A DNA stretch of 64,000 bases from Rhodothermus sp. GTDB lineage: Bacteria; Bacteroidota; Rhodothermia; Rhodothermales; Rhodothermaceae. Within the stretch, counting starts at the first letter, position 1, and each line of letters begins with the position of its first letter. The stretch lies in contig JAUZRN010000009.1 of assembly GCA_030950375.1 (NCBI GenBank), positions 1-64,000 of the forward strand, written 5' to 3'. Shown piece by piece: positions 1-64,000 of this stretch. Below the pieces are notes generated by a model that was given only the letters and a program-made list of their open reading frames with translations, was not told the DNA's origin and searched no databases. The position numbers and the translations under genes are program-made.

Positions 1-1
1 C

Positions 2-616
2 GTGCGTGTCTCTCTCCAGTTGATGCAGGACAGCGCGTTCGACCTGGAGGAATTCCTGGCGGATATTTTCGCCGACCGGTTAGGACGCGCGCTGCAGGAC
101 CACATTACGAATGGCGATGGAACCACGCAGCCCGAGGGGATCCTGACAGCGATTCCGGCCGCACAGACGGTGGTCGGGGCCACCGGGCAGACGACCAGCG
201 TCACCTATGATGACCTGGTGACGCTGATCCACTCGGTGGATCCTGCTTACCGCTCAAGTCCGCGGGCGGCGTTTATGATGCACGACACCACGCTGGCCGC
301 GCTTCGTCGCCTGAAAGACAATAGCGGGCGGCCGCTCTGGCAGGACGGCCTGCAGGCTGGCGAGCCGCCACGCCTGCTGGGTTTTCGCGTGATCGTGAAC
401 AACACGATGCCGCAAATGTCGGCCAGCGCGAAGTCGATCGTCTTTGGTGACTTCTCGAAGTATATCTTGCGAGAGGTCGGGCAGGGGCTGGTCGTCCGTC
501 GCCTGGACGAGCGGTACGCCGAGTACCTGCAGACGGCGCTGCTCGGCTTTGCCCGATATGACGGTCGGGTGTTGCAGCCGGCAGCGTTCGCTGTCTACCA
601 GAACTCGGCCACTTAA
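2..616 (+). CDS. HK97-fold phage major capsid protein, C-terminal part (5' end outside window)
   Basis: The visible 204 residues resemble the C-terminal half of HK97-type major capsid proteins: the spine-helix-like segment DSAFDLEEFLADIFADRLGR, an NGDGTTQPEGIL loop, the A-domain stretch with AAFMMHDTTLAALRRLKD and GRPLWQ, then LLGFRVIVNNTMP and a VFGDFSKYILRE strand. These proteins form the icosahedral shell of tailed phages and related satellites. The first base in frame is not a real start; the gene continues upstream of the window. It ends in TAA and is followed 50 nt later by a strong intrinsic terminator, with no head-tail connector or tail gene downstream, which is unusual in a complete prophage. 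Together with the tRNA-Arg 1.4 kb away, this marks the end of an integrated phage, satellite or remnant. An encapsulin is less likely because the phage-capsid features dominate. Confidence 0.88.
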   Translation: MRVSLQLMQDSAFDLEEFLADIFADRLGRALQDHITNGDGTTQPEGILTAIPAAQTVVGATGQTTSVTYDDLVTLIHSVDPAYRSSPRAAFMMHDTTLAALRRLKDNSGRPLWQDGLQAGEPPRLLGFRVIVNNTMPQMSASAKSIVFGDFSKYILREVGQGLVVRRLDERYAEYLQTALLGFARYDGRVLQPAAFAVYQNSAT

Positions 617-667
617 TACTGCTTTGGCTTCTTCCCGGAGCGGGCTGTTGCCGCAGCTCGCGGATTG

Positions 668-705
668 CCCCGGCCCGGGCGAAAAGCCCGGGTCGGGGTT
701 TTTTT
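668..705 (+). terminator. Strong Rho-independent terminator after the capsid gene
   Basis: A 13-bp GC-rich stem (668-680 pairing with 686-698, one G-U pair) with a short GAAAA loop is followed directly by seven T residues. It closes the rightward capsid operon. Confidence 0.9.
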
Positions 706-921
706 GGCCTGCCCGGGCGGTCGTTTTCCCGCACTGCTGCGGGATGCGCCTGAGCGGACGTTTCCAAGCTCTGAAGCTAAACTGCAGGGGCTCCGGGGAG
801 AGTCGCAGAAGGGCCCAGGCGATGCAATCCTGATGCAACGGCTTCTGAAGCCAGACTGCAGGGGCCGGAGGTGGCATTTGGGTGGCGTTTGGGTGGCAAT
901 GTGGTCGGGGTAATTGCCACC

Positions 922-942
922 CGCAAAATCGTCGATTTTGGG
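922..942. repeat. Hairpin word AAAATC...GATTTT, copy 1
   Basis: The sequence CCCGCAAAATCGTCGATTTTG forms a short AT-stem hairpin next to GGGTGGCA/TGCCACCC repeats. A very similar word (CCCGCTCAAAATCTTCGATTTT, followed like this one by GGGCGATT) recurs about 310 bp away near 1231-1255. The shared arrangement (TGCCACC or TGGCAC element, then this hairpin) implies duplication of one module. Confidence 0.55.
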
Positions 943-1035
943 CGATTCAGGCCGATTTTTTGGGGTGGGTGGCAAAGGTGGCATTTGTTTCGGAAAATTT
1001 TGGAACGTGCTATCCGCGGCGGCCGGACTTCCGGA

Positions 1036-1131
1036 CCTGCTGGCCCTTTCCGCCCGGACTAAGACGTCAGCAGCGGTTGGATGCAGAAGGGCGTAGCATT
1101 GCCTGCTGGCCCTTTCCGCCCGGACTAAGAC
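1036..1131. repeat. Two identical 30-bp direct repeats around a 36-nt unique spacer (CRISPR-like geometry)
   Basis: Positions 1036-1065 and 1102-1131 are identical over 30 bp, beginning CCTGCTGGCCC and ending CGGACTAAGAC; on the reverse strand the unit starts GTCTTAGTCC. They enclose 36 unique nucleotides. Repeat length and spacing fit a minimal one-spacer CRISPR array, but only two copies exist, there is no clear leader, and no cas gene is visible in the window. Ordinary duplication within this repeat-rich element is equally possible. Confidence 0.75.
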
Positions 1132-1179
1132 AGCGGTAAGCTCCAACACCCGACAGCGCAGGGATTGCAGGCCATCACC

Positions 1180-1312
1180 ATTAAGGGTGCCAGTATTAAG
1201 GGTGCCAGCGTGCAGTTGGCACTCTAAATCCCGCTCAAAATCTTCGATTTTGGGCGATTTTCTGGGCCATTCGAATTAAGGGTGCCAAATGCGGCTGTTT
1301 GGCACCCTAAAT
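1180..1312. repeat. Cluster of ATTAAGGGTGCCA half-sites, three direct and two inverted
   Basis: Exact ATTAAGGGTGCCA occurs at 1180-1192, 1195-1207 and 1275-1287. Inverted versions TGGCACTCTAAAT (1217-1229) and TGGCACCCTAAAT (1300-1312) follow. The last direct and inverted copies make a perfect 11-bp palindrome arm pair (1279-1289 with 1298-1308). The pattern resembles multiple binding sites for a repressor, excisionase or replication initiator; the protein is unknown. Confidence 0.7.
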
Positions 1313-1326
1313 GATGATCCCCTAAA

Positions 1327-1557
1327 TCAGACGAGCTCGAACCGCCCTCGGAGCCGCTCGAAGTGTGATCGGGCGTCGAAGCCGTCGAGCAGCGCGGCAA
1401 GACGGCGCTCCATGTGCTCGAGGCGGCTGTAATTTTCCGGATGGGCCCGGAGCCGGCTTTCTATGCGCCGAAGTTGCCGGCGCACAGCCCGGGGTGGCCT
1501 ATGGGGAAGGTTGCGCGTAATCAGGTAAAAAGCCAGGTGCCGGTCAGGGAGACGCAT
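1327..1557 (-). CDS. Small basic protein of unknown function, second gene of a mobile-element cassette
   Basis: 76 residues from the ATG at 1557, which overlaps the stop of the upstream gene as TAATG, indicating translational coupling. This start is preferred over longer in-frame starts for that reason. The product is rich in arginine, predicted helical, and has an RRQLRRIESRLR segment followed by HMERRLAALLDGF that could form a coiled coil. I do not recognise a family. It lies in the element between the capsid gene and the tRNA, transcribed toward the capsid gene. It could be a DNA-binding or structural accessory protein; that is inference from charge and helix content only. Confidence 0.6.
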   Translation of the reverse strand: MRLPDRHLAFYLITRNLPHRPPRAVRRQLRRIESRLRAHPENYSRLEHMERRLAALLDGFDARSHFERLRGRFELV

Positions 1558-1787
1558 TACTTTTCGAGCCCTGCGCAGGACCACGCTTCCTGCCCTTCCA
1601 GGTCCCACCAGGCGGGGGTGACGATTAGCGCTGATCCGTCCTGGAATCTCCACCTGCAGAGCCCGTCCGATCGTCTTTGAAGCTCCCCGCCAAACTTTCG
1701 AGCGAGTTCATCGAGGGAGCCTGCCGGGCACTCGAAGGTCAATCCGTCATCGCCCAGCAGCTTTGCAATGAATTCGGCTGTTTTCAT
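1557..1787 (-). CDS. Small protein of unknown function, first gene of the mobile-element cassette
   Basis: 76 residues starting MKTAEFIAKLLGDDG; a GAGGG ribosome-binding site lies about 8 nt before the ATG at 1787, so the longer reading frame up to 1844 is not used. The acidic protein has an N-terminal helix and a C-terminal beta-like segment (CRWRFQDGSALIVTPAWWDLEG). No known domain is recognised. It forms a coupled pair with the following 76-residue basic gene. An acidic-then-basic pair of this size is reminiscent of small phage accessory or toxin-antitoxin pairs, but nothing in the sequence shows either role. Confidence 0.65.
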   Translation of the reverse strand: MKTAEFIAKLLGDDGLTFECPAGSLDELARKFGGELQRRSDGLCRWRFQDGSALIVTPAWWDLEGQEAWSCAGLEK

Positions 1788-1844
1788 GGGCTGGCCCTCT
1801 GTTTCAAGGGTTCGTCTGGGGCTTTTCTCTGAAGGAAAAGACAC

Positions 1845-1983
1845 CGGGATTGGTCATTTGAACATGAAGTTTTTGTAAATAAAAATCTAAGTTTAGAAAT
1901 AATGGCCTGACTTTGTTGTACTTTATGTTATATCTCGTTTTTCTCAAAGATGTGAAAAACAATAAGTTAAGGCGGCCCTTCGT
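1845..1983. other. AT-rich junction between the mobile element and tRNA-Arg
   Basis: This gene-free stretch is strikingly AT-rich compared with the GC-rich surroundings (for example the TTTTTGTAAATAAAAATC run). It directly joins the 3' end of the tRNA gene. Such composition is common at the ends of integrated elements. The second copy of the attachment site would lie outside the window. Confidence 0.5.
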
Positions 1984-2056
1984 GCCCACGGCAGGACTCG
2001 AACCTGCGACCAACGGCTTAGGAAGCCGCTGCTCTATCCAACTGAGCTACGTGGGC
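1984..2056 (-). tRNA. tRNA-Arg (anticodon CCU)
   Basis: A 73-nt cloverleaf read from the minus strand begins GCCCACGTAGCTCAGTTGGA, has the anticodon loop CTTCCTAAG with CCU, a T loop GGTTCGAGTCC and an acceptor closing with GTGGGC. CCA is not encoded. tRNA-Arg genes are frequent integration sites, and phage-like DNA lies immediately beyond its 3' end. Confidence 0.97.
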
Positions 2057-2061
2057 AGTAG

Positions 2062-2171
2062 GTCGGGAAGTTAATAGCAGCGCATGCTTCTGTACAACCT
2101 TAAGGAAAAGTTCGTTCCTTCATCTACAGAAAAAGTCGGGAAGTTAATAGCAGCGCATGCTTCTGTACAAC
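2062..2171. repeat. Two identical 37-bp direct repeats separated by 36 nt, next to tRNA-Arg
   Basis: Positions 2062-2098 and 2135-2171 are identical over 37 bp (starting GTCGGGAAGTTAATAG, ending CTTCTGTACAAC). The 36 nt between them and the DNA on either side are unrelated, so this is not a simple tandem duplication. Read on the minus strand the unit begins GTTGTACAG and ends GAC, like many CRISPR repeats. With only two units and no cas genes, a CRISPR call is not justified. The repeats lie on the promoter side of the tRNA gene. Confidence 0.75.
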
Positions 2172-2320
2172 GCTATGGTGGGCGCAAGGCTCCGGAAAAA
2201 GGCAATGCGTTTGACAGGACAGATAAGGGTGACCACTGCGTTTGCATGTGTATATGTATTACAGAGCCTGTGTTTTTTGCAGATACTCTAAAAACACTTC
2301 AGGGAGGGGAGGACCGTAAC

Positions 2321-2590
2321 ATGCTTCATTTTTCATTTGCACGGATCAACACGTCGGGCCAGCCTGTTCGGCGTCTGGTGCTATGGTTGGTACTGGTGAT
2401 CCTCCAGGGTGGGCTGCCGGTTGTGGTTGGGGCGCAGTGTCTTACCTGGAGGAGCACCCTGGGGGGCAAGGTTAACCGAGATAGCGTTTCGGTGGATGGT
2501 TCGATAGTGGTGGTAATCCTGCAGCACAATGTGGCGGCCGTCCGGCTGGTGAAAGGCTATTTCGCCGTGATTGTTGGCGGTCTGGATTGA
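2321..2590 (+). CDS. Small secreted protein of unknown function, possibly a decayed paralogue of the next gene
   Basis: 89 residues from the ATG at 2321, which has a GGGGAGG ribosome-binding site; a longer upstream frame overlaps the 37-bp repeats and is not supported. Residues 17-39 form a hydrophobic segment ending VVVGAQ, a plausible signal peptide. The mature part is only about 50 residues and ends KGYFAVIVGGLD. The next gene begins in a similar way (signal peptide ending AQ, then a short glycine-containing domain), so this may be a frameshifted relative that lost its C-terminal sorting domain. No function can be given. Confidence 0.45.
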   Translation: MLHFSFARINTSGQPVRRLVLWLVLVILQGGLPVVVGAQCLTWRSTLGGKVNRDSVSVDGSIVVVILQHNVAAVRLVKGYFAVIVGGLD

Positions 2591-2635
2591 GCAAGTTCGA
2601 TGATCGAAGAGACTACTACAAAGGAGAGCAAAGCC

Positions 2636-3157
2636 ATGTATATAAGGACCTTGGTGTTAATTTTCTTTACAGGACTTTGCGTGCATTTGCCCTTGTCGGC
2701 GCAGCAGATCAGCCGCAGTGTCCTAAGTAGTGGCGGTGCCACGATTTCGAATGGGGCGCTTATCCTCAAAAGTACAGTAGGGCAGGCGGTCATCGGGACA
2801 GCAACCAATGCCGAGCGTCAGCAGAAGCTTGGCTACTGGCAAAGGGCGGGCGGTCTAATCACCGGCGTGGATCGGATTTTCGATGGGTTGTCTGATCGGT
2901 TTCGCTTGAAGCAAAATTATCCCAATCCTTTTAATTCGGTGACCACCATTCGTTTTACGGTGCCCCGGCAGACGCATGTGTCGCTGGTTCTGTTTGATTT
3001 GATGGGGCGGCAGGTGGCTACGCTTGTGGATGAAGAACTGGCTGCTGGTGAGTACCAGGTGCGGCTGGAGGCATCACACCTGACCAGCGGGGTTTATTTC
3101 TATCGCATGTTAGCAGGAGCGTTTATGCAGATTCGAAAACTTACCGTGCTAAAATAG
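2636..3157 (+). CDS. Secreted protein with type IX secretion C-terminal sorting domain
   Basis: 173 residues from the ATG at 2636, chosen because AAGGAG lies about 9 nt upstream and a signal peptide (residues 1-22, ending PLSAQ) follows at once. The middle (VLSSGGATISNGALILKSTVGQ) is a short domain common in FCB secreted proteins. Residues from about 92 form a type A T9SS sorting domain: NYPNPFNSVTTI, LFDLMGRQVATL, GEYQVRLEA and SGVYFYRML. Such proteins pass through Sec, then T9SS, and end at the cell surface or outside. It precedes the large repeat protein by 62 nt and may be co-transcribed with it. Confidence 0.85.
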   Translation: MYIRTLVLIFFTGLCVHLPLSAQQISRSVLSSGGATISNGALILKSTVGQAVIGTATNAERQQKLGYWQRAGGLITGVDRIFDGLSDRFRLKQNYPNPFNSVTTIRFTVPRQTHVSLVLFDLMGRQVATLVDEELAAGEYQVRLEASHLTSGVYFYRMLAGAFMQIRKLTVLK

Positions 3158-3219
3158 AATTAGGTAGAGTGAAATGAACAAAATAATGTTATATTTAATA
3201 ACAGAAATAGAGGGGTAAT

Positions 3220-5589
3220 ATGATGAAAATATTTTGTTTCATCGTTGGCGTTATGCTGACTGCGGTTTCAGCAGTCCTGGGGCAGGTTCCCCGGACCATG
3301 AGTTATCAGGGGGTATTGACTGATTCCGAGGGCAATCCGGTGCCAGACGGAAACTACAATTTTCTTTTCAAGATTTATCTTCAGGCAAGTGGTGGGGATG
3401 CTATCTGGGAAGAGTCGCAGGTAGTAGTTGTTAGCGGTGGCCTGTTTGATGCCGTTCTGGGACTGGTCAGTCCGCTGGATCTGCCTTTCGATAGGCCTTA
3501 TTATCTGGGCTTAAGTGTGGATGGGGGGAGTGAAATGAGTCCGCGCATTCCGCTGAGCGCTTCACCTTACAGTTTGACGGCGCGTACGGTGGCGGATAGT
3601 GTGGTGACTGGAGCGAAGATTGCCGATGGTCAGGTGGTGCGCAGTGTGAATGGGCTCACTGACAAGGTAATTCTGGAAGCCGAAGGAGGAGCCACCATCA
3701 CCATTCGCGGTGATACCATTGTGATTAACGCAGGTAGCGGTACAGGTCCGGGTACCTGGAGTCTCACCGGCAACGCTGGTACCAATCCAGCCACCCACTT
3801 TCTGGGCACCACCGACAACCAGGCCTTGGAGGTGCGGGTAAACAACCAGCGGGCCCTGCGGATTGAGCCGGGCGATAGCCCCAACCTCGTCGGCGGTTAC
3901 AGCGGCAACAGCGTCGCAGATGGTGCGGTGGGTGCCACCATTGCGGGGGGTGGTGCCAGTGGAGAGACCCATAGAGTCTTTGACAACTATGGCACAGTGA
4001 GCGGTGGACTGCGAAACCGCGCCGGCAGCGAGGATGGTGATCCGACGGATGCACCCTATGCTACCGTAGCAGGAGGCCGGTTGAATATCGCCAGCGGCGG
4101 CAGAGCCACTGTGGGTGGCGGCGGGAGTAATACAGCCAGCGGCGACTACGCCACCGTAAGTGGCGGTCAGAACAACACCGCCAGCGGCAGCAGGGCCACC
4201 GTGGGCGGCGGCTGGTACAACCAGGTCACGGCTCGCTACGGCACCATCGCCGGCGGTGGACCTTCTAACACGGATGACCCGACCAACACCAACAACCGCG
4301 TGCTGGACGACTACGGTACCATCGGCGGCGGAGGAAACAACCAAGCCGGCAGCGATGATGGCGATGCGACCACTGCACCGTACGCTACCGTGGGCGGAGG
4401 AGGCAGCAACACCGCCAGCGGCCTCTATGCCACCGTGGGCGGGGGCTTGAGCAACACCGCCAGCGACGGCAGCGCCACAGTGGGTGGGGGCTTCGGCAAC
4501 GGCGCCCACGGTCGCTACGCCACCGTGGGCGGAGGCGACTCCAACTTTGCCACCGGCTATGCCGCCACCGTGCCTGGCGGCTACAACAACGGCGCCGCCG
4601 GCAGCTACAGTTTCGCCGCCGGCCGGCAGGCCAGGGCCAACCACGACGGCACCTTCGTCTGGGCTGACGACACCTTTGCCTTTTTCGAATCTACGGGCAC
4701 TAACCAGTTTCTGGTGCGCGCTGGCGGCGGCGTAGGTCTGGGCACCAACAGCCCGCAGGCGCAACTGCACGTGCAGGAAGCCATCAACGCCTCCGCCACG
4801 CTGGCTAATCACGTGGCCATCATCGAAAACAATGCCCCCACTACCGGCAACGGCCCCGACGTGCTGGCCCTCAAGACCTCCGCCATCGGCAACCCCGGCG
4901 CCAGCACCAACTTTATCACCTTCTTCGATGGGAACGACAACAGTCTGGGTGCCATTCAGGGAGATGGCAACGGTGGAGTAACCCTGGCCGGACCAGGCAA
5001 CGACTACGCCGAATGGCTGCCCCTCCGCTACCCCGCCGAATCGGTGCAGGCGGGGGACATCGTGGCTTGGACGCCTCAGGGCATCACCCTGCGCACTGGT
5101 GAGGCGCTGCGCCTGATGGTGGTGAGTACCCAGCCTATCGTAGCCGGCAACGTTCCGATGGATGCGGATCGCTCCGACTGGGCGCCGGTGGCCTTTGTGG
5201 GGCAGGCGTGGGTGAAAGTGCGCGGTCCGGTGCAGGCCGGGGATTTCATTCTGCCTTCCGGTAAGAACGACGGTAGTGGGGTGGCTGTATCGCCGGAGGC
5301 GTTGCGGGTTGACCAGGTGGGGCAGGTGGTCGGTCGGGTGCTGGAGAACGCCGAGGGTGCGGGCTTCCACCGGGTGAAGGTGCTGGTAGGGCTGCCGCAC
5401 AACGACATTCTCCAGGTGCTGTTGCTCCAGCGAGACGCCAGACTGGCGCAGCAGCAGGCACGGCTTGATGTATTGGAAGCCGAGAATGCCCAACTTCGCG
5501 TCCAGATGCGCAACCTCGAAGCTCGGCTGGAAGCGCTGGAGCAGAAAACGCCGGGGCATGCCACGTCTGCCGCTGTGGGTCAGAAGTAG
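3220..5589 (+). CDS. Large surface protein with YadA-head-like glycine repeats and C-terminal coiled coil
   Basis: 789 residues with GAGGGG before the ATG. Residues 1-22 are a signal peptide ending VLGQ. The next ~110 residues (PRTMSYQGVLTDSEG ... SASPYSLTA) form a domain frequent at the start of FCB surface proteins. Residues ~230-480 contain about fifteen repeats of the type (A/G)TVxGGxxNxASG, the left-handed beta-roll pattern of trimeric autotransporter heads. A C-terminal region beginning NDYAEWLPL resembles tail-fibre-type C-terminal domains, and the last ~50 residues form a heptad coiled coil (QQQARLDVLEAENAQLRVQM). There is no YadA-type membrane anchor and no T9SS domain. It is probably a trimeric fibre or adhesin; its export route is unclear. 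Confidence 0.8.
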   Translation: MMKIFCFIVGVMLTAVSAVLGQVPRTMSYQGVLTDSEGNPVPDGNYNFLFKIYLQASGGDAIWEESQVVVVSGGLFDAVLGLVSPLDLPFDRPYYLGLSVDGGSEMSPRIPLSASPYSLTARTVADSVVTGAKIADGQVVRSVNGLTDKVILEAEGGATITIRGDTIVINAGSGTGPGTWSLTGNAGTNPATHFLGTTDNQALEVRVNNQRALRIEPGDSPNLVGGYSGNSVADGAVGATIAGGGASGETHRVFDNYGTVSGGLRNRAGSEDGDPTDAPYATVAGGRLNIASGGRATVGGGGSNTASGDYATVSGGQNNTASGSRATVGGGWYNQVTARYGTIAGGGPSNTDDPTNTNNRVLDDYGTIGGGGNNQAGSDDGDATTAPYATVGGGGSNTASGLYATVGGGLSNTASDGSATVGGGFGNGAHGRYATVGGGDSNFATGYAATVPGGYNNGAAGSYSFAAGRQARANHDGTFVWADDTFAFFESTGTNQFLVRAGGGVGLGTNSPQAQLHVQEAINASATLANHVAIIENNAPTTGNGPDVLALKTSAIGNPGASTNFITFFDGNDNSLGAIQGDGNGGVTLAGPGNDYAEWLPLRYPAESVQAGDIVAWTPQGITLRTGEALRLMVVSTQPIVAGNVPMDADRSDWAPVAFVGQAWVKVRGPVQAGDFILPSGKNDGSGVAVSPEALRVDQVGQVVGRVLENAEGAGFHRVKVLVGLPHNDILQVLLLQRDARLAQQQARLDVLEAENAQLRVQMRNLEARLEALEQKTPGHATSAAVGQK

Positions 5590-5713
5590 GTGGCGAGTTG
5601 TCCCATTGAGTGGCGCGTTGTTCTCCTGTAGAACGGTACGGAGTGGTCCCTTGCTTTTGAAGGGCCAGGATGCGTTTTTTGCAGTCAAATGATTAACAGA
5701 CTCGTACCGGTTC

Positions 5714-7012
5714 GTGAGCGTAGCGACCTGTCCGCGTCGTACGATCTGGGCATGGGCCCTGTATGACTTTGCCAATTCATCTTTTACCACGCTGGTCGTT
5801 ACGTTTGTCTATGCAGCATACTTTACACAGGCGATCGCGCCCGATCCGATTTCGGGAACGGCCCTCTGGTCACAGGCTGTAACGGCGAGTGGGGTGATTG
5901 TGGCGCTGCTGTCTCCATTTCTGGGCGCACTGGCCGATCAGGGGGGATATCGCAAACGTTTTCTGCTGGCTGTTACGGTGCTGTGCGTGCTGGCCACCGC
6001 TGCGCTTTATTTTCCAACGTCCGGCCAGGTGCTGGAGGCGCTTGTGCTGTTTACCATAGCTAATGTAGCCTTCGAGCTGGGCAACGTTTTTTATAATGCC
6101 TTTCTGCCCGACATTGCGCCACCTGCTCGAATCGGTCGGGTGTCGGGTTACGGCTGGGCGCTGGGCTATGTGGGGGGGCTGCTCTGTCTGGTGGTAGCGC
6201 TGTTCGCGTTGATTCAGGCAGAAACTCCGTTGCTGGGCTTTTCCCGCGAAGGGCAGGAAAACGTGCGGGCAGCCAACCTGCTTGTAGCGCTCTGGTATGG
6301 CCTGTTTAGCCTGCCGCTGTTTCTATGGGTTTCGGAGCGACGGCCGGCTGTTCGTCCCGATGTGCGAACGATCTTCCGGCAGGCTACGCGTCAGCTGGTC
6401 GATACGTTTCGGGAAGTGCGGCGTTACCGGCAGGTGGTGCGATTGCTGCTGGCCCGGTTGCTCTATAACGATGGGTTGCTGACGATTTTTTCCTTCGGAG
6501 GTATCTATGCGGCAGGGACGTTCGGCTTTGAGGCAGATGAGCTGATCGTGTTCGGGATCGTGATCAACGTGGCGGCCGGGCTGGGCGCCTGGCTGTTTGG
6601 CTTTGTGGACGACTGGCTGGGCGGCAAGCGTACGCTCATGCTGAGCCTGCTGGGGCTCTCGGTCGCCAGCCTGATGGCTGTGCTGACTACCAGTCGCACC
6701 CTCTTCTGGGGAGCGGCGCTGCTCATCGGAATCTGCGCCGGTCCTAACCAGTCGGCCAGTCGCTCGTTGCTGGGGCGTTTTACGCCAGTAAACAAACGCA
6801 ATGAGTTTTATGGTTTTTTTGCGTTTTCGGGGAAGGCTACCGCCTTTCTCGGGCCATTGCTATTAGGACTGTTTACGGAATGGGCGGGCAGTCAGCGGGT
6901 AGGTGTAGGCTCCGTATTGCTATTTTTCCTGACGGGTATGCTGTTGCTGGTGTGGGTTGATGAAGATGAAGGAGTGCGGGTGGCGCGTGCGGCGGACGCA
7001 GAGGGAACCTGA
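5714..7012 (+). CDS. MFS transporter, UMF1 (Atg22-like) family
   Basis: 432 residues beginning at GTG 5714; an in-frame TGA lies just upstream and the conserved family N-terminus AWALYDFANSSF follows within 12 residues, fixing the start. About 12 hydrophobic segments are visible, with the loop LADQGGYRKRFL after TM2 typical of major facilitators and GPNQSASRSLLGRF in the second half, a signature of UMF1/Atg22 relatives. Bacterial members are inner-membrane exporters or transporters of unknown substrate. It precedes the NIF3 gene in the same direction. Confidence 0.85.
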   Translation: MSVATCPRRTIWAWALYDFANSSFTTLVVTFVYAAYFTQAIAPDPISGTALWSQAVTASGVIVALLSPFLGALADQGGYRKRFLLAVTVLCVLATAALYFPTSGQVLEALVLFTIANVAFELGNVFYNAFLPDIAPPARIGRVSGYGWALGYVGGLLCLVVALFALIQAETPLLGFSREGQENVRAANLLVALWYGLFSLPLFLWVSERRPAVRPDVRTIFRQATRQLVDTFREVRRYRQVVRLLLARLLYNDGLLTIFSFGGIYAAGTFGFEADELIVFGIVINVAAGLGAWLFGFVDDWLGGKRTLMLSLLGLSVASLMAVLTTSRTLFWGAALLIGICAGPNQSASRSLLGRFTPVNKRNEFYGFFAFSGKATAFLGPLLLGLFTEWAGSQRVGVGSVLLFFLTGMLLLVWVDEDEGVRVARAADAEGT

Positions 7013-7068
7013 AGTGTCTTTCCGGCAAACAAGCGGCCCTGTCCTGCAGCATAAACTCGTAGAAGACG

Positions 7069-8208
7069 ATGCCGGCCACTACGTTTCCAACCATTCGCGA
7101 AATTACCGAGGCACTGGAGGCCTGGGCGCCGCCAGGATCGGCCCAATCGTACGACAATGTAGGCCTGCAGGTAGGTGATCCGGAGCGGACGGTGCGGCGG
7201 GCCCTGCTGGCGCTCGATATGACACCGGCCGTCTTTGAGGAGGCCCGGGCACTTGGCGCCGAGTTGATCATCACCCATCATCCGCTACTTTTTCGACCGC
7301 TGCGACAGCTTACGCCGGGCAATCTGGTGGCCTCGCTGGCACTTCGGCTGGCGGAGTCCGGGATTGCGCTTTACAGCATCCACACCAACCTGGACGCAGC
7401 GCCGGGTGGCGTATCGTTTGCGCTGGCCACGCATCTGGGCCTGCAGGACGTACAGTTCCTGCAGAAGATGGAGCAGGCCCTCTATAAGCTGGTAACGTTT
7501 GTGCCAGCGTCGCATTTTGAACAGGTACGTGAAGCCCTGGCCGAGGCCGGGGCCGGGCGCATCGGCAACTATGAGGCATGCGCGTTTGCCACGCGGGGTA
7601 CCGGGTATTTCCGCCCCGGTGATATGGCCCGGCCGTTTATTGGTGAGCCGGGCAAGCTGGAATCGGCCGAGGAGTTGCGTCTGGAGGTAGAGGTTGCCCG
7701 ATGGGACCTGCCGCGGGTGCTGGCGGCTATGCGGATGGCCCACCCCTACGAAGAAATTGCTTATGACGTATATCCAGTTGAGCAACCGTATACGCGAGCC
7801 GGACTGGGTGCAATCGGACGGCTCGAAAAGCCCGAGCCCTTACGCGCTTTTCTGCAACGCGTCTCCGAGCGGCTGCAGACTGAGACTCTGCGATACGTTG
7901 GGGATTTAGAAGCGCCCGTCGAGACGGTGGCGGTCTGCGGGGGGGCGGGGGGCGATCTGATCGGACGTGCACTGGCGGCCGGCGCTGATGTGTATGTAAC
8001 GGCCGATCTGACCTACCATCGCTTCTTTGAGGTGCTGGACGACGACGGGCGTCCCCGGATGGCACTCGTCGATGCCGGCCATTATGAAACCGAAGCGCTG
8101 ACCGAAGCGCTACTGGAAAAATGGTTGCAACAACGTTTTCCGACCGTCAGCTGGCAATGTACTGCGGGGCGCACATCACCCGTGCGCACGTTTATCCGGA
8201 AGGTCTGA
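7069..8208 (+). CDS. NIF3-like dinuclear metal-centre protein (YbgI/YqfO family)
   Basis: 379 residues. The N-terminal NIF3 part shows SYDNVGLQVGD and the metal-ligand motif ELIITHHPLLF; the C-terminal part has VAVCGGAGGDLIGRALAAGADVYVTADLTYHRF and DAGHYETE, supplying further ligands. Between them (residues ~135-245) lies the PII/CutA-like insert (LYKLVTFVPASHFEQVREAL ... MRMAHPYEEIAYDVYPVE) found in the longer YqfO-type members. Homologues form toroidal hexamers with two metals per subunit. They are often labelled GTP cyclohydrolase I type 2, but the physiological reaction is not settled. Confidence 0.93.
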   Translation: MPATTFPTIREITEALEAWAPPGSAQSYDNVGLQVGDPERTVRRALLALDMTPAVFEEARALGAELIITHHPLLFRPLRQLTPGNLVASLALRLAESGIALYSIHTNLDAAPGGVSFALATHLGLQDVQFLQKMEQALYKLVTFVPASHFEQVREALAEAGAGRIGNYEACAFATRGTGYFRPGDMARPFIGEPGKLESAEELRLEVEVARWDLPRVLAAMRMAHPYEEIAYDVYPVEQPYTRAGLGAIGRLEKPEPLRAFLQRVSERLQTETLRYVGDLEAPVETVAVCGGAGGDLIGRALAAGADVYVTADLTYHRFFEVLDDDGRPRMALVDAGHYETEALTEALLEKWLQQRFPTVSWQCTAGRTSPVRTFIRKV

Positions 8209-8304
8209 GCTGGAGCTTTGCGTAAAGTACATCAAACTTTAGCCTGAAGCGGGCGTTCTTAGACGATAGGTGAACCCTCAAAGTCATCAAGCTGGAGATC
8301 GCTT

Positions 8305-9093
8305 ATGCCCACCACGATGCCGGAGTCGGCCACCGTTGCTGAGCAGCTGCGGGCGCTGGTTCGATTGCAGTTGATCGATACCCGGATCGATCAGCTGGAG
8401 AAGCTGCGGGGCGATCTACCTGAAGAGATTCGGGATCTGGAGGATGAGAAAGCTGGCTTGGAGACGCGGCTGGAGAAGTATAAGCGGGAAATCAAGCAAC
8501 ATGAGGTGGAACGCCGGAAGGCGCGACTGGACATCGAAGAGGCGGAGATGCTGATCAAGCGCTACGAGGAGCAGCAGCTCCATGTGCGCAACAACCGCGA
8601 GTATGACGCGCTAACCAAGGAGATCGAAGCCCAACGGCAGCGGATTGAAGCGGCCCGGGCACGTCTGGAGGAAATGGAACGCCTCTCTGAAGAGCGGGCT
8701 ACGGCCATTCAGGAAGCAGAGGCTCGCCTGAAAGAGCTGGAGGAGCTGCTCAGCGCCAAGCGTGCCGAGCTGCAGGAAGTGCTGGAGGATACCCGACATG
8801 AGATGGAGCAGTTGCAGGCCCTGCGGGCTGAGGCCGAAAAGGCAGTCGAGTCGCGTTACCTGCGGGCCTACAAGCGGCTGCGCGCACGTTACCGGGACGG
8901 CCGGGCTGTGGTGCCGCTGGAGCGGGGGGCAGCAGCCGGTTACGCGGTGCCGCCGCAGCAGCAGGTGGAAATTCGCCAGCGCAAGCGCATCATTGCCTGT
9001 GAACACACCGGGCGCATCATTGTCGATAACGAACTGTTTCAGGAGGTCAGCCAGGAGCTGGGCTTTGCGAACGGCAGTGCGGGATCTTCTTAA
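8305..9093 (+). CDS. Long coiled-coil protein of the C4-type zinc-ribbon (DUF164) family, zinc ligands lost
   Basis: 262 residues; GGAG about 7 nt before the ATG. Residues ~15-185 are an almost uninterrupted antiparallel coiled coil, including the family signature VRNNREYDALTKEIE. The C-terminus normally carries a zinc ribbon with two CxxC pairs. Here the first pair position reads GAAAGYAVPPQQQ and the second CEHTGRI, leaving one cysteine, so zinc binding is very unlikely. The fold-defining VPPQ and IIACEH surroundings are otherwise intact. In many genomes this gene neighbours the NIF3 gene, as here. Its role in other bacteria is not well established. Confidence 0.88.
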   Translation: MPTTMPESATVAEQLRALVRLQLIDTRIDQLEKLRGDLPEEIRDLEDEKAGLETRLEKYKREIKQHEVERRKARLDIEEAEMLIKRYEEQQLHVRNNREYDALTKEIEAQRQRIEAARARLEEMERLSEERATAIQEAEARLKELEELLSAKRAELQEVLEDTRHEMEQLQALRAEAEKAVESRYLRAYKRLRARYRDGRAVVPLERGAAAGYAVPPQQQVEIRQRKRIIACEHTGRIIVDNELFQEVSQELGFANGSAGSS

Positions 9094-9117
9094 CGCGGCG
9101 TTGCATTTATCAGAAAA

Positions 9118-9575
9118 CGGTGCGCTGGCTGGACCATCGCGTCGCCCGTCTCCTGTAAGGCGCGGCGGCGAGGAAAGTCCGAACACCACAGGGCACCCCG
9201 CCTCCTAACAGGAGGGCACCGTTCGGGTAACCGGGCGGTGACGGAAAGTGCCACAGAGAGCAGACCGGCCGATGGTCTCGCTTCGGCGAGACACAGGCAA
9301 AGGGTGAAAGGGTGGGGTAAGAGCCCACCAGCGTCGCTGGTAACAGCGGCGGCTGGCAAACCCCGGGGGGTGCAAGGCCAAGCAGCGCCGCACCGCCGTA
9401 AGGGCGGATAAGGTGGCCCGCTGAAAGCGTCGCCTTCGGGCGATGCGGCGGCGCGGGTAGGCCGCTTGAGGCTGCCGGTGACGGCAGTCCCAGATAAATG
9501 ATGGTCTCCCCGGAAGTGGCACGGCGGCCGTCGCTCCGGGCAGACAGAATTCGGCTTACAGGCCAGCGCACGCCG
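9118..9575 (+). ncRNA. rnpB: RNase P RNA (bacterial type A)
   Basis: The conserved core is clear: GAGGAAAGTCCGAAC (P4 5' side and flank), the CACAGAGAGCAGACC segment, GGTGAAAGGGTGGGGTAAGA and the 3' part ACAGAATTCGGCTTACAGG. The 5' GTGCGCTGG (9120-9128) pairs with CCAGCGCAC (9563-9571) as P1. The RNA is the catalytic component that matures tRNA 5' ends. It begins about 25 nt after the previous gene and is closed by a strong terminator at 9589. Reverse-strand open frames across it are artefacts. Ends are approximate. Confidence 0.97.
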
Positions 9576-9588
9576 CCACGTTGAAAAA

Positions 9589-9625
9589 CGAGGGGCTGTC
9601 CACAGGGACAGCCCCTCGCCTTTTT
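9589..9625 (+). terminator. Intrinsic terminator after rnpB
   Basis: A perfect 12-bp stem (9589-9600 with 9607-9618) and 6-nt loop are followed by CC and TTTTT. It may also stop transcripts arriving from secG on the other strand, because AAAAA precedes the stem (9584-9588). Confidence 0.93.
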
Positions 9626-9647
9626 GAAACGGCATTGCGGCGTCTGC

Positions 9648-10013
9648 TCAATTCGGATTGCGCTGCTGATTGTCCGACGGTGCGGGCGCTTCAGGAGGAG
9701 CAGTAGCCGGTTGCTCGGCTGGAGGTAGCATAGGCTGGACCTGCTCCTGCTGGGCACGTTGCTGGATGATGCTTTCGCGACGCTCGGTGGTATCGATCGT
9801 AAAGTTCGTGAGGATACACAACACGATGAAAAGCACAGCCAGCGTCCACGTGGTTTTCTCTAGAATGTCTGGAGCCTGGCGGGCTCCCAGCACCTGCTGC
9901 GCACCACCTGCCGCAATCCCGGCCAACCCTCCACCTCGTCCGCTTTGTAGCAGTACTACCGGCACCAGCAGGATCGCTATCAGCGTAATGAGAATGATGA
10001 GAAACGTAAACAT
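9648..10013 (-). CDS. secG: Preprotein translocase subunit SecG
   Basis: 121 residues: TM1 (FLIILITLIAILLVPVVLLQ), the conserved SGRGGGLAG cytoplasmic loop with QQVLGARQAPDILEK, TM2 (TWTLAVLFIVLCIL) and a proline/glutamine-rich tail after residue 85. SecG is an accessory of the SecYEG channel in the inner membrane. The tail extends beyond the usual ~75-residue core, as is common in this group. The gene converges on rnpB and has a TATCTTTG promoter element 41 nt upstream. Confidence 0.95.
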   Translation of the reverse strand: MFTFLIILITLIAILLVPVVLLQSGRGGGLAGIAAGGAQQVLGARQAPDILEKTTWTLAVLFIVLCILTNFTIDTTERRESIIQQRAQQEQVQPMLPPAEQPATAPPEAPAPSDNQQRNPN

Positions 10014-10053
10014 GAGGGCCTATGTAAGGTTGAAACCATTACAACTGGCGTTA

Positions 10054-10061
10054 CAAAGATA
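10054..10061 (-). promoter_or_regulatory. Bacteroidota-type -7 element upstream of secG
   Basis: The minus strand reads TATCTTTG, an exact match to the TAnnTTTG -7 consensus known in Bacteroidota, 41 nt before the secG start. The -33 partner is only weakly matched (TTGG about 19 nt upstream). Confidence 0.55.
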
Positions 10062-10077
10062 CGGCCACCGGGGCAGA

Positions 10078-10638
10078 TTATCCAACCGCCTCTTCGTTTT
10101 TTTGAAGAAAGGCTTCGGCCAGGAGCAGAGCTGCTGTTGATTTCATGTCAGCGATTTCACCATGCCGGGCTTTTTGCAAGGCTTCCTGCAGGGGCATGCG
10201 CACTACGTCGAGCCATTCACCTTCGGCCAGTTGCTGCTGACCGGCTTCCAGGTCGCGTGCCAGGTAAAAGTGAATGATTTCATTGCTGTACCCGATGCAG
10301 GGATAGAGGGAGGCCAGATAAATGAGGGTGCGTGCCCGCCAGCCGGTCTCTTCTTCCAGCTCACGCCGTGCGACAGCTTCGGGAGCTTCACCGGGTTGAT
10401 CAAGCTTGCCCGCCGGTACCTCCAGAAAAAAACGATGGGGAGGATAGCGAAATTGCCGTACCAGCAGCGTGGTGCCGTCCGGAAATAGCGGTACAACCGC
10501 TGCGGCACCTGGATGATCGATCCATTCGCGCACCGAACGGCGACCGTCTGGTAAAGCGACCTCATCCCGATACACTTTGAGCAGGCGGCCGTTAAAGACC
10601 TGCTCGGACTTCAGCATCTGTTCCTGCGCGTCTGCCAT
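10078..10638 (-). CDS. Nudix hydrolase, probable ADP-ribose pyrophosphatase type
   Basis: 186 residues; AGGAGGCG 7 nt before the ATG. The sequence shows the ADPRase pattern: WIDHPGAAAVVPLFPDG, LVRQFRYP, LEVPAGKLD and a Nudix box ending ARRELEEETGW, then PCIGYSNEIIHFYLARDL. The G-to-E spacing of the box is one residue longer than the strict consensus. Family members cleave ADP-ribose or other nucleoside diphosphate derivatives. The substrate here is inferred from overall pattern. It is the gene upstream of secG on the same strand, with its own spacing of 64 nt. Confidence 0.9.
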   Translation of the reverse strand: MADAQEQMLKSEQVFNGRLLKVYRDEVALPDGRRSVREWIDHPGAAAVVPLFPDGTTLLVRQFRYPPHRFFLEVPAGKLDQPGEAPEAVARRELEEETGWRARTLIYLASLYPCIGYSNEIIHFYLARDLEAGQQQLAEGEWLDVVRMPLQEALQKARHGEIADMKSTAALLLAEAFLQKNEEAVG

Positions 10639-10729
10639 AGGGGACGCCTCCTGATTGAAACGTAAGGACAGGGCAAGTTAAGGCAAGCTGGCCAACAGTG
10701 CACGCGTCTCAAACCCCTTTCTTCAAAAA

Positions 10730-11053
10730 CTAAGCAACTGTGACGGCCGTACCGCTCACGCTGACCATGAGCATATTGCCACTGCCAGTCGAGAGGGTTT
10801 CGTAGTCAATGTCGATGCCTACGATAGCATTGGCGCCGAGCTGACGGGCCTGTTCTTCCATCTCGGCAAAAGCCATTTCCCGTGCTTTACGTAGTTCTTT
10901 TTCGTAGGCCCCCGAGCGTCCTCCGATGATATCGCGAATGCTGGCAAATAGATCACGAAAAATATTGGCGCCCAGGATGGCTTCACCCGTGACGATACCG
11001 TGATACGCTGTGATGCGTCGGCCTTCGATGACAGGGGTGGTGCTTTTCAGCAT
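10730..11053 (-). CDS. YbjQ/UPF0145 family protein
   Basis: 107 residues with the family landmarks [24 protein letters not shown], a central [17 protein letters not shown] segment, and [21 protein letters not shown] followed by [13 protein letters not shown]. Members form small pentameric rings and are sometimes called heavy-metal-binding, but the function is unproven. It lies 37 nt downstream of rsmE on the same strand and is probably co-transcribed with it. Confidence 0.92.
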
Positions 11054-11090
11054 GGCGAGTATGCGGTCTGGTTAGTAGGGGTCTCTAAAA

Positions 11091-11807
11091 TTATGTATCG
11101 GTGCAGATCACAAAAGCACTGGCGGTTATCAAGGCAGCGGTTTCGGCACGTAGCCGACGGGGACCCAGCGACACAAGCTGAAAGCCAGCAGCTTCGGCCT
11201 GTTGGACTTCCTGTGGGGAGAATCCTCCTTCAGGCCCAATGAGCACGAGTGCGTCGTCGGGCGGTTGTTGCAGCAGGGCCTGGAGTGGATAGCGGGGGCG
11301 GTCAGGTTGTTCGTGGCAGAGCAGGCGCAGCGATGCGGCATGATTCAGCATCGCTGCGAAAGGCCGAGGAGCATACAGGGCAGGAAGACGGCTGCGGCCA
11401 CATTGCTTCATGGCGGCAATGAGCAACCGACGAGCACGCTCCAGACGAAACTGTGTCCGCTCGGTGCGTGCGGTGATCAGTGGCACGATGGCATGGACCC
11501 CCAGCTCCACAGCTTTTTCCAGAAAGGTTTCGAAACGGGCCATCTGTTTCAGCAGGGCCAGTCCGATCGTCAGGCGATAGGATGGTTCCCCTACGTTGTA
11601 CTGCGTTTCCAGCACACGTCCCTGCACGACTGATCGGTCTACCTGCTCCAGACGCAGGCGATGCCAGCCGCCTACGCCATCTACGACGACGATTTCGTCG
11701 CCCGGGCGATGGCGTAGTACGCGTATGGCGTGATGGGCTTCGTCGTCGGGAAGCCGAACCCATCCGTCGCGGAAGGATTCCGGGGGGGCGTAGAAGATGG
11801 TCGTCAT
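11091..11807 (-). CDS. rsmE: 16S rRNA (uracil-1498-N3)-methyltransferase RsmE
   Basis: 238 residues from the ATG at 11807, selected because AGGAGGT ends 4 nt before it; a longer frame starts seven codons earlier. The N-terminal RNA-binding part contains DDEAHHAIRVLRHRPGDEIVVVDG. The C-terminal SPOUT-fold methyltransferase has ALLKQMARFETFLEKAVELGV, CGRSRLP, LIGPEGGFSPQEV and LGPRRLRAETAAL, the knot and SAM-binding region. It modifies U1498 in the ribosomal decoding region. It follows the outer-membrane protein gene by 10 nt. Confidence 0.95.
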   Translation of the reverse strand: MTTIFYAPPESFRDGWVRLPDDEAHHAIRVLRHRPGDEIVVVDGVGGWHRLRLEQVDRSVVQGRVLETQYNVGEPSYRLTIGLALLKQMARFETFLEKAVELGVHAIVPLITARTERTQFRLERARRLLIAAMKQCGRSRLPALYAPRPFAAMLNHAASLRLLCHEQPDRPRYPLQALLQQPPDDALVLIGPEGGFSPQEVQQAEAAGFQLVSLGPRRLRAETAALITASAFVICTDT

Positions 11808-11817
11808 GGGGACCTCC

Positions 11818-13404
11818 TCACAGCGCAAGGATCAGTCGCAGGTGTAGCCGACCGTCCAGCGGGGGTTCATCTGGATTCAGGGCATAACTCAGATTAAGCA
11901 ATCCGGCATCGGTTGCCAGTTGCAGACCTATGCCGTAGCCCAGGTGCCAGCCAGCGTGAGCCGGGATGCCAGGCAGCGGCGGGGTGGCCACGTAGCCAGC
12001 CTCCAGAAATCCAAAGATAAAAGTGGGTGGCGTCAATAGGTAGCGTATTTCGGTCAGCAAACGAACGGTACGATGGCCGACAAATTGTTCTTCGTTGTAG
12101 CCACGCAATGAGCGGGCACCGCCCAGTCGGTAGAGATCGGCTGCATCGTATTGATCGGCGCGAAGCAGTGCCAGATCGCCTCCGGCCACGAGCACCAGTT
12201 GGTCGGACAGGGATTGATAGAAGCGCAGAGTGGCTTCCAGGCGGTCCTGACGAGTGCGCGTGTGCATGCGGAGCGTATCATTGGCAACAACCTGACGGGT
12301 ACTTCGCGTTTTTTGGCCACGCTCAGCCAGAATGCTCAGCGTCAGGCCACGACGGGGAGCGTCAGGCCGATCCAGCCGGCACCAGGTCAGGCCAAAGCCA
12401 AAGAGCGTAGCAGTGCCCCGGGCAATATGCTGCCAGCCGGCTTCCAGGCGTAGGCCGGCTGGTCCCGGACGGGTGATCGTTCGGCGCCAGGAGCCTGTGA
12501 GCTGGAGGCCGGAAGGAAAGCGATAGCCCAGCATCAGCCGAAAGTCCTGCTCGTTGTAGGTGGAGTCCTGCTGGCGTCCTGCAAAGCCCAGCCGTAGCGA
12601 AAAGACTGTACCCAGCAAAAAGGGGTCAGCGACTTCCAGCCGAAAGCGGCTAATGCGGCCGGGCAGCCGCCGTAGTTGTAGCGTCAGTTCGCGTCCGGCA
12701 CCAAAGAGATGGCGGAGCTGCAGATGACCGCTGCCAACGAGGCCGCCCTGTCCGTCGCCGGCCGGCTGATAGCCCAGGAGCAGGTCAAACGAGCCAGGCG
12801 AAGCTTCTTCCAGCGGAAAAACCAGCACGGCGGTGGTGTCGCCGGTCAGGTACAAGGTAGGAGGATCGACACGCCGGAACAGACCGGTAGCTGCCAGTTG
12901 GTCTGCCATGCGTTCCGGGTTGAAGGCGTGTAGCTGCCGGCCAGGCTGCAGGTTCAGGAGTCGCGCCACAAAGTGTGGACGGGTGCGGCGTGTGCCTTTT
13001 AGCAGAATGCGGTCCAGAAACAAACGGGGGCCAGGGTCTATGGCCAGGGCCAACACCAGGCGATCAGGGTCGTGGGGGTCCAGGTCGAGTTGTCGAATGA
13101 TCACCCGAGCCAGTGGATAGCCCGCCTCGGCATAACGGAGGGCGACGGCTTCCAGCCCGGCCTGTAGCCGTTCGGTGGTCAGCTGGTCGCCGGGACGGAA
13201 CGGTAGCGTTGCGACTACCGTCTCAACAGGCAGGGGACCGCTCTCAAGAATGCGAATGGTGCTTAGCACAAACGAAGGGGAACGCTGGGACAGGCTATCA
13301 GGCGATGTAAAGTCCTGCGCATAAAGCGCATGCATCTGGGCGAACCCGATCAGCAGGCCGACGTACAGAAGGCACCTGCCCATAAACTGTCGGGAGTCGC
13401 GCAT
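11818..13404 (-). CDS. Omp85-superfamily outer membrane protein (POTRA plus beta barrel)
   Basis: 528 residues with an N-terminal signal peptide ending ALYAQ (about residue 30). Residues ~45-200 look like two POTRA domains (RPGDQLTTERLQAGLEAVALRYAEAGY; GTRRTRPHFVARLLNLQPG). The rest is a beta barrel with the LGGARSLRGYNEEQF motif, matching the (V/L)RG(F/Y) loop of BamA, TamA and FhaC, and a C-terminal strand ending LRLILAL. It is smaller than BamA, so a TamA-like or lipid/protein export role is more likely. The annotated ATG overlaps the mutY start on the other strand; a second ATG at 13383 also leaves a full signal peptide. Confidence 0.85.
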   Translation of the reverse strand: MRDSRQFMGRCLLYVGLLIGFAQMHALYAQDFTSPDSLSQRSPSFVLSTIRILESGPLPVETVVATLPFRPGDQLTTERLQAGLEAVALRYAEAGYPLARVIIRQLDLDPHDPDRLVLALAIDPGPRLFLDRILLKGTRRTRPHFVARLLNLQPGRQLHAFNPERMADQLAATGLFRRVDPPTLYLTGDTTAVLVFPLEEASPGSFDLLLGYQPAGDGQGGLVGSGHLQLRHLFGAGRELTLQLRRLPGRISRFRLEVADPFLLGTVFSLRLGFAGRQQDSTYNEQDFRLMLGYRFPSGLQLTGSWRRTITRPGPAGLRLEAGWQHIARGTATLFGFGLTWCRLDRPDAPRRGLTLSILAERGQKTRSTRQVVANDTLRMHTRTRQDRLEATLRFYQSLSDQLVLVAGGDLALLRADQYDAADLYRLGGARSLRGYNEEQFVGHRTVRLLTEIRYLLTPPTFIFGFLEAGYVATPPLPGIPAHAGWHLGYGIGLQLATDAGLLNLSYALNPDEPPLDGRLHLRLILAL

Positions 13405-14566
13405 GAGTCGTCGTGCTACGTCGCGGTCCTATCGCGATCGTCTGACGCCTGCACTTTGTGAGACGTTTCACAGGTTGATCGACTGGTACCACCAGCATGC
13501 TCGGGATCTGCCCTGGCGGCGTACGTCGGATCCGTATCGCATCTGGGTGGCCGAGATCATGTTGCAGCAGACACGGGTTGATCAGGTAGGCCCTTATTAC
13601 GAGCGTTTTCTGAAAACCTTTCCCTCTGTCGAAGCCCTGGCAGCAGCCTCGTTGGACGACGTACTGCGTTGCTGGGAGGGACTGGGCTATTATGCACGGG
13701 CACGCAACCTGCATCGGGCGGCTCGTCAGATCGTTGCCCAACATGGCGGCCGCCTGCCAGAGACGTACAGAGCGTTACGTCGGTTGCCCGGAATCGGCCC
13801 GTACACAGCGGCCGCCGTGGCTTCCATTGCTTTTGGAGAACCGCGTGCTGTGCTGGATGGCAATGTGCTCCGTGTGTTGACGCGCGTGCTGGCCATTGCA
13901 GACGATATCCGCAGCTCGGCCACCCGAAGCGCCTTGCAGGAGGTAGCCGATATGCTGATTCCGCCTGAAGCCCCCGGGACGTTCAATCAGGCCCTGATGG
14001 AGCTGGGCGCCACCGTCTGCACCCCGGCGCGGCCCCGCTGCAGCGAATGTCCCCTGCGGACGGTATGCCAAGCATATGCTCTGGGTACTCCTACGGACTT
14101 TCCAGTACAGGCACCTCGGCCGTCGGTGCCCCACTATGATGTGGCTCTGGGTATCCTGTTTAATGAAGCCGAGGCTGTGCTTATTCAACGAAGGCCCGAG
14201 CATGGGCTTCTGGGTGGACTCTGGGAATTTCCGGGGGGTAAGCGTGAACCGGGTGAATCGCTGGAAGCCGCCTGTGCACGGGAGCTTTATGAAGAGCTGG
14301 GGGTGCAGGTAGCGGTGGGCCCCTGCCTGGCAAAAGTACGCCATGCCTACACGCACTTTCGCGTTACGCTGTACGCTTTTCGATGCACATTGAAGGCCGG
14401 CGAGCCCTGCTCCCGGACCGGACTGCCACTACGCTGGGTACCGTTGAACGAGCTGGATCGCTATGCATTTCCTCGGGCCAATCGACGCTTGATCGAACGC
14501 ATCAAACAGCTCCGCCTGCAGCCCGATCTGTTTGCATCTGAGGCGGCCGGCGACGAGCCATCCTGA
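13403..14566 (+). CDS. mutY: A/G-specific adenine glycosylase MutY
   Basis: 387 residues. The helix-hairpin-helix glycosylase domain contains LPWRRTSDPYRIWVAEIMLQQTRV, LPGIGPYTAAAVASIAFGEP and the catalytic-Asp segment VLDGNVLRVLTR. The iron-sulfur cluster loop has the exact C-x6-C-x2-C-x5-C spacing (CTPARPRCSECPLRTVC). A C-terminal Nudix-like domain follows from about residue 235 (EFPGGKREPGE ... LYEELG), which in homologues recognises 8-oxoG. It removes adenine mispaired with 8-oxoguanine. Its ATG shares CATG with the divergent Omp85-type gene. Confidence 0.97.
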   Translation: MSRRATSRSYRDRLTPALCETFHRLIDWYHQHARDLPWRRTSDPYRIWVAEIMLQQTRVDQVGPYYERFLKTFPSVEALAAASLDDVLRCWEGLGYYARARNLHRAARQIVAQHGGRLPETYRALRRLPGIGPYTAAAVASIAFGEPRAVLDGNVLRVLTRVLAIADDIRSSATRSALQEVADMLIPPEAPGTFNQALMELGATVCTPARPRCSECPLRTVCQAYALGTPTDFPVQAPRPSVPHYDVALGILFNEAEAVLIQRRPEHGLLGGLWEFPGGKREPGESLEAACARELYEELGVQVAVGPCLAKVRHAYTHFRVTLYAFRCTLKAGEPCSRTGLPLRWVPLNELDRYAFPRANRRLIERIKQLRLQPDLFASEAAGDEPS

Positions 14567-14718
14567 ATCTCTGGCGCGATGCAGGCCACCATTCCGAGGA
14601 AAACGATGAAGGCGTTTGCGGCCTTGCCGTTTCGTCTGCTATCATTCTTGCTGGTGAGGCAACCAACGTCCTTCGGATCCGTATGCGTTAAAGAATCACA
14701 GGCTGCTCGAAGCAAGCA

Positions 14719-15204
14719 ATGAATCTGTTAGAAATCCTTTTACTGCTCATAATCGCCTACGGACTGCTGGCGTCCAGTCGAAAGAAAACCAGGACGAAAA
14801 GGAGAGCGGTGCAAACGGCTGCATCGCAGGATCGGGTGTTGGAAGAGGCCTTACGCGAAATTCGAGAAGCCATGCGCCGATCGGCGTCCGAGGACGAAAG
14901 GCGTTCGCCCGCCTCCTTTGATGAAACATTCCACAATCTGGAGCAGACGTCTCCGTCGGAAGCATGGGCATCTTCCACGCCAGCATCTCTCCGCCTGGAG
15001 TCAGCGCCGAAGCAAATTGTGCTGCGGCCAGAGGGTACGCCGGCCCCAGCGACAGAGACAACGCTTGAGCAGGCGCGGCGCACCGAAGCTGTACGGTTGT
15101 TTGATAGCCTGCAGCTGCGCAAAAGGGCGCGCGAAGCTGTCGTGCTGGCCGAGCTGCTGGGACCGCCACGGGCGCGACGTCCCTGGCGGCCCCCATTGGC
15201 TTAG
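14719..15204 (+). CDS. Membrane-anchored protein of unknown function
   Basis: 161 residues: a single N-terminal membrane segment (LLEILLLLIIAYGLLAS), a basic KKTRTKRR stretch, a long polar, probably disordered middle, and a C-terminal helix LQLRKRAREAVVLAELLGPPRARRP. The final pattern (charged helix, then E-(I/L)LGPP) is like the end of many short FCB-group hypothetical proteins, so the gene is likely real. The C-terminal tail overlaps the convergent gene by 4 nt. No function is known to me. Confidence 0.7.
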   Translation: MNLLEILLLLIIAYGLLASSRKKTRTKRRAVQTAASQDRVLEEALREIREAMRRSASEDERRSPASFDETFHNLEQTSPSEAWASSTPASLRLESAPKQIVLRPEGTPAPATETTLEQARRTEAVRLFDSLQLRKRAREAVVLAELLGPPRARRPWRPPLA

Positions 15205-15701
15205 ATGCCAGCTGATTCGGACGAAGGCTCGCTTTCGTCCGGTCCTTTCTTAAAGGTGGCGGCCCCGATCACACCGCCAAGCAGCCCGAGAAGCCCACCA
15301 ATGGCCGCGCCAATCACCAGTCCGAGTGGGCCGTAAAGCGCGCGTGCGATGCGGACAGCCATTTCGGCCTGTTCCGGCGGCATTGTGCCTAACTGATCGG
15401 TGGCTTCCAGCATGGCGATCGGGTCAGGCAGCACACCGATCTGAATCAACAGTATGCTCAGCAGGCCGTTGATGAGCGCGGCCACAATGCCTGACAGCAA
15501 GCCCATTACAGCGCCCGGGCCACCGGGGAGTGTTATCTTGTAGGTATTGGTGTAGTGCCATACGGTCAGCATGCCGGCGCCTATGTATAACAGGCAGGCC
15601 AGGCATCTACCGACGACCGGAATACGGGCGAGCAACACATTGGCAATGCCCACGATAGCACCGCCCAGCAGGATGGAAGGTGTTTTGTTTTGCATGTGCA
15701 T
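15201..15701 (-). CDS. Small integral membrane protein of unknown function
   Basis: From the ATG at 15701 the product has 166 residues with about four membrane segments (LLGGAIVGIANVLLARIPVVG; CLLYIGAGMLTVWHY; MGLLSGIVAALINGLLSILL; GPLGLVIGAAIGGLLGLLGGVIG) and an acidic C-terminal tail. A TTG at 15749 or an ATG at 15695 are alternative starts; no good ribosome-binding site separates them. It follows the DUF2085-type gene on the same strand and is probably in one transcript with it. Family not recognised with confidence. Confidence 0.65.
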   Translation of the reverse strand: MHMQNKTPSILLGGAIVGIANVLLARIPVVGRCLACLLYIGAGMLTVWHYTNTYKITLPGGPGAVMGLLSGIVAALINGLLSILLIQIGVLPDPIAMLEATDQLGTMPPEQAEMAVRIARALYGPLGLVIGAAIGGLLGLLGGVIGAATFKKGPDESEPSSESAGI

Positions 15702-15752
15702 TGGCGGGTTGGTTTTTTGATGCTCAAGAACGGTTTCCGGAACGCTCAACGA

Positions 15753-16220
15753 TTACACGGGTTGGGGATGGACCGTGCGGAAAGGGCGTCGGAGTGTGGC
15801 CGCCAGGAGCAGACCGACCACAAGCCCAAACCACAAACCAGTAAGCACACGGCTGAGCAGAGTGTTCTGCCAGAGATGGACAAGTTGCAGCCCCCAGTCT
15901 AATGCTGGAGGCAACAGCCCGGCGATAAGTAGCCAGCGTGCCCTGCGATACAGCCAGGATGCATGCGTGCTGATGAAGGGCAGAAGCAGAGTCCCCAGGA
16001 AAAGTCCGGCATAGATGCCGTAGCACCGATGACATACGGCCAGCTGAACACCGTCGATCCAGAAAGACCGATCCGGCAGCTGATGGCATACCGGGGCAAA
16101 GGCTGCCATCAACCCCACCCGTATCGAGGACGGAACGAACGGTGGGAGTGAAACCATCAGCCAGAGCAAACCGGTGATGAAAGGGGCCAGCAGGCTGCCA
16201 CGAGCAGGTTGTAACGCCAT
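15753..16220 (-). CDS. DUF2085 family membrane protein
   Basis: 155 residues with four membrane segments and the DUF2085 signature: CHQLPDRSF, then GVQLAVCHRCYGIYAGLFLG. The paired CHQ and CHRC motifs could bind a metal or be redox active, which is inference. Members are widespread in Bacteroidota and have no assigned function. It is divergent from the groESL operon. Confidence 0.85.
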   Translation of the reverse strand: MALQPARGSLLAPFITGLLWLMVSLPPFVPSSIRVGLMAAFAPVCHQLPDRSFWIDGVQLAVCHRCYGIYAGLFLGTLLLPFISTHASWLYRRARWLLIAGLLPPALDWGLQLVHLWQNTLLSRVLTGLWFGLVVGLLLAATLRRPFRTVHPQPV

Positions 16221-16347
16221 GGTAATAAAATCCGTCTGTGGACATCCCTCTTTTTAAAGCTATACATTCTGCGCATTGGATGCCAGTTTGTTTTGACATT
16301 TCTTCACCCGATACAGGAACTCCACGGAGTGACGGACGGTTGAAGGC

Positions 16348-16374
16348 TTAGCACTCTCGAGGGGAGAGTGCTAA
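16348..16374 (+). promoter_or_regulatory. CIRCE operator of the groESL operon
   Basis: A perfect CIRCE inverted repeat: TTAGCACTC (16348-16356), nine-nucleotide spacer, GAGTGCTAA (16366-16374). CIRCE is the binding site of the HrcA repressor, so groESL here should be induced by heat through HrcA. It lies 73 nt before the groES start. Confidence 0.97.
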
Positions 16375-16447
16375 CATATCCTGAACGAATTTTCACAAAA
16401 AACGGGGTTGCATCATTCACCCACAAACCACAATGGAGGTGCGCGGT

Positions 16448-16750
16448 ATGGCAAAGGTTAAGATTAAGCCCCTGAGTGACCGGGTAGTGATCAAGCCGGA
16501 GCCACCGGAGGAGAAGACGGAAAGCGGTCTGTACATTCCGGACACGGCGAAGGAAAAACCGCAGCGGGGTACGGTCATCGCCGTTGGTCCTGGTCGGGTA
16601 GAGAATGGGACCAAGATTGAGATGAGCGTAAAGGAGGGGGACAAGGTGCTGTACGGTAAGTATGCGGGTACTGAAATTACGATCGACGGCGAGGAGTACC
16701 TCATTATGCGGGAGACGGACATCCTGGGTGTTATCGAAGAGGAGAAGTAA
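16448..16750 (+). CDS. groES: Co-chaperonin GroES
   Basis: 100 residues from the ATG at 16448, which has GGAGGTG five nt upstream; an in-frame ATG at 16433 lies before that site and is not used. The sequence carries [34 protein letters not shown] and [30 protein letters not shown], the mobile loop and barrel of the heptameric lid of GroEL. It is the first gene after the CIRCE operator. Confidence 0.98.
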
Positions 16751-16779
16751 GCGCTGCGATGTATTCGTGGCGCTTTTTT
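16749..16779 (+). terminator. Terminator-like hairpin between groES and groEL
   Basis: An 11-bp stem (16749-16759 with 16765-16775, two G-U pairs) with a TGTAT loop is followed by a run of T (six in total, 16774-16779). It starts at the groES stop codon. It could stop part of the transcripts and lower groEL relative to groES, or act as a processing or stabilising hairpin. Confidence 0.7.
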
Positions 16780-16784
16780 CGTGA

Positions 16785-18458
<1,674 letters not shown>

Positions 18459-18489
18459 GCGCGCCCTGACACACCCCCGCAACCCCGAA

Positions 18490-18520
18490 GCGGGGCTGCC
18501 ACTGGCAGCCCCGCTTTTTT
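18490..18520 (+). terminator. Intrinsic terminator of groESL
   Basis: A perfect 11-bp stem (18490-18500 with 18504-18514), ACT loop and six T residues lie 31 nt after the groEL stop. Confidence 0.95.
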
Positions 18521-18846
18521 ACAGGCAAAAGTTTTCGTCGCACCTCACCATAAGCCAACACCCTCTGGATTTTTCGCGTCAAAGCGGCTTAGTCCTTTCG
18601 CTCAAGATCGCCAAGTATCGCTCATAAGCAAAGACGCGGTTGCGGCGCTGGCCCGTGATCTCACGCACAATGTTTCATTTGCTGCGTTTTGTTTAGCGAT
18701 CGCTGAATAAGGTTAATTGAAAGGTGTTAATAACGCTTACCCGTCGTTGGTCCATGGCAACGCGAAACTCCCTGCCTTCAGGCATGGGAAAGGGACAGTC
18801 CTGAAAAGGCCAACTAACAGAAAAGGGCTTGACTTACAGGTTGCTA
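18521..18846. other. Gene-free 0.33 kb between groEL and dnaE, with one hairpin
   Basis: No coding sequence is supported. At 18770-18788 a hairpin (CCCTGCC, TTCA loop, GGCATGGG with one bulge) is preceded by CGCGAAACT. On the minus strand it is a weak terminator candidate for dnaE (hairpin then AGTTT). On the plus strand it resembles the subterminal hairpins at the right ends of IS200/IS605-type elements, though no transposase or tnpB-like gene is present. Neither reading is secure. Confidence 0.4.
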
Positions 18847-21800
18847 TTACGACGGGGTCGACGACGTCAGACGGCGGCTTTCCAGCCGCACAGCCTCCGG
18901 GCCGAATAGCTGCAACGTCTGTTGCATCAGCGCATCATCGAGGGCAATCAGGCAGCGTCGGCTCAACAGGCGCTGGCGGCCCCCCGGAAGATCGGGGCTG
19001 ACAAGATCGAAGTACAGTTTGCAACGCCCTGTATGTGCGCGGCAGAGGGCATGGAAGCGATCGAGCTGCTCAGGGTGCACCTGTTCCGGGTCGAGTTGCA
19101 CCACGAGCGCATCGACCAGCTCTTCCCGTACCTTCCACATAGGCCATAGCTCATCGACCAGCATTTTGACACTGCCCCCACGTACTTCAACCTGTCCTTC
19201 GGCCAGTACAACGGCATCGACCTCCAGATAAGGCATGATGCGCTCCAGCACCGAGGCAAAAATGACCAGTTCCCCCTGGCTGGTGAAGTCCTCAATGGTT
19301 GCAAAGGCGAGTGGCTTACCATTACGGCCTGTGCGTCGCTGCACTTCCGTAATGATGCCACAGATGCGATGGCGGGGCCGCGTTGGGCGAGGAGTGTATC
19401 CGTTGGCCGAGCCGTTGCCTTCGCTCGGATCCGTTGGCCGAGCGATGCCCGTCTCTTCAAGGGTACGCGACAATTCAGCCAGCGTAGCGGTGGCGAAGGC
19501 GTTGACTTCTGCGCGATAGGCTTCGAGGGGATGTCCGGTCACATAAAAACCGATCAGTTCGCGCTCTTCTTTCAGGCAGCGGGCACGAGACCAGGGTTGT
19601 ACAACCGGCAGGTTAGGTGGAGGAAGGGCGGTGCGCGTGTCGCTTCCGCCAAAGAGCGAAGCCTGGCCAGCCATCCGGTCGGCCTGCACTTTTTGTGCGT
19701 ACTGCACAGCCAGATCGATCGCCTCGACGAGCTGAGCCCGATGCCCTTCCAGTTCATCCAGGGCCCCGGAGCGCGCCAGGGCTTCAAGTACCTTCTTATT
19801 GACCGTCCGTAGGTCCAGATGACGTACCAGGTCAAAAATGGTGCGGAAGGGGCCGTGCTGCTCTCGAGCTTTGAGAATAGATTCGATAGCACCAAGGCCA
19901 ACCCCCTTGATGGCACCCAGACCAAAACGAATGCGACCCTCCTCGACCGTGAAATGTGCCTGACTTCGATTGATGGACGGCGGTAGCAACTCCAGCCCCA
20001 TGCGGCGGGCTTCCTCCAGTACTACGGCCAGCTTCTTCGTGTCGCCCATTTCGCTGGTCATTGCCGCCGCCATGAATTCGGCCGGGTAGTTGGCCTTCAG
20101 GTAGGCGGTTTGATAGGCCACGATGGAATAGGCCGCCGAGTGCGACTTGTTGAATCCATAGCCGGCGAACTTTTCCATCATGTCGAAAATTTCATCAGCC
20201 TTTTCGGTGGAAATGCCGTGCAGACGCGCTGCCCCTTCACGAAAGATTTCACGCTGTCGTTGCATTTCCTCCACCTTCTTTTTGCCCATGGCGCGCCGGA
20301 GCAGATCGGCCTGGCCGAGCGTATAGCCCGCGATGACACGCGCCATTTCCATGACCTGCTCCTGGTAGACCGGAATGCCGTAGGTGTTTTTCAGGACGGG
20401 TTCGAGCAGGGGATGCGGATATTCGATCGGTTCGAGACCATGCTTACGGGCAATGTAGTTAGGAATCAGATCCATAGGACCTGGCCGGTAGAGCGCGTTC
20501 ATGGCGATCAGGTCGTCGATCGTCGTGGGCTTGAGTTTGCGTAACCACTCCCGCATGCCCTCCGATTCAAACTGAAAGATGGCCACCGTCTCGCCCCGCT
20601 GGAACAGCGCAAACGTTTTGGGATCGTCGAGTGGAATTTCATCCAGATCGATCTCGATGCCATGGTTTTCTTTGATGAGTTGCAGCGCGTCGTTAAGGAT
20701 GGTCAGCGTCTTCAACCCCAGGAAGTCCATCTTGAGCAGCCCGAACTCCTCGATCCATCTGCCGTCGTACTGGGTGGTGACCGTATCATTATCTTTGCCT
20801 TTGGCTACAGCTACAGGCACGTAGTCGCTCACGCGTCCTGGTGCGATGATGACACCGGCGGCGTGCACGCCCGTGTGCCGGACCGATCCCTCGAGCACCT
20901 CGGCGTAGTGGAGCAGTTTGCGAATCTGCGGATCGTTGCTTTCTTTGAGCGCTCGGAGTTCGGGTACTTCTTCGTAGGCTGTAGCAAGGGTCACCTTGGG
21001 GCCCTCGGGGATGAGCTTGGCGATGCGGTCGGCCTCGGCCAGTGGGATGCCCAGCACGCGGGCAACGTCGCGAATGGCCATCTTGGCCCCCATGGTGCCG
21101 AAAGTAATGATCTGGCAAACATTCTCTCGGCCGTATTTCTGCACGACGTAGTCGATGACCTTGCCACGTCCCCGGTCATCGAAGTCGATGTCGATGTCAG
21201 GCATGGAGACGCGTTCGGGGTTCAAGAAGCGCTCGAAGAGCAGATCGTACTTGAGCGGGTCAATATTTGTGATGCCCAGGCAGTAAGCTACGGCACTTCC
21301 GGCGGCCGAGCCGCGCCCGGGACCGACGCGTACGCCGAGCCGACGGGCGGCCGTGGTGAAATCCTGCACAATCAGGAAGTAGCTGGCAAAGCCCATTTTT
21401 TTGATGATGGCCAGCTCATGTTCCAGACGCTCGGTCACGTCGTGTGGTAGCGGATCGCCGTAGCGGCGTCGGGCACCTTCGAAGACCAGATCCCGCAGAT
21501 AGGCGTCCATGTCGCCGTTGTATGCAGGCGGGATCGGATAGTGGGGCATCAGGAGTTGCCCGGTTGGCAGCCGGAAACGACATTTGTCAGCAACTTCTCC
21601 CGTCGTGGCCATCATCTCGTCAACCAGACGCGGTTCGAGGGTGGCCAGCAGCGTCTGGCGCATTTCGGCGGGGCTCTTCAGGTAAAACTGATCATTGTCG
21701 AAGCGCAGTCGGTTAGGGTCCGATAGATCCTTGCCGGTCTGCAAGCAGAGGAGTACGTCGTGCGGCTCGGCATCGGTACGATCAACGTAGTGGACATCAT

Positions 21801-22401
21801 TCGTGGCAATAACCTTGACGCCGTATTCTCGGGCCCATCGCAGTAGAGTGGCGTTGACTTTTCTCTGGTCGGGCAGGCCGTGATCCTGGATTTCGATGTA
21901 GTAGTCGTCGCCGAACAGCTCCAGATACCACTCAAAAATTCTCCGGGCGGCATCTTCACCTTTGTGCAGCAGGGTTTGAGGAATTTCCCCCTGGAGACAG
22001 CAGGTGGTGGCGATCAGACCTTCGTGGTATCGAGTCAGCAGTTCGTGGTCAATGCGGGGTTTGTAGTAGTAGCCTTCTAAGTAGGAAAGCGAGGACAGCT
22101 TGATCAGATTGTGGTAGCCGGTTTCGTTTTTAGCCAGCAGTACCTGATGGTAGCGGGTCCGGTCGGTGCGGTCATGGCGGCCGAAAGGGGTCAGGTAGAA
22201 CTCACAGCCGATAATGGGCTGGATGCCAATCTTTTCGGCGGTGCGATAGAACTCCGGTACACCGAACAGATTGCCATGGTCGGTAATCGCAACCGCCTCG
22301 ATTTCGTAGGCAGCCGCACGTTCCAGCAGGGTCTGAATGCGGGCGGCCCCGTCGAGTAGCGAATACTGGGTATGGCAGTGCAGATGGCTGAAACGACACA
22401 T
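18847..22401 (-). CDS. dnaE: DNA polymerase III alpha subunit DnaE
   Basis: 1184 residues from the ATG at 22401, chosen because CRFSHLHCHTQYSLLDGA is the conserved N-terminus of the PHP domain; a GTG 69 nt upstream is unlikely. The PHP domain continues with AITDHGNLFGVPEFY. The catalytic palm has MPDIDIDFDDRGR (near residue 400), followed by HTGVHAAGVIIAPG and GPMDLIPNYIARKHG. FAGYGFNKSHSAAYSIVAYQTAYLKANYP is the fingers/HhH approach. An OB-fold follows near RICGIITEVQRR. It is the replicative polymerase core. It diverges from the amino-acid-kinase-like gene. Confidence 0.97.
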   Translation of the reverse strand: MCRFSHLHCHTQYSLLDGAARIQTLLERAAAYEIEAVAITDHGNLFGVPEFYRTAEKIGIQPIIGCEFYLTPFGRHDRTDRTRYHQVLLAKNETGYHNLIKLSSLSYLEGYYYKPRIDHELLTRYHEGLIATTCCLQGEIPQTLLHKGEDAARRIFEWYLELFGDDYYIEIQDHGLPDQRKVNATLLRWAREYGVKVIATNDVHYVDRTDAEPHDVLLCLQTGKDLSDPNRLRFDNDQFYLKSPAEMRQTLLATLEPRLVDEMMATTGEVADKCRFRLPTGQLLMPHYPIPPAYNGDMDAYLRDLVFEGARRRYGDPLPHDVTERLEHELAIIKKMGFASYFLIVQDFTTAARRLGVRVGPGRGSAAGSAVAYCLGITNIDPLKYDLLFERFLNPERVSMPDIDIDFDDRGRGKVIDYVVQKYGRENVCQIITFGTMGAKMAIRDVARVLGIPLAEADRIAKLIPEGPKVTLATAYEEVPELRALKESNDPQIRKLLHYAEVLEGSVRHTGVHAAGVIIAPGRVSDYVPVAVAKGKDNDTVTTQYDGRWIEEFGLLKMDFLGLKTLTILNDALQLIKENHGIEIDLDEIPLDDPKTFALFQRGETVAIFQFESEGMREWLRKLKPTTIDDLIAMNALYRPGPMDLIPNYIARKHGLEPIEYPHPLLEPVLKNTYGIPVYQEQVMEMARVIAGYTLGQADLLRRAMGKKKVEEMQRQREIFREGAARLHGISTEKADEIFDMMEKFAGYGFNKSHSAAYSIVAYQTAYLKANYPAEFMAAAMTSEMGDTKKLAVVLEEARRMGLELLPPSINRSQAHFTVEEGRIRFGLGAIKGVGLGAIESILKAREQHGPFRTIFDLVRHLDLRTVNKKVLEALARSGALDELEGHRAQLVEAIDLAVQYAQKVQADRMAGQASLFGGSDTRTALPPPNLPVVQPWSRARCLKEERELIGFYVTGHPLEAYRAEVNAFATATLAELSRTLEETGIARPTDPSEGNGSANGYTPRPTRPRHRICGIITEVQRRTGRNGKPLAFATIEDFTSQGELVIFASVLERIMPYLEVDAVVLAEGQVEVRGGSVKMLVDELWPMWKVREELVDALVVQLDPEQVHPEQLDRFHALCRAHTGRCKLYFDLVSPDLPGGRQRLLSRRCLIALDDALMQQTLQLFGPEAVRLESRRLTSSTPS

Positions 22402-22553
22402 GGGAGACTCTGAGCACCGGGTTGGTAGATGATCAGGTACCAGCTTTTCGTAAAGAACAAAGCCCGGCACTGGAATTCAAGACGCGGGTCAAGAATCTTT
22501 CAGGCAGATGAGAACGTTTGGGAAAGCGCGGATCCATCTGAGCGAACGGTCTT

Positions 22554-23207
22554 ATGCCCATTGGCCTGCTGTATCTTGACGATCTACATCTGGCGGATCT
22601 ACTGCTGGTGCAGCGACTGGCACGCGTGTTGAAGCAACTGCCAGTGCCGTTGCTGCTGGTGCACGGCAGCGGAGGTCGGGCAGAACAGTTGTTGGAAGCT
22701 GAGGGCTACATTCCCGAGCGACAGCATGGTGTGCTGGTGGCCCGAAACGACCGAGAACGGGCCCTTATTGAGCGGGGGATCCGCGAGACCAATCAACGGC
22801 TGGTAGCTGGACTGAACGAATTGCTGATTCCAGCCGTGGGCATTCAGGGAAGCGACCGCGGCCTGTTGAAAAGATCGGGTAATGGCAGGCTCCAGGTAAG
22901 GCAGGTAGTATGGTTGGAGCAGTTACTCCGGCAGGGTGTCTGGCCTGTGCTCTCGACGCTGGTCGATTCCGGAGGTCCGCCGGTAGAAGCAGCTGCGGCC
23001 GAAATACTGATTGCCCTGGCACAGGCCTGGCCCCCCGGTACGATTCAGGTCCTGCTTCTCTGCAAGGCTCCGGGAGAAGTGGCTGCTCCGGAGGTAGCTG
23101 CTGCATGCCGCCATGCCGGCCTGAACCCGTGGACGGGACGGCTGGAGGACTTACCGAGCACGCTGCAAACGGATATTTTTACGTCTATCCGTGGATTTCC
23201 TGCTTGA
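22554..23207 (+). CDS. Degenerate amino-acid-kinase-fold protein, acetylglutamate kinase-like
   Basis: 217 residues. LPVPLLLVHGSGGRAEQLL resembles the N-terminal glycine loop of ArgB-type kinases, and ERALIERGIRETNQRLVAGLNELLIPAVGIQGSDRGLLK follows the kinase pattern of a helix with N-K/R-x-L-V-x-x-L-N, then AVG-x-x-G-x-D. The C-terminal half has PVLSTLVDSGG, then AAAAEILIALAQAW, but the usual nucleotide-binding lysine and DV.GV motifs are not evident, and the protein is shorter than ArgB (about 260-300). It is likely a divergent or regulatory relative rather than an active acetylglutamate kinase. No arginine genes are nearby. Confidence 0.55.
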   Translation: MPIGLLYLDDLHLADLLLVQRLARVLKQLPVPLLLVHGSGGRAEQLLEAEGYIPERQHGVLVARNDRERALIERGIRETNQRLVAGLNELLIPAVGIQGSDRGLLKRSGNGRLQVRQVVWLEQLLRQGVWPVLSTLVDSGGPPVEAAAAEILIALAQAWPPGTIQVLLLCKAPGEVAAPEVAAACRHAGLNPWTGRLEDLPSTLQTDIFTSIRGFPA

Positions 23208-23232
23208 CAGTCCCCATGCGGTGTGTTAAGTT
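23204..23232 (+). promoter_or_regulatory. Candidate promoter of the histone H1-like gene
   Basis: TTGACA (23204-23209) is followed after 17 nt by TAAGTT (23227-23232), a sigma-70-like pair; TAAGTTGA also partly fits the TAnnTTTG element. It overlaps the stop codon of the preceding gene and lies 78 nt before the H1-like ATG. Confidence 0.5.
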
Positions 23233-23309
23233 GATAAGCAAATAAAAGGGCACCCAGTTACTATCGGGTCCCCGGAATCCAAGGAACCAAACAAACAAGG
23301 AGGTTACCT

Positions 23310-23486
23310 ATGAACCGCTTCGAACAACTCCGTGATCTCGTCTTAGGCCTGGAGCAAGATTTCAAAAAGTTCTATGAAAAAGGCAACAAGGCTGCTGGTA
23401 CGCGCGTCCGTAAGGCCATGCAGGAACTGAAGAAGCTGGCTCAGGAGATTCGCGTAGAAATTCAGGAGAAAAAGAAGCAGATGTAA
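23310..23486 (+). CDS. Histone H1-like (Hc1-type) small basic protein
   Basis: 58 residues from the ATG at 23310, with a perfect AAGGAGGT ribosome-binding site five nt upstream. The sequence begins MNRFEQLRDLVLGLEQDFKK, continues FYEKGNKAAGTRVRKAMQEL, and ends in a KKK-rich tail; about 15 Lys/Arg against about 10 acidic residues. The GNKAAGTRVRK core is the hallmark of the short Hc1/H1-like proteins of Bacteroidota, thought to bind DNA. A promoter and a terminator bracket it, so it is a single-gene unit, and the strong ribosome-binding site suggests high expression. Confidence 0.88.
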   Translation: MNRFEQLRDLVLGLEQDFKKFYEKGNKAAGTRVRKAMQELKKLAQEIRVEIQEKKKQM

Positions 23487-23522
23487 CGCCCGGTTGGTGT
23501 CTTTGATTTTGGCGCTTCGTAA

Positions 23523-23553
23523 AAGGCTATGCGCTGTAAGCATAGCCTTTTTT
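23523..23553 (+). terminator. Terminator after the histone H1-like gene
   Basis: A perfect 10-bp stem (23523-23532 with 23540-23549), 7-nt loop and T run; the AAAA before the stem would let it work on the other strand too. Confidence 0.9.
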
Positions 23554-23565
23554 GTTTCTGAATAA

Positions 23566-24474
23566 ATGTATTCAAACTTTATGCTTAAGCTTTTTAAAAT
23601 CAATATCATAATTTTTATCCTGGTTGGAGGCATAAACGGAGGCGTGGGGAAGGTGCGGACGCAACCGGCCGATACGAGTCGGGTGGTCTGGAAAAAAAGT
23701 CTGAGTACGCGGTTGTCGGCCACGCAGGCTGCCTTCAGTAACTGGGCTGAGGGTGGATTAAACGCGCTGGCGCTTTCGGGTGCGGTTAATGGAACATTTG
23801 AGCGCATTTCGCCTGGCTGGCGTCAGCGTTATGATGTGCGGTTGACCCTGGGGGTTGTCAAGCAGGACACGCTGGAGGTACGTAAGGCGGAGGATCTGAT
23901 CCGGCTGACGGCTTCATGGCAATACCGGGGCGATGGCTTCTTCAGCCTGTTTAACCCGACCATGTCGGTCGATCTGCGTACGCAGTTCGCGCCGGGTTAC
24001 AACTACACCAAGAATCCCTTTGGGGATGGGCGCCAACCGCCGGTCAAGGTATCCGATCTGTTGGCACCGGCCATTTTTAACCAGGCGCTGGGGCTCACCT
24101 ATCAGCCGGATGACTGGTTTCGACAGCGGTTGGGGGTGGGCGCCAAGCAGACCATCGTAATGATTCAGCGGTTTCGTGTACTTTACGGACTGGCTTCCGA
24201 TCAGGCGGTGCGGTTTGAGGTGGGTATCGAATCGCGCACGGAGTTTGATCGGGAGCTGTTTGAAAACGTGCATCTGCGGTCGCGCCTGGGGCTTTTTGCG
24301 GCCTTCAACAAGCCAGACCTACCCGACATGCTCTGGGAGAATTTGCTGGAGATGCAGGTGAATAGCTGGTTGGGTACCAGCCTGGAAGTAGTGGCCCTTT
24401 ATGATCGGGATGTAAGTCAGGAGGTACAGCTCAAAGAAGTATTTTCGCTGGGAGTGACGATCAAGTTACTCTGA
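23566..24474 (+). CDS. DUF3078 family outer-membrane-type protein
   Basis: 302 residues with a hydrophobic N-terminal segment (KINIIIFILVGGINGGVG) acting as signal peptide. The mature part has the DUF3078 pattern: STRLSATQAAFSNWAEGGLNALALSG, WRQRYDVRLTLGVVKQD, repeated beta strands, and a C-terminal EVFSLGVTIKLL strand typical of outer-membrane barrels. The function of the family is unknown. No ribosome-binding site is seen; ATG 23566 or ATG 23581 may start it. It follows the terminator of the H1-like gene. Confidence 0.8.
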   Translation: MYSNFMLKLFKINIIIFILVGGINGGVGKVRTQPADTSRVVWKKSLSTRLSATQAAFSNWAEGGLNALALSGAVNGTFERISPGWRQRYDVRLTLGVVKQDTLEVRKAEDLIRLTASWQYRGDGFFSLFNPTMSVDLRTQFAPGYNYTKNPFGDGRQPPVKVSDLLAPAIFNQALGLTYQPDDWFRQRLGVGAKQTIVMIQRFRVLYGLASDQAVRFEVGIESRTEFDRELFENVHLRSRLGLFAAFNKPDLPDMLWENLLEMQVNSWLGTSLEVVALYDRDVSQEVQLKEVFSLGVTIKLL

Positions 24475-24490
24475 AGCGATGGCCACATAG

Positions 24491-26653
24491 ATGCCGTGCA
24501 AGCGAACAGTCGGGCTGGCGGGCTGTGGGCTTATCTATGGGGGGCTGGGGCTGGTACTCTGGCCAGTACCGCTGATAGGGTTGCTCCATGTGGAGTCGGC
24601 GGCGCTGGTAGCACTGGTGGCGTTTTTTGTGGCGGGCGGGTGGACCTGGCAGTTTCTGCACCAGGGGGGACGGCTGTCCGATGCCCTGCGCCGTCAGCTC
24701 TTATTGCTGCTGATCCCATGGGGTCTGCTTACGCTGACGATGCTCTGGCGGCCCAATTGCGACTATGGGCGAGGTGTGGTGTTTTTTCTGCTGTTTCCTC
24801 CGGTGAGTGTCGTGCTGGCCGTTGCGCTGGCCGATGCGTTGCATAGTATGGAAGTGCGGCATGGTCGTCGCTGGCTGGCGGGTATCGGATTGGGATTGTG
24901 CGTGTTTCCAGTAGCCTACGATCTGCTGCTGTATCCACAGCTTTATACGTACAACCACGTCTTTGGAGGGGTGCTCGGGCCGCTCTATGATGAAGCGCTG
25001 GTGTTGCGGCCAGGGTTGTTGAGCTTTCGAGCGCTAACGTTGCTCTGGGCCTACTGGCTGGTACTGGTAGCCCGCTTTCATCGGACGCCGCGCCTGTTGC
25101 AGGACAGGTGGTGGCCGGCCTTGGGTGGCGTCACGCTGCTGCTGGGCGCTTTTTACCTGTTGGCTGTGCCGTTGGGGTTTAACACGTCCACGGCAACCCT
25201 GATGCATGCGTTGCCCGGCCAGGTGACGCGGGGAGCGGTAACACTGCATTACGATCCCCGCTGGATTACCCGAGAAGAGGCGATGATGCGGGCCTATCGG
25301 GCTGCCTACGATTATGATCGGATGGCCCGGCGGCTGGGCATTGTGCATCCGGAACCGGTGCATGTGTTCCTGTTTTCCGATCCGGTTCGGCGGGCACAGC
25401 TAACCGGTGCACGCTATACGAGCGTAGCGCTGGTATGGCAGCGTCCACCACAGATTCATCTGTTGCAGGATCGTTTCGATCAAAGCGTGGCGCACGAGCT
25501 GGCGCACGTGCTGGTACGTGGCTGGGGCCTGCCAGGGTTGGGCTTTTCACCATGGATCGGGCTGGTTGAAGGGTTGGCCGTGGCACTGGAGCCGCCAGAT
25601 GGACGTCCGACGCCCCATGAACAGGCAGCTGTGGCGGCCACGCTGATCCAGCAACGCGGTACATCGCTTCGTGAGCAGGTGGCAGCGCTGCTCAGCCCCT
25701 GGGGGTTCTGGACCAGTCGCAGTGCCGTAGCCTACACACTGACCGGTTCATTTGTGCGCTACCTGCTTGATCGTTTCGGACCGACGCCACTTCGTCGGGT
25801 ATACGGCGGTGGGTCATTTCCGGCAGCTTACGGCTACACGCTCGACAGCCTGCTGAGCGCCTGGGAGCAATCACTGACGCGGCTGCCAATCATTGATCGT
25901 AGTACGCAAGCTTTTGTGATGCAACGATTTCGTAGGCCGTCGCTCTTTGAACGGCGTTGTCCCCATTACGTACCCCCCTACGCGCGCTCTTACGAGGCAG
26001 CGCTGCGGGCACTCAGAGCAGGGGACACACTGCGGGCTGAATCGTTGCTGGACCTGGCGCTGCGTCGAAAGCCTGACTACCTGCCAGCGCTGGAACGCTG
26101 GGCGTATCTTCGCCTGCTACAAGGCGATGCCGGAGCTGTGCGAGCACGGCTAATCGATGCCGATACGCTGGCACTACGCGTTCGGTTGCGCCTGGCCGAT
26201 GCGCTGGCGCTCACCGGTGCACCCAATGCAGCCCGGAACCTGTACCGGCAGCTTTATCGTGAGTGGCCGGCTTATGATCTGAGCGGTCGCGGTGCGATCG
26301 CCTTGCGCTACGTCATGGCTGAACAGCCGGACTCACTGTTTTGGGTACTGCGTCAGCTTGAAAAAACACAGGGGCGCTGCAAAATCGCACCTGTCGCTGT
26401 ATCTTGGGCGCAGGCGCTGCCACTGGGTTGGAACAAGGTGCTGCGCTGGACGGCGCTATGGTGGATGCTTGAATGTGGGGAGGATTCATTTGAGCAGGCT
26501 GTTACCCGCGGGTACGCGCTGGCTACCGCCTTACGTCAGGTTGGCGCTTTCAACCCGGCCGCCTGTGTGCAGGAGACGATTTTATGGCAGCAATGGTTGC
26601 ATTACGTATTCCCCGTGCGTCGCTCGGTCTGCTGTGCCTACTGTGCCTGGTAA
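24491..26653 (+). CDS. Membrane-bound zinc metallopeptidase-like protein with C-terminal helical repeats
   Basis: 720 residues. Residues ~8-235 contain about six or seven membrane segments. A soluble domain follows, with QSVAHELAHVLVRGW: HELAH at residues 335-339 is a zinc-peptidase HExxH motif, and the downstream WIGLVEGLAVALEP supplies a plausible glutamate ligand (gluzincin-like). Residues ~510-690 (AALRALRAGDTLRAESLLDLALRRKPDYLPALERW ...) look like TPR-type repeats. I know no named family with this exact architecture. The last 70 nt overlap the T9SS Plug gene, so the two are translationally linked, and a role in envelope or T9SS quality control is a reasonable guess only. Confidence 0.75.
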   Translation: MPCKRTVGLAGCGLIYGGLGLVLWPVPLIGLLHVESAALVALVAFFVAGGWTWQFLHQGGRLSDALRRQLLLLLIPWGLLTLTMLWRPNCDYGRGVVFFLLFPPVSVVLAVALADALHSMEVRHGRRWLAGIGLGLCVFPVAYDLLLYPQLYTYNHVFGGVLGPLYDEALVLRPGLLSFRALTLLWAYWLVLVARFHRTPRLLQDRWWPALGGVTLLLGAFYLLAVPLGFNTSTATLMHALPGQVTRGAVTLHYDPRWITREEAMMRAYRAAYDYDRMARRLGIVHPEPVHVFLFSDPVRRAQLTGARYTSVALVWQRPPQIHLLQDRFDQSVAHELAHVLVRGWGLPGLGFSPWIGLVEGLAVALEPPDGRPTPHEQAAVAATLIQQRGTSLREQVAALLSPWGFWTSRSAVAYTLTGSFVRYLLDRFGPTPLRRVYGGGSFPAAYGYTLDSLLSAWEQSLTRLPIIDRSTQAFVMQRFRRPSLFERRCPHYVPPYARSYEAALRALRAGDTLRAESLLDLALRRKPDYLPALERWAYLRLLQGDAGAVRARLIDADTLALRVRLRLADALALTGAPNAARNLYRQLYREWPAYDLSGRGAIALRYVMAEQPDSLFWVLRQLEKTQGRCKIAPVAVSWAQALPLGWNKVLRWTALWWMLECGEDSFEQAVTRGYALATALRQVGAFNPAACVQETILWQQWLHYVFPVRRSVCCAYCAW

Positions 26654-27903
26654 TGGCCTGTGCAGGTGTTCGGGAAAGTAGGCAACGTACAGCGGGTTCG
26701 CCAGGGCAGCGTCCGACGCTCGCTGTCTCGATAGTGGGTCCGCGTCTGCAACCTGATGCCGGGGAGGTCGGGCTGGTTCAGCTCTACCGGGGAGACGACG
26801 AACGGCAATGGCCGATTCTGCTGCTGAATGGCCGTGATGTGCTTACCTTACGTTTCGATCTGCTGACCGATCGGGGGCGTCCGCTCTCGGTGTATTTTTA
26901 CCATGCCGATCACACGTGGCGTCGCGATTTGAGTCCGATCGAGTATCTGGAGGCTTTTGCGCGGGACGATCTTATCGACTATATGCCTTCGGAGCGCACG
27001 GCGGTTGCATATCAGCACTACATCTATCGTTTCCCGAACGAAAGCATTCGCTTTCGGCTGAGTGGCAACTACATTCTGCGCGTTACCGAGCAGGGACAGG
27101 AAGCAGCTGTACTGTTTGAGCGGGCATTTTTCGTGGTAGAAGGACAGACCCGTGTTGAAGTAATCCTGGAGGATTTTCCGGGAGCCCGAGCGTTTCCATC
27201 GGTGCGCCCATTGGCCCGCTTTCGGCCGCCTGTAGAGATGAGAGGGGCTGTGTTTGACTATGTGGTCTGTTTTGTGCGCAACGGTACTTTTGAAGCCATG
27301 CGATGCACCCGACGGGTACTGTTAGACGAACAACCTGTGCTACGTTTCTTACTGGAGGAGCCGTTTCCACCGGAGCCAGCCGATTATTTTCTGGATCTTG
27401 GGGGGCTGCAGCCCGGAGGACCAATTGAGCGGGTGGATCGTTCGGTAGGGCCACCAGAAGTCTGGCTGGCGCCTGACTATGTACGCTTTGGTGGGAGCGA
27501 TACCGATCCGCTGCTGCTGGGCCAGTCGGTGGTTGGGCCGGTCGTGCGCGATGCGCCGGGAGATCCGCATCGGACGGCGGAGTATGTGCGTGTGCACTTC
27601 GGACTGGAGCCAGAGCGTCCCTGGCGGCGTCCTCTGTGGTTGACAGGGAGTTTTGCTGGATGGATGCTTCGGCCTTCGTACCGCCTGCGATGGAATTCGG
27701 ATCGACGTCGGTATGAAGGGGAAGCCCTGATCAAACAGGGCTGGCATACCTATCGATACGTGTTGAACGGGGCGCAGCCGGTGCGGGCCAACGCCAGCGC
27801 GCTCCCTCGGACTGAAAACATCTATACGGCCTTCGTCTATTATCGGGATGCGGGTCGGGGAAGTGATCGGTTACTGGGCGTCGGACATCAGACCGGGCGG
27901 TAG
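26584..27903 (+). CDS. Type IX secretion system Plug-type lipoprotein (DUF5103)
   Basis: 439 residues from the ATG at 26584 (AGGAG about 8 nt upstream), preferred over ATG 26653 because only the longer form has a lipoprotein signal (LGLLCLLCLVMAC, Cys 26). The mature protein shows the DUF5103 pattern: VGLVQLYRGDDERQWPILLLNGRDVLTLRFDLL, SVYFYHADHTWRRDLSPIEYL, NESIRFRLSGNYILRV, and YVRVHFGLEP, ending with an Ig-like domain with GWHTYRYVLNG. In Flavobacterium the family member blocks the lateral opening of the SprA translocon. It starts inside the previous gene. Two T9SS cargo genes lie elsewhere in the window. Confidence 0.85.
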   Translation: MAAMVALRIPRASLGLLCLLCLVMACAGVRESRQRTAGSPGQRPTLAVSIVGPRLQPDAGEVGLVQLYRGDDERQWPILLLNGRDVLTLRFDLLTDRGRPLSVYFYHADHTWRRDLSPIEYLEAFARDDLIDYMPSERTAVAYQHYIYRFPNESIRFRLSGNYILRVTEQGQEAAVLFERAFFVVEGQTRVEVILEDFPGARAFPSVRPLARFRPPVEMRGAVFDYVVCFVRNGTFEAMRCTRRVLLDEQPVLRFLLEEPFPPEPADYFLDLGGLQPGGPIERVDRSVGPPEVWLAPDYVRFGGSDTDPLLLGQSVVGPVVRDAPGDPHRTAEYVRVHFGLEPERPWRRPLWLTGSFAGWMLRPSYRLRWNSDRRRYEGEALIKQGWHTYRYVLNGAQPVRANASALPRTENIYTAFVYYRDAGRGSDRLLGVGHQTGR

Positions 27904-28026
27904 GCCGGCCTGTACATGTGGCAGTCTGTTATCTATAGCGGAGCGGCTTGAATACGCCCCAATGGAAGGATTCGGCAGCAGGAAACCCTCCTGCACGGTG
28001 GGGATGGCTGCCTGCAAACTGATTGT

Positions 28027-28773
28027 TTACAGGTCGTAGCGACCTAACTCTTCACCAAGCTCGGTGGCCGCAAAGTGATGGCGGGCGGTTTCAAGGTCGG
28101 CATTGGTCAGGCCCGGGGGCAGATGGACCAACAGTAGCCGACGAGCACCGGCCCGGGATGCCTGGCGGGCGGCGTCTTCGGGGGAGGTGTGGCCCGGGCT
28201 TGCGCCGGTGGCTTCGTGGATCAGGATGTCGGCGTTGCGGCCCAGTTCGACCACAGCCTCGGTGGGCTCTGTATCGCAGGAGTAGGCAATCACGCGGCCT
28301 GTGGGTCGGTGTTCCAGGCGTAGTCCCACCGTAGGGACCGGATGGATGACAGGCCAGGCCCGAATGCGCCACCGGTCGTTTTCCAGAACCAGGGCGCCCG
28401 GTTCGTACGGTACTTCGTGCCAGTCGCGCGCCGGCAGGCCCTGCCAGGTTGTGGTATTGTATGTGTCAAAGCAGCGCCGTGCCTGGTTGATTGCCGCCTG
28501 GATGCCATAGATGGGAATAGGATCGCGACGTCCCAGCAACCAGATCCGCTCCATGAACAACGGAAAGCCGCTGGTGTGGTCCGGATGTTCATGCGTCAGA
28601 ATCAGTGCCGTCAGTTGTACTGGATCCAGGCCAGCGGCCAGCAGTCGCTGAACGACATCGCCACCACAATCGATTACGATCAGGGAGGCTTCATCGGCAA
28701 CCGCTAACATGGTGGTAGTGCGATGCGGGTCACTTACGGCCGCGCCGGTTCCCAGGAGGTAAAGCGAGGGCAT
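28027..28773 (-). CDS. MBL-fold metallo-hydrolase, RNase Z-like
   Basis: 248 residues. LYLLGTGAAVSDPHRTTTML opens the fold; LILTHEHPDHTSGF gives the HxHxDH dinuclear metal site; VIHPVPTVGLRLEH, IAYSCDTEPTEAV and the C-terminal LLLVHLPPG supply the remaining histidine and aspartate ligands. The order resembles RNase Z and related hydrolases, but the exosite of true RNase Z is not evident. The substrate is unknown. A 124-nt gap separates it from the convergent T9SS Plug gene. Confidence 0.88.
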   Translation of the reverse strand: MPSLYLLGTGAAVSDPHRTTTMLAVADEASLIVIDCGGDVVQRLLAAGLDPVQLTALILTHEHPDHTSGFPLFMERIWLLGRRDPIPIYGIQAAINQARRCFDTYNTTTWQGLPARDWHEVPYEPGALVLENDRWRIRAWPVIHPVPTVGLRLEHRPTGRVIAYSCDTEPTEAVVELGRNADILIHEATGASPGHTSPEDAARQASRAGARRLLLVHLPPGLTNADLETARHHFAATELGEELGRYDL

Positions 28774-28871
28774 GGCATCTGCTTGACCGATTGGTTCGCT
28801 ACAGACCGGTCATTCGCAATTTAGTGCAAAACCTCTTGTTTGCCCAGGTGGACATCAACTTTTCACGCGTC

Positions 28872-29876
28872 TTATCGGGTACGTGTGACCGTATAGTCCA
28901 CCAGATTGAGAAGCGCGTCCCGGGCATCGCCCGGTGGGTAGCGTTTCAGGATATTTCGGGCTTCGCTGGCCAGCGCTTCCATACGCTCGCGGGCGTAGGC
29001 CATGCCGCCATAGGCTTCGGCGAAGTCGGCGACGGTCTGAATGTCCTTGCGGCTTTTTTTCTTCTTACGGACAATGCGAAGCACACGGCGGCGTTCGGCA
29101 CCCGGCGCCATCTGGAGGGCATAGATAAGCGGGAGGGTTAGCTTTTTCTCTTTCAGGTCGATCCCTATTGGTTTGCCAGCCTCTTCGCCATAGTCAAACA
29201 GGTCGTCGCGGATCTGGAAGGCCAGCCCGAGCTTTTCCCCCATCTGATACATTTCTTCAATGATCCGTGGATCGTCGGTAGCGCTGAGGGCGCCGCACTT
29301 GGTGCAGGCGGCGATGAGCGAGGCGGTTTTGTCGGAAATGATGCGAAAGTAGGTCGCCTCGTCAATATCCAGGTGGCGCGACTTTTCAATTTGCAGCAGT
29401 TCGCCTTCGCTCATGCGGCGTACGGCGTCCGATAGCGCATGGAGCGCGTGATAGTCCCGATGTTCCAGGGCAAGCAGGAGCCCGCGGCTGAGGAGAAAGT
29501 CGCCAAAGAGTACGGCCACTTTATTTTTCCAGATGGCATTGATGGAAAACATACCGCGGCGTTGCTCGGCGCCGTCCACCACGTCGTCGTGTACCAGGGT
29601 AGCGGAATGAAGCAATTCCACCAGGGCGGCGGCACGGTAGGTAGCTTCTGTAATGCCGCCACATAGCTTGGCCGTCAGCAGGACCAGCAGTGGACGGATC
29701 CGCTTGCCTTTCTGGCGGAGCAGATAGCGGGCGACGTGGTCCAGCAGCGGCACCGAGGTGCGCATGGCATCGCGGAAATAGCGCTGGAAATGCTTTAGCT
29801 CGTCCGCAACTGGCCGCTGGATGTCTTTCAGCGAAATGGTGCGGGGTTGTGCCGGGGAGGTAGCAGGCGTGGGCAT
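28872..29876 (-). CDS. Long-chain polyprenyl diphosphate synthase
   Basis: 334 residues from the ATG at 29876. The two aspartate-rich motifs are LVHDDVVDGAEQRRG and FQIRDDLFDYGEEAGK, with GKRIRPLLVLLTAKLCGG and GEKLGLAFQ. Family members condense isopentenyl units to all-trans octaprenyl or similar diphosphates, probably for the menaquinone side chain. The longer frame to 29975 lacks support and overlaps the promoter region of the divergent transporter. Chain length cannot be read reliably from the sequence. Confidence 0.93.
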   Translation of the reverse strand: MPTPATSPAQPRTISLKDIQRPVADELKHFQRYFRDAMRTSVPLLDHVARYLLRQKGKRIRPLLVLLTAKLCGGITEATYRAAALVELLHSATLVHDDVVDGAEQRRGMFSINAIWKNKVAVLFGDFLLSRGLLLALEHRDYHALHALSDAVRRMSEGELLQIEKSRHLDIDEATYFRIISDKTASLIAACTKCGALSATDDPRIIEEMYQMGEKLGLAFQIRDDLFDYGEEAGKPIGIDLKEKKLTLPLIYALQMAPGAERRRVLRIVRKKKKSRKDIQTVADFAEAYGGMAYARERMEALASEARNILKRYPPGDARDALLNLVDYTVTRTR

Positions 29877-30032
29877 CCCTGTGATGATTCCTGGTGACAC
29901 ATCTTTTCGCTGAAACGACAACGGTCGGTAGAAGTTTGGCCGTTGTGGCTCAGAAAGTGTTGTCAGCACTCGCACCTTCTCTTGAAAGCCCGTATTTTTG
30001 TGCGCGAACGTTCACCGAAGTTGTGTTCGGCA

Positions 30033-31541
30033 ATGCAGGAAACACGACAGCATTTCTCGTCGCGGCTGGGATTGCTGCTGAGCGTGCTGGGTATTGCGGT
30101 GGGAACAGGAAATATCTGGCGTTTTCCCCGGATTGCCGCGCAGAATGGGGGGGATACAGGGGCAGGCGCGTTTTTGCTGGTATGGATCGTGTTTCTATTC
30201 CTGTGGAGCATTCCACTCATTGTCGCGGAGTATGCGCTGGGTCAGAAGGGGCGTATGGGGGTGATCGGGACGTTTGCGCGAGTAGGCGGGCGTTCGATGG
30301 CCTGGCTGGGGGCGTTTGTGGCGCTGGTCTCAACGGCGATCATGTTTTACTATGCGGTAGTGACGGGATGGTGCCTGTACTATGCCATCAGGCTGCTGGT
30401 ACAGCCACTACCGACCTCAACCGAAGTCGCACAGCAATTCTGGGACGGATTCCAGGCAAGTCTCTGGCCCGTGGTATTTCAGGCGGTGGCGCTTGGGCTG
30501 GCCATTGCAGTGATCTGGACAGGGGTGCGCGCCATTGAGCGGGCCAACCGGGTGCTGATTCCAGCGCTACTGGTGATTCTGCTGGTGGCACTGGGACGGG
30601 CCCTGACGCTGGAGGGTGCGCTGGAAGGCGTGCGGTATCTGTTTACGCCTCAGTGGAGCGATCTGGCGCGGCCCCGGCTATGGCTGGAGGCGCTCACGCA
30701 GAATGCCTGGGATACAGGGGCCGGATGGGGGTTAATTCTGACCTACGCTGCCTACATGCGGCAAGAGCACGGGGTGGTGAAGAATGCCTTCCTGACGGGT
30801 ATCGGTAACAACACCGTATCACTACTGGCTGCGTTAACGATTTTCGGGACGGTGTTTGCCGTGCTGGGGGCAGAGCTGTCACGGGCCGAGGTGCTGGAGG
30901 TGATGCGCACAAGCGGGCCAGCCTCGACGGGACTGACCTTCATCTGGTTGCCACAGCTGTTTGCTCGACTCCCGATGGGACATGTGCTGGCCGTGTTGTT
31001 TTTCATAGGGTTGACGTTTGCTGCCTTCAGCTCACTGATTGCCATGGTGGAGCTGGCCACGCGCGTGCTGATGGATCTGGGCGTGCGACGTCCACGGGCG
31101 TTGGTAGGCGTGGGTGTGGTGGCCTGGCTGCTGGGGATACCCTCTGCATTGAATCTAACCGTGTTCGGTAACCAGGATTTTGTCTGGGGTGTGGCGCTGA
31201 TGCTGTCGGGCGCCTTTGTGGCGCTGGCTGTGGTACGCTACGGACCCGCACGGTTGCGGCAGGAGACGATAGCGATCAATGTGTGGGACTGGCAGTTGGG
31301 GCGAGGCTGGGATGTGCTGATGCGGTGGGTAGTGCCCCTGGAGGCGATGGTGCTTCTGGGCTGGTGGCTCTACCAGGCAGGTGTGGTGTATGCGCCGGAG
31401 CGCTGGTATGATCCCCTGGTGCCCTATTCGGTGATGACCTGCCTGGTGCAGTGGGGGGTAGTGCTGGGCGCCTGCTACCTGATGAACAACTGGCTGGTGC
31501 GTCGTATGGCGTTGCCAATAGCGATACAGACCAGAGGGTAA
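30033..31541 (+). CDS. Sodium-dependent transporter of the SLC6/NSS family
   Basis: 502 residues from the ATG at 30033. The first membrane segment carries the family signature SVLGIAVGTGNIWRFPRIAAQNGG, followed by AGAFLLVWIVFLFLWSIPLIVAEYALGQ; about 12 membrane segments can be traced. LeuT-type relatives import amino acids or other amines with Na+. GWGLILTYAAYM and FIGLTFAAFSSL mark TM6-TM8. The M14 peptidase starts 3 nt after its stop, which suggests a coupled peptide-degradation and amino-acid-uptake unit. Confidence 0.93.
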   Translation: MQETRQHFSSRLGLLLSVLGIAVGTGNIWRFPRIAAQNGGDTGAGAFLLVWIVFLFLWSIPLIVAEYALGQKGRMGVIGTFARVGGRSMAWLGAFVALVSTAIMFYYAVVTGWCLYYAIRLLVQPLPTSTEVAQQFWDGFQASLWPVVFQAVALGLAIAVIWTGVRAIERANRVLIPALLVILLVALGRALTLEGALEGVRYLFTPQWSDLARPRLWLEALTQNAWDTGAGWGLILTYAAYMRQEHGVVKNAFLTGIGNNTVSLLAALTIFGTVFAVLGAELSRAEVLEVMRTSGPASTGLTFIWLPQLFARLPMGHVLAVLFFIGLTFAAFSSLIAMVELATRVLMDLGVRRPRALVGVGVVAWLLGIPSALNLTVFGNQDFVWGVALMLSGAFVALAVVRYGPARLRQETIAINVWDWQLGRGWDVLMRWVVPLEAMVLLGWWLYQAGVVYAPERWYDPLVPYSVMTCLVQWGVVLGACYLMNNWLVRRMALPIAIQTRG

Positions 31542-31544
31542 ACC

Positions 31545-33125
31545 ATGCGTTATGCCGGATTACTCTTAGCGTTTATGCTGGCCCGTATGGCCTTTGGGCA
31601 GGGAGTAGACCTGGCTTTTTTGCAGACGCGGGCTGAAGCAACCGGGTTTACCGAGACGACCCGCTACGACGAAGTAATGGCCTTTCTGGAAGTGCTGGAG
31701 GCCAGCTCCCACCGGATACAGGTAACGCGTTTCGGGTATACCACGGAAGGGCGCGCATTGCCCCTGGTAATTTACGGGAATGTAGTGAACACAACGGCGG
31801 ATGGCGTGCGGGCTGCTGTGGCCCCGCTGCGCGTGCTGATTCTGGCCAACATTCACGGAGGAGAAGTCGCCGGTAAAGAAGCCACGCTGATGTTGCTGCG
31901 GGCGCTGGCCGCTGGTGTGCATGCTGCATGGGCCGATTCGCTTGTGTTGTTGGTAGTGCCGATATACAATGCCGATGGCAATGAGCGGATCAGTCTGTAC
32001 CATCGGCCTCTGCAGAATGGGCCCGTCGGTGGGGTGGGCCAGCGCTCCAATGCACAGGGGTATGACCTGAATCGAGATTTTATGAAGGTCGATGCGCCCG
32101 AAACACGCGCACTACTTCGAGTAATGCGTAACTATGATCCACACGTTTTTATTGACCTGCATACGACCAATGGAACCTACCATGCCTACCCGCTCACCTA
32201 TGCTCCTTCACTTCATCCGTCGACTCCTGAGCCCCTGGTGAATTACCTGCGCCAGGTGTGGCTCCCGGCCGTTAACGATACGATCTGGACAAAGTATCGG
32301 TGGAAGCTGTTCTACTACGGCAATCTACCCGGACCGGATAGTGATCGGCCCGCGGGCTGGTATACTTTCGATCATCGGCCCCGCTTCGGAACGAACTACG
32401 TTGGTCTGCGGGGCATGATGGGATTGCTCGGCGAAGCCTATGCCTATGCTACGTTTGAGGAACGCATCGAGGCGACCTATGCCTTTCTGGAGGCGGTGCT
32501 CTCGTTTGCCGCTGCCCATGCCCGAGAAATTCGGAGACTGGTCGATCAGGTACGTCAGCTATCGCCTGTGGGCCAGCCTGTAGTGTTGCGTGCGCGCATG
32601 ACGCAGGCTCCTCAACCCGTGCTGGTGCTACTGGGAGCCGTCGATTCGTTGCGGCATCCTTACACCGGGCAGCTCATGCTGCGTCGCCGGCAAGAAGTGT
32701 TTCCCGAGATGCTGCCCCTGTACGATCGTTTCGTGCCCGCCGAGACGATCGCCATACCTCAGGGATATCTGGTGCCCGCCGAACTCGACCGCGTACGCGA
32801 TCTGCTGGACGTCCATGGCATCCCTTGCATGCTTGTGGAGGCCGGGCGCACGCTGGAAGTCGAACGCTTCCGCATCGATTCGGTAGCCGTCGCCGCACAA
32901 CCCTATCAGGGACACAGAGGACAGGAGGTCTATGGAGCCTATGAACGGCAGATGCTGACGACCACGGCGGGCAGCTGTCTGGTAACTATCGAAGGACGCA
33001 CTGGTCGCATAGCTGCGTTGCTGCTGGAACCACGCTCCGATGACGGTGTGGTGGCCTGGGGCCTGCTGAAAGATCGCCTGATGCCCGGACGCTACTATCC
33101 CATCGTCCGCGTACCCGTTCCGTGA
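31545..33125 (+). CDS. Secreted M14-family zinc carboxypeptidase
   Basis: 526 residues with signal peptide (LLLAFMLARMAFGQ). The M14 zinc site is visible as ILANIHGGEVAGKEA (HxxE) and VFIDLHTTNGT (second His), with YDLNRDFMK and the catalytic-Glu candidate LLGEAYAYATFEER. A C-terminal ~150-residue region (VVLRARMTQAPQPVLVLL ...) is of unclear function. The likely role is extracytoplasmic removal of C-terminal residues from peptides. It lies directly behind the SLC6-type transporter. Confidence 0.9.
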   Translation: MRYAGLLLAFMLARMAFGQGVDLAFLQTRAEATGFTETTRYDEVMAFLEVLEASSHRIQVTRFGYTTEGRALPLVIYGNVVNTTADGVRAAVAPLRVLILANIHGGEVAGKEATLMLLRALAAGVHAAWADSLVLLVVPIYNADGNERISLYHRPLQNGPVGGVGQRSNAQGYDLNRDFMKVDAPETRALLRVMRNYDPHVFIDLHTTNGTYHAYPLTYAPSLHPSTPEPLVNYLRQVWLPAVNDTIWTKYRWKLFYYGNLPGPDSDRPAGWYTFDHRPRFGTNYVGLRGMMGLLGEAYAYATFEERIEATYAFLEAVLSFAAAHAREIRRLVDQVRQLSPVGQPVVLRARMTQAPQPVLVLLGAVDSLRHPYTGQLMLRRRQEVFPEMLPLYDRFVPAETIAIPQGYLVPAELDRVRDLLDVHGIPCMLVEAGRTLEVERFRIDSVAVAAQPYQGHRGQEVYGAYERQMLTTTAGSCLVTIEGRTGRIAALLLEPRSDDGVVAWGLLKDRLMPGRYYPIVRVPVP

Positions 33126-33329
33126 GAACCCCCATGGGTTGCTTGCTGTACCAGCAGGTAATGAGACCAGCATAAACAAGGGTTGTGCATTCGTTGCGCG
33201 TATCTGACGCGGGCCATGAAACGACTGTCAGCCGTTCAACTTAACGCGGGCTCATACATACACGGGCCAGAAGTTTGCGGTGCGATCCATGCGATAATCA
33301 ACCCATCGAGCCGTCTGCTTATTAGACCG

Positions 33330-33914
33330 ATGAGACGTGTTGTCGCTATTGTTTTAGGGGGGCTGCTGACAGTGACCGCCTGGGCTCAATTGCCGCTGGC
33401 CGACCGACCGATGCCTTCGGTTGACGGACAACAGGTAACCCTGGCCCAGCTTCGTGGGTCGCGCGGGCTGGTCATCGTCTTCTGGAGCAATCGTTGCCCC
33501 TGGGCTGATCGTTATGAGGCCCGAGTGAAAAAACTGGCGGAAATGTACAAAGTCCGGGGCGTAGCGTTTGTGCTGGTGAATGCCAACGATCCAAAAGCTT
33601 TTCCGCAGGAGTCACTGGAAGCCAGTCGGCGACAGGCGCAGCGCAGAGGATACACGATACCTTATCTTCAGGATAGAGGAGCAGCTCTGGCGCGGGCCCT
33701 GGGCGCTTCACGTACGCCGGAGGTGTTTGTGTTTGATGCGCACAATCGGCTCATCTATCGGGGAGCGATCGACGACAGTCCAGGCGATGCCACCAATGCG
33801 CAGCGAACCTATCTACAGATCGCGCTGGAAGCCCTGCTACAGGGCAAAGCACCGCCAACAACCGAAACAGGTGCCTTCGGCTGCCTGATTCGATTCCCGC
33901 AGGATAGGCCGTGA
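33330..33914 (+). CDS. Secreted thioredoxin-fold redoxin, single-cysteine active site
   Basis: 194 residues from the ATG at 33330, which begins a signal peptide (VVAIVLGGLLTVTAWAQ). The AhpC/TSA-type fold shows MPSVDGQQVTLAQLRGSRGLVIVFWSNRCPWADRY: the active site has one Cys (CPWA) instead of CxxC. A second Cys near the C-terminus (TGAFGCLIRF) is a feature of this exported redoxin subfamily and may form the disulfide. SRTPEVFVFD supplies the cis-Pro. It is in the periplasm by prediction. The acyl-CoA reductase gene overlaps its stop. Confidence 0.85.
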   Translation: MRRVVAIVLGGLLTVTAWAQLPLADRPMPSVDGQQVTLAQLRGSRGLVIVFWSNRCPWADRYEARVKKLAEMYKVRGVAFVLVNANDPKAFPQESLEASRRQAQRRGYTIPYLQDRGAALARALGASRTPEVFVFDAHNRLIYRGAIDDSPGDATNAQRTYLQIALEALLQGKAPPTTETGAFGCLIRFPQDRP

Positions 33915-34963
33915 GAGAGGGATTGAACGAGCGGGTGCAGCGTCTGCTGACGCTGGCGCAGCACTGGCGTGAACCATCTTTCCCGGAGCGGCAGGAAGCC
34001 GTCGAACAGGCACTGGCGGCCTCGGACTTTCTGACAGAGGAAGCGGCGGCGTTTGCTCTGAATCAGCAGATGCATGCGCTGACGGAACAGGCATTGCGTC
34101 GCTTCGTGGACATGCTTCCGCCAGCGTCCGAGCAAACCGTACTGCTCTGGCAGGCCGATCGGTCGCCGCTGGCCGGCTGGCAGGAGGCCCTGTTGCTCTG
34201 GATGAGCGGACATCGGGGTACACTGGTACTGACCGAGCCGGCAGCTACGCTGGTCGGAGCGCTGTTACGGGCCCTGCAGGTCGATACCCTGGTGGTCGAT
34301 ACCGAGCCACGTCTGAAGACGCGGCTGGCGCAGGTGGATGTTTTGCTGGTCGTGGGAGACGAGACGATCCACCAGCAGGTGCAGGAGGCACTGGTGGAGA
34401 GCGGACCTGCTCCTGTCAAAAGCTGTTTGCTTCCGTTGCGCTACGGGGTGGCTGTACTGGATGGTCATGAGACACCGGACGAGCTGGAAGGACTGGCGGA
34501 AGATGCGCTGCTTTTTGAAGGGTTTGGCTGTCGGAGCGTCCGTCTGATATGGGCGCCGGAGCATCTACCGCCCGATGCACTGCTTGAGACGCTGTCGCTA
34601 TTTCGGAGCGTGTTTCCGGCACATCCGGCCACGCCCGGACGCCTGAAGATGCCCCGGGCATGGTTGAAGGCAACCAGCATGCCACACGCCTACGGCGAAG
34701 GATTGGAATTTCTGATCAGTAAAGGAGCGCCCGAGCCACAGACACCAGGACATCTGCGCTGGGTCTCCTACCAGCAGCTTGAAACGGTAAAGGCGTGGTT
34801 AAGCGACTGTGCCGATGAACTTTCCGTTGTTGTAGCACGGCCTGTGCTGCTCGAGCAGTTGCCGGCATTGCCCGGACGTACAGAACCGGGACGGGCGCAT
34901 CGTCCTGCGTTTCCAGATACACTGGGCACAACGCTTGAAGTGCTCCGAGCATTGCTGACTTAA
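33911..34963 (+). CDS. LuxC-type acyl-CoA reductase
   Basis: 350 residues starting with GTG at 33911, overlapping the stop of the redoxin gene (GTGA). It follows the pattern of Bacteroidota acyl-CoA reductases of the LuxC family: an N-terminal helical region, TVLLWQADRSPLAGWQEALLLWMSGH, LTEPAATLVGALLRAL, and FEGFGCRSVRLIWAPEHL, where the Cys is a good candidate for the acyl-thioester nucleophile. The family reduces fatty acyl-CoA to aldehyde; partners of the lux type are absent. In FCB bacteria the substrate is unknown. Confidence 0.75.
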   Translation: MREGLNERVQRLLTLAQHWREPSFPERQEAVEQALAASDFLTEEAAAFALNQQMHALTEQALRRFVDMLPPASEQTVLLWQADRSPLAGWQEALLLWMSGHRGTLVLTEPAATLVGALLRALQVDTLVVDTEPRLKTRLAQVDVLLVVGDETIHQQVQEALVESGPAPVKSCLLPLRYGVAVLDGHETPDELEGLAEDALLFEGFGCRSVRLIWAPEHLPPDALLETLSLFRSVFPAHPATPGRLKMPRAWLKATSMPHAYGEGLEFLISKGAPEPQTPGHLRWVSYQQLETVKAWLSDCADELSVVVARPVLLEQLPALPGRTEPGRAHRPAFPDTLGTTLEVLRALLT

Positions 34964-34967
34964 CCGT

Positions 34968-35276
34968 TCAGTCGGCCGCACGCTCGTCCAAATAGGTGCG
35001 CAGCACGCTGATTACGTCGGTTTCAATAGCCTCCCAGGGCACTTCTGCACGTTTGGTTACCGTAACGAACTCCGGTAGGATGAGCACATCACAGACGCCT
35101 TCAATGGCAAACAGCGCAGAAGCCAGTGGATGTGCCGCAGCGGCTTCGGCCGAACGAAAACTCAACAGGCCTTTGTCAATAAAAGGCTGGCCCGGTGCTG
35201 TAAATTTGAGACTATTGGGGTTAGGGGTCGGGTGGCGTTGAAGTCCTGAAGCCAATGATTTTTTCCAGAAACGCAT
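34968..35276 (-). CDS. NifU N-terminal/Nfu-N domain protein
   Basis: 102 residues with the Nfu N-terminal pattern: HPTPNPNSLKFTAPGQPF, then AAAHPLASALFAIEGVCDVLILPEFVTVTKR and VISVLRTYLDE. The C-terminal CxxC iron-sulfur domain of full-length Nfu is absent, as in many stand-alone members. It may help iron-sulfur carrier interactions; its partner is unknown. It converges on the acyl-CoA reductase gene with 4 nt between stops. Confidence 0.85.
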   Translation of the reverse strand: MRFWKKSLASGLQRHPTPNPNSLKFTAPGQPFIDKGLLSFRSAEAAAAHPLASALFAIEGVCDVLILPEFVTVTKRAEVPWEAIETDVISVLRTYLDERAAD

Positions 35277-35365
35277 AGAGCTGAGGGATTACTTTCTGCG
35301 GTAAGTGGTAAACGAAAAGCCTGGCGCCTGTTCGGGTTCCTTTACAGCACACCTAAGTAAAGTCT

Positions 35366-35728
35366 ATGCAGACGACTCCTTCACAGCATCTACAACGCCT
35401 GCGACAGCAGATGCAGGAGCTGGTAGAAGACCTGCGGACCTGGGTGGAGTTGCGGCTGATGCTCACCCAGTTGGAAATTGAAGAGCGCATCGAAACACGG
35501 ATTCGCCAGCTTCTGGTTCGGGTAGTAATCGGCGTGTTGGGCGGGCTTGCCGTCGTATTTGGGCTGGTGGCTGTGGCGCTGGGGCTGGGAAGCTGGCTGG
35601 GGCATCCCGGCTGGGGGTTTCTGGTAGTGGCCCTGGTGCTGGCTGGCATAGCGGCTGTGCTACACCTTGGGCGCCGACGGTCCGGTGCCCGCGAAGCATC
35701 GAAAGCAGCCGATCGAGCATCTGCTTAA
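35366..35728 (+). CDS. Phage holin-family (DUF1469-like) membrane protein
   Basis: 120 residues: an N-terminal helix (QHLQRLRQQMQELVEDLRTWVELRLMLTQLEIEER), two adjacent membrane segments (VVIGVLGGLAVVFGLVAVALGLG; WGFLVVALVLAGIAAVLHLG) and a basic tail. This is the layout of the 'phage holin family'/Actinobacterial holin-X group, which are common chromosomal genes and usually not phage lysis proteins. It is the first of three rightward genes, 74 nt before a helical unknown. Confidence 0.75.
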   Translation: MQTTPSQHLQRLRQQMQELVEDLRTWVELRLMLTQLEIEERIETRIRQLLVRVVIGVLGGLAVVFGLVAVALGLGSWLGHPGWGFLVVALVLAGIAAVLHLGRRRSGAREASKAADRASA

Positions 35729-35802
35729 ACCCGGCGTTTTGCGGACGATTACTACAGGCAGGATATGACGTGGATTGACCCCCGCTTTCGTGGAGGTACA
35801 GC

Positions 35803-36816
35803 ATGACCACCTATGAGCTGACGCAGCATCTGCAGGCGCTGCTGCGAGCCACCGATAAAGATCGGCAGTTCGTCCGCTATGTGTTCGTGCTGGCCCGGGC
35901 CTACGATCGGCTTGCTATCGAATTGATAGAGGGATTGACCAGCCGCAATCTGACACTGTTTTCCCGGAAGCACCATGCTGTTCGTGATGCCCTCTCCGAA
36001 GTGCGTCGGCAGAGTGAGACGTTTCCGGTTGGCCAGATTTTTCATGAGTTGATTGAACTGCAGGAGGAGCTGGGTCGGTTGACCGAGCACTTTGCCGAAT
36101 CCAGTCAGGAGCAAGAGGTGCTTCAGGGAATCACGACGGAGGTGCACAGCTTTTATGAAGTTTTCGAACAGTTTGTTCGCACAGCCAGCGATGGCGCTTT
36201 TGGTGCATTGATGCGGGCAGCCCATCGGCTCCATCTTCGCCTTCAGATGCTGCGTCAGGTGCTTCGGCTGATCTGTGGTGCGCTGGATACACCGGCAGAC
36301 GTGCACGAGGGATGCCGGTCTCTCACGCTGCTATTTGACCAGGGAAGCGATTATGAACGGATGGTGGGATGTCTACAGGCTCTGGAGGCAGCCTATCGTC
36401 ATCTGGCAGCGCTCACAGGGATTACTGAACCGGCACTATCCGTACAGCGCCTGGAGGCTGATGGACGGTTGCGCGTCAGCGTAGCCGGGGCGGCCCGGTT
36501 GATTGAGGTGTTGACCGGATTGCTGGAGCGCTACGTAACGTTTCGGATGCACCTGGACGGCTCGGCAGACGATCAGGTAGGCTACCGCATCGGGGCTACC
36601 CAGTCGTTGATTAACCTGGTCGATGTGTTGAAACAGGCCGGGTTGGTTGAAATGCTGGACAATGAGCCGCGCCTGAAGCAGTGTGCGCTGGAATTGTATC
36701 GGGAACTGGAGGTGCTGGTGAGCGATGGCGCTTTGTTGCAGATCAACGATTGGCACCTGGGTGAGCTTTCGGCGTACATCTCCGATGGCCGAGCGCCTCA
36801 AACCCTGACGGCCTGA
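35803..36816 (+). CDS. Helical protein of unknown function
   Basis: 337 residues, nearly all predicted helix, with no signal peptide or membrane segment and no recognised motif. Segments such as FHELIELQEELGRLTEHFAE and AHRLHLRLQMLRQVLRLIC could form coiled-coil or helical-bundle contacts. GGAGG precedes the ATG. It sits between the holin-family gene and another unknown, all in the same direction with 8 nt to the next gene. Confidence 0.7.
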   Translation: MTTYELTQHLQALLRATDKDRQFVRYVFVLARAYDRLAIELIEGLTSRNLTLFSRKHHAVRDALSEVRRQSETFPVGQIFHELIELQEELGRLTEHFAESSQEQEVLQGITTEVHSFYEVFEQFVRTASDGAFGALMRAAHRLHLRLQMLRQVLRLICGALDTPADVHEGCRSLTLLFDQGSDYERMVGCLQALEAAYRHLAALTGITEPALSVQRLEADGRLRVSVAGAARLIEVLTGLLERYVTFRMHLDGSADDQVGYRIGATQSLINLVDVLKQAGLVEMLDNEPRLKQCALELYRELEVLVSDGALLQINDWHLGELSAYISDGRAPQTLTA

Positions 36817-36824
36817 GATACAAT

Positions 36825-37256
36825 ATGGCAACAACCAGTCCGCTACGGCGGGTTCGCCTGGAACAGGCCCGGGTTCGTGCTGACCGACGTGCGGCGCTGG
36901 AGCAGTTGAGCGAGCGACTTTTCCTGCGGCGATCCTTTCTACAGTTAAGCCCGGCCGATCAACGGTGGCAGCGGCCAGAGCTGGTGCAGCTGATGCGGCG
37001 GTACAGCCGGCTTTATCGAACGATCAGTACACCCTTCGACGGACCTTTACTCTTTGCGCTGGGGTACTTCCGGATCCGAGCGGACGAGCTGGAGCCAGTC
37101 GCCGAAGCGATGCCCCTTGAGGATCCTGAACGACTTGTCTGGTTGCTCAGCGAGTTTTTGCAGCCGGGGGCCCGCTTCTGGGTGGAAGAGAATGGGATGT
37201 GGCAGGGATGGCAGATCGTGGATGAAGGGCAGCTTCAATCCCTGTCAGAGAAGTAA
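36825..37256 (+). CDS. Protein of unknown function, 143 residues
   Basis: A basic N-terminal helical region (RRVRLEQARVRADRRAALEQL) is followed by a globular C-terminal part with FDGPLLFALGYFRIRADELEP and a WVEENGMWQGWQIVDEG ending. No family is recognised. It starts 8 nt after the upstream unknown gene and its 3' end overlaps the convergent gene by 22 nt. The clean spacing supports a real gene. Confidence 0.6.
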   Translation: MATTSPLRRVRLEQARVRADRRAALEQLSERLFLRRSFLQLSPADQRWQRPELVQLMRRYSRLYRTISTPFDGPLLFALGYFRIRADELEPVAEAMPLEDPERLVWLLSEFLQPGARFWVEENGMWQGWQIVDEGQLQSLSEK

Positions 37257-37867
37257 GCCAGTAGCAGGCGCAGGGCATTTTCTGGAGACATTTCTTCTGA
37301 GGGCTTCTGGTCCGGCAGCAATACGATGGCCGTCTGATATCGCCCGGAGGAGGTCAGGTGGTCGTAGAGTCGGAGGGCTGGGCAGCGTCCCTGAAAGGCC
37401 AGGAGAGCGGTTACCTGATGGGGACGTCGAGGATAGGGATCGTCGCTCGGAAGAAGACGCCGTAGGTGTTCAAGCACCTGACGAAGGACAGCAAAAGAGG
37501 GTTCGGGTAGTTGAATGAACAGATCGACGGTATAGTCTCGACCAAAGTCGATTTCTACCCGGCTGTAGTTGGGCGCGTCGGGTTGCCAGTTAAGACGAAG
37601 ACGGCCGCATCCCTGGGTGAGTTGGGCAATGGCTGTCGCCAGCTCATGAAAGCGGGTAGTCAGTTCGTCCTGAAGGCGCTGGTAGGCAGCACTGAGGGCA
37701 TATGGATCAGCTTGCCCGGCGGCCTCCATAGCAGCACGATAGGCGGCTTCCTGCAGCCATTGTTGTAGCTCGGCGTCGGCGTTGAGCAGGTCCTCGATCT
37801 TGCGAAGGGGTTGATGCAGCACTGGTTGCAACAGGGCAATCCAGTCGTCGCGTGAGCGGTGGGGCAT
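37235..37867 (-). CDS. Protein of unknown function, 210 residues
   Basis: N-terminal ~85 residues are helical (PVLHQPLRKIEDLLNADAELQ ...), the middle is beta-rich (RLRLNWQPDAPNYSRVEIDFGRDYTVDLFIQL), and a helical end carries LLPSDDPYPRRPHQV. No known domain is recognised. It lies 3 nt after the TlpA-like gene on the same strand, so it is probably the last gene of the ytxJ-tlpA unit. Its 3' end overlaps the convergent gene. Confidence 0.6.
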   Translation of the reverse strand: MPHRSRDDWIALLQPVLHQPLRKIEDLLNADAELQQWLQEAAYRAAMEAAGQADPYALSAAYQRLQDELTTRFHELATAIAQLTQGCGRLRLNWQPDAPNYSRVEIDFGRDYTVDLFIQLPEPSFAVLRQVLEHLRRLLPSDDPYPRRPHQVTALLAFQGRCPALRLYDHLTSSGRYQTAIVLLPDQKPSEEMSPENALRLLLAYFSDRD

Positions 37868-37870
37868 GGC

Positions 37871-38458
37871 TCAAGAGGCCGATTCGTCCAGCAGCGCTTC
37901 CAGTATCGGACGCATGGCTTCGGTCGGGAAGATGCCGAGCACCTGGTAGCGCATGCGTCCGCTCCGGTCAATAACCACGGTGGTAGGAAGGGCCCAGACG
38001 CCGCCGTAGGCTTCGGAGATCGACCCATCGTCCAGCACGACGGGATAGTTAATTTGAAAATCTTCAGCAAAAGGTGCGACCACCTCGGCCCCTCCTTCAT
38101 CAAGGGAGACGCCCACCACCAGCAGGCCCCGGTCACCCAGCTCACGCTGCAATGCAATAAGATCAGGAATCTCTGTACGGCAGGGCGGGCACCAGGTAGC
38201 CCAGAAGTTCAACACAATGACCGAGCCCCGGTGAGCACTCAGGCGAAACCGGGAGCCATCCAGGCGGGGCGCTTCGAAGTCCGGTGCCGGCTGAGGCGGT
38301 TGAATTTCTTCCACACCGGGCAGCAACACCTGCTGGGAAAGGGCCACCTGCTCGGACGACTTTGATCGACAACCGACCAGCAGCAGACTACTGAGCAAGG
38401 TGATCAGAAGTATCCAGCCGGTCCAGCGTCTGGTTGAGTGCATCCAGGGTAATAGCAT
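37871..38458 (-). CDS. TlpA/ResA-like thioredoxin lipoprotein
   Basis: 195 residues with a lipoprotein signal (WILLITLLSSLLLVGC), then PAPDFEAPRLDGSRFRLSAHRGSVIVLNFWATWCPPCRTEIPDL, the TlpA/ResA active site WCPPC. ALPTTVVIDRSGRM supplies the cis-Pro and strand. It likely reduces disulfides outside the cytoplasm, for example in cytochrome c or other exported proteins. The start overlaps the 3' end of the YtxJ-like gene by about 70 nt; an ATG at 38443 is an alternative start. Confidence 0.92.
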   Translation of the reverse strand: MLLPWMHSTRRWTGWILLITLLSSLLLVGCRSKSSEQVALSQQVLLPGVEEIQPPQPAPDFEAPRLDGSRFRLSAHRGSVIVLNFWATWCPPCRTEIPDLIALQRELGDRGLLVVGVSLDEGGAEVVAPFAEDFQINYPVVLDDGSISEAYGGVWALPTTVVIDRSGRMRYQVLGIFPTEAMRPILEALLDESAS

Positions 38459-38768
38459 AGTGGGAAGCGTGAAAGATTACCTGTCCATGATAAATTACAA
38501 AGGCCTGGGGACTTTCATGGCGAACCTCCAGGCGACGAGCGACAGCATCGGAGACCGGACGGGCTGTCTGCACCACGATCTCATAGACCGGTACGGATCG
38601 GCAGGCGGCCAGTTGGAGGAGGATTTGCCGGACATGGTGACTGATGCCACAGTGCCGACTGTGCTTGAACAGCACAATTGGTTCCTGATAGGAGTGGGCC
38701 AGGGCTGCTTCCAGCTGCGCCTCATCCGTTACAGGAGTGAGCAAAAACTTCGGTATTGCTGCGGGCAT
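38388..38768 (-). CDS. YtxJ-type monothiol bacilliredoxin-like protein
   Basis: 126 residues from the ATG at 38768 (an upstream TTG is less likely). The active-site segment PIVLFKHSRHCGISHHVRQIL fits the YtxJ/BrxC family (FKHSxxCxIS), a thioredoxin-fold protein with a single active-site Cys, and ESPQAFVIYHGQVIFHASHYAIT is the family C-terminal half. BrxC-type proteins act on bacillithiol mixed disulfides in Firmicutes; many FCB bacteria carry the same gene. It is upstream of, and overlaps, the TlpA-like gene. Confidence 0.85.
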   Translation of the reverse strand: MPAAIPKFLLTPVTDEAQLEAALAHSYQEPIVLFKHSRHCGISHHVRQILLQLAACRSVPVYEIVVQTARPVSDAVARRLEVRHESPQAFVIYHGQVIFHASHYAITLDALNQTLDRLDTSDHLAQ

Positions 38769-38921
38769 TGCGTGAAAAGTCCTTGATAGGTAGGGCAAAA
38801 AAATGAGCGTGCACCGCTCGGAACATCGGATCTTGATGGTGCAACCTTTCGTTGCGACGCGCGCATAAGACGCTCTTAGCAGGCTTTCGTTTCGTGTTAT
38901 AGAAAAACGAGGCAGTCAACG

Positions 38922-40739
38922 ATGCAGACCGGAGCTGAACACGTTCGCTGGGATCTGACTGATCTGTATTCAGACGAGGCTGCTTTGCGACAGGATCTGG
39001 AGCAGGCGCTGGCTGAGGCCGATGTATTCGCCAGCGAATACCATGGTCGGATTGGCTCGCTGAATGCCCGGAGACTGGCTGCAGCATTGCATCGTTACGA
39101 AGCGATTCTGGATCGACTGGGCCGTGCCTACACGTACGCCTATCTACACTGGAGCACCAATACGGAGGATCCGGCCCGGGGGGCATTGTTGCAGTACGTG
39201 CGGGAGCGTTATACGCAGGCTACACAGCGGCTGCTGTTTCTGGAGTTGGAGTGGGCGGCTGTGGACCCGGGCCGTGCCCGAAAGCTCCTGGCCACCAGGG
39301 CGCTGCGGCCTTATCGGCACTATCTGGAACTGCAGCAACGGCTGCGTCCGCATTTGCTCAGTGAGCCGGAGGAAAAGATCCTGGCCGAAAAACGGGTGAC
39401 CGGCCGGGATGCCTGGAGCCGCTTCTTTGACGAGCTACTCAGCAGTCTGCGCTTTGAGCTGGACGGCCAGTGGCTGACCGAGCAAGAGGTACTGGCTAAA
39501 CTGTATGATCCGGATCGAGAGGTGCGGCGACAGGCAGCCCTGGCCTTTACGGAAGGATTGAAGCCCCGCATTCGAGAGCTTGCCTATATCTTCAATACCG
39601 TCCTGGCCGATAAGGCTTCCGAAGACCGACTACGCGGCTACCGAACCTGGATCGAAAGCCGTAATCTGGCCAACGAGGTCAGCGACGAGATGGTCGACGC
39701 GCTGATTCGGTCGGTCACTGAGCGCTACGACCTGGTAGCCCGTTTCTACGAGCTCAAGCGTCAATTGCTGGGGCTGGAGGCGCTGTACGATTATGACCGG
39801 TACGCTCCGCTGAAAGAGGCCAGTACACGCTATCGCTGGGAAGAGGCGCGCGCGCTGGTTGAGGAAGCCTACCGGGCCTTCCACCCACGCATGGGTGAGA
39901 TCGCCGCGCAATTTTTTGAGCGCCGCTGGATCGATGCGGCCATGACACCAGGCAAACGAAGCGGTGCATTCAGTCATGGGGCTGTCCCCAGTGCGCATCC
40001 GTACATTCTGCTCAACTACACGGGCACGATTCGCGACGTGCAGACGCTGGCCCACGAACTCGGTCATGGGGTACACCAGTACCTTTCGCGTAAGCAGGGC
40101 ATTTTGCAGGCCGACACCCCACTCACAACGGCCGAGACGGCCTCTGTTTTCGGGGAGATGCTGGTCTTTGAACGACTCATGGCGGCCGAAGAGGATCCGT
40201 CTAACCGGCTGGCCATGCTGATGGGCAAGATTGATGATACGATGGCCACCGTCTTTCGACAGGTGGCCATGAACCGCTTTGAAGATCGCATGCACAACGC
40301 CCGGCGTCGGCAGGGTGAACTTTCGGTAGAGGCCTTTTGCGACTTCTGGATTGAGACGCAGCAGGCCATGTTTCGAGGGAGCGTTACGCTGGGTGAGCAC
40401 TATCGGTACTGGTGGAGCTATATTCCGCATTTCATCCATACGCCGGGTTACGTGTATGCTTATGCGTTTGGTGAACTGCTGGTACTGGCGCTCTTTGCCC
40501 GCTATCGCCAGGAGGGGCCTGATTTTGCCAAACGCTATCTGCAGTTGCTGGAAGCCGGCGGTTCGGACTGGCCGCACGTGCTGGTTGGCCACCTGGGCGT
40601 GGACCTGACCGATCCGAAGTTCTGGCACGAAGGGCTGCAGGCGATCGAAGACCTGATTGCGCAGGCCGAAGCACTTGCTACCCAGGTGCAGGAGGAGCTG
40701 GCCGTCTCGCACTCGGCAGGCAGTGCGTCGGGAGGATAA
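38922..40739 (+). CDS. pepF: Oligoendopeptidase F (M3B family)
   Basis: 605 residues with RWDLTDLYSDEAALRQDLEQ at the start, RVTGRDAWSRFFDELLSSL in the middle, and the zinc site TLAHELGHGVHQYLS (HELGH at residues 378-382) followed by TAETASVFGEMLVFE, which supplies the glutamate ligand. The family cleaves peptides of roughly 7-17 residues in the cytoplasm. No signal peptide is present. It is followed by a T9SS cargo gene after 30 nt. Confidence 0.96.
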   Translation: MQTGAEHVRWDLTDLYSDEAALRQDLEQALAEADVFASEYHGRIGSLNARRLAAALHRYEAILDRLGRAYTYAYLHWSTNTEDPARGALLQYVRERYTQATQRLLFLELEWAAVDPGRARKLLATRALRPYRHYLELQQRLRPHLLSEPEEKILAEKRVTGRDAWSRFFDELLSSLRFELDGQWLTEQEVLAKLYDPDREVRRQAALAFTEGLKPRIRELAYIFNTVLADKASEDRLRGYRTWIESRNLANEVSDEMVDALIRSVTERYDLVARFYELKRQLLGLEALYDYDRYAPLKEASTRYRWEEARALVEEAYRAFHPRMGEIAAQFFERRWIDAAMTPGKRSGAFSHGAVPSAHPYILLNYTGTIRDVQTLAHELGHGVHQYLSRKQGILQADTPLTTAETASVFGEMLVFERLMAAEEDPSNRLAMLMGKIDDTMATVFRQVAMNRFEDRMHNARRRQGELSVEAFCDFWIETQQAMFRGSVTLGEHYRYWWSYIPHFIHTPGYVYAYAFGELLVLALFARYRQEGPDFAKRYLQLLEAGGSDWPHVLVGHLGVDLTDPKFWHEGLQAIEDLIAQAEALATQVQEELAVSHSAGSASGG

Positions 40740-40769
40740 AGCTGAAGAAAACCAGACGTAGAGGGCATC

Positions 40770-42620
40770 ATGAAAAAGCGATACCATCAACTTGGAACGA
40801 TTTTGATCGGGCTACTGCTGAGTGGAGGGAGCGTGCAGGCCCAGTTTGCCGGCTTCGAAGTGGTCGCGTCCGATCCTGCCCCGGGCGCTGTCAGTGTCCC
40901 CCTGGAGACCATCATTTCGTTTACTTTTTCAACACCGCTTCCAGATTCACTGCTGGCCTCAGGGCTGGACTCACTGCTGGGTGCCGGGTTTGGGGTGCAT
41001 CCCTGCGATCAGATTCTGGTAGGCGGGGTTTCTCCCTGCACGCAGCCCGTACAGGGAACGATCAACGAAGAGGGACGCACCATTTCCTTTGCGGTAACGC
41101 ACCTGGCACAGACCACGTACACCTGGACGGTGCCGGAGCTGATCGTTTCCGATACAGCAATCGCCTTCAGGACGTACTTCCTGAAGTATGCAACCGCGGA
41201 GGTGCTCGGCGGTGTGACCGTCCAGGGGTCGGTAATGCTGGCTGGTATGGGAGCTGGGAAGGTTGCTTGGCCTTCTGCGAAACACCAGACGCATCCGGAC
41301 GGCTGGGTTTCGTGGATGCGGACGCTGGTGCGTCCGCATGTGCCGGGATGGGATCGGTTGATCCCTTCGCTGATGGATCCGGTCGTCCAGGCTGCGTACC
41401 AGCCGAATGCATATAAGCAAGGTGCTTCCGAAGGGCAGCAGGTCGATCCAACCGGCATGATTGTGGTGCTTCTGGATCGCTATGGGTATCCTGCTGGTGG
41501 TGCGGTGGTGACAGCCGAGGGTACGTTCCGCATAGCCAATGTGGAGCAGGGCTGGTACACGCCGCAGGGCATCCTGCTCGATTACGATCGGGTAAACGGC
41601 CGACTCCGGGTTGGTTTCGCCATGCTGGATGAGGATATGGATGGCCAGGCCGACTCGATTCAGGTAAATGGCAGCGATATATCCGGGGTGGTGCTGACCG
41701 GACAGGGGATCGAGCTGCTGCGCATCACGGCGTTACAGCAACTGGAAGCGGCCGGTATGATGGCAGCCTCTATGCTGGAAGGGCCGGCCAGCCTGATCGG
41801 TATTGCTGCGGCCTCACTACCCCTGTTTAAAGGAGAGCCCGACGGGAAAGCGCTGCTCTGGATTTATCTCTTTGCAGGTAGCGGCACAGATCCCCAGATC
41901 TTACTGCTCGTCCAGGGCTCCCCGGGGACATTGGTCCCGCTGCCGCTTGGATCGGTCTCGACGCTGAACCTTCCAGTGCCGCTTGCTGCCCTACCCGACG
42001 TTTTTGTGGATAGCGATGTCGCCGTAGCGGCGGCCGAAGCCGGCGGCGGTACCGAGTTTCGAGCAATGGCCAACAATGAGGTTGTGATGGCAATGCTGGC
42101 CGGGATTTTTGGGCCATTGAGCGAGATGTCAGAGTTCGTGTACAGCGATCCGAACGTACCGGTATGGGTGGTGGCCTACCTACGTCTGGACCGGATGAGC
42201 TATCTGGCCGATTCGCTTACCGGGACGATTCCTGCCAAGCAACCGGAAGTAGAGGTAGGCCGCGTGTTCTATGTGGATATGCAAGATGGCACGCTGCTGG
42301 GGAGCCGCTCCATGGTACGGACCACGTCCGTTGAGCCATTACCGGGCGAGGTGCCCCGGCAGTTTGCGTTGGAGCCGAACTATCCGAATCCGTTCCGTAC
42401 CGAGACGGCTATTCCGTTCACACTGGCGCGGAGCAGCCCGGTCCGCGTGGAGGTATTCAACCTGCTGGGGCAACGAGTGGCCACGCTGTTTGAAGGCGTA
42501 CTGCCTGCCGGGCGTTATGTGGTCCGATGGGTGGCGGCAGATCAACCGGCTGGCTTTTATCTGGTACGCCTGCAGGCAGGAGAACGTCAGCTCAGTCGGG
42601 TGGTGATGCATCAGCGATAG
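40770..42620 (+). CDS. Secreted T9SS cargo protein with Ig-like N-terminal domain
   Basis: 616 residues with signal peptide (GTILIGLLLSGGSVQAQ). Residues ~30-130 form a bacterial Ig-like domain (ASDPAPGAVSVPLETIISFTFSTPL, then VTHLAQTTYTWTV). A ~350-residue middle has no recognised domain. The last ~85 residues form a type A T9SS sorting domain: NYPNPFRTETAIPF, VEVFNLLGQRVATLFEG, LPAGRYVVRW, AGFYLVRLQAGERQLSR. It should be exported through T9SS, with the domain cleaved or retained at the surface. A weak terminator follows. Confidence 0.88.
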   Translation: MKKRYHQLGTILIGLLLSGGSVQAQFAGFEVVASDPAPGAVSVPLETIISFTFSTPLPDSLLASGLDSLLGAGFGVHPCDQILVGGVSPCTQPVQGTINEEGRTISFAVTHLAQTTYTWTVPELIVSDTAIAFRTYFLKYATAEVLGGVTVQGSVMLAGMGAGKVAWPSAKHQTHPDGWVSWMRTLVRPHVPGWDRLIPSLMDPVVQAAYQPNAYKQGASEGQQVDPTGMIVVLLDRYGYPAGGAVVTAEGTFRIANVEQGWYTPQGILLDYDRVNGRLRVGFAMLDEDMDGQADSIQVNGSDISGVVLTGQGIELLRITALQQLEAAGMMAASMLEGPASLIGIAAASLPLFKGEPDGKALLWIYLFAGSGTDPQILLLVQGSPGTLVPLPLGSVSTLNLPVPLAALPDVFVDSDVAVAAAEAGGGTEFRAMANNEVVMAMLAGIFGPLSEMSEFVYSDPNVPVWVVAYLRLDRMSYLADSLTGTIPAKQPEVEVGRVFYVDMQDGTLLGSRSMVRTTSVEPLPGEVPRQFALEPNYPNPFRTETAIPFTLARSSPVRVEVFNLLGQRVATLFEGVLPAGRYVVRWVAADQPAGFYLVRLQAGERQLSRVVMHQR

Positions 42621-42652
42621 GAAAACAATTCAGTCATAAAACGTTGTACAGG

Positions 42653-42684
42653 CAGGCGACTCCGTAACGGGTCGCCTGTCTTTG
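42653..42684 (+). terminator. Weak terminator after the T9SS cargo gene
   Basis: CAGGCGAC (42653-42660) and GTCGCCTG (42671-42678) pair as an 8-bp stem with a 10-nt loop, followed by TCTTTGTC. The T tract is poor. Confidence 0.5.
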
Positions 42685-42719
42685 TCTCTGGTGTTCACGG
42701 AAACGGAGGGTTCGTATTC

Positions 42720-43853
42720 ATGGAAGGCAGACTGCAAGTCGTTTATCGTCTGGCGGTTCCTGTAGAGGAACAGGGGGCGTTTGCACGGGCGTTGTTGCTG
42801 GAACAGACGGTGGAGACACCGGAAGAGGTGGCGCGGCGGGTGCCGGCGGTCCGGGAGCGTCTGATGGGTGAGATTGTAGAGCTGGAGCTGCTGGAAGGGG
42901 GGGGAGCGCGGCTGGCGTTGCGACTGCCTGTGGAGACGGCCGCCGTCGATCCAGCGCAGTTCCTGAATGTGCTCTTTGGCAATGCCTCGTTGCACGATCA
43001 GGTGTTGCTGGAGGATTTTGAGTTGCCACCGACTCTCCTGGAGCGTTTTCCGGGTCCCCGGTTTGGTATTGCGGGGGTACGCAAATGGCTGGGGGTGCCG
43101 GATCGGCCGTTGACGGCTTCGGCGCTGAAGCCTGTGGGGCTTTCGATGGATGAACTGGTGGTGCTCTGTCGAAGCCTGGCGGAGGGGGGAATCGACCTGA
43201 TCAAAGACGATCACTATTGGGGCGATCATTCGTTCGCGCCGTTTGAGCAGCGCGTGCGACGTTGTCAGGAGGTGGTGCAAGAAGTTTCAGCGCGGACCGG
43301 CCGACGCATCGTGTATGCACCGAGCCTGTCGGGTACACCTTCCGAGGTGTTGCGGCAGGCGGAAATTGCCCAGCGCTATGGGGTAGGAGCTGTGCTGGTA
43401 GCACCCATGTTGCTGGGCCTGCCGTTTTTCTATGAGTTCGTTACGCGCTATCTGGAAGTACCTGTACTGGCCCATCCCAGCTTTGCCGGAGCGCAGCGCA
43501 TCCGTCCGGAAACGCTGCTGGGAAAACTGTTTCGTCTCTTCGGGGCGGACATGGTCATTTTTCCGAGCTTTGGGGGACGGTTCAGCTATAGCCGGGCGAC
43601 CTGCCGGAAACTGGCCGAGCAGGCGCGTCGGCCCTGGGGAGCTTACCGACCTGCATTGCCGGTACCGGCCGGTGGCATGCAGGTGGAACGAGCGCGTGAG
43701 CTGATCGAGTTTTTTGGCCGCGATGTTATGCTGCTTATCGGAGGCAGTCTGTTACGGGCGCAACCAGGCCCGGAACTGACTGCTCGGGCACGTGCGCTGG
43801 TCGAAAGTGTCGTTGAGGCCGCTGCTGCGCTTTCCGACTCGGATTCTATTTAG
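42720..43853 (+). CDS. RuBisCO-like protein (form IV)
   Basis: 377 residues of the RuBisCO large-subunit family. Recognisable parts are FLNVLFGNASL, LTASALKPVGLS (Lys137, matching catalytic K175), GGIDLIKDDHYWGDH (Lys162-Asp163-Asp164-His165), HPSFAGA, FPSFGGRFSYS and VPAGGMQVERARELIEFFGRD. In true RuBisCO the metal motif is KDDE; here E204 is His. The partner of the R295 site is Pro and K177 is Val, so carboxylation is not expected. Form IV proteins act as enolases, isomerases or related enzymes in sulfur or sugar metabolism. No methionine-salvage genes are adjacent. Its stop overlaps the convergent M24 gene. Confidence 0.93.
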   Translation: MEGRLQVVYRLAVPVEEQGAFARALLLEQTVETPEEVARRVPAVRERLMGEIVELELLEGGGARLALRLPVETAAVDPAQFLNVLFGNASLHDQVLLEDFELPPTLLERFPGPRFGIAGVRKWLGVPDRPLTASALKPVGLSMDELVVLCRSLAEGGIDLIKDDHYWGDHSFAPFEQRVRRCQEVVQEVSARTGRRIVYAPSLSGTPSEVLRQAEIAQRYGVGAVLVAPMLLGLPFFYEFVTRYLEVPVLAHPSFAGAQRIRPETLLGKLFRLFGADMVIFPSFGGRFSYSRATCRKLAEQARRPWGAYRPALPVPAGGMQVERARELIEFFGRDVMLLIGGSLLRAQPGPELTARARALVESVVEAAAALSDSDSI

Positions 43854-44968
43854 TCCAGCTGGCGTAGTGTACGGGGATAGTCACTGAGTGTCTCAGCGCC
43901 CGTCTCGGTGATCAGCACGTCGTCTTCGATGCGAGCACCGCCACGTCCGGTCAGGTAAATACCAGGTTCGATAGTGAATAGCATGCCTGGCGCCAGAGGG
44001 TCGGTGTTGTCGCTCCGGATATACGGCGGTTCGTGGATTTCCAGACCGAGCCCGTGGCCGGTTCGATGGATGAAGTAGGGGCCATAGCCGGCCTGTTCGA
44101 TCACCTGGCGGGCAGTCTGGTCAACGGCGCCGGCGGGTATGCCTGGTCCGGCCTGGGCACGAGCTGCTTCGTTGGCTTCGAGGACGATCTGAGTAATGCG
44201 TAACAGCTCCTCATCCGGTGTACCGAAGGCAAACATGCGCGTCAGGTCGGCGCAGTAGCCTTCGATCCGAGCGCCCCAGTCGATCAGGATAAGGGTCGGA
44301 GGCGTAAGCGGGCGGTCGCCGGGTACGGCGTGCGGATTGGCACTTTCCGGGCCGAATGCTACGATGGGCGCAAAAGGGAGTTCAGGGTCGCTGCCGGCCC
44401 GCAGCAGCTGCAACGTGAGTTCGGCCGCTACCTCGCGTTCCGTGATGCCCGGACGAATCGCTGGAAGGGTAGCTTCGAGCGCCTTCCAGGCCACTTCCAG
44501 TGCACGGCGTGTGGCGGCAACCTCTGTCGGATCCTTCTGGCTGCGCAGGCGCCTGATCAAGGGTTCGGCCGAAGTGAATTGCAGCTCTGGAGCTGCCGTT
44601 TCCAGCAGTTGAAGCTCCAGCAAGCGAAACCACCGGGGTTCGACGCCAATGCGTGCCCGGCGGAGTCCACAGAAATGCAGGGCTCGGGCAAAGGCGTCAG
44701 ACCAGGCATTCGGGTTTTCCCCGTAGGGAAAGGCTTCGAGGGCTACCGGGAGGGTTTCCAGTTTGCCGGTTTCCAGTTCGGGTAGCACCAGGGCTGGCTG
44801 ACCTGAGGCCGGAAAGATTCCGACCACCGGACGTTCCGACAGGTGCACTTCAAGGCCCGTCAGATACGTCAGGGTAGGGCTGGCGTTCAATGCTACCGCC
44901 TCCAGGTCAGTAGGCTGCAACAGTTGTTGCAGACGTTGCAGGCGTTTCGTATAGGGTGTCTGGTTCAT
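43850..44968 (-). CDS. M24-family Xaa-Pro aminopeptidase/dipeptidase
   Basis: 372 residues from the ATG at 44968; the longer frame enters the divergent hemA promoter region. The creatinase-like N-terminal domain (ALNASPTLTYLTGLEVHLSERPVVGIF) is followed by the pita-bread catalytic domain with the five metal ligands in LILIDWGARIEGYCADLTR, FIHRTGHGLGLEIHEPP, FTIEPGIYL and ARIEDDVL. It releases N-terminal residues before proline. It diverges from hemA, with 181 nt between starts. Confidence 0.93.
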   Translation of the reverse strand: MNQTPYTKRLQRLQQLLQPTDLEAVALNASPTLTYLTGLEVHLSERPVVGIFPASGQPALVLPELETGKLETLPVALEAFPYGENPNAWSDAFARALHFCGLRRARIGVEPRWFRLLELQLLETAAPELQFTSAEPLIRRLRSQKDPTEVAATRRALEVAWKALEATLPAIRPGITEREVAAELTLQLLRAGSDPELPFAPIVAFGPESANPHAVPGDRPLTPPTLILIDWGARIEGYCADLTRMFAFGTPDEELLRITQIVLEANEAARAQAGPGIPAGAVDQTARQVIEQAGYGPYFIHRTGHGLGLEIHEPPYIRSDNTDPLAPGMLFTIEPGIYLTGRGGARIEDDVLITETGAETLSDYPRTLRQLD

Positions 44969-45095
44969 GACTGCGAGGTTCGTTTTGAAACAGGTGACCG
45001 AAGCAAAAATAACGTCGGGCTGGATAAAAACGGGTGGTCCGAAGCTTGCCGGGAGAGCTTTCAGCAACCTTTTACAGGGATTCACGAACTCCGAG

Positions 45096-45103
45096 TATCT
45101 TTG
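45096..45103 (+). promoter_or_regulatory. Bacteroidota-type -7 element upstream of hemA
   Basis: TATCTTTG matches TAnnTTTG exactly, 46 nt before the hemA ATG. A TTTT/TTTA tract lies about 21 nt upstream, near the expected -33 TTTG position. Confidence 0.55.
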
Positions 45104-45149
45104 TCCGTATTTTCCGGAAACAGAGCGGAGCAAATGGGCGCAGGGTAGC

Positions 45150-46532
45150 ATGCAGGGGTTCCATGCGCTGGGTTTGAATCACGAAACGGCTTCGGTGCAG
45201 GTGCGCGAAGCGTTTGCCCTGGACCGAGCAGCCAAGCGGCGGCTCTATGCGGTCTGGCAGACAGTGCGAGGTGGTGAGCTGATGCTGGTCTCGACCTGCA
45301 ATCGGACGGAGGCTTATCTGTACGGCACCGAAGAAGACGTCGCGGCGATTCGTGCTCTGCTGAGCCAGCATGCGCATCGTCCCTGGCCTGCGCCTGAAAG
45401 TTTTCATTTTCAGGATGAAGCTGCCCTGCGCCATGTGCTGGAAGTAACCTGTGGGTTGCGTTCGCAGGTGCTGGGCGATGCGCAGATCTTCAACCAGATC
45501 AAGGAAGACTATCGGCTGGCAGTCGAGGTGGGCAGTGTGGGCACCGTCATGCATCGGCTGCTGCATAGCGCCTTTCGGGCAGCCAAGCGCGTAGCGGCCG
45601 AGACGGACCTGCATCAGGGGACCACGTCGGTAGCTGGCGTGGCTGTCCAGGCTGCCCGTCGCTACTTTGCCCGACGTGGGCATCCGGATCTGGAAGGCGT
45701 GCGTGTGCTGGTGGTCGGGGCCGGTGAGATGGCGCGACTGGCTATAGAAGCGCTGCGCGCACTGGCGCCTTCCGTGCTGATGCTGACCAACCGTACGCAG
45801 CGGCATGTCCATGCCCTGGCACAACCCGGGGAGCAGGTAGTGCCCTGGTCGCAACGGGCGCAGGCGCTGATGCGTTGTGATCTGGTGATAGTGGCCACCA
45901 GCGCCTCGGCTCCTGTACTGACGGCCGATATGATGCCCTCGCGTTGCCCGGACCATCCGCTATTGCTGATTGACCTTTCCATTCCGCGCAACATTGATCC
46001 GGCCATCGATCGGCTGCCAGGCTATCAGGTGTTAGACCTGGATGCTATCAAGGCTCGTCAGGCGGCCGTAGAGGCCCGGCGACACCGGGCGGCCCGGCAG
46101 GCCCGCAAGATCTGTGAGGAATTGCTACACGAGTTCGTCACCTGGTATTTCCATCAGCAGGCGCTGCAGCCGGCTATCCAGGCCATCCGAGAGACGTTTG
46201 AAACCATCCGACGTCAGGAGATCGAGCGGCATCATCGACGCTTTTCAGAGGTTGACCGGGAAGAGCTGGACCGGCTAACGCGCTCGATCATGCAGAAGCT
46301 GTTGGCCATTCCCATTGTGCGACTAAAGAGTATAGATCCGGACAGTATTGACTTCGTTCGGGGCATTCAATTGTTGGCCCAGCTCTTTAGCCGGCCCAGC
46401 TGTGAAGAAGTGCGGGACGTTCAACTACCTGAGCCCTCGGTGTTGCTGGAGCGAGTGCGGGCGCAGGGACCCTGTCCGTTTGTTGAACGACCAGGTGCCT
46501 CTCCGGAACGTTCTGCCACGGATCATGCCTGA
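45150..46532 (+). CDS. hemA: Glutamyl-tRNA reductase HemA
   Basis: 460 residues from the ATG at 45150, chosen because MQGFHALGLNHETASVQVRE is the family N-terminus. The nucleophile is Cys50 in MLVSTCNRTEAYLYG. LRSQVLGDAQIFNQIKEDY is the substrate-domain helix, and GVRVLVVGAGEMARLAIEAL the NADPH site. The C-terminal dimerisation helices include LTRSIMQKLLAIPIVRLK. It converts glutamyl-tRNA to glutamate-1-semialdehyde, the first step of tetrapyrrole synthesis. hemC starts 8 nt before its stop. Confidence 0.97.
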   Translation: MQGFHALGLNHETASVQVREAFALDRAAKRRLYAVWQTVRGGELMLVSTCNRTEAYLYGTEEDVAAIRALLSQHAHRPWPAPESFHFQDEAALRHVLEVTCGLRSQVLGDAQIFNQIKEDYRLAVEVGSVGTVMHRLLHSAFRAAKRVAAETDLHQGTTSVAGVAVQAARRYFARRGHPDLEGVRVLVVGAGEMARLAIEALRALAPSVLMLTNRTQRHVHALAQPGEQVVPWSQRAQALMRCDLVIVATSASAPVLTADMMPSRCPDHPLLLIDLSIPRNIDPAIDRLPGYQVLDLDAIKARQAAVEARRHRAARQARKICEELLHEFVTWYFHQQALQPAIQAIRETFETIRRQEIERHHRRFSEVDREELDRLTRSIMQKLLAIPIVRLKSIDPDSIDFVRGIQLLAQLFSRPSCEEVRDVQLPEPSVLLERVRAQGPCPFVERPGASPERSATDHA

Positions 46533-47478
46533 GCCTACGCTGACTCTCGGCACGCGCGGGAGTGCACTGGCGCTGCAGCAGGCTACTCTGATACGTTCTT
46601 TTCTGGAGGCGCATGGGGTGTCGGTGCGGGTGGAGGTGATCCGTACGACTGGCGATCACATCCAGGATGTACCGCTGGCGAAGATCGGGGGGAAGGGGTT
46701 ATTCACCAAAGAGCTGGATCAGGCACTGCTGGCAGGACGTATTGACCTGGCCGTTCATTCGCTGAAGGATCTGCCTACCGAAATGCCCGAGGGGCTGGTA
46801 GTGGCTGCTGTTCCGGAGCGTGCGGCCCCCTGGGATGTCTTTGTGGCTCATCCAGATTTTCCGGGTCGGTTGGAAGCCCTGCCGAAGGGGGCTGTGGTCG
46901 CCACGTCGTCGCTGCGGCGTCAGGCGCAGCTGCGGGCCTGGCGGCCGGATCTGCAGGTAGTGCCGGTGCGTGGTAACGTCGATACGCGGTTACGCAAGCT
47001 GAAGGCAGAAGGATGGCATGGGCTGATTCTGGCCGAAGCCGGGCTGGTTCGTCTTGGGTTGCAGAAGCATGTGCGCCAGCGTATTGCGCCTGAAATCATG
47101 TTACCGGCGGTCGGGCAGGGGGCCCTGGGTGTGGTCTGTGCCGAGGCCAATCGGGAAGTATGTCGGCTGCTGCAAACACTGCATCATGCACCTACGGCGG
47201 CTGCCGTGCAGGCTGAGCGTGCATTTCTGCATGCGCTGCAGGGGGGGTGCCAGGTACCTGTGGCGGCACTGGGCATGGTGGATACGGACGGGACACTGAT
47301 ATTGCGGGGGCGGGTGGTTTCGCTTGACGGCCGACGGCTGGTAGAAGACGTGCAGCAGGGGGCTATGACGACGCCGGAGGCTGTCGGGGAGGCCCTGGCC
47401 TCCAGATTGCTGGACCGAGGGGCTCGTGCCATTCTGGAAGAAATACGCGGGAAGCTACAGTCGGACGCTTCCGTATAG
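46525..47478 (+). CDS. hemC: Porphobilinogen deaminase (hydroxymethylbilane synthase) HemC
   Basis: 317 residues from the ATG at 46525, inside the 3' end of hemA. Key parts are LGTRGSALALQQATLI, IGGKGLFTKELDQALL, DLAVHSLKDLPTEMPEGL, ATSSLRRQAQL and RGNVDTRLRKL. Cys242 in LQGGCQVPVAA is the dipyrromethane-cofactor attachment site. It assembles four porphobilinogen units to hydroxymethylbilane. It is the second gene of the hemACD operon. Confidence 0.97.
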   Translation: MPEPTLTLGTRGSALALQQATLIRSFLEAHGVSVRVEVIRTTGDHIQDVPLAKIGGKGLFTKELDQALLAGRIDLAVHSLKDLPTEMPEGLVVAAVPERAAPWDVFVAHPDFPGRLEALPKGAVVATSSLRRQAQLRAWRPDLQVVPVRGNVDTRLRKLKAEGWHGLILAEAGLVRLGLQKHVRQRIAPEIMLPAVGQGALGVVCAEANREVCRLLQTLHHAPTAAAVQAERAFLHALQGGCQVPVAALGMVDTDGTLILRGRVVSLDGRRLVEDVQQGAMTTPEAVGEALASRLLDRGARAILEEIRGKLQSDASV

Positions 47479-47493
47479 AACAGTCTGGAGCGC

Positions 47494-48216
47494 ATGGCCA
47501 GGCATGTGGTTTATCTGTTGCGGGCGGAAGCTACTGCTTCAGATCCTTTTGTCGAGCAATTGCAGGCGGCTGGTTATCGGCCGTTTGTGCTGCCGGTGCT
47601 GGCCATAGACTGGGTGAATACAGAATCCCTGCGGGCAGTGTTGGCCCATCCTGAAGCCTACAGCGGTTTGATCTTCACCAGTCCACGGGCTGTAGAGGCC
47701 GTACGCAGGCTGAGGATACCACTGGAAGCGTGGAGGGCGCATCCGGTGTATGTGGTGGGACCGCGTACCGCGGCGGCCGTTCGGAAGATCGGCTGGGAGC
47801 CCCGGGGAGAAACAGCAGGTTCTGGCAGTGAACTGGCCCGTCGGATACAGCAGGGAGCTCGTCCGATCTGCCCCTTGCTGTTCCTGTGTGGAGCGCGACG
47901 ACGGGAGGAACTGCCGACGCTGTTGCGCGCAGCAGGCTTTCCCCTGCAGGAGCTGGTCGTCTATGCGACCAGACCCCTGGTACCTGCATTGCCTGCGGAA
48001 GCGCCGACGCCCGACTGGGTCGTATTTTTCAGTCCGTCCGGGCTGGAGGCGGCGCGTCGTCTGCCGTTGGCCTGGGAGCAGGTGCACGTGGCAGCCATTG
48101 GCCCCACGACGGCTGTTGCATTGCAGCAAGAAGGACTGCGAGTAGCTGCCGTTGCCCGGACACCAACACCGGAAGGATTACTGGCAGCCATGCAGGAAGT
48201 AACGGATCGGATATGA
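47494..48216 (+). CDS. hemD: Uroporphyrinogen-III synthase HemD
   Basis: 240 residues with the loosely conserved HemD pattern: [69 protein letters not shown], and [16 protein letters not shown] followed by [16 protein letters not shown]. It closes hydroxymethylbilane to uroporphyrinogen III. The fold is expected to be bilobal. The position directly after hemC strengthens the call. Confidence 0.93.
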
Positions 48217-48644
48217 CCATGTGGATCCAGCGCGAGATCACGCTGCGGCCGCGTCCGCGCGGTTTTCATCTGATTACCGACGAAGTGCTTGCACAGTTAC
48301 CAGAGTTGCATGCGGTGCGGGTTGGACTGCTCCACGTGTTTATCCAGCATACTTCGGCAAGCCTGACGCTCAACGAGAATGCCAGCCCGGAGGTACGGGC
48401 CGACTTTGAGCGATACTTCAGCCAGGCCGTGCCTGATGGGGCACCCTATTTCGTGCATACGCTGGAAGGCCCCGACGACATGCCGGCTCATATCAAGGCA
48501 TCGCTGCTGGGAAGCAGCCTGCTGCTGCCTGTACGCAATGGACGGCTGGCACTGGGTACCTGGCAGGGCATTTATCTGTGCGAGCACCGCAACCGCGGCG
48601 GAGCCCGCCGTCTGGTATTGACGCTCTGGGGAACAGGTACGTGA
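48213..48644 (+). CDS. yjbQ: YjbQ/UPF0047 family protein
   Basis: 143 residues; ATG overlaps the hemD stop as ATGA. The family motifs are [24 protein letters not shown] and [46 protein letters not shown], with conserved histidines and an EHR end. YjbQ proteins have been linked to a minor thiamine-phosphate-synthase activity, but the physiological role is unclear. The tight coupling to hemACD does not prove a heme role. A short gap separates it from convergent glgB. Confidence 0.92.
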
Positions 48645-48682
48645 GGGGCCTGGCGGGTAGCTGAAGGTCGCGCCCGCTATCC

Positions 48683-50548
48683 TCACTCGTGTGCTGGTTC
48701 CAGAATGAGGGTGGCCAGGGGAGGAAGCGTCAGTTCCAGATGAAAGGGACGGCCATGCCAGGATTCAGGTAGGGCTTCGACGCGGCCCAGGTTGCCCATG
48801 CCGCTGCCGCCGTAAGCTGTCGCGTCGCTGTTCAGCACTTCGCGCCAGGGACCGCCTACTGGAACGCCTACGCGATAGTGCTCGCGGGGAACAGGCGTAA
48901 AGTTCAACACAAACAAGAGCATGTGGCCGGCGTTCTTACGCAGGTAGCAGATAACACTCTGCTCGCGATCACTGAAGTCGATCCACTCGAACCCTTCCGG
49001 CCCATCGTGCCACAGAGCCGGATTGGTGCGGTAGAGGTGGTTTAGATCACGTACCCAGGTCTGGATGCCCCGATGATAGGGCTGTTCCAGCAGGTGCCAC
49101 TCGAGCTGGGTGTCGTGGTTCCATTCATGGAGCTGACCGAACTCACCGCCCATGAACAGTAGTTTTTTACCTGGATGGCCCCACATGTGACCAAAAAGCA
49201 GCCGCAGATTGGCCGCCTTCTGCCAGTCGTCGCCAGGCATCTTGCCCCAGAGGGAGCCTTTGCCATGCACTACCTCGTCATGTGAGAGGGGCAGGACGTA
49301 GTGTTCCGAGAAGGCGTACCACAGCGAAAAGGTTAGCTCGTCGTGGTGATATTTGCGGTAGAGCGGATCACGACGCATGTAGTTCAGCGTGTCGTGCATC
49401 CATCCCATGTTCCATTTATAGAGAAAACCGAGGCCGTTGTTGTAGGTAGGGGCGGACACTCCGGGCCAGGCTGTCGATTCTTCAGCAATCGTCATGGCCT
49501 CGGGGACGTGCAGGTAAATCGTTTCATTGCACTTTTTGAGGAAGTCGATGGCTTCCAGGTTTTCACGGCCGCCAAAAATGTTGGGCGTCCACTCTTTACG
49601 GGAGTAGTCGCGGTAGAGCATAGAGGCCACAGCATCGACACGCAGCCCATCCACGTGGTAGTGATCGAGCCAGAACAGCGCGTTGGAGATCAGGAAGTTG
49701 CGCACGCCTGGCTTGTTATAATCGAACACGTAGGTGCCCCAGTCAGGGTGGTGCCGCATTCTGGGATCGTCGTATTCGAACAGGGTGGTGCCATCAAAAA
49801 AGACCAGCCCCTGAGGATCGGCGGCGAAATGGCTGGGTACCCAGTCGAGGATTACGCCAATGCCGCGCTGATGCAGGTAGTCGATCAGATACATGAGGTC
49901 CTGCGGCGAACCGTAGCGAAAGGTGGGCGCGTAGTAACCGACGACCTGGTAGCCCCAGGATCCGTAATACGGGTGTTCCATAACTGGAAGCAGCTCGACA
50001 TGCGTAAAGCCCATCTCCTGTACGTAGTCGGCCAGTGGCTCGGCAATTTCGCGATAGGAGAACGATTCGCCGGGTCGCTTATGGCGCCAGGATCCCAGAT
50101 GTACTTCATAAATGGAAACCGGCCCGTAGAGGCTGGCCGGGCCTTTGCGACGCTGCATCCACGCTTCGTCGTGCCAGGTGTAGTCAAGGCGGGTGATGAT
50201 GGAAGCGAGTCCTTCGATGGGGCTGCCGGTAGGAGGTTCCATGGCAAAAGCATAGGGGTCCGTTTTATCGGCCTGATAAAAGCCATGGCGGATACGGTAC
50301 TTGTAGGCATCGCCCGGGCGAGCGCCGGGTACGTAGCCAGCCCACAGCTCCTTACCGTAACGCTCCAGCGGGTGGGCTTCGGGATTCCAGTTGTTGAAAG
50401 CACCGAGCACTGAGACGGCATCGGCGTGGGGAGCCCAGACGCAGAACCAGGTGCCTTTGTCGTCTGGATGGGCGCCCAGCTTGCGATAGCTGTCGTAGAA
50501 CGTCCCGGTTTCCCAGCGCTGGATGTCGTCTTCAGTTAGCCAGCTCAT
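48683..50548 (-). CDS. glgB: 1,4-alpha-glucan branching enzyme GlgB
   Basis: 621 residues from the ATG at 50548, with AGGAG about 8 nt upstream; an in-frame start 45 nt earlier is less likely. The CBM48 domain ([25 protein letters not shown]) precedes a GH13 barrel with [22 protein letters not shown] (nucleophile Asp305), [11 protein letters not shown] (acid/base Glu356) and [13 protein letters not shown]. It makes alpha-1,6 branches in glycogen. The protein is very close to the remembered R. marinus/obamensis enzyme of the same length. The gene is divergent from glgX. Confidence 0.97.
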
Positions 50549-50858
50549 GGGCAAAACTCCTGAATCCAGATTTTTTGGTTTATCAGACATGCGCCGTATT
50601 TTAGGGCGCCTACCGAGAGCTGGCTCCAAAGATACAACGAACGGTGTGGAAAAGGATGCCTGTGGCTTCTGAGTTTGGACGAAAAGCGCGTAGGAAGATG
50701 CGCCCAATAGCCTGCAGACAGCAGCCACTGGGAGCTGGTAGTGGAGAAAGACTGAAGCGGCTACGTACGTTGTCGTAAAAAATGCGGTAGGAGAAGGAAA
50801 GTGTCCTGAGCGGTGTGTCTTTTGCAGTAAGCTGTCGTCAGTCCACAACGTGCAGAAT
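50549..50858. other. 310-nt divergent promoter region between glgB and glgX
   Basis: No gene is supported here. One exact TAnnTTTG element reads toward glgB. No operator-like palindrome, ribosome-binding-site-driven small gene or strong stem was noticed. A glgX promoter must lie on the plus strand but no confident match was found. Confidence 0.6.
50627..50634 (-). promoter_or_regulatory. Bacteroidota-type -7 element upstream of glgB
   Basis: The minus strand reads TATCTTTG (consensus TAnnTTTG) 79 nt before the glgB start; only a TTTT tract is seen upstream where TTTG is expected. Confidence 0.5.
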
Positions 50859-53021
50859 ATGTCGGAACACGAACAGCCGATTAGCTCAGTCCAGGCCGTC
50901 TGGCCGGGCCGCCCCTATCCGTTAGGAGCCACCTGGGATGGACTGGGCGTTAACTTTGCACTTTACAGTCAGCATGCCGAGGCGGTAGAGCTGGTATTGT
51001 TTGACCATCCAGACGCCCCTGCGCCTTCCCGGACAATCGAGGTGACGGAACGCACAGGGCCGATCTGGCATGTCTATTTGCCCGGCCTGCGTCCCGGCCA
51101 GCTCTACGGATACCGCGTTTATGGCCCCTATCGTCCGGAAGAAGGACACCGCTTCAATCCTAACAAAGTGCTACTTGATCCTTATGCCAAAGCGATCGGG
51201 CGGCCTCTTCGCTGGCATGACAGTCTCTTCGGATACAAGATCGGCGATCCGGCCGGGGATCTGTCCTTTTCGGAAGAAGACAGCGCGCCGTACGCACCGC
51301 TGGGGGCTGTAGTGGAAAGCTGCTTTGAATGGGGCGACGACCAACCCCCGCGCATTCCTTGGGAGGACACGATCATCTATGAGACCCATGTCCGGGGACT
51401 TACGAAGCTGCACCCGGAAGTGCCAGAGCCTCTGCGTGGGACGTACCTGGGACTGACCTGTGAGCCGGTGCTGGAGCACCTGAAGCGGCTGGGAGTAACG
51501 ACCATTCAGCTGCTGCCGGTCCATGCCAAGGTGCATGATCGACACCTGATCGAACGGGGATTACGCAATTACTGGGGGTATAATCCGCTCAGCTATTTTG
51601 CTCCGGAGCCTGAATATGCAACAAACGGGCCCATCTCGGCGCTGCGTGAGTTCAAAATGATGGTTCGGGCGCTGCACGCGGCAGGCTTTGAGGTGATCGT
51701 GGATGTCGTTTACAACCACACAGGTGAAGGGGGAGTGCTGGGCCCTACGCTCTCGTTTCGAGGCATCGACAACCGGGCCTATTACAAGGCAGATCCAAAT
51801 AATCCACGTTTTCTGGTGGACTACACAGGAACCGGCAATACGCTGGATGTGGGCAATCCTTACGTCATCCAGCTCATCATGGACAGCCTGCGCTACTGGG
51901 TCACCGAAATGCATGTCGACGGCTTTCGGTTTGACCTGGCGGCTGTGCTGGCCCGTGAGCTGTACGATGTGGATATGCTTTCGACCTTTTTTCAGGTGAT
52001 TCAGCAAGATCCGGTACTGAGCCAGGTCAAGCTCATTGCCGAACCCTGGGATGTAGGACCGGGAGGCTACCAGGTAGGGCATTTTCCCTGGCAATGGACC
52101 GAATGGAACGGCCGCTATCGCGACACCGTGCGCCGATTCTGGCGTGGTGACCGCGGACTTAACGGTGAGTTTGCCACCCGTTTTGCGGGCTCCAGTGATC
52201 TGTATGAGCGTAGTGGCCGTCGTCCGTTTGCTTCGATCAACTTTGTCACGGCGCACGACGGATTCACGCTGGAAGATCTGGTTAGCTACGAAAAAAAGCA
52301 CAACGAGGCAAACCTGGAGGGCAATCGGGATGGCATGGATGAAAACTACAGTACAAACTGCGGGATAGAGGGGCCTACTCAGGATCCGTCGGTATTGGCC
52401 TGCCGAGAAGCCCTGAAGCGTAGCCTGATCAGTACACTTTTTCTATCGCAGGGGGTCCCGATGCTGCTGGGAGGAGATGAACTTTCTCGTTCACAGCATG
52501 GCAACAATAACGCCTACTGTCAGGATAACGAGATCAGCTGGTATAACTGGCAGCTCGACGAACGCAAACAGCGCTTCCTGGAGTTTGTTCGTCAGGTGAT
52601 CTGGTTTCGCAAGCAACATCGGAGTTTCCGACGCCGGCATTTCCTGACCGGGTTGCCCAACGGTGGGGAGACCCCCGATGCGGTATGGTGGCATCCGGAA
52701 GGAAGACTGATGCGGCACGAAGACTGGAGCGATCCAGAGTTGACCGCCTGGGGACTGTTGCTCCATGGGGACGCCATCCAGGGCACCGACGCACATGGTC
52801 GTCCTTTCCGTGACGATACCTTTTTGATTTTGTTCAACAATGGAAAAGAGATTGTATCGATCAGGGTGCCCGAAGTGTGCTCCTGCGGCAAACCCCACCA
52901 CTGGGAGGTGGTCCCGATCTTTCGACGCGATCTTGAAGTCACGACCTGTGCACCTGGCGACACACTACCGCTACCGCCCGGTGTGTTGACAGTGCTGGTG
53001 GCTATTCCACCGTTTTCCTGA
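50859..53021 (+). CDS. glgX: Glycogen debranching enzyme GlgX
   Basis: 720 residues from the ATG at 50859 (GTG 50850 is also possible; neither has a good ribosome-binding site). The CBM48 domain ([30 protein letters not shown]) is followed by a GH13_11 barrel with [39 protein letters not shown] (Asp359), [16 protein letters not shown] (Glu395) and [16 protein letters not shown]. It hydrolyses alpha-1,6 branches of limit dextrin. It is the catabolic partner of the divergent glgB. Confidence 0.96.
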
Positions 53022-53041
53022 AGGAACTCTGCCGATTACCA

Positions 53042-53623
53042 GTGCTTTCCAGAGGCATCAATGCCGTCAAACACAAACCATTGCTGGTGGTGGTGAACCG
53101 TTTGCCCGTCCTTTTGAGTCTGATATGGCTTTTGGCAGGGTGTGCGGCGACGCGCAGTGTACAGGAGCAACGAGGGCCAGCTCCGGAAGAGGTCCCAATA
53201 AACTGGGCTATCTACGAAGACTTTGAGCCTGCTCGGTATCCGGATCCCCCGCCGCCACCGCTTGTGGTACAGCACGAGGTGCCCGTGGAGCTGATGGAGG
53301 GACGTGCCGGTGCTTCGGCAGTGCGAACGGTGGAGGGTTATCGGGTTCAGATTTTTCTTACCGAGAGCAAGGCAACGGCCGATAGCATTTACGCGACGGC
53401 GGCTGTCTGGTGGCGCCGGATGGCGGCGCAGGGAGCGCTGGAGGGGATTCCCGGTGCCCATGCGGATCCTCCACCGATCTATATTGTTTACCGCGCGCCT
53501 TACTACCGTATACGGCTGGGAAATTTTCGGACGCGCGAGGAGGCCGAGCGTCTGCGGGCGTTGGCCGCACGTCGTTTCGAAGGGGCGTTTGTTACGTCTG
53601 ATCAGGTGATCGTTAGCCAGTAG
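53042..53623 (+). CDS. SPOR-domain lipoprotein
   Basis: 193 residues from GTG 53042; another GTG at 53093 would leave a shorter lipoprotein signal. The lipobox is LIWLLAGC. A proline-rich linker (YPDPPPPPL) leads to a C-terminal SPOR domain: VEGYRVQIFLTESKATADSI ... YRAPYYRIRLGNFRTREEAERL. SPOR domains bind denuded murein strands at division or growth sites. It lies 20 nt after glgX and may share its transcript, without an obvious functional link. Confidence 0.85.
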   Translation: MLSRGINAVKHKPLLVVVNRLPVLLSLIWLLAGCAATRSVQEQRGPAPEEVPINWAIYEDFEPARYPDPPPPPLVVQHEVPVELMEGRAGASAVRTVEGYRVQIFLTESKATADSIYATAAVWWRRMAAQGALEGIPGAHADPPPIYIVYRAPYYRIRLGNFRTREEAERLRALAARRFEGAFVTSDQVIVSQ

Positions 53624-53627
53624 CCCT

Positions 53628-54101
53628 TCAGAGGCGCACGTACGGACCGATAATCGGGTGCCGGCGGAGTTGTTCGGCTTCTTCAGGCGTGGGACGCGTT
53701 GGACGATCCCGGTTTACGGCTACCATGCACAGAAAGCCGAGCGTTTCGTTTTCATCGGCCTGAAATTGATGCCAGGTCCAGGCCGGGATATGAATCAGGT
53801 CGAAGGGGGCGATTTCGCAAATTTGCTCGCCCACGATAGCGCGTCCCCGACCACGCAGAATCAGGACCGCGTGCACATGCGCGTGTCGTTCGAAGGTAGA
53901 GTAGCCGCCTGGTGCCACTTCAAAGTAGCGCAGCTCGGCCGGAAGGCCACTTTCAGGTCCGAACAGCACCTGGCGGGTAATGTCGCGAAAGTGCGTTCCT
54001 TCGGGCTTGTACTGCTTGAGCGGAACGGTTTCCCAGCGAAATCCTTCGACGTCAGGTTGAAAACGTCGGCAGGTAGCCGGAAGTGTCTGAACAGCAGCCA
54101 T
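53628..54101 (-). CDS. Cupin-domain protein
   Basis: 157 residues with a single cupin barrel. Motif 1 is GGYSTFERHAHVHAVLILRGRG, with a histidine set H-x-H-x-H, and motif 2 is DLIHIPAWTWHQFQA with the last histidine ligand. A mononuclear metal site is likely. The substrate is unknown. It converges on the SPOR gene with 4 nt between stops. Confidence 0.88.
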   Translation of the reverse strand: MAAVQTLPATCRRFQPDVEGFRWETVPLKQYKPEGTHFRDITRQVLFGPESGLPAELRYFEVAPGGYSTFERHAHVHAVLILRGRGRAIVGEQICEIAPFDLIHIPAWTWHQFQADENETLGFLCMVAVNRDRPTRPTPEEAEQLRRHPIIGPYVRL

Positions 54102-54185
54102 GGCCGTTTTCGGCTTGAAAGATGTCGGTCTTTGGACGATACAGTGGGGGTGCCTGTGTAGTTCCGAGGCTGTCGTTTCTTGAGG

Positions 54186-54596
54186 ATGAGATCATCTATT
54201 TTTCCGCAGATTGTACCTGTTGACTGGCGTTTTCCGGAAGAGATGGCTGCGCTGTGTCTGGCGTTTGCGATCCAGGCTGATCAAGCGGATAACCTGGAGC
54301 GTTGGATGCAAGCTTTGACACCAGAAGTGGCATCGTCCAGACGTCGTGCGGCGTTGGAGGCGGTACGGATGTTTTTTGAAGCAGGTCTGGGGATGGCGCT
54401 GGTGGCGTGGGTGCTGGAAGTGCGAGCACCGCGCTGGTCGCGCAGGCGGCGGCGGCATGTGTTGCAGGTGTTGACCGACTGGGCTGTGGCCTGCGGAGCC
54501 CCTCGGGAACAACTGCAGATCCTGTTTAAGCTGGAGCAACTCGATAGCCTGCGTGGTCGGGAGATAGGGCGCTACGGGGATCGGCCGCCCCGCTAA
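54186..54596 (+). CDS. Protein of unknown function, 136 residues
   Basis: Starts at ATG 54186 (a TTG six nt earlier is an alternative). The product is helical with LRF-like short motifs, a basic RWSRRRRRHVLQVLTDW stretch in the middle and KLEQLDSLRGREIGRYG at the end. No family is recognised. Its 3' end overlaps the convergent flippase gene by 4 nt. Confidence 0.55.
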   Translation: MRSSIFPQIVPVDWRFPEEMAALCLAFAIQADQADNLERWMQALTPEVASSRRRAALEAVRMFFEAGLGMALVAWVLEVRAPRWSRRRRRHVLQVLTDWAVACGAPREQLQILFKLEQLDSLRGREIGRYGDRPPR

Positions 54597-56035
54597 CGGA
54601 CCGATTGAGCCCGGTGCCGTTCGAGCCAGGTGCTGAGTCCCAGATAGAAGGGCACGCTGAGCAGGGCCAGTGTAAGATAGACGGAAGGATTCAGCCAGGT
54701 AGCTGTCAGGTAAAGCAAACCCAGCAGCAGCAGGCTGTAGCGCAGGTAGCGGAACAACGGGGCAAAAACGTCAGCGACAGAGGCGCCGGCCAGGTGCAGT
54801 AGCACACTCAGCTGGATGGTTCGTCCCAGCGCACCGGTCAGTCCGAGCAAGAGCAGCGCTGTTTCGGGATGCCCATACAGGCCCCCTATAATCAGGGCGA
54901 GGGTTTGAAGCAGAAAAAGCAGGGCGCTTGTAGCCAGGTCGGTGCGCTGGCGTTCCAGTACGTCGAAGAGGCGGCTCAGGGGGGAGGCCAGACCCGCCAG
55001 CAGGAGCCAGGGCGTGATCCAGGCGGCATACTGGCCGGCCGTCCGCCACGGTGTCCCGAAGACGAAGGCGAACAGCTCAGGGCCCATCATGATGAGCAAC
55101 AGGGCCGGGTAGAGTCCGATCTGAAGCAGGCGGTGGTAGACGCGGAGGGTAAGGAGACGCAACGCATTGCTGCGACGTACCTCGGCAGCACGTACAAAGA
55201 AAACTTGGCCGGTAGCCCCACCCACCAGCCCCATGGGAACGGTCAGCACCATAAAGGCGCGTCCAAAAAATCCCAGTACCTGAGCATCGAAAAACGCCAG
55301 CAACAGCAGGAAGGGAAGTCGCATGCTCAGGGCGTTGAGCAGAGCGGCCGGAAGCGTAAACAGCGGAAAGTGGCGATAGCGGTGAGCCAGGGCGTGCAGC
55401 GGAGGGGAGGGCTTCGACAGAATCGAATGGGTACGATGCAGACGCCAGCTGTAAAGCAGCAGGGTACTCAGGTGACCGCTCAGGAAGCCCCCAATGAGAC
55501 CGGTAGCACCGGCCTGTATGGGAGGCAGGCCGGCCACCAGGCGCACCGTTGCGGTCGTGGTGGCACGCAGGGCGGTGCCAGCCGAAAGCGTACGAAATGC
55601 CTGTCGGCGCATGAGCCACAGTTCGGCCAGGCGGCCGCTACCCATGAGCAGAAGGGTGGGGGCCAGCCAGGGCAACCAGTCGGCCAGTGCTGTTCGATGC
55701 TGCAGGAGCAGGCGGGCCGGCAGGCTCAGCAACAGGCAAAGCATGCTGAGACCAATGAGCACGTATACGGCAAGCCGAAGCAGGCCACGGGCCTCGGCGT
55801 CATCGGCAGGAAGCAGCAGGGCGTCTTCGTAACGAAGCGTACCCAACACGAACAGCAGACTCACCAGCGCTACGAAGGCGTCCAGTATCCCAAACGCTTC
55901 CGGAGTATAGAGCCGCGTCAGCAGTGGCTGCGTCAGATACGAGAGGGTCAGCGCCAGCGACGAGCCGGACAACAGCGTCAGCACTGGCCTTCTCAATGAG
56001 TGAGCGTGTGAAGACGGGGGCGGGATAGGGTCCAT
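54593..56035 (-). CDS. Oligosaccharide flippase-like membrane protein (Wzx/MATE-like)
   Basis: 480 residues with about 12-14 membrane segments. The pattern LTLSYLTQPLLTRLYTPEAFGILDAFVALVSLLFVLGTLRYEDALLLP is typical of polysaccharide-exporting MOP flippases; FGRAFMVLTVPMGLVGGATGQVFFVRAAE is the mid-protein signature. It probably flips a lipid-linked sugar across the inner membrane. It follows the acetyltransferase gene by 9 nt; no glycosyltransferase is visible. Confidence 0.88.
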   Translation of the reverse strand: MDPIPPPSSHAHSLRRPVLTLLSGSSLALTLSYLTQPLLTRLYTPEAFGILDAFVALVSLLFVLGTLRYEDALLLPADDAEARGLLRLAVYVLIGLSMLCLLLSLPARLLLQHRTALADWLPWLAPTLLLMGSGRLAELWLMRRQAFRTLSAGTALRATTTATVRLVAGLPPIQAGATGLIGGFLSGHLSTLLLYSWRLHRTHSILSKPSPPLHALAHRYRHFPLFTLPAALLNALSMRLPFLLLLAFFDAQVLGFFGRAFMVLTVPMGLVGGATGQVFFVRAAEVRRSNALRLLTLRVYHRLLQIGLYPALLLIMMGPELFAFVFGTPWRTAGQYAAWITPWLLLAGLASPLSRLFDVLERQRTDLATSALLFLLQTLALIIGGLYGHPETALLLLGLTGALGRTIQLSVLLHLAGASVADVFAPLFRYLRYSLLLLGLLYLTATWLNPSVYLTLALLSVPFYLGLSTWLERHRAQSVR

Positions 56036-56044
56036 GGGTTCAGT

Positions 56045-56983
56045 TCAGCGCAGGCCTGGCACGTGACGTAGCAGCGCTTGCAGCAAAGATCGGTCGTAGG
56101 TCAGCCGAAAGTATAGCCGCAGTTTCGGATTGAAACGGCGCTTGAACTCGGCGATAGAGGGTGTATTGGCTCCGACAAAGTCGAACCACCGGAATCCTTC
56201 GGCGCGAAGTCGTGGCCACAGGTGTCCCAGCAGTACGGTCATTGCCGGACCAGGTTTGCTGCCGGCCAGCCAGTACCAGACGCGGGGGGGGTGTACCATG
56301 AGGGCAACGGCTGCTTCGGTATGTCCCGTTGCATGCTGGGCTCCAAACAGCCGAATCAGGCCGGAGGTTGCAAGTGTTTCGAGTAGGGGTGTAAGGCGAG
56401 GGGCCGGGGCTGGTGGACGGCGGTGATGACGCTGGTAGCTGGCTTCCACAAGGTGGGCCAGGACCGGAGCCAGCGCCACATCTTCGATCAGCCGGTAGGC
56501 GGAGGCCGCTTTTCGAAAAAGGCGGCGTGGATTTTCGGACCAGTGTGTGGGGGAGGTCTGTGCCAGATCGATTTCGTAGGTGTAAAGTGGGTGTGCGTGC
56601 CAGCCGCTCCAGAGGGCCGGACGCACGTCAAGCCATTGGGGCGGTAGGTGCAGGTCAATACGGGCATAGCGCCGGGTCAGTGCAGTCAACAGACGACCGG
56701 GCAGAGCGGCTTTATCACTGGAGGTCGTGCAGATCAAAGGTGATTCCGGCAACAACGGTGGGTGCGTTGCCAGACGCCAGGGGCCCTGTTGGCGAACCAG
56801 CAGGGCTACGGCAGCTGTGTCGTGCGTTTCGGCTTCCTCGACTTCGACCACCTCAATCGGCCGATCAAAAAGCTGTCCCAGGGCTTCCAGGAAGAGCGGA
56901 TGTGCAAACGGCGACGCTCGGGTAGCCTGTAGCGCTTCCCAGCGTCGCCGTCCTTCTGGATCGTCCAAGCGGTAGAAGACCAC
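56045..56983 (-). CDS. FemAB/BioF2-like acyltransferase
   Basis: 312 residues in the double-GNAT FemAB-like style: ASPFAHPLFLEALGQLFDRPIEV near the start, SENPRRLFRKAASAYRLIED in the middle, and the characteristic end FDFVGANTPSIAEFKRRFNPKLRLYFRL. Such enzymes move acyl or aminoacyl groups onto polysaccharide or peptidoglycan precursors. It lies directly upstream of the flippase, supporting a surface-glycan role. The acyl donor is unknown. Confidence 0.8.
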   Translation of the reverse strand: MVFYRLDDPEGRRRWEALQATRASPFAHPLFLEALGQLFDRPIEVVEVEEAETHDTAAVALLVRQQGPWRLATHPPLLPESPLICTTSSDKAALPGRLLTALTRRYARIDLHLPPQWLDVRPALWSGWHAHPLYTYEIDLAQTSPTHWSENPRRLFRKAASAYRLIEDVALAPVLAHLVEASYQRHHRRPPAPAPRLTPLLETLATSGLIRLFGAQHATGHTEAAVALMVHPPRVWYWLAGSKPGPAMTVLLGHLWPRLRAEGFRWFDFVGANTPSIAEFKRRFNPKLRLYFRLTYDRSLLQALLRHVPGLR

Positions 56984-57013
56984 GAGCGTGCGCGAACGCC
57001 TGACGTTCCGGCT

Positions 57014-58417
57014 TCAGAGAATATACTGACTCAGATCCCGATTTTGTACAATGCCACGCAGCCGCTGCTCCACCAGATCGGCATCTACGACGATCTTGCG
57101 ATCTTCGGGTACATTATCCGGCACGTCGAAAAGGATATCTTCCAGAAGTGTGGTCAGCACGGTATGCAACCGGCGGGCGCCAATGTTTTCGACCTCTTCG
57201 TTCACGCGGGCGGCAATTTCGGCAATCTTGCGAACGGCTGCATCGGTGAATTCAATCTCAACGCCTTCTGCTTTCAACAGGGCCTGGTACTGCTTGAGCA
57301 GCGCGTTTTTAGGTTGCGTCAGGATCTTGTAGAAGTCCTCTTCGGTCAGGCTCTTTAGCTCTACGCGGATGGGAAAGCGGCCCTGCAGTTCCGGGATCAG
57401 GTCACTGGGTTTGGCTACGTGGAAGGCCCCGCTGGCAATAAAGAGAATGTGGTCAGTGCGAACCATGCCATATTTGGTCATGACACTACAGCCTTCCACC
57501 AGGGGCAGCAGGTCGCGCTGCACCCCTTCCCGTGATACGTCCGGGCCACCGCGCGCACTGTCCCGGGCCGCTACCTTGTCGATTTCATCGATAAAGACAA
57601 TGCCCGATTGTTCTACCCGCTCCAGTGCTTCGCGCGTGACTTTGTCCATGTCAATCAGTTTCTGTGCTTCCTCCTGGGTAAGGATTTCGCGCGCTTCGGC
57701 CACTGTGACACGGCGTTTTTTGCGACGGCGACCTGTCAGGTTGCCGAACAGCTCCTGCAGGTTGACGCCCATTTCTTCGATGCCCATAGGCCCGAAGACC
57801 TGGACCATGGGCATGGAATCCGAAGCTACCTCGATTTCGATTTCGCGATCGTCCAGTTCGCCTGCCTTGAGCTTTTCACGAAAGCGTTGGCGGGTGCGTT
57901 CGCGGCTTTCCGCCTCGGCCTGGTCAGTAACCGTAGAGGCGGTGCTCTGTAGGAAGAATCCTGGTCCGGGCATTGCCTGCGGTTGAGGCGATGGCTGAGG
58001 AGGGGGGACCAGAATATCCAGGATGCGTTCTTCGGCCAGCTCACGGGCGCGGTCGCGCACGCGTTGCTCGTGCTCTTCACGCACCATGTTGACGGCAATG
58101 TCAACCAGATCACGGATCATACTGTCCACGTCGCGCCCCACATATCCGACTTCGGTAAACTTGGTAGCCTCTACCTTGATAAAGGGAGCACCGGCCAGCT
58201 TGGCCAGGCGGCGGGCGATTTCCGTTTTTCCCACCCCTGTAGGGCCGATCATCAGAATATTGTTCGGCACAATCTCTTCCCGCATCTCTGGCGGGGCATT
58301 CAGCCGACGCCAGCGGTTACGCAGGGCAATGGCTACGCACTTTTTGGCTTCGTCCTGGCCGATAATGTATTTATCCAGCTCTGCGACGATCTCGCGTGGC
58401 GTCAGTTCACGCTTCAT
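57014..58417 (-). CDS. hslU: HslU, ATPase subunit of the HslUV protease
   Basis: 467 residues from the ATG at 58417, which has AGGAGG 6 nt upstream. The N-terminus [37 protein letters not shown] is typical, Walker A is GPTGVGKT (58-65), Walker B is [12 protein letters not shown], and the C-terminus ends LSQYIL, which inserts into HslV. The intermediate (I) domain spans roughly residues 110-235. It unfolds substrates for HslV. hslV lies upstream on the same strand but is separated by an NYN-domain gene. Confidence 0.98.
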
Positions 58418-58471
58418 CCCGGCCTCCTGATGGGTAAGGGTTTCGGCTTCCATAGCAGACAGGTTGACGAT

Positions 58472-59425
58472 TTACAGCGCCGAGGGTTCTTCTCCGGCGG
58501 CATCTTCAACGTGATCGTCGTTAGATAGATCTCCGTTGGTAGGGGTATCCAGGTGGGTCATTTGTTCCAGGGTTTCCCGGATGCGGTGCACGTCTGGATG
58601 GTTCTCATGCAGGATGAGTACGGTATAGTCATAGGGGAAGCCCCGTCGCCGTTCCAGGCGAACTGCCCCTGCAGCTTCGAGGCGGTGGATGAGTTCTTTA
58701 GGCTCTACGTCGGGTTCATCGAGTGCTTCCGACATTTTTCGGAGCAGAGGAGTCAGGTAGATTTCCTCGTAGCGTCCAAAGTGTTCAACGATCAGCTCAA
58801 GGGCACGCAGGGCTGCCGGATCGTCGGTCAGGGGTTGCAAGGAAGCGGAAGACGTAAGGGAGGGGGGAGCGGGGTTGCCGGGCAGATGCGTCAGTAATTG
58901 ACGGAGACCGGCGTGTTCCAGAATCGGGCGTGGATCGAGCAACAGGCGATCGCCCAGGCGCTCGTGCACCAGGTCGGAGGGTGGCGTCAATTGGAGCAGG
59001 GCCACCTGGCGCCCGTGGCTACGCAGGTGTTCCATCAGGGGTAAATAGGAAAGATTGCCGCTGACCACCACAAACGTCTGCACCTCCGGGTGCGTCTGTA
59101 ACATCTGGAGGGCGTCGATGGTGAGCTGTAGCTGACGACTTGGAGCCTCCAGGCTGGAGGGAATCAGGCAGGGCTCGATCCCCTGTTCAGCAAGGGCGCG
59201 TTGAATGGCCAGTCCGTCAGGGTATTGTTCGAAGTCGGCATAGGCCCGGCCGCGTACTACACGAAATCGGCGGCGTGCCAGCAGGTAACGACGGAGGCTG
59301 TAGAGCAGATCGGCCAGCTGTCCGTTGATGTCGGAATGCGTTTGTAGATAGCGTGCAGTTTGCTGATACAGGTTTTCGTAGTCGACAAAAAGCGCCGTGG
59401 TTCGAGTCGGTTTTCTGGAATGCAT
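58472..59425 (-). CDS. NYN/PIN-like domain protein (LabA/DUF88-type)
   Basis: 317 residues from ATG 59425. The NYN fold is seen in TTALFVDYENLYQQTARYL, GRAYADFEQYPDGLAIQRALAEQGIEPCLIPSS and LQLTIDALQMLQTHPEVQTFVVVSGNLSYLPLMEHLRSHGRQVALL, with aspartates for a metal-dependent nuclease site (D18, E20 and the D in TIDAL). The usual VSGDSDF motif reads VSGNLSY, which may weaken the site. A second, winged-helix-like domain follows (~residues 210-290). The putative RNase gene lies between hslV and hslU in tight spacing. Confidence 0.82.
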   Translation of the reverse strand: MHSRKPTRTTALFVDYENLYQQTARYLQTHSDINGQLADLLYSLRRYLLARRRFRVVRGRAYADFEQYPDGLAIQRALAEQGIEPCLIPSSLEAPSRQLQLTIDALQMLQTHPEVQTFVVVSGNLSYLPLMEHLRSHGRQVALLQLTPPSDLVHERLGDRLLLDPRPILEHAGLRQLLTHLPGNPAPPSLTSSASLQPLTDDPAALRALELIVEHFGRYEEIYLTPLLRKMSEALDEPDVEPKELIHRLEAAGAVRLERRRGFPYDYTVLILHENHPDVHRIRETLEQMTHLDTPTNGDLSNDDHVEDAAGEEPSAL

Positions 59426-59448
59426 ATGAGCCATTATTGGTGCAAAAA

Positions 59449-60009
59449 TTATTTTTTGTTCTGGGAGACAATCTCTAAAATGGTAAGCTCATGGTTGGTG
59501 TAGATGCAGATGTCGGCCGCAATGGAGAGGGCTTCTTCGACGATTTCCCGGGCCGACAGGTCGGAGCGGTGTTTGCGGAGGGCGCGGGCAGCTGCCAGGG
59601 CGAAGGGGCCGCCAGATCCAATGGCTACGATATCGTCGTCGGGCTCAATCAGGTCACCATTGCCGCTGATAAGCAGCAGCCGGTCCGGCGAGGCCACTGC
59701 CAGCAGCGCATCCAGGCGGCGCAGGTAGCGATCGGTGCGCCAGTCCTTGGCCAGTTCGACAGCCGCGCGTAGCACATTGCCGCCGTGTTGCTGGAGCTTG
59801 CCTTCAAAGCGTTCGAAAAGCGTCAGAGCATCGGCAGTGGCACCGGCAAAGCCCGCCAGAATTTTTCCGTTATAGAGTGCGCGCACCTTCTGGGCGCGGC
59901 GTTTCATGACGGTGTTGCCCAGTGTAGCCTGGCCGTCGGCGCCCAGGGCGACTTTGCCATTGTGTCGTATGCCCAGGACGGTAGTACCATGTATCTGTTG
60001 GTGGGGCAT
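59449..60009 (-). CDS. hslV: HslV, proteolytic subunit of the HslUV protease
   Basis: 186 residues from ATG 60009 ([31 protein letters not shown]). By alignment the catalytic threonine would be the first of the GTT pair (Thr9) after an eight-residue propeptide, like CodW rather than E. coli Hsl[37 protein letters not shown] and [16 protein letters not shown] are family features. It forms a double-hexamer threonine protease driven by HslU. dacB ends 70 nt upstream; the NYN gene begins 23 nt downstream. Confidence 0.96.
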
Positions 60010-60079
60010 GGGTTGTCCGCGGTCCCGTTCGCGTACAAGGTGCGGTCCATGAACGGCCAGAGGGGAGGGGTTGATCCCG

Positions 60080-61582
60080 TCAGTGACGATAACGAGCGAG
60101 CTGTTCCACAAAGGCATCGATGGTACGACGGACCTGGCGGGTGGGTACGGTGTAATGGTTGCAAAACAGCGCAAAAGCCAGCAGATGACCGTCGGGCGTG
60201 CGGACGTATCCGGCCAGGGCGCTTGCGTTGGAGAGGGTTCCGGTTTTGGCCCGAACGTTTCCACGTGCGCGGCCGGTGCGGAAGCGGTCCTGGAGCGTGG
60301 TTTCTGCTTCACCACCGGTAGGTAGGGAGGCATAAAACGTATGCCATACTGCGCGATTCGGATGATGAGCCATGTAGGCCAGCAGGCGGACTGTGGCTTC
60401 GGGTGTAACGAGATTCTGGGAAGAGAGGCCGGAACCGTCTACAAACTGGATGCGGCTGGTGTCGATACCGGCCCGGAGCCAGGTGCGTGCGGCGGCAGCC
60501 AGTCCCATTTCGGCAGAGCCGGGATGCAGGGTCGTATCGGTAACCGGTCGTTCAGCACCGAGCGTCCGGAGAAGCATCTCGGCGTACAGGTTCTGACTCC
60601 GACGGTTGATAATGCGCACGATCTCCGAAAGCGGCGGTGATGTGTAGGTAGCCACTGTCCACAGGTTCGGGGCGCTGTAGTCTGGTTTGATCGAAAGTTC
60701 GTCCACATCGACCGGTCGCCCTTCAATGGCGATACCTTCGGCCAGCAATACCTCACGTAGAACGTGTACGAAAAAGCGGGTAGGATTGTGGACCGTAAGC
60801 GATTCGGTATCGCGACGACCTTCGGGCACACGGCTGAACAACAAGATCGTATTGGTACCGGGAAGGCGCTGATAGCCTTCTTTCAGTTTCTGGCCGGCAG
60901 GAATCGTATACGTCTGATTGATGAGCTGGACGTAGGTGGTTGGCGGCTCCCAGGAGATGCGGCCTGGCTCGCCCGGTCGACCTGCTTCGATGGTAACGTC
61001 CACGCAGTTGTCATTGAACGATAGGGCACTGATCTCAGCGGCATACCAGTAGGTCAGGTCGTCCCAGCTCCAGCCTGTGCCGAGGGGTGTGTCGTCGAAG
61101 TAGTCGTCGTCGCCGATGAGATCGCCGGTGATACGTCGGATGCCGTAGCGACGCAATGAATCGGCCCAGGTGCGAAAAATGGCTGTGCGGTCGCCATCGG
61201 TAAAGCGGCCCCCGATTGCCGGATCGCCAGCACCCCGGACGATGAGATTGCCGTGAAGGACGCCATCAATGACAGGACCGTCGGCTAACAGTCGGGTAGT
61301 GTAGCGATAATCAGGACCGAGTTGTTCGAGGGCGGCTGCTGTGACGAACAGCTTGGTGACAGAGGCGGGCGTGAAGTTCTGGCGGGTGTGGCGCGCATAG
61401 AGTACGGTACTGTCCTGCAGATTCAGCACAAGCGCTCCCCAGAATGCTGGTTCATAGGTGGGCGCGTCAAGCAGGTGATCCAGTGTGGCTTGCAGCTGCG
61501 CAGTCGATTGCGCACGCAGTGCGCCTGTCCATCCTGTCAGGCTACACAGCAACAGCAGAAACAGACCGGATCGCAGGTGCAT
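60080..61582 (-). CDS. dacB: D-Ala-D-Ala carboxypeptidase/endopeptidase, PBP4 (S13) family
   Basis: 500 residues with signal peptide ([19 protein letters not shown]). The serine motif is NFTPASVTK (Ser74, Lys77), the second motif is DGSGLS with SSQNLV, and the third is [17 protein letters not shown]. The family cleaves D-Ala from stem peptides or crosslinks in the periplasm. It begins 3 nt after mreC and is thus part of the mre cluster, linking murein trimming to elongation. Confidence 0.95.
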
Positions 61583-61585
61583 AGC

Positions 61586-62410
61586 TCAGGGCATGTTAGC
61601 GAGATCCAGTTGTTGGCGTTCTGAATCGGGAAGACGCAGGATCACGAACACATAGGAGGCTCGGTCCAGCGGGGAAGCGGGTTCCAGGTAGATACGCAGC
61701 GTATTCAATCCGGGCAAACGGATCACGTCCGTGATGCGGCCTACCGGGAAACCCGGAGGAAAGATGTTGCTGTAGGGAGCGGTGACCACCAGCATACCGG
61801 GCTGTACGGGTTCGGTTCGGCTGACCGACTCCATGAGGAGGCGACGGAGCTGCTCACCATCCCATCGCACGATACCCATGGCCCCGATAGGTTGAATACG
61901 AGCTGCCACCCGAAAGTCTGTGTTCAGATAAGGAAGCACCCGCGCATAGTGCGAAGTAACCAGGACGACCGTACCGATGATGCCCTGATCGTCAACAACG
62001 GCCATGCCGGGGCGGACACCGTCGATACGACCCACATCAATCGTCAGAAGGTTACGTTGCCGGGTGATGTCTTTAGCCACGATCCGAGCAGCGCGGACTG
62101 GCAGCGTGCGGAAGGTGTCGCGCAGTGCCAGCAGACGGGTCAGGCGTTCATTGGCAATCAGCGCTTCACGGGCACGTGCCAGCTCGCCGGCCAGGCGAAT
62201 GTTTTCGGCACGGAGGCGTTCGTTTTCCTCCAGGGCGCGAAAGTAATGACCCGCCCAGGCCAACCGCGCTTCTACCCGAGCTGCCAGCTCCAGGGTCAAG
62301 GCACGTAGACCCTGCAGGATCGGCCTGTTATGTGCAAATAGCAGGCTGAGCGCCAGGCCCAGTGCTATCAGCAGGAACAGGGCATCGACGAACCAGTGCG
62401 TGCGCGTCAT
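61586..62410 (-). CDS. mreC: Rod-shape-determining protein MreC
   Basis: 274 residues: one N-terminal membrane segment (WFVDALFLLIALGLALSLLF), a coiled coil (LEENERLRAENIRLAGELARAREAL), then the beta domain with VRAARIVAKDITRQRNLLTIDVGRIDGVRPGMAVVDDQGIIGTVV and LLVVTAPYSNIFPPGFPVGRI-like strands. It connects cytoplasmic MreB to the periplasmic elongasome. The start follows the mreB stop by 2 nt. mreD is not the next gene; dacB takes its place. Confidence 0.94.
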   Translation of the reverse strand: MTRTHWFVDALFLLIALGLALSLLFAHNRPILQGLRALTLELAARVEARLAWAGHYFRALEENERLRAENIRLAGELARAREALIANERLTRLLALRDTFRTLPVRAARIVAKDITRQRNLLTIDVGRIDGVRPGMAVVDDQGIIGTVVLVTSHYARVLPYLNTDFRVAARIQPIGAMGIVRWDGEQLRRLLMESVSRTEPVQPGMLVVTAPYSNIFPPGFPVGRITDVIRLPGLNTLRIYLEPASPLDRASYVFVILRLPDSERQQLDLANMP

Positions 62411-62412
62411 GG

Positions 62413-63426
<1,014 letters not shown>

Positions 63427-63575
63427 TTACAAATCAGGTTTGAATCCGGGCCTGCTGGCTATGGTGCAAACAGGCCAGGAAGGTTCTACAAAAACACCGA
63501 TCATACAGGCAGTGCGCCTTTAAAATAGTGAACTGGCTGGCAAATAGATCCACACGCCAGCGAAAAAGTACACCG

Positions 63576-64000
63576 TCAGTGGCAAAAATGCCGGGTACCG
63601 GTAAAGACCATCGCCACGTTGTGGGCGTCGGCGGCTTGAATTACCTCTTCGTCCCGAATAGAGCCGCCCGGCTGAATTACTGCGCGCGCACCGCTTTCGA
63701 TGGCGGCCAGCAGGCCGTCGGCGAAAGGGAAGAAGGCGTCAGAGGCGACCACGCTTCCGGTAAAGTCGTGGCCTTCGCGGTTGCCTTTCAGCACGGCGAT
63801 TTCGGAGGCATCCACCCGGCTCATCTGACCAGCACCGATTCCCAGCGTAGCCCGATCACGGGCATAAACGATAGCGTTGCTCTTGACGTGCTTGACCACA
63901 CGCCAGGCAAAATCCAGGTCGCGCCATTCCGTTTCGGTAGGGGCACGTCGGGTGACGACCCGCCAGGAACTGCGCAGGGCTTCCAGGGGAGGAAGGGCAG
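63576..64000 (-). CDS. purH: PurH (AICAR transformylase/IMP cyclohydrolase), C-terminal part, 5' end outside window
   Basis: The visible ~140 residues are the end of the AICAR transformylase domain: [40 protein letters not shown], then [40 protein letters not shown] and [10 protein letters not shown], the usual PurH C-terminus. It performs the last two steps of IMP synthesis. The gene continues beyond position 64000, upstream of mreB on the same strand. Confidence 0.95.

Follow-up and report, generated by a model that had tools for sequence, protein, structure and literature searches.

A KDDH-type RubisCO-like protein and its cupin partner in Rhodothermus: a predicted 5-methylthioribulose-1-phosphate 1,3-isomerase of the MTA-isoprenoid shunt

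The window analyzed here is a 64,000-nucleotide stretch of Rhodothermus DNA. An open reading frame on its forward strand (42720-43853) starts with ATG, has a purine-rich ggaggg upstream, and encodes a protein of 377 amino acids that belongs to the RubisCO family (Pfam RuBisCO_large, 70 bits). By profile, tree, alignment and fold it is a RubisCO-like protein (RLP) of the KDDH ("DeepYkr") clade and a predicted 5-methylthioribulose-1-phosphate 1,3-isomerase. Two Rhodothermus MAGs encode proteins 96 and 86% identical to it, and its own genome holds no second RLP or RubisCO. On the reverse strand at 53628-54101 is a cupin that homology, its Cupin_2 domain and co-occurrence with the RLP mark as a predicted 1-methylthioxylulose-5-phosphate methylsulfurylase (Rru_A2000 family). 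A cluster of hemA-, hemC- and hemD-like genes at 44967-48216 follows closely after the RLP; other Rhodothermus genomes preserve this gene order, and the cluster has no apparent functional link to the RLP.

We numbered the active-site residues by aligning the RLP with spinach RbcL, MtnW structures and relatives. The metal-site motif is K162-D163-D164-H165 (43203-43214, forward strand). The first-pass annotation had reported KDDH in place of KDDE with the lysine and both aspartates kept, and the sequence and the spinach alignment agree with it. Residues retained from spinach RbcL are K175 (K137), K201 (K162), D203 (D164) and H294 (H252), together with the glycines G381 (G319) and G403/G404 (G341/G342). 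The replacements are E204 to H165, R295 to P253, H298 to A256, H327 to I280, K334 to R287 and S379 to A317. Since five of the six RubisCO catalytic residues (K175, E204, R295, H327, K334 and S379) are replaced, the RLP is almost certainly no CO2 fixer, as the annotation had also held.

Two other residue calls in that annotation need adjusting. K177 had been described as replaced by valine; the position is better explained by the loss of one residue (KP-VG), the valine being next to the gap. The proline at the R295 position is there (P253), but MtnW has proline too (2OEK, 2ZVI, 4NAS), so this residue does not separate the RLP from MtnW. What does separate them is H165, R287 and A317, where MtnW has the glutamate of KDDE and serines at the 334 and 379 positions. 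All 28 distinct closer relatives that were compared carry KDDH, as do four proteins from alphaproteobacterial plasmids, whereas Photo-type and other RLPs of the same relative set have KDDE. Judged by these alignments, KDDH is a diagnostic signature of a whole RLP clade and no peculiarity of this protein.

The closest structure by sequence is PDB 3qfw, an RLP from R. palustris (phmmer E 5.7e-92). It is also the best match of the predicted fold (TM 0.81, E 7.5e-34), for which the structure model, built with four sequences, has moderate confidence (mean pLDDT 73). The two proteins are only about 41% identical overall, yet their active sites agree at 14 of 15 compared positions; the exception is the H327 position, with valine in 3QFW and isoleucine here, and these two residues alternate at that position within the KDDH clade. 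In a maximum-likelihood tree of 30 proteins, in which the PDB proteins are represented by segments copied from HMMER output, all KDDH proteins form one clade (support 100/99) that is sister to MtnW (87/90), and the RLP and 3QFW share a sub-clade (99/98). The long branches of spinach, L038 and L039 are placed unsurely, which does not touch the KDDH clade. Photo-type RLPs (Chlorobium, R. palustris RLP2) have the RubisCO-like fold in common with our protein but fall in a different clade, at 22-23% identity, with KDDE and with phenylalanine at the R295 position.

R. palustris has two RLPs (PMC5893883). One of them, RLP1, belongs to the DeepYkr clade, shares 53% identity with the R. rubrum RLP, and has an assayed 5-methylthioribulose-1-phosphate 1,3-isomerase activity with a kcat of 1.3 per s; a mutant in the same study accumulates the isomerase substrate (PMC5893883). 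In the PDB, R. palustris RLPs are represented by two structures: 3qfw, titled as an RLP of that species, and 2qyg, titled as rlp2. Because 2qyg accounts for the second of the two RLPs, 3qfw should be RLP1, and we take it as most likely RPA2169 on these titles and the RLP count. The reaction had been called open in the first-pass annotation; the protein instead groups, with the same residue set, in a subgroup that most likely has an assayed member, which is the outcome that the annotation itself had named as refuting its reading.

The same annotation saw no methionine-salvage gene adjacent to the RLP. The cupin is nevertheless within the window, some 10 kb away. We found it with a query taken from a Terrirubrum plasmid, where a cupin adjoins a KDDH RLP. 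Its best PDB match is 3jzv, "uncharacterized protein Rru_A2000" from R. rubrum (E 2.7e-46), and Rru_A2000 is the MTXu-5P sulfurylase of the MTA-isoprenoid shunt (PMC4958253). Clear KDDH-clade RLPs and clear cupins occur in an identical set of 26 of the 296 genomes of the phylum and in no others, a count that leaves out weaker, probably unrelated cupin matches in six further genomes. The hypergeometric value for this co-occurrence, 7e-38, overstates the association because the genomes are related. The pair does, however, span many families, in some of which one relative has both genes and others have neither. In 17 of the 26 genomes, and likewise at a Rhodocyclaceae locus (L004), the two genes are on the same strand and less than 600 bp apart. 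Their separation by 9.8 kb on opposite strands is a feature shared across Rhodothermus, with the genes on different contigs in one genome (G151), and sets the genus apart from the R. palustris and R. rubrum systems.

On rhizobial plasmids it is mtnK-mtnA that stands beside the RLP. Alphaproteobacterial plasmids of Pararhizobium and Mariluticola (L069:2463-7894 and L070:2456-7876) carry mtnK-mtnA, a split transketolase/DXS-like pair and a KDDH RLP in that order, with no cupin annotated nearby. The pathway may possibly continue differently there, through a split TPP enzyme that cleaves the methylthio-ketose phosphate. A literature search on a transketolase branch of MTA salvage returned nothing relevant.

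A search for co-occurring genes elsewhere in the genome, as the first-pass annotation had proposed, was productive. mtnA, for methylthioribose-1-phosphate isomerase, is at G000:C1:24618-25586 and scores 431 bits, where the cut-off is 279. Two O-acetylhomoserine (OAH) sulfhydrylase loci of the Met17 type exceed the TIGR01326 cut-off, and DXR is present as well. The genome has no ARD/MtnD, which is the enzyme of canonical salvage that depends on oxygen.

The enzyme by which MTA would enter the pathway is less certain. No protein in the genome matches the curated MTA phosphorylase (MtnP) over cut-off, a difference from the R. palustris and R. rubrum systems. The genome has two PF01048 proteins, both of which the curated models classify as PNP-type, and they reach 82-83 bits to MTAP (cut-off 274.85). 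Their base-binding motifs are ITDECFPD in one (L035:1468-2334) and ITNMAAG in the other (L036:1474-2322), a difference that suggests, at the level of sequence, that the two divide amino- and oxo-purine substrates between them. In L035 an aspartate replaces the asparagine of the PNP motif, which we take to be the residue that contacts the 6-oxo group. A change from asparagine to aspartate in PNPs favours adenine nucleosides. Since Thermus also has a PNP specific for 6-aminopurines (PMC11430614), L035 is a plausible candidate for the MTA phosphorylase. A route through an MTA deaminase was considered and dropped, as none was recognised in the six Amidohydro_1 loci scanned (dihydroorotase, imidazolonepropionase and unclassified proteins).

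We conclude with high confidence that the RLP is the 5-methylthio-D-ribulose-1-phosphate 1,3-isomerase of an MTA-isoprenoid shunt like that of Rhodospirillum and Rhodopseudomonas. The assignment is built on the gene, its residue set, its clade, the partner genes and their co-occurrence; catalytic activity and flux are what we infer from these. The closest known systems are those of R. palustris RLP1 and R. rubrum Rru_A1998: our protein has the KDDH metal site and nearly all other compared residues of 3QFW, falls in the same clade, and likewise comes with an Rru_A2000-type cupin.

It could be argued that, once the operon had been split up in Rhodothermus, the RLP diverged and took on another sugar-phosphate reaction, whether isomerisation, epimerisation or decarboxylation. 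The split of the RLP-cupin operon across the genus and the uncertain MTA entry enzyme would fit such a history, but the active-site set is unchanged relative to both 3QFW and relatives with an intact operon, and the cupin is retained in every one of the five Rhodothermus genomes in the phylum set (5/5), so we regard this as very unlikely. A 2,3-diketo-5-methylthiopentyl-1-phosphate enolase (MtnW/YkrW) of Bacillus-type methionine salvage with an altered metal ligand is less credible still and can practically be discounted, as the annotation had also concluded: MtnW shares methionine salvage and the R295-site proline with our protein, is its sister group and supplies its best NCBIfam matches, but those scores (198 and 145 bits) are far under the cut-offs (409 and 513.6), the H, R and A noted above differ from MtnW, and MtnD, which acts downstream of MtnW, is missing. 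Across the MtnW, OiaX and RubisCO models, the protein is far below every cut-off.

As an isomerase of the shunt, the RLP would act within the following predicted route. MTA would be phosphorolysed to 5-methylthioribose-1-phosphate, presumably by a phosphorylase such as that discussed above, and MtnA would convert this to 5-methylthioribulose-1-phosphate. The RLP would then isomerise it to 1-methylthioxylulose-5-phosphate by shifting the carbonyl from C2 further along the carbon chain, to the atom that is counted as C2 once the product is renumbered. In this chemistry a proton would be transferred on an enediolate bound at the KDDH metal site, and no CO2 would be added: most likely a metal-bound enediolate is formed as in RubisCO's first step and the reaction is ended by reprotonation, a mechanism that reportedly comes from work on R. 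rubrum. His165 would occupy the site of RubisCO's third acidic ligand and may serve as a metal ligand or in acid-base catalysis. The cupin would next remove the methylthio group to give methanethiol and 1-deoxyxylulose-5-phosphate (DXP). A Met17-type sulfhydrylase would return the methanethiol to methionine, and DXP would pass to the MEP pathway, for which DXR is present, or to thiamine synthesis, for which ThiG is present (G000:C13:70163-70900).

The supply of DXP itself raises a separate question. The genome has no canonical DXS; its DXS-like matches are a transketolase and pyruvate-dehydrogenase E1-type proteins. DXS was not found at E <= 1e-60 in Rhodothermus and much of its order, while it is over cut-off in 254 of the 296 genomes of the phylum. 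DXR is present in all 60 genomes of the order, and a mevalonate pathway in Rhodothermus was dropped from consideration on that count. The DXR of this genome is on the same contig as the window (G000:C9:87880-88260), beside genes that we name rseP-, uppS- and bamA-like from an ORF reading.

One could propose that the RLP-cupin shunt is the main or sole DXP source in Rhodothermus, with polyamine-derived MTA feeding isoprenoids and thiamine, but we consider this unlikely. Members of the order that have no RLP are also without DXS and yet keep DXR, and the presence of ThiG across the order does not track that of the RLP; we therefore abandoned replacement of DXS by the shunt as a main claim. Because relatives lacking the RLP have the same gap, the order probably has some other source of DXP. 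Three fused E1-type TPP enzymes of this genome (L101, L102 and L104, among loci L101-L107) are candidate DXP sources. A literature search on DXS-less Rhodothermales returned nothing relevant.

The RLP is thus ordinary in kind. The DeepYkr family is already known; the host group, here a thermophilic member of the Rhodothermota, is new, and the expected partner is present. On our reading, the KDDH RLP and its cupin bring Rhodothermus, and with it about 25 further sampled genomes of the Rhodothermota, into the range of the MTA-isoprenoid shunt. Neither enzyme is covered by the curated models now available, and the co-occurrence of the two offers a clean annotation rule. Should DXS prove to be truly missing, Rhodothermus would be well suited to asking how much DXP the shunt supplies.
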